IMG/VR virus record: IMGVR_UViG_3300033986_000042
Coordinates: 1-25,135 of that record
DNA length: 25,135 bases
From: a virus
Direction: 5' to 3' (one strand)
Positions 1 to 25,135 of the stretch are shown one piece after another. The stretch's first letter is position 1. Each line of letters opens with the position of its first letter. The notes below the pieces were generated by a model. The model saw nothing but the letters and a program-made list of their open reading frames with translations, made no database searches and was not told the DNA's origin. The translations under genes and the position numbers were made by a program.

Positions 1-150
1 GTCAATGGAAGCATAAATAAAGGCCCGTTCGCGAAGCGACAGGCTGAATAGTGTACTGGGTAGAATTTTTAAGCGGTGGAGGGCGTAATGCGCGTAAACC
101 GATTCGCCGTCGGCTTCGTCAGCATTGCCGCCCCCCGTTATTAGTTTTTT
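1..150 (-). CDS. Tail assembly chaperone, -1 frameshift extension (partial)
   Basis: This reading frame has no start codon of its own that I can see. It is entered by a -1 slip at the A AAA AAC heptamer at the end of the upstream chaperone gene, and it stays open for 50 codons to the window edge. The extension includes VYAHYALHRLKILPSTLF and then SLRERAFIYASI. The pattern of Tyr/His/Leu-rich helix, LPS and REKAFIYASI-like motif is what I know from the second part of tail chaperones in contractile phages of Firmicutes. The long fusion would bind the tape measure protein, whose gene should follow to the left of the window, and recruit tube subunits. The end lies outside the window. The reading is clear; frameshift use is inferred. 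Confidence 0.8.
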
Positions 151-548
151 GCTTCTTCCTTCAGTTCGTTAATATCGGCCGCGAAGCCGTTAATCTCCTG
201 AATGGCAAGAAGCAAGTCCGTATATTGACCAGGATTAAGGATTTTGTCGATCAGGTCTTCGGCGCCCATAACCCCATATTTAGACTGAAGTTCAGCGTCT
301 TTGAAGTTAGGGTCCACACAGCAGGCGATAATCAGGCGGTTGTTATAAAGGTCCTTGTCGACTTCAGTATGCTTCTGGTGCGTCTTCTTGTCGAATGTGA
401 TTTTCTGACAGCTTCTGCGGATTGCCTTGTTTTCACCTTCAGTGATAGCCCTAATCACGAAGGGGAAGGGGAACGGTTTTATTTCGACTTCCGCCGTGGT
501 AGTCGGTTCCACTTCCTGTTCCATAAGAAATTCCTGTAGTTTACCCAT
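141..548 (-). CDS. Tail assembly chaperone, XkdN-like
   Basis: The 135-residue product follows the tail tube gene and should precede the tape measure gene, the standard place for the tail assembly chaperone in PBSX-like contractile phages. It has the look of the XkdN family: a short N-terminus, a strand-rich part with EIKPFPFPFVIRAITEGE, and a helical second half with GAEDLIDKILNPGQYTDLLLAI. A good ribosome site (GGAGG, 9 bases upstream) supports the ATG at 548. The last codons are GCA AAA AAC TAA, a classic -1 slippery stretch, so the protein is probably made in a short form (this one) and a long form fused to the extension at 150-1. It acts in the cytoplasm during tail assembly and is not part of the virion in known relatives. 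Confidence 0.85.
   Translation of the reverse strand: MGKLQEFLMEQEVEPTTTAEVEIKPFPFPFVIRAITEGENKAIRRSCQKITFDKKTHQKHTEVDKDLYNNRLIIACCVDPNFKDAELQSKYGVMGAEDLIDKILNPGQYTDLLLAIQEINGFAADINELKEEAKN
144..150 (-). promoter_or_regulatory. Programmed -1 frameshift slippery heptamer A AAA AAC
   Basis: Read on the minus strand, bases 150-144 are A AAA AAC, with AAA and AAC as the zero-frame codons directly before the TAA stop at 143-141. This fits the X XXY YYZ rule exactly, and the -1 frame is open from here to the window edge with a chaperone-like sequence. A G-rich run (GGGGGGCGG) lies about ten bases downstream and could help pausing; I did not find a clear pseudoknot by eye. Confidence 0.8.
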
Positions 549-571
549 GAGCGGTTAACCTCCTTTAATAG

Positions 572-1030
572 TTAAAATTTAGTGAATGGCGTCAAAATGT
601 CGAAGTCTTCAAAGGTGAAGTCGGCGTCTTCTTCCAGCGGATCGTCGGAATCGCCGTCCAATTTTGCCAGGACGGTTGAATCCAAGTTACAGCCGATCAG
701 AAGAACGGTCTGCTTGCCGGCGGAAGAAGCGGGGTCGTCGTTTTCAACCACCAGGTCAAAGTAAAGATCGACGCCAGTTTTCTTATATTCCACAAGTAAA
801 TTCCTGAAAAGCGGTGTCAGGTAATACAGGGTCATGGACCCAGTCCCGTTAAGACCGGTTACCTTATGGCCGGTCATTCGCTTTCCGATAGACTTTACTT
901 CGGACTTACTCTTTTCGATATTGGCTTCGATAGCCTTTGCAAAGAACAGTTCTTCGTTATTGCCGTTAATCTTTGCGTAGGCCCTGCCTTCCTTTCCGGA
1001 AATGGTATCCGGCGCGTTCAAGGTTTTCAC
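572..1030 (-). CDS. Tail tube protein, XkdM-like
   Basis: A 152-residue protein directly downstream of the sheath gene, the normal place for the inner tail tube subunit of contractile tails. It opens with MKTLNAPDTISGKEGRAYAK and contains GHKVTGLNGTGSMTLYYLTP, which matches the pattern I know from XkdM-type tube proteins (DUF2001 family): an N-terminal tail, then strands that build hexameric rings stacked inside the sheath. The start is GTG at 1030, with GGAG nine bases upstream; no in-frame ATG fits better. The acidic stretch DGDSDDPLEEDADFTFEDFD near the C-terminus is notable. The tube carries DNA through the tail on contraction. Family call is firm because of sequence and order. Confidence 0.87.
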   Translation of the reverse strand: MKTLNAPDTISGKEGRAYAKINGNNEELFFAKAIEANIEKSKSEVKSIGKRMTGHKVTGLNGTGSMTLYYLTPLFRNLLVEYKKTGVDLYFDLVVENDDPASSAGKQTVLLIGCNLDSTVLAKLDGDSDDPLEEDADFTFEDFDILTPFTKF

Positions 1031-1048
1031 TTCGCTTCACTCCTTCCG

Positions 1049-2386
1049 TTAATTAACCGTAACGGTCATATAAAGTTTTTCCATGCTGTCGTTCGGCTGA
1101 AGCGCGCAATTAACAACGACGTCGCGCTTACCGTTACCCTGCTGGATAACAATATCAGCGCTTTCGAAATTGCTTATCGCGTCTATAGCCTGGTACTGCA
1201 TGGCAAGGGACACAAGGTCAGCCTTGAACAGTTCGCGGCCTGTGTCGCTGTTGGTTACGGTTCCGATATATCTTTCGCCGAAGATTCTGGCAACATCATT
1301 CGCCCAGCCGTCCATTACACGGACCACACGGTTAGAAGTCCAGTCTTCAGATACACCGTCGCCGAAAGTAACAAGGCTATTGATGTCAGTCAAGACGCGG
1401 GCTTTTCCATTATCAGCATAGAAAGCGAATTCGCCGTTCTGGATAGCCGCTTCATACTGGCTTTTAGTGTATTTAATATCAACGTCGACAGCTCCGTCAT
1501 AAGCGACATTGGTCAGCGATTCGTTGACTTCCGCGCCAGCAGACGCGCCAGCAACCCAGGCGACGGCCTTATCTCCGGTGATTGTGGTCCCGTCGGCCAG
1601 GATAACACCGTTTTTGACGTTAATCAGACCTATGTCGTCGCCGTCATACTGATAAAGGACCCCGACTATCTTAACGCCGTTATCGTAGCGCAAACGCTTC
1701 ACGAAGGCGGCAATAAGCGCCTTAATTGTTTCGTCGGTGCCAGGGTAGCCAATCACGTTAAAGGCTTCGACCTCAATAGCGTTCAGGAAGTTCGAATAAG
1801 CCGTCCCGTCAACCGTTCCGTTAGAACCACCGGTCAAAGCGGTTGCAGAAGTGGGGGTTAAGGTTTCGGCTTCTCCGAAGGTAACAAAGTTATTGTCTTT
1901 AAGGTTTGCGGAACCGGAATCTGCGGGAACGGTTTGTCTGTCGACTTCCATAGTCCCCAGATAGGTTACAACGTCAACCTTTGTCGCGTCGTCAGCATTG
2001 GTCAGGATAGCAACCTTCAAGTCATTTCCTCTGGTGCCGCCCCATTTTGCAGTTACGGCCATTCCTCCGACCGTTGCAGAAGCCTTCTGTCCGCCAGAAT
2101 TCACGCGATAAGCCAGAAGGGTTTTAGCGCGCTTCAAGGCTTCCCTGACAAGAAGAAGGGACACGTCCGTTGGATCATAACCGAATATGTCGATTGCGGT
2201 CCTGTTAAAGTCTTCTGCTGTCACAGCAAAGACCTTGTTTTCAGGTCCCCAGTTCAGTTCAAGGGGAAGGGCGACAACGCCACGCGAACCAAGCTGGGCC
2301 GCGCGTCCAGCGCTTACAAAGTTGATATAAGCGCCAGGCAAAATCTTATTCTGTACTGTAAAAGTACCTCCACCGATAGGGGCCAT
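1049..2386 (-). CDS. Contractile tail sheath protein, XkdK-like
   Basis: At 445 residues this is the length expected of Firmicute phage sheath proteins. It starts GGGTFTVQNKILPGAYINFV, with the LPGAY motif typical of the phage sheath family, and has a C-terminal domain around VRVMDGWANDVARIFGERYIG and the QPNDSMEKLYMTV end that locks neighbouring subunits. Its presence makes the particle a myovirus type. The ATG at 2386 follows GGTGTGA. The middle part (about residues 90-330) is probably the protruding, more variable domain. An unbroken antisense frame over this gene (866-1861, plus) is a by-product of codon use. The sheath surrounds the tube made by the next gene and contracts on infection. 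Confidence 0.93.
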   Translation of the reverse strand: MAPIGGGTFTVQNKILPGAYINFVSAGRAAQLGSRGVVALPLELNWGPENKVFAVTAEDFNRTAIDIFGYDPTDVSLLLVREALKRAKTLLAYRVNSGGQKASATVGGMAVTAKWGGTRGNDLKVAILTNADDATKVDVVTYLGTMEVDRQTVPADSGSANLKDNNFVTFGEAETLTPTSATALTGGSNGTVDGTAYSNFLNAIEVEAFNVIGYPGTDETIKALIAAFVKRLRYDNGVKIVGVLYQYDGDDIGLINVKNGVILADGTTITGDKAVAWVAGASAGAEVNESLTNVAYDGAVDVDIKYTKSQYEAAIQNGEFAFYADNGKARVLTDINSLVTFGDGVSEDWTSNRVVRVMDGWANDVARIFGERYIGTVTNSDTGRELFKADLVSLAMQYQAIDAISNFESADIVIQQGNGKRDVVVNCALQPNDSMEKLYMTVTVN

Positions 2387-2392
2387 TTACAT

Positions 2393-2593
2393 TCACACCT
2401 TTCTTTTGAGAAATTCGGACACAAGTTTTTCAACCTGTGCTTTGGTATAGGTTTTATCAGCGTCCAAGATCGCCATAAGAATGTCCTTCTGGTGGCTGAA
2501 CGCTTTACTGTGGACCAGTTGTTCTTTAGTGAAAACAGGTTCCGCCGGCGTGGACTGCGCTGTCTTATCGGCGGCTTTCTTCTTGCTTGCCAT
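2393..2593 (-). CDS. Small conserved tail-region protein
   Basis: A 66-residue protein between the tail terminator and sheath genes. The first part is Lys/Ala-rich and probably disordered (MASKKKAADKTAQSTPAEP); the rest is FTKEQLVHSKAFSHQKDILM followed by YTKAQVEKLVSEFLKRKV, a short helical domain. Small proteins of this kind with FTKEQ and a basic helical end are common at this exact place in PBSX-like phages of Clostridia, but I know of no established function. A role in sheath assembly or as a small adaptor is a guess from position. Its ATG (2593) shares one base with the stop of the preceding gene, so translation is probably coupled. Confidence 0.75.
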   Translation of the reverse strand: MASKKKAADKTAQSTPAEPVFTKEQLVHSKAFSHQKDILMAILDADKTYTKAQVEKLVSEFLKRKV

Positions 2594-3027
2594 TACTTCA
2601 ATTCCTCCTTCTGGGTAAGATTTTCCATGAACTCAATAGCTTCAGGCGCCATAACGAAGTTAATATTAACGTCGAATAAGAATTGAAAAACCCCTGATTC
2701 GTCTTTCCTGGCCGTTTGGCCGGTCAGGTAAAGTCGGCGCGTTTTATTAGCGCTTTCTTCGACGTCAAGGGTTTCGAAATTGTCGTACATGGTATCGGCC
2801 CAATCATTAAAGGCCATATTGTCGTCAGACTTTAAGAAATAAAGGACCTCAATCTGACAGGAACGCCTCCTTCTCCGGTCCAGTTTCTTTTCCTGGTTTG
2901 TTTCGATAACCCCAACAAAGAAGTTTCCGTCGGCGCCTTTAGGAATTTTATCAACAAATACATTTCGATCCGGCCAGATTTCAGATAATTTCGAAGCAAT
3001 GGCTTCCAGGATTTTATTAACGGTCAT
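2593..3027 (-). CDS. Tail terminator / tail completion protein, DUF6838-like
   Basis: A 144-residue protein placed between the gp10-like gene and the sheath gene, where the tail terminator that caps the tube is usually found. It begins MTVNKILEAIASKLSEIWPD and contains VFVDKIPKGADGNFFVGVIE and RSCQIEVLYFL, a pattern I associate with DUF6838 proteins of Firmicute contractile phages. An amphipathic first helix followed by strands fits the tail terminator fold. The ATG at 3027 has a GGAGG site (cggaggtaataaaacATG on the coding strand). The function is inferred from position and family resemblance. Confidence 0.7.
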   Translation of the reverse strand: MTVNKILEAIASKLSEIWPDRNVFVDKIPKGADGNFFVGVIETNQEKKLDRRRRRSCQIEVLYFLKSDDNMAFNDWADTMYDNFETLDVEESANKTRRLYLTGQTARKDESGVFQFLFDVNINFVMAPEAIEFMENLTQKEELK

Positions 3028-3043
3028 GTTTTATTACCTCCGT

Positions 3044-3586
3044 TTATCCGGAACCACGCGGGGATAACCTTTCCTGAAGAATCTGGTCAATCTTACGGGT
3101 TAGGCGGGCGTTCTGGGTGTCTTTAGTCCGCCGAATAGCCCTTAAAAGGGTAAAATGCCCGCGTACATAGCCGCCGTAAGGTCCGACGTACATTCCGCCT
3201 TCCGGATCGTTCTTCTGATAGACGAAAACATGGCCGCTCCAATGTCCAGGGACGAAGTGACTTCTGAAGCCATATTCAAGGGGCTTCGCATAGTCCAGGT
3301 TATTATAAACGTCAATCCTATAACGCCTTCCGGACCGTTGCGGCCTGCTTCCGTCGTGATCATTGTTATTTTGGTGGGTCAAGGCTTTATTTCCGGCGTG
3401 GAAGTTGTTCTGATAATCACCGGTGTTCACTATATCGGGGACGTCATTTTTACAGATAAGTTTTGCCTGTTTTACTGCATAGACGCCTTCACCGATAACC
3501 AGTTCTTCCATGATGTCCGGAACTTCGTCCCTTAACTGTTCAAGCTGTTTTTGAAGGTTAATTAAGCCTTTATTGTCCACACTCAC
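3044..3586 (-). CDS. HK97 gp10-like / XkdI-like head-tail protein
   Basis: A 180-residue protein with an N-terminal coiled helix (LINLQKQLEQLRDEVPDIME), then a strand domain with NTGDYQNNFHAG, YNNLDYAKPLEYGFRSHFVP and a basic C-terminus. The small helix plus the YAKPLEYG element (A-x-x-x-E-Y-G) is the hallmark of the HK97 gp10 family, which acts at the head-tail interface, often as neck or tail completion protein. Start is GTG at 3586 within a GTGA overlap with the stop of the preceding head closure gene, which suggests coupled translation. It is somewhat longer than the usual 120-150 residues because of the HWSGHVFVYQKNDPEGG insertion. Confidence 0.78.
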   Translation of the reverse strand: MSVDNKGLINLQKQLEQLRDEVPDIMEELVIGEGVYAVKQAKLICKNDVPDIVNTGDYQNNFHAGNKALTHQNNNDHDGSRPQRSGRRYRIDVYNNLDYAKPLEYGFRSHFVPGHWSGHVFVYQKNDPEGGMYVGPYGGYVRGHFTLLRAIRRTKDTQNARLTRKIDQILQERLSPRGSG

Positions 3587-3969
3587 GCCAGATCACCGTC
3601 CTTGACCCTTACTTCCTGGTGTGTTGCATAAACATTCGGCCGTCCGACTACCTCGAAGTTATAAATGATCGTGCTGTCTGGGTTATCCCTTCCGAACCGT
3701 TTAAGCGCAATTTTATCCCCAGGAAGGATCGAAAGGGAAGGGGGAAAGAAGATAATGGCGTCGTAGTCAATTTTATTTTGTGCTTGCATTTGCTGGCTTT
3801 TGTCAGAACCTGAATGCACAAGCGTGCAAATGCTATCAATATAAACGTCTTCGGGAACGTGCTTCGAAATATTGTTTATCTTCTGAAGCGTCGTTCTTGA
3901 AACAGTGGCTGTGTCTTCATAGGTTCGTTCTATAGCCATGCGTTCAGCGGCAGGGTTACCGAATCCCAT
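3583..3969 (-). CDS. Head closure protein, XkdH-like
   Basis: A 128-residue protein following the connector gene. It holds MAIERTYEDTATVSRTT near the start, then a strand-rich part with DAIIFFPPSLSILPGDKIAL and a YNFEVVGRPNVYATHQEVRV end. The order (early Tyr/Glu strand, the IFFP...GDKI loop, and the final strands) matches the head closure (Hc1, SPP1 gp16-like) group in PBSX-like phages. Such proteins form the ring that seals the connector after packaging. The ATG at 3969 has a strong extended ribosome site GGTGGTGATC. The middle (HSGSDKSQQMQAQNKIDYD) carries a Gln-rich turn. Confidence 0.75.
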   Translation of the reverse strand: MGFGNPAAERMAIERTYEDTATVSRTTLQKINNISKHVPEDVYIDSICTLVHSGSDKSQQMQAQNKIDYDAIIFFPPSLSILPGDKIALKRFGRDNPDSTIIYNFEVVGRPNVYATHQEVRVKDGDLA

Positions 3970-3975
3970 AACTGA

Positions 3976-4431
3976 TCACCACCTTAATTTCCTGTACTCA
4001 TTGAGGACTGTCTTCCAGCCGAAAAAGTCTCCGTTGTCTTGTCCCAAATTAAAAGTAGGGGCCGATCCGGAAGCGCCTGCCGCATTTGCAAAAGAAGTCT
4101 GAACATCACCACGGCGAACAGATGTCACGGGTCCGACAGCGGCCTGTGTATCACCAAGACCGGCACTTTTATAATAACTAACGGCCATGACAATAAGGAC
4201 TTTTTCAAGTGGTGCCGGAAGCGTGTCCTGTGCGGTGTAGGACAGGATCATTTCTTCGATAGTCTGGATTGTAAATTCAAGGATCGCGTCCTGTTCTTCA
4301 CCGGTAATCCCAAGAAGTAACTTGACTTTATCAAGTCTGGAATAAGTGGGTGCCATAAGGACCCGAATAGCTTCGTTTTTTTCAAGGTCAGTCAATCCTT
4401 CCAGGGAATTAAGAATGTCTTGTAATAACAC
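3976..4431 (-). CDS. Head-tail connector (adaptor) protein
   Basis: A 151-residue protein in the classic adaptor slot after the capsid genes. The part from about residue 33, LDKVKLLLGITGEEQDAILE, through TIEEMILSYT and LEKVLIVMAVSYYKSAG, has the all-helical pattern of phage_connect proteins (HK97 gp6, SPP1 gp15, YqbG types) that dock on the portal ring. The first 30 residues (MLLQDILNSLEGLTDLEKNE) are an extra helix ahead of the usual start; the ATG at 4431 has a GGTGATGG site, and an internal Met exists near residue 26, so the true N-terminus is slightly uncertain. The Gly/Ala-rich stretch FANAAGASGSAPTF near the end is probably a loop. Confidence 0.78.
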   Translation of the reverse strand: MLLQDILNSLEGLTDLEKNEAIRVLMAPTYSRLDKVKLLLGITGEEQDAILEFTIQTIEEMILSYTAQDTLPAPLEKVLIVMAVSYYKSAGLGDTQAAVGPVTSVRRGDVQTSFANAAGASGSAPTFNLGQDNGDFFGWKTVLNEYRKLRW

Positions 4432-4465
4432 GCCATCACCGCCTTATAAGGGAGGGGACGCCGGA

Positions 4466-4705
4466 TTATTCGCCGCGCGCCCCTTTGATCAAAGTAATTA
4501 TTTCCGCGTTTGTGGCCTTTTCTGTGACTTCAAGGCCCATCTGTTCAGCCAAAGCCAACAGTTCGGCCTTTTTCATGTTTTCCAAAGGTTTTTCCGTGGC
4601 CTTTTCCTGGTATTCCTCATATAGTGGGGAAGCGCGAAGTTGATTTTCAACAATCGCGCTTCTCGGTTCCAGGATAGCGCCTGTTTCTTTATTCCTGAAC
4701 CTCAT
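4466..4705 (-). CDS. HeH/LEM-domain small head protein
   Basis: A 79-residue protein next to the major capsid gene. The C-terminal half, MKKAELLALAEQMGLEVTEK followed by ATNAEIITLI, is a textbook HeH/LEM (SAP/Rho-N-like) helix-extension-helix motif. The N-terminal half begins MRFRNKETGAILEP, a short strand hairpin also seen in such proteins. Small HeH/LEM proteins are common directly downstream of capsid genes in Firmicute phages; a role in capsid assembly or nucleic acid contact is often suggested but not settled. A GGAGGG site precedes the ATG at 4705, 15 bases after the capsid stop. Confidence 0.8.
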   Translation of the reverse strand: MRFRNKETGAILEPRSAIVENQLRASPLYEEYQEKATEKPLENMKKAELLALAEQMGLEVTEKATNAEIITLIKGARGE

Positions 4706-4719
4706 TAAAAGTCCCTCCT

Positions 4720-5574
4720 TTATGCACTTGCAGCATAGGTGAAGATAAGATCAGGGGTTAAGACCTTTGTTCCATAATCATAGAACAAGGACACGCCGTA
4801 ATCGTTGGAAAGCGGAATCTTTTCGGGTTCAGTGTAAGGATAAGAAACAACCGGCTGGGCGATTGCTCCATCAATCATCAATACGGCATTCTGACCAGCA
4901 GGAAGATTGATAGAAGAATAAACCCTTACGCCGTGGAACATTCCGAAAGATTCGGCTGCGGTGTCCACGTTCGGTTTAGGAAGCGTATCCAAAAGGTTTC
5001 TAATTTTACCATAAAATGCAGGGGAACAAACAAGGTTCATAATTTCGCGGGGAACACCGCGAACATAGTCATTTTTTACAGTTTCAAGGGTCTGGATAAA
5101 GGCTTCCAAGATGTCGGCCAGGTCAGTTAACCCAGCGTCAGGTGTGAACGCAGTCCCGCCACCTTCAGCAAAAGCGGCCGCAAAGAACGCGACGTCAAGT
5201 TCGCTGGTCATTGTGCGAATGTGGTCGTCGACACGTCTTGCCATAATGCCGCCCACACCGAAGGTGTCAAGATCAAATTTTGCGCATTCCTCGACTATTT
5301 CCTTGTGCTGGTCGAGGTTTACAGTTACAGGCGGTGCAGTGATAGCGTCACCTTTACCGGCGGCCCTTGCAGTTCCATAGTCTTTCGAAGTGCTGTTTTT
5401 AAACCTTCTGAATTCCACGGAACCAGTGGCAGGGTTGCCAGTGTACGCCTGGGATTTAAGGGCAGAAGAAAGCGTGTTCTTCTGAACGTTTTCAATTACA
5501 TATCCGTAAAGTTCTTTCAATTCGGCCTTTAAGGTTCCGGAATTGATAAGGCTAATTGCGCTGGTTCTTGCCAT
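4720..5574 (-). CDS. Major capsid protein, HK97 fold
   Basis: A 284-residue protein after the scaffold gene, with a capsid-like pattern: an N-terminal helix (LINSGTLKAELKELYGYVIE), the E-loop region with GSVEFRRFKNSTSKDYGTAR, then VNLDQHKEIVEECAKFDLDT, the spine helix around MARRVDDHIRTMTSELDVAF, a P-domain with VCSPAFYGKIRNLL, and the closing FHGVRVYSSINLPAGQNAVL and TPDLIFTYA strands. Sequence order and neighbours (portal, MuF, scaffold before; connector after) make this the coat subunit. No cleavable prodomain is evident since a separate scaffold gene precedes it. The ATG at 5574 has AAAGGAATG-type spacing to a purine-rich site. It should be one of the most strongly expressed late genes. 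Confidence 0.9.
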   Translation of the reverse strand: MARTSAISLINSGTLKAELKELYGYVIENVQKNTLSSALKSQAYTGNPATGSVEFRRFKNSTSKDYGTARAAGKGDAITAPPVTVNLDQHKEIVEECAKFDLDTFGVGGIMARRVDDHIRTMTSELDVAFFAAAFAEGGGTAFTPDAGLTDLADILEAFIQTLETVKNDYVRGVPREIMNLVCSPAFYGKIRNLLDTLPKPNVDTAAESFGMFHGVRVYSSINLPAGQNAVLMIDGAIAQPVVSYPYTEPEKIPLSNDYGVSLFYDYGTKVLTPDLIFTYAASA

Positions 5575-5613
5575 TAGAAATCATTCCTTTCTTTTTTTGA
5601 TAGGTTATGGTTG

Positions 5614-6207
5614 TTAAAATATCACAGGTCCGCCCTGTGAGTCGATTTTGGGAGTTGCGCCAGGTTCAGCAGGCTTTGCTCCCTTAATCTCTGGATTTTG
5701 TTCCTGCGCCCTGAATAGATAGGGTTTGGTTTCTTTAATAGGCTTGATAAGGCTTTCCAGGTCACTTTTCAGGTTTCCTGATTCGTCCACTTCGATTTTT
5801 TCAAGGTCCAGAAGCGAAATGATGTCGGCCGGATCGTGCGCCTGGCCGGAAAGGGCAAGTCTTAAAGCTGTGTTCTTCTGGATTTTCTTGATTTCTGCGG
5901 CGTGGTTGTCTTGCAGGTTCTTAATAGTGTCCTGGGCGGCTTTAACGTCGTCAACGATCTTCGCCGGATCGCCAGAACCGCCGATCGTCTTTAATGCGTC
6001 AGCGGCGGCCTTTAATGCCTTTTCGGCGCTTGCACTTTGCAACTTCACGGCTTCGTATTTGTCGGCCGGAACATAGGACCCGTCGTTTCCGATCACCAGA
6101 TCGACGTCTTTTCCGTCTTTGCCTTTACCTTTCAGGGCTTCCTCGACCTGTTTTGTCAGGTCCTCTCCAAGAAGTTTTTTGATTGATTCATGGATCATGG
6201 TTGACAT
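5614..6207 (-). CDS. Capsid scaffolding protein
   Basis: A 197-residue, highly charged, helical protein directly upstream of the capsid gene, as expected of a scaffold. Residues about 50-120 form a long coiled coil (EAVKLQSASAEKALKAAADA, then VDDVKAAQDTIKNLQDNHAA), and the C-terminal part ends AEPGATPKIDSQGGPVIF, a short tail of the kind that contacts capsid subunits. It resembles the phage GP20/minor structural scaffold family (SPP1 gp11-like). ATG at 6207 follows two purine-rich sites (GGAG 8 bases upstream). A terminator-like hairpin lies upstream at 6295-6318, so scaffold and capsid may be expressed at a level different from portal and MuF. Confidence 0.85.
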   Translation of the reverse strand: MSTMIHESIKKLLGEDLTKQVEEALKGKGKDGKDVDLVIGNDGSYVPADKYEAVKLQSASAEKALKAAADALKTIGGSGDPAKIVDDVKAAQDTIKNLQDNHAAEIKKIQKNTALRLALSGQAHDPADIISLLDLEKIEVDESGNLKSDLESLIKPIKETKPYLFRAQEQNPEIKGAKPAEPGATPKIDSQGGPVIF

Positions 6208-6294
6208 TCTCCTTTCTCCGCTGTTTTTAACGTGACTTCCACACGCTTTGCGGTCCCGTCTGTTCGCCGGAACGGGTACGGCTTATTTTGGATA
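6208..6294 (-). other. Spacer between terminator hairpin and scaffold gene
   Basis: This non-coding stretch holds the scaffold ribosome site next to 6208 and a modest inverted repeat on the minus strand (CCCGT and ACGGG arms around a loop of about 12 bases, near 6255-6277). I see no convincing sigma-70 promoter in it, so whether scaffold and capsid have their own transcript start is open. Confidence 0.5.
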
Positions 6295-6318
6295 TGAAAA
6301 AACGCCCGTGAAGGCGTT
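6295..6318 (-). terminator. Rho-independent terminator-like hairpin within late operon
   Basis: On the minus strand the arms AACGCC and GGCGTT pair perfectly around a six-base loop (TTCACG) and run straight into a T tract (about six Ts). It sits 12 bases after the stop of the MuF-like gene and before the scaffold gene. The form is that of an intrinsic terminator; being inside the late operon it is probably leaky or an mRNA processing/stability element. Confidence 0.7.
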
Positions 6319-6329
6319 CAATCAACAAG

Positions 6330-7391
6330 TTATTCGGTTACTGTAACAGCTTTATTCTTTGATTTTTTCTTCTTCGTCTTAATGCCCTGGACTTCGGCCC
6401 ATTCCTCATAAGTCATGTTTTTAGGCATTTTCTTTCCGGAATTGTACCAGTCCATTTCATCATGGGGATCATATTCTATGGTCGTGGATCGGCAATTCGG
6501 GTGCATGGGCGGGAAGTTTGTCCCTGGTTTGGCTTCATCTAAAGCGAAGTTTTTCCCGTCCAGGCTTGCGCAGACTTCACTTGTCCGGCTGTCCAGGGTA
6601 GCGACGAATTCATATCGCTTCACGCCGGCGGCTCTGTAAGCGGCTTTTTCTGCTTCGTTGTGGATATGGTTTGTTTCGGTCCTGATAAGCCGTTCGGCGT
6701 TTTTATAAGATTGGCCCATTCGCGCCGATATTTCCTTCGACATGGCAACAATACCCTTGCCCTGGATAAGTCCCTGGGTCGTAACCTCCCGAAGATGAAA
6801 GAGAAGGGCCTGTTTGTTTTGCCATAGCCGGTCCGAAAACATGGCGCCAGACCAGGGATAAGAAACAACGCTTTCAATCATGCCGGCGTTTATCTTTGCG
6901 AACTCGTTAATAAAGCCGGCGCGGGCCTGTAGGTGATAGACTTTTTTATAATAGGCTTCGGTAAAGTTTTCTCCGAATTCAGCTTTCATCTGGGCGACGC
7001 CTTTAGTGAATAGGTCGTTCAGGATCATGTCTATTTGCGCGTATAAGGCTTCCAGGCGTGTTATTGAACTGCTATAGGATAAAGCGTCAAGTTGTGCCGT
7101 TAATAGGGCCTTAATGCGCGGGTCTGGTTCCTGGGCTATTTTGTTGACGTAGTCGGCCAGACTTGCTTTCCATTCCTGGAATTCTCTTTTGTTTAGAAGC
7201 CGAACGGCTTCTTCGTAGGTCAGGCCGTGTTTTGAAGCATACCGGTTATAGAAGTCGTTAACTTCCTTCCGGATTGCTCTTGCGGCTTTTTGGTATTCCT
7301 CAAACATTTTAGCCGATAGCCTGGCGCCGCGAATGTAAGATTCTTCTTCCAGGACTAAAGCGCGCCTTCTCCAATATTCCTTACTTCTCAT
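6330..7391 (-). CDS. Minor head protein, MuF / SPP1 gp7-like
   Basis: A 353-residue protein after the portal. The first half is helical; the second half contains the phage Mu F-like core: AERLIRTETNHIHNEAEKAA, then VKRYEFVATLDSRTSEVCAS, LDGKNF, and FPPMHPNCRSTTIEY. These four elements, including the Thr-Glu-x-x-x and HPNCR motifs, define the MuF/gp7 head morphogenesis family. A few copies bind the portal inside the procapsid and are often injected with DNA. No toxin domain is fused: the C-terminus ends with a short Lys-rich tail (KTKKKKSKNKAVTVTE). The ATG overlaps the portal stop (ATGA), so translation is coupled. Confidence 0.9.
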   Translation of the reverse strand: MRSKEYWRRRALVLEEESYIRGARLSAKMFEEYQKAARAIRKEVNDFYNRYASKHGLTYEEAVRLLNKREFQEWKASLADYVNKIAQEPDPRIKALLTAQLDALSYSSSITRLEALYAQIDMILNDLFTKGVAQMKAEFGENFTEAYYKKVYHLQARAGFINEFAKINAGMIESVVSYPWSGAMFSDRLWQNKQALLFHLREVTTQGLIQGKGIVAMSKEISARMGQSYKNAERLIRTETNHIHNEAEKAAYRAAGVKRYEFVATLDSRTSEVCASLDGKNFALDEAKPGTNFPPMHPNCRSTTIEYDPHDEMDWYNSGKKMPKNMTYEEWAEVQGIKTKKKKSKNKAVTVTE

Positions 7392-8857
7392 TCTTCGTCA
7401 CCGCTTCCGTCGTCTTTCTCGTCGCCTTCATTTCTCACCCCCAGGTCATTATCAAATAAGCCGCTTCCGAATTCCTCCATAGCCTTTTTCCGTTCTTCCT
7501 CAATCCTTGCCAGTTCTTCGTCCGCGTCAGTGACCCACGGGTGATTCTGTATTTGTGTCCGTTTGGAAAGAATTCCTTCGCTGACCCTGATGTTGTTAAT
7601 TACTTCAGTTTCATTGACCGGCATATCGACATTAAAGATAATGTCGAACTGTTCCTTCGTAAAGTCACCCTTGCCGATAAGCTGTAAGTAAACGTCAATG
7701 AACAGCTTCAGACGCTGGAAGGTTTCTTTCAGTTCGGTTCCCAACGCGTCACAGTCAGCGTCCAGGTCCATATAACGGAAATTGATAGCGGTTCCGGAAG
7801 CGTTCCCCAGGTCTGGGTCCTTCGTGTCGACGGCCGAAGCGAAGTCGAATACGTCGCGGCGTTGCTTATCCAGGAAGGCCATAACCGCGTCAATATTAAG
7901 GTCAGCCTGTAGCTTATCAACGCCACCGTCCGAAGTTACCTTGATTGCCAGGTGTTCCTTCAGGTCCTTAATGAATTCGCCCAGATCCTGGCCGCCATAG
8001 TTCTTCAGGATATATATAAACTTCGCCACGTCGCGAAGCACGTCGGCTGTTACGGATGTCTGCCAGTTAATATCGTCGATCAGGTCTTTTACAAAGTAAC
8101 ACAAGGGAAGTTCTTCGTCGTTATATCTTAACCAGGCGATAGGTACTTCTTCCCAGTTATAAGCCTTATTACCGACGACAAAATGGCTTTCGGTATAGTC
8201 GTTTTCTTCGGTGCCGTATTCCTTATCGACCATGAACCTAAAGCCGCCTTCCAGACCGGTAACGAAGCGCTTGACACCGCCAGGATACCAGAATTCGGCC
8301 CGTGTGATTGTGTGTTTGCGGGTCCCGATATAAACTATCTGGTCATAGAAGCGGATAAAAGCGTCAAGTTTTGTCCGTTCAGAATCGCGCCATAAAGGGA
8401 TAATCTCGGTCGAAGGAATAAGCATAAAGGCCAGCTTGCCGTCTTCGTCAAAATAAGGCTGTATCCAGGCAATACCTGATTTAATCGCGTTTTTTCCAAG
8501 ACTTTTAATTTTCTTGCGGAACCTTGCGTCGAATATTTCGCCCAGCGCTTCCGCGTATGCCTTATTACTGGTGTCTACGGTCCAGGGCTTCGAAAGAAGG
8601 TAATTGACCTTTTGGTCCACCAGCTTTTTAAGGATCGGGTGTTCGATTTTACAGTTTGACCGGTTGGCGACGTCGTTCGTCTTCCTCTGGACGTCAGACC
8701 GGTTCCTGTAATACTGTTCAGCTTCGACCATGATCTTGTATTGCTCGGACGACTTGAATTCTTTTATTTCTTCACCGACTATCTGGGCCAGCGACATAGG
8801 GACCTTTTCCGGATCGGAAAGGATCATCTTTATTCGGTCCATCTCGGTTAATGCCAT
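7388..8857 (-). CDS. Portal protein, SPP1 gp6-like
   Basis: A 489-residue protein following the large terminase. It contains the pattern of SPP1-type portals: an N-terminal helix (IVGEEIKEFKSSEQYKIMVE), the EQYYRNRSDVQRK element, then HPILKKLVDQKVNYLLSKPW, a typical wing-domain opening, AWIQPYFDEDGKLAFMLIPS and NWQTSVTADVLRDVAKFIYI in the stem/crown part. The C-terminus is acidic (NEGDEKDDGSGDEE). Twelve copies would form the ring at one capsid vertex through which terminase packs DNA. ATG at 8857 has a GTGAGGTG site ten bases away. Length and order agree with the family. Confidence 0.92.
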   Translation of the reverse strand: MALTEMDRIKMILSDPEKVPMSLAQIVGEEIKEFKSSEQYKIMVEAEQYYRNRSDVQRKTNDVANRSNCKIEHPILKKLVDQKVNYLLSKPWTVDTSNKAYAEALGEIFDARFRKKIKSLGKNAIKSGIAWIQPYFDEDGKLAFMLIPSTEIIPLWRDSERTKLDAFIRFYDQIVYIGTRKHTITRAEFWYPGGVKRFVTGLEGGFRFMVDKEYGTEENDYTESHFVVGNKAYNWEEVPIAWLRYNDEELPLCYFVKDLIDDINWQTSVTADVLRDVAKFIYILKNYGGQDLGEFIKDLKEHLAIKVTSDGGVDKLQADLNIDAVMAFLDKQRRDVFDFASAVDTKDPDLGNASGTAINFRYMDLDADCDALGTELKETFQRLKLFIDVYLQLIGKGDFTKEQFDIIFNVDMPVNETEVINNIRVSEGILSKRTQIQNHPWVTDADEELARIEEERKKAMEEFGSGLFDNDLGVRNEGDEKDDGSGDEE

Positions 8858-8867
8858 GCTTTACACC

Positions 8868-10139
8868 TCACTTCAAAATCTCGATTGCGGAACCACGGCG
8901 AATTCTTTCAACGGAATAGCGAAGGGCGGCCATAGCGTCGTCCATGAATTCGACCGGTTCGTCTATATACAACCCAGTTGTAGGGTCCTTTTTCCACTTC
9001 CATTGTTGAATTTCTTTAAGCGTGTTCACACAGGAAGGGTGAATGTGGATTTTTCGGCCTTTCAGGAAGTCAATCTGGGCCTTAACGCTTCCTTGTTCCT
9101 TCTTAACAGGGTAGGCCCTGAAGCCGGCCTTTTGCCAGGTCCTGATCCTGTCCGGCTCGGCCGAATCGCAGAACATTTCAACCCTGGGGTCAATGTTTGC
9201 TTTGCGGGCCAGGGCGATAATTTCTTCCGTGTCCTTCTCAAAGACGTATAATTCGGACCGGATATAAATTTCGCCGTCCTTGAAGCCAATACCCAGGATC
9301 GCGTTCGCGTGATTGAAACCGAAGTCCTGACCGTAATAAACCGAATCGAAGTATTCTTTTCCGGTGGGGAAGTCGTGAACCTCGAAGTTCGTCAATATCA
9401 GGCCGCCAAGTTCTCCCCATTCGCCCAGGCCATACACGCGATAACCTTCTGGGTCTTCAATCTTCCTGCGCTCCATACGCCGATAATAACCAGGGTCTAT
9501 AAACCGGTTATCCTTATAAGTGGAATGGTTGGTTAAGACCTCCGGATCGGACCTATCAAAATAGCGCGCCTTTATCCAGTGGGTCGCGCTAATGGGGTTG
9601 AAGGTCATTGTTATTTGATAATATAAATTCGGGTTCAGGTCCGACAGATCACCACGAAGACGGTCATCCAATATGTCAACGTCTTCCGCTTCAAGTTCTG
9701 TCGCTTCCTCAATCCATATCCAGGTCAGCTTCCCTTTTTTGAAGGTTATCGACTTAACCTTTTCGCGCTGTCTTTGGTCCTTAACCCCGCGGAATATGAT
9801 TTTGTTTCCGGTAGTTTTGCATTCCAGGGATAAAGGGTTAAGGGTTATCTTCCAGATTTTCGGCGCGTGATTGCCGAACATTCTGTAAATGGCCGCCTGA
9901 AGTTCTGCAAAGGTACTATCGCGGTTAGTTTCCTCGACCTTACGAACAACAAGAAGGTTGGCGCCTTCATAGGCCGGATCAGATAATTTCGCGATATAGT
10001 CCTGGGCCACGTTGACCGATTTTCCGGAACCGGCAGAACCTTTTAATATACGGTAGCGGCCGCGCCACTCATTAACCGGTTTGAATATAGGGTTAAATTT
10101 TGCCTTTGTTATTACCTTAACCTTCGTCGCCGTAGTCAT
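8868..10139 (-). CDS. terL: Terminase large subunit
   Basis: A 423-residue packaging motor. The ATPase part has Walker A GSAGSGKS at residues 34-41, Walker B in LTWIWIEEATELE (about 138-150) and a coupling motif in YYQITMTFNP. The nuclease part has an Asp in YYGQDFGFNHANAILGIG, a second in FCDSAEPDRI, and a C-terminal DDAMAALRYSVERI, all positions expected for the RNase H-like fold. It resembles PBSX/SPP1-type terminases. The ATG at 10139 lies inside the end of the small terminase gene (23-base overlap), with GGTGGTGA as ribosome site, so the two are translated together. It cuts concatemers and drives DNA into the procapsid through the portal. Confidence 0.95.
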   Translation of the reverse strand: MTTATKVKVITKAKFNPIFKPVNEWRGRYRILKGSAGSGKSVNVAQDYIAKLSDPAYEGANLLVVRKVEETNRDSTFAELQAAIYRMFGNHAPKIWKITLNPLSLECKTTGNKIIFRGVKDQRQREKVKSITFKKGKLTWIWIEEATELEAEDVDILDDRLRGDLSDLNPNLYYQITMTFNPISATHWIKARYFDRSDPEVLTNHSTYKDNRFIDPGYYRRMERRKIEDPEGYRVYGLGEWGELGGLILTNFEVHDFPTGKEYFDSVYYGQDFGFNHANAILGIGFKDGEIYIRSELYVFEKDTEEIIALARKANIDPRVEMFCDSAEPDRIRTWQKAGFRAYPVKKEQGSVKAQIDFLKGRKIHIHPSCVNTLKEIQQWKWKKDPTTGLYIDEPVEFMDDAMAALRYSVERIRRGSAIEILK

Positions 10140-10617
10140 AGTTAATCACCACTGTAACGGGGACGTTGGATTCAGGATCGTTATTGAACATTCCCAGATG
10201 TTTACCCAGCAGTTCAAGGGCCTTCAGCTTATCACACATTCGGATTTCGCGTTCCACACCTTCGCCGGCGTCCGTTGGTATGGTTTTAACCCTTACCGAA
10301 GCAATGGCCGCGGTATCATCTTCGGACGCGTTTTCCGATAGGGTGGCACTATCGAAGTTAATCACGTCGGCCGCGTTCACAAAGGCAATTCGGGCAAGTT
10401 CACGGACCACACGATCCGCATTTATCCCAGTTCTTTTCGAACGCTCGGCCAGCGCTTCATCTACGCGCGCGCGAATGTGGGGTTTTGTCAGGTTTTCACT
10501 TCCTATGTCCCTTGCGCTGTTAGGACTGTAACCGGCCCGAATCGCGGCTTGTGTCGCGTTCAGGTCGATAAGGTATTCCTCGACAAACCGTTTTTGCTTC
10601 GCGGTTAACTTCGCCAC
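10117..10617 (-). CDS. terS: Terminase small subunit
   Basis: A 166-residue protein of the Terminase_2 family. The opening LTAKQKRFVEEYLIDLNATQ, followed by AAIRAGYSPNSARDIGSENL, is the signature of the DNA-binding N-terminal domain (HTH, about residues 5-55) of SPP1/PBSX-type small terminases. The central part is the oligomerization region, and the C-terminal VTVVINYDYGDEG should contact the large subunit. Start is GTG at 10617 with GGTGA six bases away; an overlapping ATG three codons upstream is in another frame. It recognises the packaging site on phage DNA. It is the first gene of the late operon after the spacer at 10618-10802. Confidence 0.92.
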   Translation of the reverse strand: MAKLTAKQKRFVEEYLIDLNATQAAIRAGYSPNSARDIGSENLTKPHIRARVDEALAERSKRTGINADRVVRELARIAFVNAADVINFDSATLSENASEDDTAAIASVRVKTIPTDAGEGVEREIRMCDKLKALELLGKHLGMFNNDPESNVPVTVVINYDYGDEG

Positions 10618-10651
10618 GATTCATCACCGACCTTTCATATATTTTCACGCT

Positions 10652-10698
10652 GGGAAACAGAAAAAGACGCCTGTTTAAGACTTCTTCTTCGGTTTCCC
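10652..10698 (-). terminator. Long hairpin in late leader; possible terminator/attenuator
   Basis: On the minus strand GGGAAAC and GTTTCCC pair perfectly at the outside (10698-10692 and 10658-10652), and AGAAGAAG pairs with CTTTTTCT inside after a three-base bulge. The inner part can also fold as a shorter hairpin (AAGAAGTC with GGCGTCTT) followed by TTT, which looks like a weak intrinsic terminator. It lies between the late activator gene and the small terminase gene. Confidence 0.5.
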
Positions 10699-10712
10699 TA
10701 TATTAAAGGAGG

Positions 10713-10730
10713 GGGGACCGACCAGTCCCC
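10713..10730 (-). other. Perfect GGGGAC/GTCCCC hairpin near late transcript start
   Basis: Arms GGGGAC and GTCCCC pair around a six-base loop. No T tract follows on the minus strand, so this is not an ordinary terminator. It would be at or just after the 5' end of a transcript from the candidate promoter at 10737-10766, where such stems commonly protect mRNA. Confidence 0.45.
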
Positions 10731-10736
10731 AGGATA

Positions 10737-10766
10737 ATATTACCATAGGGGTTTTTATAGGAACAA
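10737..10766 (-). promoter_or_regulatory. Candidate late promoter
   Basis: On the minus strand a -35-like TTGTTC (10766-10761) and a -10-like TAATAT (10742-10737) are 18 bases apart, placing the start near 10730. It lies just after the late activator gene and before the terminase genes, where ArpU/RinA-type regulators act in related phages. The -35 match is partial (TTG kept), as expected if an activator is needed. Confidence 0.45.
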
Positions 10767-10777
10767 TGGCGTATAAC

Positions 10778-10805
10778 TGCATACACTTGCAATCATTTGC
10801 AATCA
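10778..10805. repeat. Three phased TGCA decamers, candidate activator site
   Basis: TGCA occurs at 10778, 10788 and 10798, exactly one helical turn apart. The second and third units share TTGCAATCA (10787-10795 and 10797-10805). The array lies about 12-40 bases upstream of the -35 element of the candidate late promoter, overlapping the last codon of the late activator gene. Confidence 0.5.
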
Positions 10806-11318
10806 AATTTTAACGCATTTTTCTTCATTCGCCGGAAGCCTGTTCTTTTCAGTATGCCAGAACCTTTTGACCAGGGAAGTAATTGCGGCTTTTCTTCTTC
10901 TGGCTATAGTCGAAACGTCGACGTTAAGAATTTCGGCCGCTTCCTCATAAGTGCGTTTCGGATAATAAAGGGTAAGTAAAACACATTTTGACTTCGTGTC
11001 CAGGCTTAAAATGTTATGATAGACCGCTTCTATCTGACGCCTTCGTTCTTCAAGTGCGGCGATATTTCTTTCCGCTCTTTTTCGCCTGCGTTCAATCGCT
11101 TCGACAATGTGAACCATTTTGCCGTCCGGATCGGAAGTGGTCTGAACGCGGACGTCGTCATATTTGATTGACGGGTAGGCCCTGGCCCTTATACTTTCCA
11201 GGTCCGCTTCCAGCGCGGCGCGTTCTGCTTCGATCTGCGCGTCTATGGTCATAATCTCCTGGTCGTGGTTCTGAAGTATGTCTTCAATGTTTCTACGGAT
11301 TCGTCTTTCTGCGTCCAC
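10803..11318 (-). CDS. Late transcription regulator, ArpU/RinA-like sigma-70 region 4 HTH
   Basis: A 171-residue protein as the last gene before the terminases. The first 100 residues are coiled coil (DAQIEAERAALEADLESIRA, later IERRRKRAERNIAALEERRR). The C-terminal part, LDTKSKCVLLTLYYPKRTYE followed by EAAEILNVDVSTIARRRKAA, is a region-4-like HTH with the recognition helix near VSTIARRRKAAI (about residues 135-147). Phage late activators of the ArpU/RinA type have this layout and this place. GTG at 11318 has GGGAGGG seven bases upstream. I infer that it turns on the promoter right behind its own 3' end. An alternative is a general sigma-like regulator without that target. Confidence 0.75.
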   Translation of the reverse strand: MDAERRIRRNIEDILQNHDQEIMTIDAQIEAERAALEADLESIRARAYPSIKYDDVRVQTTSDPDGKMVHIVEAIERRRKRAERNIAALEERRRQIEAVYHNILSLDTKSKCVLLTLYYPKRTYEEAAEILNVDVSTIARRRKAAITSLVKRFWHTEKNRLPANEEKCVKI

Positions 11319-11348
11319 GTCGATTCCCTCCCTTCTCCGGCCGGCCCG

Positions 11349-11741
11349 TTAAAAGGGGCAATCTTCGTCCATGTCCACAGGTATAAAATCACCGCTTGCG
11401 ATAGCGTCTTCGACAGGACTTTCAGGCTGATTATCTCTTTTGGATTCGGCGAAGTAGACTGAATCGGCGATAACCTCGACTTCGCGGTGTTTCTTGCCGC
11501 TGTCGTCTTCCCAGGTCCGCGTTTGAATGCTTCCGACCAGGGCGATCCTGGAACCCTTCTGAAAGTAGTTCGCGCAAAATTCGGCTGTGTTGCGCCAGGC
11601 AATCACCCTTATATAGTCTGTTTTATCTCTACTGAAACGCCTGTCCACAGCCAGCGTAAAGGAACAGACCGGCGTTCCCTGTTGAGTATATCTCAATTCA
11701 GGATCACGGACAAGGCGTCCCAGAAGTTGACATTGATTCAT
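11349..11741 (-). CDS. ssb: Single-stranded DNA-binding protein
   Basis: A 130-residue OB-fold SSB. It shows MNQCQLLGRLVRDPELRYTQ, then FTLAVDRRFSRDKTDYIRVI, a WRNTAEFCANYFQKGSRIAL core and VEVIADSVYFAE, all standard SSB blocks, and ends DEDCPF, the acidic tip that binds replication and repair partners. I chose the ATG at 11741 over an in-frame ATG five codons earlier because the GGGAGG ribosome site lies between them, seven bases before 11741. It coats single strands made during phage replication and should cooperate with the annealing protein and helicase loader upstream in the operon. Confidence 0.95.
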   Translation of the reverse strand: MNQCQLLGRLVRDPELRYTQQGTPVCSFTLAVDRRFSRDKTDYIRVIAWRNTAEFCANYFQKGSRIALVGSIQTRTWEDDSGKKHREVEVIADSVYFAESKRDNQPESPVEDAIASGDFIPVDMDEDCPF

Positions 11742-11770
11742 TCGATTTCCTCCCATCTTCTAAAAGCGTT

Positions 11771-12715
11771 TTATTTGCCTTTTAAGGGCTTCGTTTTTGC
11801 TCGGTAATATATTTGTCGTCCTCGGTTGTTTTCGTCTCTCCTGTGGCGTCCTGTGCGCCCAGGATTGAAAATATTTCTGTGCTTATACCTGTGCTTTACG
11901 GTTATCAAATAAGTTTCCCTGACCAATTCCAGAAGCGCCCCTGATAACTGGTTAATCTGCTGGATTTCGTTTATCATGCTTTGGGTCAATCCTCCGGACC
12001 GCTTCATCTGTTCAATGGCTTCCAGACACCTTTCGCCCTTGTTGTAGTATGAAGTAACACCCAGGGCCTGACATATCTTCGAAAGAACCCTGTCGGCCCG
12101 TTCTTCGTCCTTTTCGATATAGTCCAGGCGTTCGGCCTTTCGCCGTAGTTCATACATTTCGCTTTCAAGTTTCCGGCTTACCAAGCGTCCGATTTCCCGC
12201 ATATTTGCCTTATCTTCCAGGTACATTTTGCAAAGTTCAAGGCGTTCGTTCGGTAATAGCCTTTCATGGCGTGGATAGTTCTTTTCCGCCCTGTGTAGCG
12301 CTCCAATGTATGTAAACATCAGATATTTGAACATTTCGACGGGCGGTTCTATATCACGCCAGGGCGCCTTTTTAATGGTCCTGATTCCGCCTTTCGAATT
12401 CATAACCACCAGGCCGCAAACGTCGGGTATTTCCTCAACGTCGCAAACGCCAGGCGCAACGGCAAAATAAAGCTGGTTGCACATTGGAAGATAAGCGCGC
12501 CACTTTTCATCACGAAGGAAGTCTGACCGGCTGACCTTTATTTCGTAACCGGTGATCCCGAAGCGTGTCCAGGATATTTTTATCGCCAGCGCGTCGATCT
12601 TGCTATGGTGCGCCACTGTTTGCGTCGGACCGTTCTTAACCTCCGTAAAAAACATATCTTCCTTATGTCGCTTCGCCAGGGCCTTTGTTATATCCCTGGC
12701 CGTTATTTTCTGCAT
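11771..12715 (-). CDS. MmcB-like PD-(D/E)XK protein
   Basis: A 314-residue protein whose N-terminal part resembles MmcB-family DNA repair proteins: HSKIDALAIKISW with D41, then GYEIKVSRSDFLRDEKW with E58 and K60, and NQLYFAVAPG. This is the D...ExK layout of a PD-(D/E)XK nuclease-like fold. The C-terminal half is helical with a coiled coil (SRKLESEMYELRRKAERLDY) and a basic tail (NPGRTGRHRRDENNRGRQ). I place the start at ATG 12715, preceded by GGTGGT seven bases away, rather than a frame opening further upstream that lacks a ribosome site. It overlaps the end of the methyltransferase gene. It may process DNA ends or act with the neighbouring methylase; that is inferred. Confidence 0.7.
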   Translation of the reverse strand: MQKITARDITKALAKRHKEDMFFTEVKNGPTQTVAHHSKIDALAIKISWTRFGITGYEIKVSRSDFLRDEKWRAYLPMCNQLYFAVAPGVCDVEEIPDVCGLVVMNSKGGIRTIKKAPWRDIEPPVEMFKYLMFTYIGALHRAEKNYPRHERLLPNERLELCKMYLEDKANMREIGRLVSRKLESEMYELRRKAERLDYIEKDEERADRVLSKICQALGVTSYYNKGERCLEAIEQMKRSGGLTQSMINEIQQINQLSGALLELVRETYLITVKHRYKHRNIFNPGRTGRHRRDENNRGRQIYYRAKTKPLKGK

Positions 12716-13278
12716 ATATAACACCACCTTCGATTTCGTCGCCCCATGCGTCCCAACCAGGCGCCGCATTTCTGGCGAACAGTTCTATCATAGTACCCCC
12801 CCCCGCATAGCTGGACGATCCTATCGCGGACAACGGCCGGCTTTTCGCTGTGTCTTCCGACAGGTTCGTCTATTATGCTATGGACTGCTTTAGAAACGCG
12901 TTTTGGCCGTCCTTTTGTTGCAAGAAGACAGACTTCGGCGTTTGCTCTGGTCCAGCTTCCCAGACCCCAAAACCAGCCAGGGGATTTTTTATTCCTCTTT
13001 ACCCATACAAACGCCGCGGTCTTATACTTGAAACCCCAACGACGGATTGTTTCCAGGCCGATTTCAAGGTTAGGAAATGTCACCCATAGAAACAGAATGC
13101 AGTTTTCGGCCGCTATGTCCTGGACAGGAAGGTTATATATTTCTTCTGGCTTCATGGTCTTATAGTGCTTCGCGGCCGGACCATTTCCGGTCCCGTCATA
13201 AAGCCTATAAGACCAGGGCGGGTCCGCGTAAATAACATCATATTTCTTCTGCGGGAACGGGATCATGTGCTTACACAT
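12703..13278 (-). CDS. MT-A70 family adenine DNA methyltransferase, C-terminus shifted at a G9 tract
   Basis: The product has the DPPW catalytic motif at residues 19-22 (VIYADPPWSY), then NCILFLWVTFPNLEIGLETI and KYKTAAFVWVKRNKKSPGWF, the conserved blocks of MT-A70 phage methylases (N6-adenine; the fold also occurs in RNA methylases). At codon 159 the frame enters a run of nine Gs and continues with an unlike sequence to a stop at 12703. With eight Gs it would read TMIELFARNAAPGWDAWGDE and end at 12663, which is the family's normal C-terminus (ELFAR...PGWD.WG). So the gene is either shifted by a real insertion, switchable by slippage, or misread in sequencing. ATG at 13278 has AGGA close by. 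Likely role: protect phage DNA from host restriction or mark it. Confidence 0.85.
   Translation of the reverse strand: MCKHMIPFPQKKYDVIYADPPWSYRLYDGTGNGPAAKHYKTMKPEEIYNLPVQDIAAENCILFLWVTFPNLEIGLETIRRWGFKYKTAAFVWVKRNKKSPGWFWGLGSWTRANAEVCLLATKGRPKRVSKAVHSIIDEPVGRHSEKPAVVRDRIVQLCGGGYYDRTVRQKCGAWLGRMGRRNRRWCYICRK
12796..12804. repeat. G9/C9 homopolymer tract in methyltransferase gene
   Basis: Nine C on the plus strand, hence nine G in the coding strand. Loss of one G restores the conserved end of the MT-A70 protein (204 residues instead of 191). I noticed no longer G/C run in the window. Confidence 0.95.
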
Positions 13279-13544
13279 CTTTCCTGGGCGGCTCTGGCCG
13301 CCATGATCTCCATTGACCGAATAAGGGTATATTCTGAAAATGCCATTTCGCGGACTGTGTCGGCCGTTAGCAGGACCAGGTATCCGTCGTCGTAACCGTC
13401 TTCACCATACTTCCGGCCTTCGCGCTCATTTGCCAGGTCCAGTTTACGGCGTGCGTATTTTTCGGCCTTTTGGAAGAAGACGGGACATATTTCAGTCCCG
13501 ACTTCTTTTTCGACCCTGGCTTTAAGTTCAGAAGTCGTTATCAT
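13263..13544 (-). CDS. Conserved phage protein of unknown function, 93 residues
   Basis: I do not recognise a named family. The protein is helical and charged: MITTSELKARVEKEVGTEIC, then FFQKAEKYARRKLDLANERE, an acidic DGYDDGYLVLL turn and AFSEYTLIRSMEIMAARAAQ. No membrane segment or metal motif is seen. It has a good ribosome site (GGAGG nine bases before ATG 13544), overlaps the DUF6273 gene by 17 bases at its start and the methyltransferase gene by 16 bases at its end, so it is a true operon member. Its place between the resolvase group and the methylase suggests an accessory role in DNA metabolism, which is only a guess. Confidence 0.75.
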   Translation of the reverse strand: MITTSELKARVEKEVGTEICPVFFQKAEKYARRKLDLANEREGRKYGEDGYDDGYLVLLTADTVREMAFSEYTLIRSMEIMAARAAQERCVST

Positions 13545-14220
13545 CTTCGATAACCTCCTTTTCCGTGCCTATTCGCCTGAACAGTTCTTCCACAAGCTGG
13601 CGCGTTGTGAAGCCTTCAAGCAAGGCGAAAGGGGAAAGGTCGACTTCGTCTTCTTCCAGTTCGACTTCGATTTCAGATTCCACATAAAAAGCCGGCCGAA
13701 CGCCCCTGTAGCCGCCGTACGCGTTGTGGTCGCTCAGCGTGCCGTCCGTGTCGACAAACCGCGCGTCGTACGAATAGCCGGCGTTCGGGGTTATAAGCCA
13801 CCACCAGTCGTCCAGGTCAAGAAGTCCCTGTTCGCTGTACTTCCTGAACATGGCTTCAGTTAGCAGGCCGATTTTATCTGTTACGCTTCCGTAAGTGTTA
13901 TTTCCGGCGCTGTCGGTCAGGTCCCATACTGCCGGAATGATGTTTTCCGACAGGATCGGGCCGCCGGATTCGTCGAAACTATTCAGGAAGTCACGGTTCA
14001 GATCGGCACGAAGGGTGCTTGTCCGCCAATTATTAGCTTTCCAGTCTTCAGGCCGGTTCAGCTTAAATGGCTGACAAGTGAATGGCCGGTCGGCGATACA
14101 TTCATCAGTTATCACCAGGGTTTTACCGTCTGCAAAATGTTCCAGAACTCTAACGGCCACGGGGCCGGCATTGTAAACAGTACCAGGTTTCAGGTACTTA
14201 ATTTTTACCTTTACGCTCAT
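13528..14220 (-). CDS. DUF6273-domain protein
   Basis: A 230-residue protein. The first 130 residues hold KPGTVYNAGPVAVRVLEHFA, NNWRTSTLRADLNRDFLNSF and DLTDSAGNNTYGSVTDKIGL; then come LDDWWWLITPNAGYSYDARF and NAYGGYRGVRPAFYVESEIE, which is the W-W-L-x-(S/T)-P ... GVRPAF pattern of DUF6273, a domain of C-type-lectin/FGE-like look. The last 50 residues are acidic and helical. ATG at 14220 is preferred to the one at 14241, because AAGGAGG lies between them. DUF6273 proteins are common in gut Firmicutes and their phages, with no established role. Finding one between RusA and small DNA-metabolism genes is odd. Confidence 0.75.
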   Translation of the reverse strand: MSVKVKIKYLKPGTVYNAGPVAVRVLEHFADGKTLVITDECIADRPFTCQPFKLNRPEDWKANNWRTSTLRADLNRDFLNSFDESGGPILSENIIPAVWDLTDSAGNNTYGSVTDKIGLLTEAMFRKYSEQGLLDLDDWWWLITPNAGYSYDARFVDTDGTLSDHNAYGGYRGVRPAFYVESEIEVELEEDEVDLSPFALLEGFTTRQLVEELFRRIGTEKEVIEDDNDF

Positions 14221-14629
14221 AACAAGGTTTACCTCCTTCATAATCTTCGATTACCACTTCAACCCGTGGATTTTTGGGGTCTACGGCGAAGCTGTCTGTA
14301 AAATATTCAATGTGTTTCCAGCCGTCATTTTCCAGGACGCCCATCTGGACAAGGCTGTCCTGAATAAATTTCTTTGCAAAGGCAATATTATCTTTATCAC
14401 GCCTTTTGTTAGGCTCTATCCAGGTGTAATGTATAACCACCGGTCCGGTGAAGCGGACGCCGCGAAGCTGGGATTTTATCATAAAGCCGATAACGTGTTC
14501 AGCTTGCTTCTTCATAGACGCCGCTTTGTACTTGCCTTTTTTGCCGCGTTCGGCTTCGATATATTCGTTCAAACCTGGCAGAAGGCCAGGGATAGTCAGT
14601 TTACAGCGCAATTCTTCACACCCTTTCAT
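14198..14629 (-). CDS. rusA: RusA-like Holliday junction resolvase
   Basis: A 143-residue protein with the RusA signature KRRDKDNIAFAKKFIQDSLV and GVLENDGWKHIEY. The acidic residues D78 and D80 (in RDKDN), D91 and D102 agree with the metal-binding set of RusA, and K85-K87 lie at the basic position. The N-terminal strand LTIPGLLPGLNEYIEAERG is also typical. It would cut four-way junctions made in replication and recombination before packaging. The ATG overlaps the helicase loader stop (ATGA); a TTG six codons in, behind GGGTGTGA, is an alternative start. It is close to the usual 120-140 residues. Confidence 0.88.
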   Translation of the reverse strand: MKGCEELRCKLTIPGLLPGLNEYIEAERGKKGKYKAASMKKQAEHVIGFMIKSQLRGVRFTGPVVIHYTWIEPNKRRDKDNIAFAKKFIQDSLVQMGVLENDGWKHIEYFTDSFAVDPKNPRVEVVIEDYEGGKPCYERKGKN

Positions 14630-15486
14630 TTCAGACCAAGAAGTTTTTTGGCCTTATCTCTCCGTTCGTTCGCTATTGTTGTCCTTCTGGATTCCCCGAC
14701 CAGCTTTAGCCGAATAGGACACATTTCCAGGACGCGATCACATATCCGCGCGTGGCCCAGGGAAGGCGGGTTCTTTAAGTCGTCCATTGACAGGTTCGTT
14801 GTAATGATCAACGGCATTCCGGACCTGGACCTGGTGTCAATTACGTTGTAGACTTGTTCGGTAGAATACGAAGTGTCCCGCTCCACGCCCAGATCATCAA
14901 TCACCAGCAATTTATAACGCTGTAGTTTGTCAATGAATTCCTGACGTTCTTCACCGAACCCGAAACCCTGAAGTTTATTCAAAATCCGCGGAAAATTCGT
15001 AACACTAACCGGAACCAGCTTTTCTATAAGCGCGTTTGCTATGCAACAAGCCAGGAAGGACTTTCCAGTCCCAACACCGCCATAAAACAGGATTCCGATA
15101 TTGTCCTTAAACATTTCGTCCCAGTTCTCGACGTAACGCCGGCAGACTTCGGAAACCTCTGGGTTCCGGTTATCGTCCTGGTCGAAGGTGTATTGTAAGT
15201 ACGCCGGATCGGTGATCCCGTCGCGGCGAAGGACTTCCATTCGCTGAAGGAATTGTCTTCGTTCTTCAGCCGCGCGTTCTGCTTCAATTTCCTTCTTCCT
15301 GCATTCGCAAGCTATTCCGACACGAACGACCCTTTCGGACTGGCCCCCGAATGCTGGAAGGGTTATGTCGTGCTGTTTCCTGGTGTGGCACTTTCCACAC
15401 ACAAGGAAACCTTCTTCGTCCAGGTAGTCGTCTTCATTACGGTTCTGAAGACTTGCGGCGACCAGCTTGTTCATAACCTCATTCAT
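14626..15486 (-). CDS. DnaC-like AAA+ helicase loader
   Basis: A 286-residue ATPase. An N-terminal zinc site is suggested by C30/C33 (CGKC) with C60/C62 (CEC). The ATPase core has Walker A GGVGTGKS at 136-143, Walker B LLVIDDLGVE at about 193-202, sensor I in LIITTNLS and the arginine-finger box ICDRVLEMC. This is the layout of DnaC/DnaI/IstB-type loaders that put the replicative helicase on phage origin DNA. No phage helicase gene is seen here, so it probably loads the host DnaB/DnaC. A GGGGTGAT site precedes the ATG at 15486. It follows the replication initiator with only four bases between. Confidence 0.92.
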   Translation of the reverse strand: MNEVMNKLVAASLQNRNEDDYLDEEGFLVCGKCHTRKQHDITLPAFGGQSERVVRVGIACECRKKEIEAERAAEERRQFLQRMEVLRRDGITDPAYLQYTFDQDDNRNPEVSEVCRRYVENWDEMFKDNIGILFYGGVGTGKSFLACCIANALIEKLVPVSVTNFPRILNKLQGFGFGEERQEFIDKLQRYKLLVIDDLGVERDTSYSTEQVYNVIDTRSRSGMPLIITTNLSMDDLKNPPSLGHARICDRVLEMCPIRLKLVGESRRTTIANERRDKAKKLLGLK

Positions 15487-15490
15487 GCCA

Positions 15491-16333
15491 TCACCCCTTT
15501 AGGAAGTCTTCTTCGTCGTCGTAGTTCTTAAATGCAGGAGGGGACGGTCTTGCTTTATAACCTCCGCGGTCCTGTTCTTTTGATAGCCAGTTATTGATAA
15601 ACCGAAGAATCCCCTTTTTGGTTTTTCGCTTTGAAGGGTTAGCGTCAAGCCAACCCTTCATTTTTCGAAGTTCCTGCATGACATCAACAGCCGGATATAG
15701 CTTTGTCCACTCCTCGACTTGTTCTTCCGTAACCGGATATTCGGTTTTATCATTTAACGTCAATGCAATAATAGGGGGCGCTGTCGGCTGGCATGGAGCG
15801 GCTTCCGCTCCGTGCATACATTCTGGTTCTTCTGTTTCTGATCCTGATCCTGTTTCTGATCCTGTTTCTGATCCTGTTCCTGTTCCTGTTCCTGTTCCTG
15901 TTCCTGGTTGCCCTAACCGTTCTTGTAACCGTTCAATTAACGGTTGTATAAAAGGTTTATCAGACTGTTTGATGATAGTTAAAAATGATTGAAATAAGTG
16001 TGTTTCGGGCAATTCATCAAGTTTTACAATAGCGCTCTTGACCTGGTTCGGGTTTTCTAACGGGTTGTGTTTAAGATAGTTTTTAACAAGTACAACATGG
16101 GAAATTGCGTCATACGCTATACCGCCAGTATTCAACAGTTCTTCTAACGCTTTCTTGAACCGTTTTTCGTCCCATCCCAAATCAAAACAAGCGTAAGGGA
16201 AGGGTAGAAAGTAAAATCCCAAAATATTCCGGTGCGGAGAAGTAAGAAGGTACAGCATTAAATACCTCGCGTCGTCTGACACATTCCGCATTTTTTCATC
16301 CTGCCAGAATCTGTTTTCTACTCTTGTGTACAT
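15491..16333 (-). CDS. Phage replication initiator / replisome organizer, DnaD-like
   Basis: A 280-residue protein. The N-terminal 115 residues (MYTRVENRFWQDEKMRNVSD, then ARYLMLYLLTSPHRNILGFY and KRFKKALEELLNTGGIAYD) are a winged-helix domain like that of phage replisome organizers. A low-complexity Gly/Thr/Ser/Glu linker follows (about residues 143-170), encoded by hexamer repeats. The C-terminal part, YPAVDVMQELRKMKGWLDAN and KKGILRFINNWLSKEQDRGG, is the short helical domain usual in DnaD-like phage initiators, thought to reach the helicase loader encoded next. The ATG at 16333 has GGGGTGGT upstream. It should bind the phage origin, which in many phages lies inside this gene. Confidence 0.85.
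   Translation of the reverse strand: MYTRVENRFWQDEKMRNVSDDARYLMLYLLTSPHRNILGFYFLPFPYACFDLGWDEKRFKKALEELLNTGGIAYDAISHVVLVKNYLKHNPLENPNQVKSAIVKLDELPETHLFQSFLTIIKQSDKPFIQPLIERLQERLGQPGTGTGTGTGTGSETGSETGSGSETEEPECMHGAEAAPCQPTAPPIIALTLNDKTEYPVTEEQVEEWTKLYPAVDVMQELRKMKGWLDANPSKRKTKKGILRFINNWLSKEQDRGGYKARPSPPAFKNYDDEEDFLKG
15832..15903. repeat. Hexamer repeat tract (12 x CTGNNN) in the initiator gene
   Basis: Twelve consecutive hexamers: CTGTTT, CTGATC, CTGATC, CTGTTT, CTGATC, CTGTTT, CTGATC, then five CTGTTC. They encode the GT/SE linker of the replication initiator. Length change in whole hexamers would keep the frame and add or remove two residues. The tract could also serve as origin iterons. 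Confidence 0.9.
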
Positions 16334-16366
16334 TAGACCACCCCCTTTCGACTAACAGGAAACCCC

Positions 16367-17122
16367 TTAAACCTTCTTCTGGCAGGAACGGCACAATTCG
16401 CGGCCATACTTCTTCATGGAATACTGCTGTTCGGCTGAAGATATGGGACCACCACATTCAGGGCAAACGGGGCCGCTGGACGCTCCCTGTGGGGCCTGCT
16501 GGGCCGTTTGTCTTCCTGCCTGGGCGTTTGTATTAGCTGAAGGTCCTGGCGCGTTTGTGGTTGTTTTCTGGGCGTTCATATCAAACCTGACATTGCCGTT
16601 TCGGTCTACAATAACCAGTTCTGATATTTCGCGGCGGTCGTTATAGCCGATATGGGCCACAGAAAAGCGCGTACTCGGAAAACATCTGTAAATTTCCTTT
16701 TGGCCTTGCCTTTCGACGTAATATTCAGAATCCACAAGTTCAACGTAGATGAAAGGGGCGGTGTAAAGTTCACGGCCGATCCCCACGTTGAAACCAGCGC
16801 GCTTAAAGGCGTCCGAAGCCTGGCCTTTTTCCTTTTCGGTGTTACTCTCGACGCCGACGTCCTGTTTTCTGATCCAGGCTTTCTTCGTGTCGTCCCAGAT
16901 GTCGATATTGCAGAACAGGTTCCCATTTATAACCTCATGGGTCCTTTGCCAGTTGGAAGGGCCGAAGACCTGGTCAAGAATCCGCATATCGACGCGGGCG
17001 TCTTTATAAATCAGCAACACAGCGCCGACGCGGCCGGCTTTATTCTTGCTGACACTCTGAACACGACATTCAACGTCTTTGGCAGACAGCAAAGGAATTT
17101 CAAACTGCTTTACTTCCGCCAT
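16367..17122 (-). CDS. Rad52/Sak-like single-strand annealing protein with zinc-ribbon tail
   Basis: A 251-residue protein. The block VGVESNTEKEKGQASDAFKR followed by AGFNVGIGRELYTAPFIYV (about residues 89-127) is the conserved core of Rad52/22-type (Sak) phage recombinases, and DMRILDQVFGPSNWQRTHEV before it fits too. A Gln/Ala/Asn-rich linker (about 185-215) leads to a C-terminal zinc ribbon, CPECGGPI and CRSCQ. It anneals complementary single strands in phage recombination, together with SSB and the nuclease encoded just upstream. The ATG at 17122 is within the end of the nuclease gene (23-base overlap), with GGTGGTGA in front. The zinc ribbon fused to the annealing domain is less common. 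Confidence 0.87.
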   Translation of the reverse strand: MAEVKQFEIPLLSAKDVECRVQSVSKNKAGRVGAVLLIYKDARVDMRILDQVFGPSNWQRTHEVINGNLFCNIDIWDDTKKAWIRKQDVGVESNTEKEKGQASDAFKRAGFNVGIGRELYTAPFIYVELVDSEYYVERQGQKEIYRCFPSTRFSVAHIGYNDRREISELVIVDRNGNVRFDMNAQKTTTNAPGPSANTNAQAGRQTAQQAPQGASSGPVCPECGGPISSAEQQYSMKKYGRELCRSCQKKV

Positions 17123-17984
17123 TACCGTTCACCACCTTTTCCCTGTAGTAATTACAAAATTCACAAGCCGCGCAGTAATCAATACACTTCTTGTCCTCAC
17201 CAGGGCGGACCTGAATTTCGTCGCCGCCATTTTCGGACATCCATTGTTTAGCTTCCTCCATGCTGTCAAGGACGCGAAGGGCGGTCTTACGGCCTTTTCT
17301 CATAACCGCGAACTTGTCGCCGCTGTTAAACCTTTCTTCTGGCGTACAGATCGGAAGTTCGTCGTCTGGTAGTTTTTCAGCGGCCGCGATTTCCTTGAAT
17401 TTAGCTGTCAGCCATTCTTCACACTCGGCAAAGTCAGCGTCGGTAAAGGTAAACTTTACAGTCTGGACAGGATAAGGCGGATAATCGGCCTTGATTTTAG
17501 CGTCGCGCTTGCTGTGGTCCTTTAGGAAGGCCACCACCTGGGCGCCCTGGGCGTCAAAACCGATCTTGCGTAACATATAGCAGTAAATAAGAAGTTGACG
17601 GCGCCAGTCCTCAAAATCTCCGAATATGATCTTCCAGACCGAAGCGGTCTTGTAGTCGGTAACTATTTTTGTTTTGTCGTTATAAAGGTCAAACTGACCG
17701 GACAGAATATAATTACCAAAAGGAATTTTAATGCGTTCTTCCTTCAGTTCGTGTTCGCCTTCCTCGTGCCTTTCAAGAACGGCATGGACGGCGGTTCCGA
17801 ACAACAGCCAGACCATATCCGACACGTCACGCTCGATCTTTTCGTGGTGTCTGCGTTCCAGGATTGTTTCCCTGACGCCTTTTAGAAGGGAAGTGACGCG
17901 GTATTCATTCGGTTCATATACATAGTCCCGCTGTGCAAGGCTTACGAACGGGGAAGGAAGGTTCAGCTTATTTGTGATGATCAT
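17100..17984 (-). CDS. PD-(D/E)XK nuclease, RecB/Cas4-like, probable 4Fe-4S protein
   Basis: A 294-residue nuclease. H67 (GTAVHAVLE), D99 (SGQFDLY), D110 and K112 (VTDYKTA) and the Q130...Y134 helix (RRQLLIYCY) give the full catalytic set of the RecB/Cas4 family. Four cysteines, C213 near the core and C271, C274 and C277 in CAACEFC (C267 close by), have the AddB/Cas4 iron-sulfur layout. It would resect DNA ends to make the single strands that the Rad52-like protein, encoded next and overlapping by 23 bases, anneals: an exonuclease-annealase pair like lambda Exo/Bet in purpose. ATG 17984 overlaps the previous stop (ATGA). A Cas4 role is rejected, since no cas gene or array is near. Confidence 0.9.
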   Translation of the reverse strand: MIITNKLNLPSPFVSLAQRDYVYEPNEYRVTSLLKGVRETILERRHHEKIERDVSDMVWLLFGTAVHAVLERHEEGEHELKEERIKIPFGNYILSGQFDLYNDKTKIVTDYKTASVWKIIFGDFEDWRRQLLIYCYMLRKIGFDAQGAQVVAFLKDHSKRDAKIKADYPPYPVQTVKFTFTDADFAECEEWLTAKFKEIAAAEKLPDDELPICTPEERFNSGDKFAVMRKGRKTALRVLDSMEEAKQWMSENGGDEIQVRPGEDKKCIDYCAACEFCNYYREKVVNGNGGSKAV

Positions 17985-18205
17985 TCTGCTTTCCTCCCTT
18001 CGTATTCAGCGATCTGCTTTTCAAGTTCAGCGATCTTCGCTTCCAGCTTATTTTTCAGGGCCTCATGTTCTATATAGCTGTCGAACCACATGTCGCTGGT
18101 AGATTTTGCAGAAGCAAGTTCCTTTTTCAATCCGTGAATCTCTATTGCCTGATTGGCGATAATTTCTCTCAATTCATTAACATCGTTAACAGTGTTATTG
18201 TTCAT
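17981..18205 (-). CDS. Small coiled-coil protein
   Basis: A 74-residue, almost fully helical protein with two heptad regions (VNELREIIANQAIEIHGLKK and KNKLEAKIAELEKQIAEYEG) and no other motif. ATG at 18205 has AAAGGAG at good distance, and its stop overlaps the nuclease start, so it is the first gene of the nuclease-annealase pair. It could be a small partner of the nuclease, but nothing in the sequence proves this. Confidence 0.78.
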   Translation of the reverse strand: MNNNTVNDVNELREIIANQAIEIHGLKKELASAKSTSDMWFDSYIEHEALKNKLEAKIAELEKQIAEYEGRKAE

Positions 18206-18250
18206 ACTTGAATATCTCCTTTCGATTTGTTATAATTTAGGAATAAATGT

Positions 18251-18406
18251 TCATACTTGACGGTTTTGGCTGCTGCGCTTTGTGGTGATTGCGTAGCAGT
18301 CTTTTTCTTTACGTTCGATCACGATGTAGTCTTCACCCAGAAGAAGCAGTCCCTTTATGGCCTGGCATAACTGAACGATCGACAGGTGAAGCAGCTTATT
18401 CTTCAT
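18251..18406 (-). CDS. Small hypothetical protein, 51 residues
   Basis: This short gene starts at ATG 18406 with a strong AGGGGGTGA site eight bases upstream and stops at TGA 18253-18251. It overlaps the end of the zinc-ribbon membrane protein gene by 11 bases. The protein starts MKNKLLHLSIVQLCQAIKGL and goes on with LLLGEDYIVIERKEKDCYAI, an amphipathic helix followed by strands. I do not recognise a family. Close packing and the ribosome site support it as a true gene. Confidence 0.65.
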   Translation of the reverse strand: MKNKLLHLSIVQLCQAIKGLLLLGEDYIVIERKEKDCYAITTKRSSQNRQV

Positions 18407-18797
18407 AGCTTTCACCCCCTGGTTCTTTCAGTGTGGCCACGATCTCCTGGAACATGTCCCTGGCTTCCGATACAGCAGCGACGATCAGAACGAACAGAAG
18501 TGGAAGCAGGTATTCGCCACCGATCCCGAAATAGCCGCGTTCTTTGTAGGCCGCTTCGATAGCTGCAGGCATAAGAACGAACCCTGCAAGCGCTGCGATT
18601 ATGTATGCGATGTTCTTCTTGAACCAACCGATAGGGCTTGTCCTCTTTATGGGCCTGCTGTCCTGGCGGTTCTTCTTGCCTGTGCAGTGCGGGCATACAT
18701 AACCGGAAGATGGGATCTTTGCCTGGCTGCTGACGTTCCAGGACTTTCCGCATTTAACGCATGTCTGGCGGTTTCCTTTGCACCTCACACATCGCAC
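18396..18797 (-). CDS. Zinc-ribbon membrane protein
   Basis: A 133-residue protein with three CxxC pairs in the first 40 residues (CVRC, CVKC, CPHC), suggesting one or two zinc ribbons, and then two probable membrane helices (KNIAYIIAALAGFVLMPAAI and YLLPLLFVLIVAAVSEARDM) joined by a short loop. The start is tentatively GTG at 18797; a GGGG run lies directly against it, so spacing is poor and a different start is possible. Such a protein in the early operon of a phage could sit at the membrane and take part in host takeover or exclusion; this is speculation. I know no named family for it. Confidence 0.65.
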   Translation of the reverse strand: MRCVRCKGNRQTCVKCGKSWNVSSQAKIPSSGYVCPHCTGKKNRQDSRPIKRTSPIGWFKKNIAYIIAALAGFVLMPAAIEAAYKERGYFGIGGEYLLPLLFVLIVAAVSEARDMFQEIVATLKEPGGESYEE

Positions 18798-18814
18798 CCC
18801 CTTTGGCCTTCGGC

Positions 18815-19267
18815 CTATACCCTGGCGCCGTGTTCTCTGGCCCAGTCTTTAACGGCCTGAACACTGATGGTGCCACCGGCTTCCGGAAGCGTTGCGATGA
18901 ATTCAGCCTTGAATTTCTGATATAAAGGTTCTGCCTGCTCCTGGCCGATCACACACGAAAGAGCATTCAGGGCCAGTTCAGCAGGGCCGCTTCCTCCATA
19001 TCCCCAGGCGAACCCCGTCGGGCTGTGCCTTACGATCCTGTGGGGAATGTTAGTCACCATTTCACCGTTTTCCAATCTGCAGACTATTGCCGGACCGATA
19101 TTACATGGCCCAAGCATAGCCACCTTTTCTTTGTGGTCCGCTCCTTTGTCACCTTTATGGACCACGATCCCTTCTTTTGCTGCGCACACCTTGCCATATC
19201 CGACTTCGACATATACTGGATTTTTCAGCGTCCTTCCGCAGCGCTTACACCTTGATACCTCTGACAT
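18815..19267 (-). CDS. DUF6011 zinc finger plus DUF6166-like protein
   Basis: The first 30 residues, CKRCGRTLKNPVYVEVGYGK followed by VC, match the DUF6011 zinc finger (C-x2-C ... GYGxVC). The second part, VTNIPHRIVRHSPTGFAWGY followed by GGSGPAELALNAL, matches DUF6166 (HSPxGFxWGYGGSGPADLA). Both are known from phage and plasmid proteins of unknown role. I chose ATG at 19267 since GGAGGG lies six bases before it; a TTG two codons earlier touches that site and is unlikely. The protein has 150 residues and ends with an acidic/helical part (VQAVKDWAREHGARV). Probably a DNA- or RNA-related accessory protein of the early operon. Confidence 0.75.
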   Translation of the reverse strand: MSEVSRCKRCGRTLKNPVYVEVGYGKVCAAKEGIVVHKGDKGADHKEKVAMLGPCNIGPAIVCRLENGEMVTNIPHRIVRHSPTGFAWGYGGSGPAELALNALSCVIGQEQAEPLYQKFKAEFIATLPEAGGTISVQAVKDWAREHGARV

Positions 19268-19269
19268 TT

Positions 19270-19437
19270 TCAACCCTCCTTGATTATTTGATAGCTTTCA
19301 TCCACCGATAGGCCGGTCATGAATCTGACGCAGCCTTCCTTGAACTGCTTTTCATCAATGGCCTTCTGGCCGATAACCTCCTTTCCGATTTCGTTGCCTT
19401 TGCGATCAATGCTGATCCTTAAAACATCCAGCTTCAT
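19270..19437 (-). CDS. Small hypothetical protein, 55 residues
   Basis: ATG at 19437 opens a 56-codon frame ending at TGA 19272-19270, just before the next ATG. A GGTGAGGG run lies next to the start. The protein, MKLDVLRISIDRKGNEIGKE then VIGQKAIDEKQFKEGCVRFM, begins as a strand hairpin and ends in a helix. I know no family. It fits tightly between the excisionase-like gene and the DUF6011 gene on the same strand, which supports it being real. Confidence 0.6.
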   Translation of the reverse strand: MKLDVLRISIDRKGNEIGKEVIGQKAIDEKQFKEGCVRFMTGLSVDESYQIIKEG

Positions 19438-19451
19438 CCCTCACCATCCCT

Positions 19452-19622
19452 TTACTTCGTTTTTCTGGATTCTTCGAATTCGGCCAGGTCCTGCGGTGTT
19501 ATGCGGTACAGCTTGCCGATTTTGATGGCCCGAAGTTTCTTCTCGCGGATCCAGGCCCAGACTGTAATTACCTTGACGCCGTACTTCTGCGCGACTTCTT
19601 CGCAGGTCAGATATTTTTCCAC
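19452..19622 (-). CDS. Excisionase-family (MerR-like) HTH protein
   Basis: A 56-residue protein beginning at GTG 19622 with GGAGGG six bases upstream. The sequence EKYLTCEEVAQKYGVKVITV followed by WAWIREKKLRAIKIGKLYRI is the HTH_17/excisionase winged-helix pattern (x-T-x-E-E-V-A-x-x-x-G-V ... V-x-x-W-I-R-x-x-x-L-x-A-x-K-x-G). It is the first gene of the early operon, directly behind the divergent control region, where phages keep a Cro-like or Xis-like factor. It could be the directionality factor of the serine integrase, or an early regulator; sequence alone does not decide. Confidence 0.82.
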   Translation of the reverse strand: MEKYLTCEEVAQKYGVKVITVWAWIREKKLRAIKIGKLYRITPQDLAEFEESRKTK

Positions 19623-19834
19623 AATTTTCCCTCCTTTACTTGATTTTTGTTCGGTTTAGTTATATAATTGTAGTGGCGAACATAAATATAACTATACCGA
19701 AACCGATGAAAAGCGAATTTCATTGGGTGTGTTTTTTATTCTCTTTTATTCGGTCACTCTCATTATAATTCGGTTTTCTTCGGTTGTCAATAGTTAAATT
19801 CTCTTTTGTTCAGTAAAATTTAGGGGGAAGAAGG
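19623..19834. promoter_or_regulatory. Divergent lysogeny/early control region with TTCGGT operator boxes
   Basis: This AT-rich spacer separates the early operon (minus) from the repressor (plus). TTCGGT boxes occur at 19650, 19749, 19769 and 19779, and in reverse at 19696; a variant TTCAGT is at 19809. The four boxes on the repressor side are 20, 10 and 30 bases apart, all on one helix face. A TATAAT (19764-19769, plus) may be the -10 of the repressor promoter, although its -35 is weak. On the minus strand a TTTTCA / TATATT pair (16 apart, about 19714-19687) could serve the early operon. Binding by the XRE repressor is inferred from place and repetition. Confidence 0.65.
19650..19701. repeat. 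16-bp inverted repeat, candidate operator
   Basis: Left arm TTCGGTTTAGTTATAT (19650-19665) and right arm ATATAACTATACCGAA (19686-19701) match as an inverted repeat at 15 of 16 positions, with a 20-base spacer. The outer six bases are the TTCGGT box seen elsewhere in the region. It lies right upstream of the excisionase-like gene and would cover an early promoter. Confidence 0.8.
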
Positions 19835-20224
19835 ATGTTTTTTGATCAAGTCCAGAAGTTATGCGCCGAAAAAGGCATATCGGTGACGAAATTGGCTGAA
19901 GAACTGGGCCTGTCATCGTCCACAACGAACGGATGGAAGAACGGTGCAGAACCGCGACCGGCCACCCTGAAAAAAGTTGCTGATTACTTCGGCGTGACAA
20001 CCGAATATTTATTGACAGGCGAAGGACCGAAGACTATTGCCACTAATATTCAGAACAGTAATGTAATTCAGAACGTACACGCACCGGTTATGATCAAGAA
20101 TGGTGTCGAACGCGAATTGTCAGAACAGGAAATTGAACTGCTCCGGATTTTCAAGCAGTTGGATGTTAAAAGGCGGGTACAGCTTATGTCCTATGCTTAC
20201 AAGCTGGAAGAAGAATCAAAGTAA
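19835..20224 (+). CDS. XRE-family repressor (CI-like)
   Basis: A 129-residue protein. Residues 1-65 are a Cro/CI-type HTH domain: MFFDQVQKLCAEKGISVTKL, AEELGLSSSTTNGWKNG with the recognition helix, and TLKKVADYFGVTTEYLLTGE. The rest lacks the S24 peptidase part of LexA-like repressors; instead it has a polar link (NIQNSNVIQN) and a C-terminal helical part (SEQEIELLRIFKQLDVKRRV) that may dimerize. So it is probably a non-cleaved repressor. ATG at 19835 has AGGGGG upstream. It is the first gene of the plus-strand lysogeny block, facing the early operon; it should bind the TTCGGT boxes and hold the lytic genes silent. Confidence 0.85.
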   Translation: MFFDQVQKLCAEKGISVTKLAEELGLSSSTTNGWKNGAEPRPATLKKVADYFGVTTEYLLTGEGPKTIATNIQNSNVIQNVHAPVMIKNGVERELSEQEIELLRIFKQLDVKRRVQLMSYAYKLEEESK

Positions 20225-20239
20225 AGGAAGGATGGTATT

Positions 20240-20650
20240 ATGTTTTTTAATAAGAAAAAAGGACCTGAAACACCGCAGGTCAGGGCCATGTATTATATAG
20301 GTTTACCAGGCTTCAATCAGAATTTTGCATGTGATCTTATAAAAGAAAACGACCTTCTTATCATCCGTCAAGTCAAGCCGCAGGCCCAGGCCAGCATGTC
20401 ATTATCACAGATCCAGTCCATCGATGTAATTCCTGAAAACGACTTTATGACAAGATATCAACACACCAACGCACCGGCGCCGAAAGATCAGTCAGGCTTT
20501 TGGAAAATGTATATGGTCATCAATTACATGGGATCCGATGGCCAGCAGAAGATGATCGCCTTCTGGGTGTCCAATTTGGAAATAACGAAGCTGAATAATT
20601 TTGTGGCTGCTATTCAAGAAAATAGTCCTGTCCAGAATTACGTCCTTTGA
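20240..20650 (+). CDS. Unknown protein in the lysogeny block, 136 residues
   Basis: I do not recognise a named family. The protein starts MFFNKKKGPETPQVRAMYYI and has alternating hydrophobic strands (CDLIKENDLLIIRQ, MYMVINYM, KMIAFWV) and a C-terminal helix (NLEITKLNNFVAAIQENSPV). The plan of strands with a final helix is like a small PH-type domain, but that is only an impression. There is no signal peptide or membrane segment. ATG at 20240 has AAAGGAAGG in front and follows the repressor by 15 bases; the integrase follows after 22. Genes in this slot are made during lysogeny and often alter the host or block other phages. Confidence 0.75.
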   Translation: MFFNKKKGPETPQVRAMYYIGLPGFNQNFACDLIKENDLLIIRQVKPQAQASMSLSQIQSIDVIPENDFMTRYQHTNAPAPKDQSGFWKMYMVINYMGSDGQQKMIAFWVSNLEITKLNNFVAAIQENSPVQNYVL

Positions 20651-20672
20651 TGGATAGCCAGGGGGTGATCCA

Positions 20673-22412
20673 TTGAATGCCGTAATATACGCAAGATACA
20701 GCAGCGACAACCAGCGTGAAGAATCGATCGACGCCCAGGTCAGGGCCATAAAAGATTTCGCTGCCAGGGAAGGAATAAACATAATAAGGATATACGCCGA
20801 TGAAGCGAAGTCGGCCACGACGGACCAGCGGCCGCAGTTCCTGGACATGATGAAGGACGCAGAAACAGGAATGTTTCAGGCCGTGATCGTCCATAAACTG
20901 GACCGGTTCAGCAGGGATCGCTTTGACAGTGCATACTATAAGCGCCATTTGAAGAAGTGCGGCGTCCGGTTGATATCGGTCCTCGAAAACCTGGATGACA
21001 GTCCCGAATCGATTATCCTGGAAAGTGTCCTGGAAGGCATGGCCGAATATTACAGCAAGAACCTTTCCCGTGAAGTAATGAAGGGCATGAAGGAAACAGC
21101 GTACCAGTGCAAGCACACCGGCGGGATCCCTCCGCTGGGTTTCGATGTCGGCCCTGATAAATCATATGTGATTAACGAATGGGAAGCGGAAGCTGTCCGG
21201 ATGATATTTGAAATGTTCGCCGATGGGAAAGGGTATAGCGCGATCATCGACGCGCTGAATGCGAAAGGATATAAGACGAAAGCGGGGAAGACGTTCGGAA
21301 AGAACAGTATTCATGATCTGCTGACGAATGAAAAATACATCGGTGTGTTTGTGTTCAATAAGGTTTATAACAAGATAAACGGGAAGCGGAATGGCCATAA
21401 ATTGAAGCCCGATGATGAAATTATCCGGATCCCCGGAGGATGTCCGGCCATAGTTTCCCAGGAACTTTGGGAAAGGGTGAAAAAGAGATTGGAAGCCAAT
21501 AAGCGCGCCAGCGGCGCATATTCTGCGAAAGCCGTGTATATTTTGTCCGGCCGTATTTTCTGCGGCAAGTGTGGCGCTGCCATGACCGGCAAGCGGGCCA
21601 GGATGGGCCGGAATAAAACCGTGTACAGTTATTATGAATGCAGCGCCAGGAAGTCGAAACGGACCTGTGATATGAAGCCGATCAATAAGGATTTCGTTGA
21701 ACAGAAGGTCATCGACGCCCTTTATGATAATTTGTTCTGTGATGAAGTAATCGAAGCGGCCACAGATATGATCTACAATCATGCAGCTTCCCGGAATACA
21801 GAGATCCCAGAAATGATCAAGAAATATGAAAAGCAGCTTCAAACAGTGGAATTTGAGATTTCCAATATAGTGAACGCCATCGCCAAGGGCATGTTCCACG
21901 AATCAATGAAAGCGAAGATGGACGAACTGGAAGCGTCAAAGGCCCAGCTTATGATCCGGATCGAAGAAGCGAAGCTGCAGCAGCAGTCACATTCTTTGAC
22001 CAGGGAACAGATATATGCTTTCCTGGCCAGGTATAGGAACATAAAAGAAATGACACCTGAACAGCAGAAGACTGCCATCCAGGTGTTCGTTGAACGCGTG
22101 ACTGTATATGAAGATAAGATCGACATGGACATTTTGACGGTACCAGGAAAAGGTCCTGGACCCGGTAAAAATAAAAAAACCGCCAGTGATAACACTGACA
22201 GTTCTATCGAAAGCAACATGCCGGAAAATGGCCATTCTGGCCTTTCCGGTGATAGTTGCACCTTGATGGTGGAGGCGAACCGCGACCTTATAAGGTGCAA
22301 CAGTTGCACTTCATTGGTGGAGGTGGACCATATCCCGTTAAGGTGCAATGATCCGGAGCCGTTCCGGATGAAGATATCCATTGACATCCAAGGGTACCGG
22401 CACAATAAATAA
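20673..22412 (+). CDS. int: Large serine recombinase (integrase)
   Basis: A 579-residue serine integrase. The resolvase domain (1-145) has YARYSS with S10 as the likely nucleophile, and R78/R81 in KLDRFSR. The recombinase domain follows (about 155-275), then a zinc ribbon with C297, C300, C323 and C332, and a coiled coil (380-440) typical of the attachment-site control arm. After VERVTVYEDKIDMDILTV (to 490), where many relatives end, there are 89 extra residues: a Gly/Pro/Lys link and two 16-residue repeats (S528-N543, S544-N559) of pattern SCTxxVExxxxxxRCN. The start is TTG at 20673, since GGGGGTGATC lies just upstream and the nearby ATG is out of frame. It integrates and, with a partner, excises the phage. 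Confidence 0.95.
   Translation: MNAVIYARYSSDNQREESIDAQVRAIKDFAAREGINIIRIYADEAKSATTDQRPQFLDMMKDAETGMFQAVIVHKLDRFSRDRFDSAYYKRHLKKCGVRLISVLENLDDSPESIILESVLEGMAEYYSKNLSREVMKGMKETAYQCKHTGGIPPLGFDVGPDKSYVINEWEAEAVRMIFEMFADGKGYSAIIDALNAKGYKTKAGKTFGKNSIHDLLTNEKYIGVFVFNKVYNKINGKRNGHKLKPDDEIIRIPGGCPAIVSQELWERVKKRLEANKRASGAYSAKAVYILSGRIFCGKCGAAMTGKRARMGRNKTVYSYYECSARKSKRTCDMKPINKDFVEQKVIDALYDNLFCDEVIEAATDMIYNHAASRNTEIPEMIKKYEKQLQTVEFEISNIVNAIAKGMFHESMKAKMDELEASKAQLMIRIEEAKLQQQSHSLTREQIYAFLARYRNIKEMTPEQQKTAIQVFVERVTVYEDKIDMDILTVPGKGPGPGKNKKTASDNTDSSIESNMPENGHSGLSGDSCTLMVEANRDLIRCNSCTSLVEVDHIPLRCNDPEPFRMKISIDIQGYRHNK
22254..22349 (+). repeat. Tandem 48-bp repeats with inverted ends in int 3' end
   Basis: Two units, 22254-22301 and 22302-22349, encode the 16-residue repeats SCTLMVEANRDLIRCN and SCTSLVEVDHIPLRCN. 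Unit 1 is bounded by a perfect 9-bp inverted repeat, TTGCACCTT (22256-22264) and AAGGTGCAA (22292-22300). Unit 2 keeps the right arm AAGGTGCAA (22340-22348) and has TTGCACTTC on the left. Both share TGGTGGAGG in the centre-left. Confidence 0.9.
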
Positions 22413-22415
22413 TAA

Positions 22416-22448
22416 AAAGGCCCCGCGGCGTTATACCGTAGGGCCTTT
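22416..22448. terminator. Bidirectional Rho-independent terminator
   Basis: AAAGGCCC (22416-22423) and GGGCCTTT (22441-22448) form an 8-bp stem with a small inner CGG/CCG stem. On the plus strand TTTATTTTA follows; on the minus strand TTTTTATTATTT follows. It lies between the convergent int and holin genes, so it ends both transcripts. Confidence 0.88.
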
Positions 22449-22451
22449 ATT

Positions 22452-22859
22452 TTACTGCAGAAGTTTATTCTGCTTCACAGCCTGTTCGATCTTCGTGTCA
22501 AGCCATAGATTCACGTCATTATATAGCTGCTGCAGAAGGTCCTTTGCTTCCTGGGTTAGTAATGACAGCGCGATCTTCTTTGCTTCTTCAAAGGCGTGTT
22601 TCTGTGCTTCCGGGCCGAATTCGCCTTTCTTTTTCAGACTGTCCACATATGTCTGGAACATATAATCAACAGCCTGCAGGACGGCTTCATTCGCCTGGTT
22701 GACATAGTTCTGAATCGTTTCGTTCTCAATGCGTTTGGTGATCTCACTGGCCTTCTTTTTCAGGAAGACAACCAGCATTCCGCCGACTATGGTGATCACC
22801 GGCAATATAACCGTTGTGACCAGGGCGCGGCCTATTTCACTATCAAAGAATTCAACCAT
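22452..22859 (-). CDS. Holin, LL-H family
   Basis: A 135-residue protein with one clear N-terminal membrane helix (ALVTTVILPVITIVGGMLVV, about residues 12-31) and then a long, charged, helical domain (KKKASEITKRIENETIQNYV through KIEQAVKQNKLLQ). This is the layout of phage holin LL-H types (class III-like, N-terminal helix and long cytoplasmic tail). It opens the membrane so that the endolysin encoded directly upstream in the operon can reach the wall. ATG at 22859 has AAGGAGG eight bases ahead. It is the last gene of the lysis block and ends against the two-way terminator. Two small membrane proteins earlier in the block may be further holin parts. Confidence 0.85.
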   Translation of the reverse strand: MVEFFDSEIGRALVTTVILPVITIVGGMLVVFLKKKASEITKRIENETIQNYVNQANEAVLQAVDYMFQTYVDSLKKKGEFGPEAQKHAFEEAKKIALSLLTQEAKDLLQQLYNDVNLWLDTKIEQAVKQNKLLQ

Positions 22860-22871
22860 GTTCCATCCTCC

Positions 22872-24461
22872 TTATTTTACGACTTCCACATCGTTCAGAT
22901 ATACCCAGCTACAGATCCCGCCGTTTGCGCCCAGAAGGACCCTGTGACCTTTTATCTGTGAAACAATGTGGGTTTTATTCTTAACCCATCCGGGAATTGT
23001 CTGGCCGGTTGCGTATTTCGTGGCGCTGGCCTTGATCTTCACTTCGCTTCCAACCTTGACCGGTTTAGCCGCCTGCTTTGGTTCATGACCTGGTGCGACT
23101 TGTGTTCCGCTCGTTGTGGTGATGTAGGTATCAAAACCGGCAGCTTTGAGTTTAGCGGCCAGGTTTTCAGCATTCTGCTTCACACTGAAAGCGCCGACCT
23201 GGACTCTGTAAAGGCCGCCCGACTGCTTGATGATCGCGTCGAACCCTGCAGCCTTAACCTTGTAATACTGGGCGTCTGCATTGGCCTTGTTTGAATATGC
23301 GCCGGTCTGGACATAATACATGACGCCAGGTGACGGAGCGGGTGCTGGTTCCTTTGTGGCCTTTAATTTGTTCATCATGGCCACGATGTCGGTCCCGTAT
23401 GAAGTAGAAGGCGCCCATTTGCCGCCAAGCTGTTCGACTGTCGGTGCAGTGCCTTTCAAATACGGGAAATGACGCGGATCTGGTGTTCCTGCTTTCGGAT
23501 ATCCTGCAGCACCGGCATATAATGCCAGGTGATCAATCTGGGCCTGGATCCCTTCTTCCCAGGAAGTGAAGCGCTGGTGTGCATTCGGATCACTGTTCGA
23601 TCCTCCGGATTTCGTCTTCAATCCGCATGGGTTCTTGAAGGTTTCATTCAGGACGCCGCCGAATTTACCGTATCCGGTTTCTTTAGCTGACTGGCAGTAT
23701 GCCACGACGGGATCCACGCCTGCAGACGGTGCCAGCTTCCAGAAGATATCGGCCAGGCTTATGAATAGTGAAGTGGCCCCGCTGTTTTTGGCCCATTCTT
23801 TAGCCTGCCCCACTGTTGCAGTGGGTTTCCCGATGATCGGATGGCCAGTCTGTGCCGGTGTGTCTGTCTTTGCCATTTCAGCCTTTACTGCAGCCCTGAA
23901 CATGTCCATGTTTTTCCCATGGCGTGGGAACCAGTGCATGACATCGCTGTGATTTGAAGCGATCCCGCGCTTGTGACCCTCACTGTGGCAGATTAGGACA
24001 CCGTCGGCCAGCGGATCCAGGTTGAACTTCTTGCACAGGTAAGCGCAGAGTTCCACGGCTTCGGTGTAAACCTTGTTGAAGTATGCAGCGTCCGTCAAGT
24101 CGTCTTCGCAGATCTCAAAACCGATGTATCCGTTATTATTTGCATTTTTAGCAGATCCCAGGGACCCGCTTCCGGAATGCCATCCCACCATGTCCCACGG
24201 CAAGGTCTGATATGTTGCTATGCTGCCGTCCTGCAGCTTCCCGATGAAGGCGTGAACACAGACGCTTCGGCCGCCAGGTTGTGGTGTGTTCCAGTGGTTA
24301 TTATACGGGTTAGGACCCAGCAGACCATCATCCGGGCCGACATATCTTTTCAGCCATGGGTTATTCACGCCGGTGCTGTGGACCATGATCCCTTTTACCG
24401 TATGCCTTTTCCCCGATTTGTAACAATCGTTATTTGTCAGAAATAAAGTTTTCAGGTTCAT
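22872..24461 (-). CDS. Endolysin: amidase + glucosaminidase + SPOR repeats + SH3-like end
   Basis: A 529-residue cell-wall hydrolase with four parts. Residues 1-195 are an amidase_2 (PGRP/T7-lysozyme-like) domain with IMVHSTG (H28), CVHAFIG, WHSGSG and CHSEGHKRGIASNHSDVMHW. Residues about 215-368 are a glucosaminidase domain with YCQSAKETGYGKFGG (E261 likely catalytic) and PCGLKTK. Residues 380-450 hold two SPOR repeats (YYVQTGAYSNKANADAQYYK and YRVQVGAFSVKQNAENLAAK). The end (465-529), KASATKYATGQTIPGWVKNK and GGICSWVYLNDVEVV, is SH3-like. Thus one enzyme may cut both the peptide link and the glycan, with two kinds of wall-binding part. No signal peptide, so it needs the holin. ATG at 24461 has AGGAGG nine bases upstream. 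Confidence 0.92.
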   Translation of the reverse strand: MNLKTLFLTNNDCYKSGKRHTVKGIMVHSTGVNNPWLKRYVGPDDGLLGPNPYNNHWNTPQPGGRSVCVHAFIGKLQDGSIATYQTLPWDMVGWHSGSGSLGSAKNANNNGYIGFEICEDDLTDAAYFNKVYTEAVELCAYLCKKFNLDPLADGVLICHSEGHKRGIASNHSDVMHWFPRHGKNMDMFRAAVKAEMAKTDTPAQTGHPIIGKPTATVGQAKEWAKNSGATSLFISLADIFWKLAPSAGVDPVVAYCQSAKETGYGKFGGVLNETFKNPCGLKTKSGGSNSDPNAHQRFTSWEEGIQAQIDHLALYAGAAGYPKAGTPDPRHFPYLKGTAPTVEQLGGKWAPSTSYGTDIVAMMNKLKATKEPAPAPSPGVMYYVQTGAYSNKANADAQYYKVKAAGFDAIIKQSGGLYRVQVGAFSVKQNAENLAAKLKAAGFDTYITTTSGTQVAPGHEPKQAAKPVKVGSEVKIKASATKYATGQTIPGWVKNKTHIVSQIKGHRVLLGANGGICSWVYLNDVEVVK

Positions 24462-24475
24462 TTATGGATTACCTC

Positions 24476-24751
24476 CTATTCCGGGAAAGTCCCGTTATTT
24501 ACTTGTTCAGCCATCGCTGCGTCATACACGATCCCGCCCTTCGTGTTTTCCTTCTCCGCTTTGCGATAATAAAACCCGGTTGCAGTGGCAAGTTCAGCGA
24601 AGATGGAAGGAATAAGATACGCAAGCGGTGAAAGATCGCCGGTAATGTAGATCATCCGGCATGAAAAAATGACCACAGAAATGGTCATTGCGGATATTCC
24701 TATGAATATGATCTTTGAAAACGCCCACTTTTTTCTTTTTCGCTTACTCAT
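24476..24751 (-). CDS. Small two-helix membrane protein of the lysis block
   Basis: I take ATG 24751 as start: it overlaps the stop of the preceding gene and has GGTGG five bases upstream, while the longer frame upstream would lie fully over another gene. The 91-residue protein begins with a basic stretch (MSKRKRKKWAFSK), then two probable membrane helices (IIFIGISAMTISVVIFSC and LSPLAYLIPSIFAELATATG) and a soluble tail (GGIVYDAAMAEQVNNGTFPE). Basic start, two helices and place just ahead of the endolysin suggest a holin or holin helper, but I know no family by name. Confidence 0.72.
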   Translation of the reverse strand: MSKRKRKKWAFSKIIFIGISAMTISVVIFSCRMIYITGDLSPLAYLIPSIFAELATATGFYYRKAEKENTKGGIVYDAAMAEQVNNGTFPE

Positions 24752-25052
24752 CGTTGCCACCGAACCCCCTTTCGATTCTGTCAATTCTCTTGTGTGCCTG
24801 TTTTGCGGATTCTTCGACTTTGGACACCCTTTCGGCCAGGGCATTGACGGATTTGTTCGTGTCCTTCTGTTCCAGCAGAACGTCATCAATCCTGCGTTTT
24901 ATGTACTCCATGTCAGCCTTCAACGCACCGGCTTCACGGCCGCTGTCGGATGATTCCTTTTGAAGTCCTCTTTTGTATCCGACGTATCCGAAGAAAATTC
25001 CGCACACTGTACCTGTCACGCCGATCAAGGCGTATAATGTCGCGCTGTCCAT
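24744..25052 (-). CDS. Membrane-anchored coiled-coil protein of the lysis block
   Basis: A 102-residue protein with one N-terminal membrane helix (ATLYALIGVTGTVCGIFFGY, residues 4-23) followed by KR, and then a coiled coil (ALKADMEYIKRRIDDVLLEQ, later SVNALAERVSKVEESAKQAH). ATG at 25052 has GGGGTGATC ten bases upstream. It is the reverse layout of XhlA-type proteins (coil then helix). A role as holin partner or spanin-like anchor is possible from context. Related proteins are usual before the lysin in Clostridia phages, without proven function. Confidence 0.75.
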   Translation of the reverse strand: MDSATLYALIGVTGTVCGIFFGYVGYKRGLQKESSDSGREAGALKADMEYIKRRIDDVLLEQKDTNKSVNALAERVSKVEESAKQAHKRIDRIERGFGGNDE

Positions 25053-25061
25053 TTTTATTGA

Positions 25062-25135
25062 TCACCCCTTCTTGAACATTTGGTTCAGTCTTTGCCTGAA
25101 CCCGTAACTGTTGAAATGTTCCAGTATGCCCTTAT
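25062..25135 (-). CDS. 3' end of a gene running in from the right (partial)
   Basis: A minus-strand frame enters from the window edge and ends at TGA 25064-25062, giving the last 23 residues KGILEHFNSYGFRQRLNQMF then KKG. It ends nine bases before the next ATG with the GGGGTGATC ribosome site between, so it is probably the last part of a tail-end or lysis-region gene. Too little is present to name it. Confidence 0.6.
   Translation of the reverse strand, partial: KGILEHFNSYGFRQRLNQMFKKG

Follow-up and report, generated by a model that had tools for sequence, protein, structure and literature searches.

Why does the adenine methyltransferase gene of a gut phage leave its reading frame at a run of nine Gs, just ahead of its conserved C-terminus? 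The window analysed here, the whole stretch of 25,135 bases, is a linear and incomplete IMG/VR fragment from a temperate tailed phage of the gut. It carries genes for a tail sheath, terminase, portal, integrase, repressor-like regulator and endolysin, and the MT-A70 methyltransferase gene is placed in a replication and recombination block with RusA-like, DnaC-like, DnaD-like, Erf-like and exonuclease genes. Searches with blastn gave, at best, only ~70% identity across 12% of the query against phage records and zero matches against plasmids. The genes scanned in this incomplete fragment include no recognisable restriction enzyme, and the methyltransferase therefore looks solitary.

A G9 tract divides the MT-A70 gene between two reading frames

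The initial annotation had placed a run of nine Gs at 12796–12804, where the MT-A70 gene leaves the frame of its conserved C-terminus. Reading of the ORF on the minus strand confirmed exactly nine Gs, within the following features:

12796–12804, minus strand: G9 homopolymer, the proposed slippage switch (exact count; with eight Gs the gene halves share a frame)
12703–13278, minus strand: MT-A70 DNA methyltransferase ORF in the present (off) frame, 191 aa (Pfam MT-A70, 6.5e-21; phrog_359, 5.1e-63)
12663–12795, minus strand: out-of-frame remainder with the conserved C-terminus TMIELFARNAAPGWDAWGDE..., stop at 12663 (phrog_359, 2.7e-8; METTL3 C-terminus alignment)
11771–12715, minus strand: downstream gene for an MmcB-like domain protein (Pfam PF06319, 8.4e-10), whose start overlaps the methyltransferase end in both frames
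13263–13544, minus strand: upstream ORF, function unassigned, whose stop and the likely methyltransferase start overlap as ATGA

The 191-aa ORF extends from the ATG at 13278 to the stop at 12703, reads ...RIVQLCGGGYYDRTVRQKCGAWLGRMGRRNRRWCYICRK* and gives a protein ending in QLCGGGYYDRTVRQKCGAWLGRMGRRNRRWCYICRK. With one G fewer, the gene reads ...GGGTMIELFARNAAPGWDAWGDE... and the protein end begins TMIELFARNAAPGWDAWGDE..., continuing to the stop at 12663. As had been suggested, eight Gs restore the conserved frame, on the evidence of this translation and of the out-of-frame C-terminal piece, which by itself matches the phrog_359 DNA methyltransferase profile. The run had been assigned to codon 159, but the true start is probably the ATG at 13266, since this overlaps the upstream stop and gives the MIPFP start that relatives have; the run then begins near codon 155.

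In profile searches, the N-terminal ORF matched PF05063 (MT-A70) above the cut-off as well as phrog_359, and the catalytic DPPW motif of MT-A70 is present as YADPPW. The gene is a member of the MT-A70 family (PF05063/phrog_359), with which it shares the fold, the DPPW motif and the conserved IELFAR...GWD.WGNE C-terminus of phage enzymes, and this allele encodes a truncated product. The repeat lies within the reading frame, and a change in its length alters the product: the SAM-binding C-terminal end is out of frame with the rest of the gene in the window's copy and in frame in 16 tract-bearing relatives. The lost segment can be aligned to the ends of human METTL3 (E 3.7e-17; IELFAR...GWD.WGDE versus IELFGR...NWITLGNQ) and of 7f4r, a further MT-a70 family protein of solved structure. 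SAM is contacted in METTL3 by D377, I378, D395, F534, R536, H538, N539, N549 and Q550 (PMC10932547), and six of these nine residues fall within the segment aligned to the lost end; neither SAM binding nor activity is therefore expected of the off form.

The G9 tract is the sole G/C run of at least seven in the 25 kb window. A first-order Markov estimate gives an expectation of ~0.19 runs of at least nine per window; chance alone could give one such run, and the case for its significance is comparative.

Tract length differs between close relatives

A pattern scan for at least seven Gs directly ahead of the coded IELFA motif returned 34 loci from IMG/VR and at least 80 from GTDB species genomes; most of the 80 listed matches, on genome contigs, were chance matches in other genes, and only those with the MT-A70 profile upstream were retained. 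Many of the scanned loci are MT-A70 genes with G7–G11 at the site of the window's tract, and in relatives overall the G run at this site ranges from 6 to 11. With the exception of phage nd4, all tract-bearing copies come from metagenome assemblies or MAGs. Unlike the window's gene, 79 high-scoring, mostly environmental phage MT-A70 relatives from a profile search have a longest G run of 2–5 at the site, indicating that Gly-Gly coding does not force a long tract. The MT-A70 tract is rare and patchy: the pattern was found in 2 of 391 genomes in a search of the class around one carrier and in 1 of 58 in a search of the family of another.

The nearest relative (L002, ~97% protein identity) has G7 and is also off; its locus is 91.8% identical to the window over 400 bp upstream and identical over 120 bp downstream, indel-free outside the tract. 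In a series of copies of one sister gene, for which only G9 is in frame, L035 (G8), L080 (G7) and L052 (G11) are all off and 95.5–98.5% identical over 400 bp upstream. L003 (G9), which is 79–80% identical upstream and 94–100% identical downstream, is on, and other indels are absent from the 400 bp upstream and 67–120 bp downstream of this series. A further pair, L023 (G8, on) and L102 (G9, off), shows zero amino acid differences across the 111 codons compared; L049 is on with G8, and L092 off with G10. A G8 (on) copy within the window's own close lineage was not found among the matches listed. The suggestion that the run might be a site of phase variation, to be sought in the tract lengths of related phages, is supported by lengths of 7, 8, 9 and 11 and of 7 and 9 between close copies whose flanks have gained no indels. 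Zero relatives share the 191-residue end of the window's protein, and the nearest carries G7, not G8.

Frame breaks occur at G runs and not at A/T runs

One alternative, named as the main rival in the initial annotation, is that the homopolymer was misread or misassembled, with a true length of G8 and an intact gene. Homopolymers are error-prone and the contigs are metagenomic, and a single off-by-one base would account for the window taken alone. However, in a profile-based test of 162 near-full-length distinct genes, a set that leans toward in-frame genes through the ranking of a part of it by full-length score and in which L027, off on direct reading, was entered as in frame, a frame break was seen in 15 of the 34 genes that carry at least seven Gs, in none of the 23 that carry A/T runs of at least eight and in one of the 105 that carry no such run (G versus A/T, Fisher p 1e-4). 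The A/T runs, of 8–10 bases, come from the same gene family and collections. Moreover, one series spans lengths from 7 to 11, too broad for single-base errors, and flank-identical copies from separate assemblies share their tract length (L016/L032, G10; L017/L022/L127, G7; L023/L031, G8; L034/L046, G7). We thus consider assembly error unlikely and give the error explanation as a whole a low probability, a G-specific error being possible as the control runs are A/T and not G runs outside methyltransferases. An ORF-only homopolymer control was noisy at gene ends and was dropped in favour of the profile-based one. Family samples from the profile searches consist mainly of tract-less environmental phages, and their ranking by full-length score biases them toward in-frame genes; a tract-blind pattern sample was used instead, in which the tract-less genes were all in frame and five of the seven to eight tract-bearing genes were off (Fisher p ~0.0006–0.0009).

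The 37 MT-A70 genes with a tract divide into 21 that are off and 16 that are on, a slight excess of off copies that arises partly because the search for at least seven Gs selects for tracts. On the tree of these genes, there are at least 13 on/off changes. G runs are slippery, and a second alternative is recoding at the level of expression, with slippage of RNA polymerase or the ribosome yielding some full-length enzyme from every allele, so that tract length would be tuned and not switched. The off state is common and would be more tolerable if some full-length protein persisted. Against this, the off lengths of close copies fall both below and above the in-frame one (G7 and G9 where G8 is in frame; G7, G8 and G11 where G9 is) and in-frame, full-length versions are common, which leaves recoding, like error, with a low probability. 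A fixed-direction programmed ribosomal frameshift was ruled out by the off copies on both sides of the in-frame length and by the common in-frame alleles. Leaky transcriptional slippage in addition to phase variation is possible.

Decay of a methyltransferase gene no longer needed, with the frameshift as a step of its loss, would fit the presence of a frameshift in both the window and L002 but is highly improbable in view of a dN/dS of 0.036 between these two off genes (31 synonymous and 5 non-synonymous differences over 150 codons), the compared flanks without further indel, the conserved motif that off genes retain in their out-of-frame C-terminus, and the repeated on/off alternations. The ratio indicates that the gene has not decayed and is under strong purifying selection though often off; in other pairs, dN/dS was 0 to 0.32, the window/L003 pair being excluded as misregistered.

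Length variation between close copies, repeated switching, purifying selection while off and A/T runs that are never shifted together support phase variation. On this comparative evidence, the G9 run is likely to be a simple-sequence-repeat slippage switch that turns a solitary phage adenine methyltransferase on and off.

A second tract site in MT-A70 genes

In phage nd4 (L213, OR777945), an MT-A70 gene at 3001–3643 is split by a G7 run; the deposited annotation gives two ORFs, a hypothetical protein and a 'MunI-like protein', and misses the single gene. The break lies in the N-terminal third, after LPVN, at a point where family members are without such residues. This tract is shared by L318 (G8) and L302 (G10), and all three copies are off, nine Gs being in frame. 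As none of the three has a tract at the first site, the polyG tract arose at least two times in the MT-A70 family.

Other runs were noted in MT-A70 genes. At L154:2355, G10 lies in frame at a further site (CLLAVRGGG), and at L301:9168, G8 lies close to the C-terminal tail of a gene that is intact otherwise, so that only the last residues are altered.

PolyG tracts in other methyltransferase genes (other METHYLTRANSFERASES)

Next to MT-A70, the C5-cytosine methyltransferase gene (PF00145) contains three to five G7–G10 runs in four records:

L023, 3500–5300: C5-cytosine methyltransferase gene with polyG runs
L028, 1019–2860: the same
L297, 6061–7850: the same
L045, 4113–6100, minus strand: the same

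At matching positions, the tract lengths differ; after TGGGCACC, they are G8, G10 and G9 in L023, L028 and L297, respectively. Several of the C5 runs are out of frame, and they seem to be located centrally, between the catalytic and C-terminal motifs. In L154 (record 3300020042_009266), G8 and G10 occur at 1437 and 1554 in an upstream gene that is similar to the repeat-rich portion of C5 methyltransferases.

A D12-class adenine methyltransferase (PF02086 for L023) has, at one position, G9 in L023, G13 in L048, G8 in L297 and G7 in L307, with tracts near the N-terminus:

L023, 1800: D12-class gene tract
L048, 5752: D12-class gene tract, C13 as read
L297, 4367 and 4445: D12-class gene tracts
L307, 7598 and 7676: D12-class gene tracts

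The second run in L297 and L307 lies 78 bp upstream and appears tied to a duplicated start region.

By manual count in 14 whole records, which were picked for their MT-A70 tract and several of which are related, ~14 of 23 G runs of at least eight outside MT-A70 lie in methyltransferase genes; the rest are at gene ends, intergenic, on the opposite strand or unassigned. This concentration of polyG in methyltransferase genes is suggestive. Several runs were recorded beside these. Downstream of MT-A70, another adenine methyltransferase-like gene, with a DPPY motif, carries an in-frame G8 at L221:3560 (equivalent to L020:1347). Other G/C runs of at least eight in L321, L323, L324 and L326 are intergenic or fall in the final codons of a small protein that may be holin-like, where a change in length would affect only the tail or spacing. 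At L297:8158–8186, C15 followed directly by G14 at the contig end is probably an assembly artefact.

We give about even weight to the reading that, in a gut phage group, separate polyG switches control several DNA-modification genes: MT-A70 through two or more sites, the D12-class gene, and the C5 gene through its three to five tracts. Every virion or lysogen would then have one of several methylation patterns, as a phage counterpart of the phasevarion.

Discussion

In the mechanism that we propose, the G run would gain or lose Gs while DNA replicates, as is established for slippage of the replicating polymerase at Campylobacter polyG tracts (PMC10877375), and the change would be reversible. 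Eight Gs (or eight plus or minus three) would give the complete enzyme; other lengths would cost the last ~25 conserved residues, the SAM-binding end, and should leave the enzyme inactive. The sequenced copy is off, and a phage population or its lysogens would be a mixture of methylating and non-methylating variants. In lysogens, switching could also change host expression; prophage-encoded PamA alters host expression in S. aureus and is not described there as phase-variable (PMC13076061). The most likely benefit would be bet-hedging, with some variants escaping host nucleases that act on unmethylated DNA and others those that act on methylated DNA.

The original study of polyG switching in Fletchervirus phages reportedly noted such tracts in many genera of phages as well. 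PolyG phase variation is known in the receptor-binding proteins of Campylobacter Fletchervirus phages (Sorensen et al. 2021, Cell Rep 35:109214, as reported in PMC11959909 and cited in PMC10877375), and a 2025 review terms it 'an exceptional case' (PMC11959909). In both cases, a G run lies within a phage reading frame, and changes in its length switch, or here would switch, a protein on or off and yield mixed phage populations. The Fletchervirus tracts, however, act on receptor-binding proteins and the host uses the same trick, whereas those described here lie in DNA methyltransferases of gut phages or prophages, from Clostridia MAGs and metagenomes.

Phase-variable methyltransferases are well known in bacteria. 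Examples are a Campylobacter type IIG enzyme (PMC4889913) and an H. pylori polyG methyltransferase (PMC12003011). As in bacterial phasevarions, homopolymer slippage would here switch a DNA methyltransferase; the bacterial systems are restriction-modification genes, whereas the present ones are solitary phage genes. An open-literature search found no phage-borne phase-variable methyltransferase, and a gut phage methylation survey leaves phase variation unmentioned (PMC10477858).

The counter-restriction enzymes of a phage are usually taken to be a fixed set. If the switch operates as proposed, a single phage stock would consist of virions of differing methylation, which would change the reading of host range, restriction tests and phage methylomes, and host genes could be switched in lysogens. 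Automatic annotation masks such a switch by calling off copies truncated genes, as with the two ORFs of nd4, and the switch would explain the broken look of such phage genes in metagenomes.
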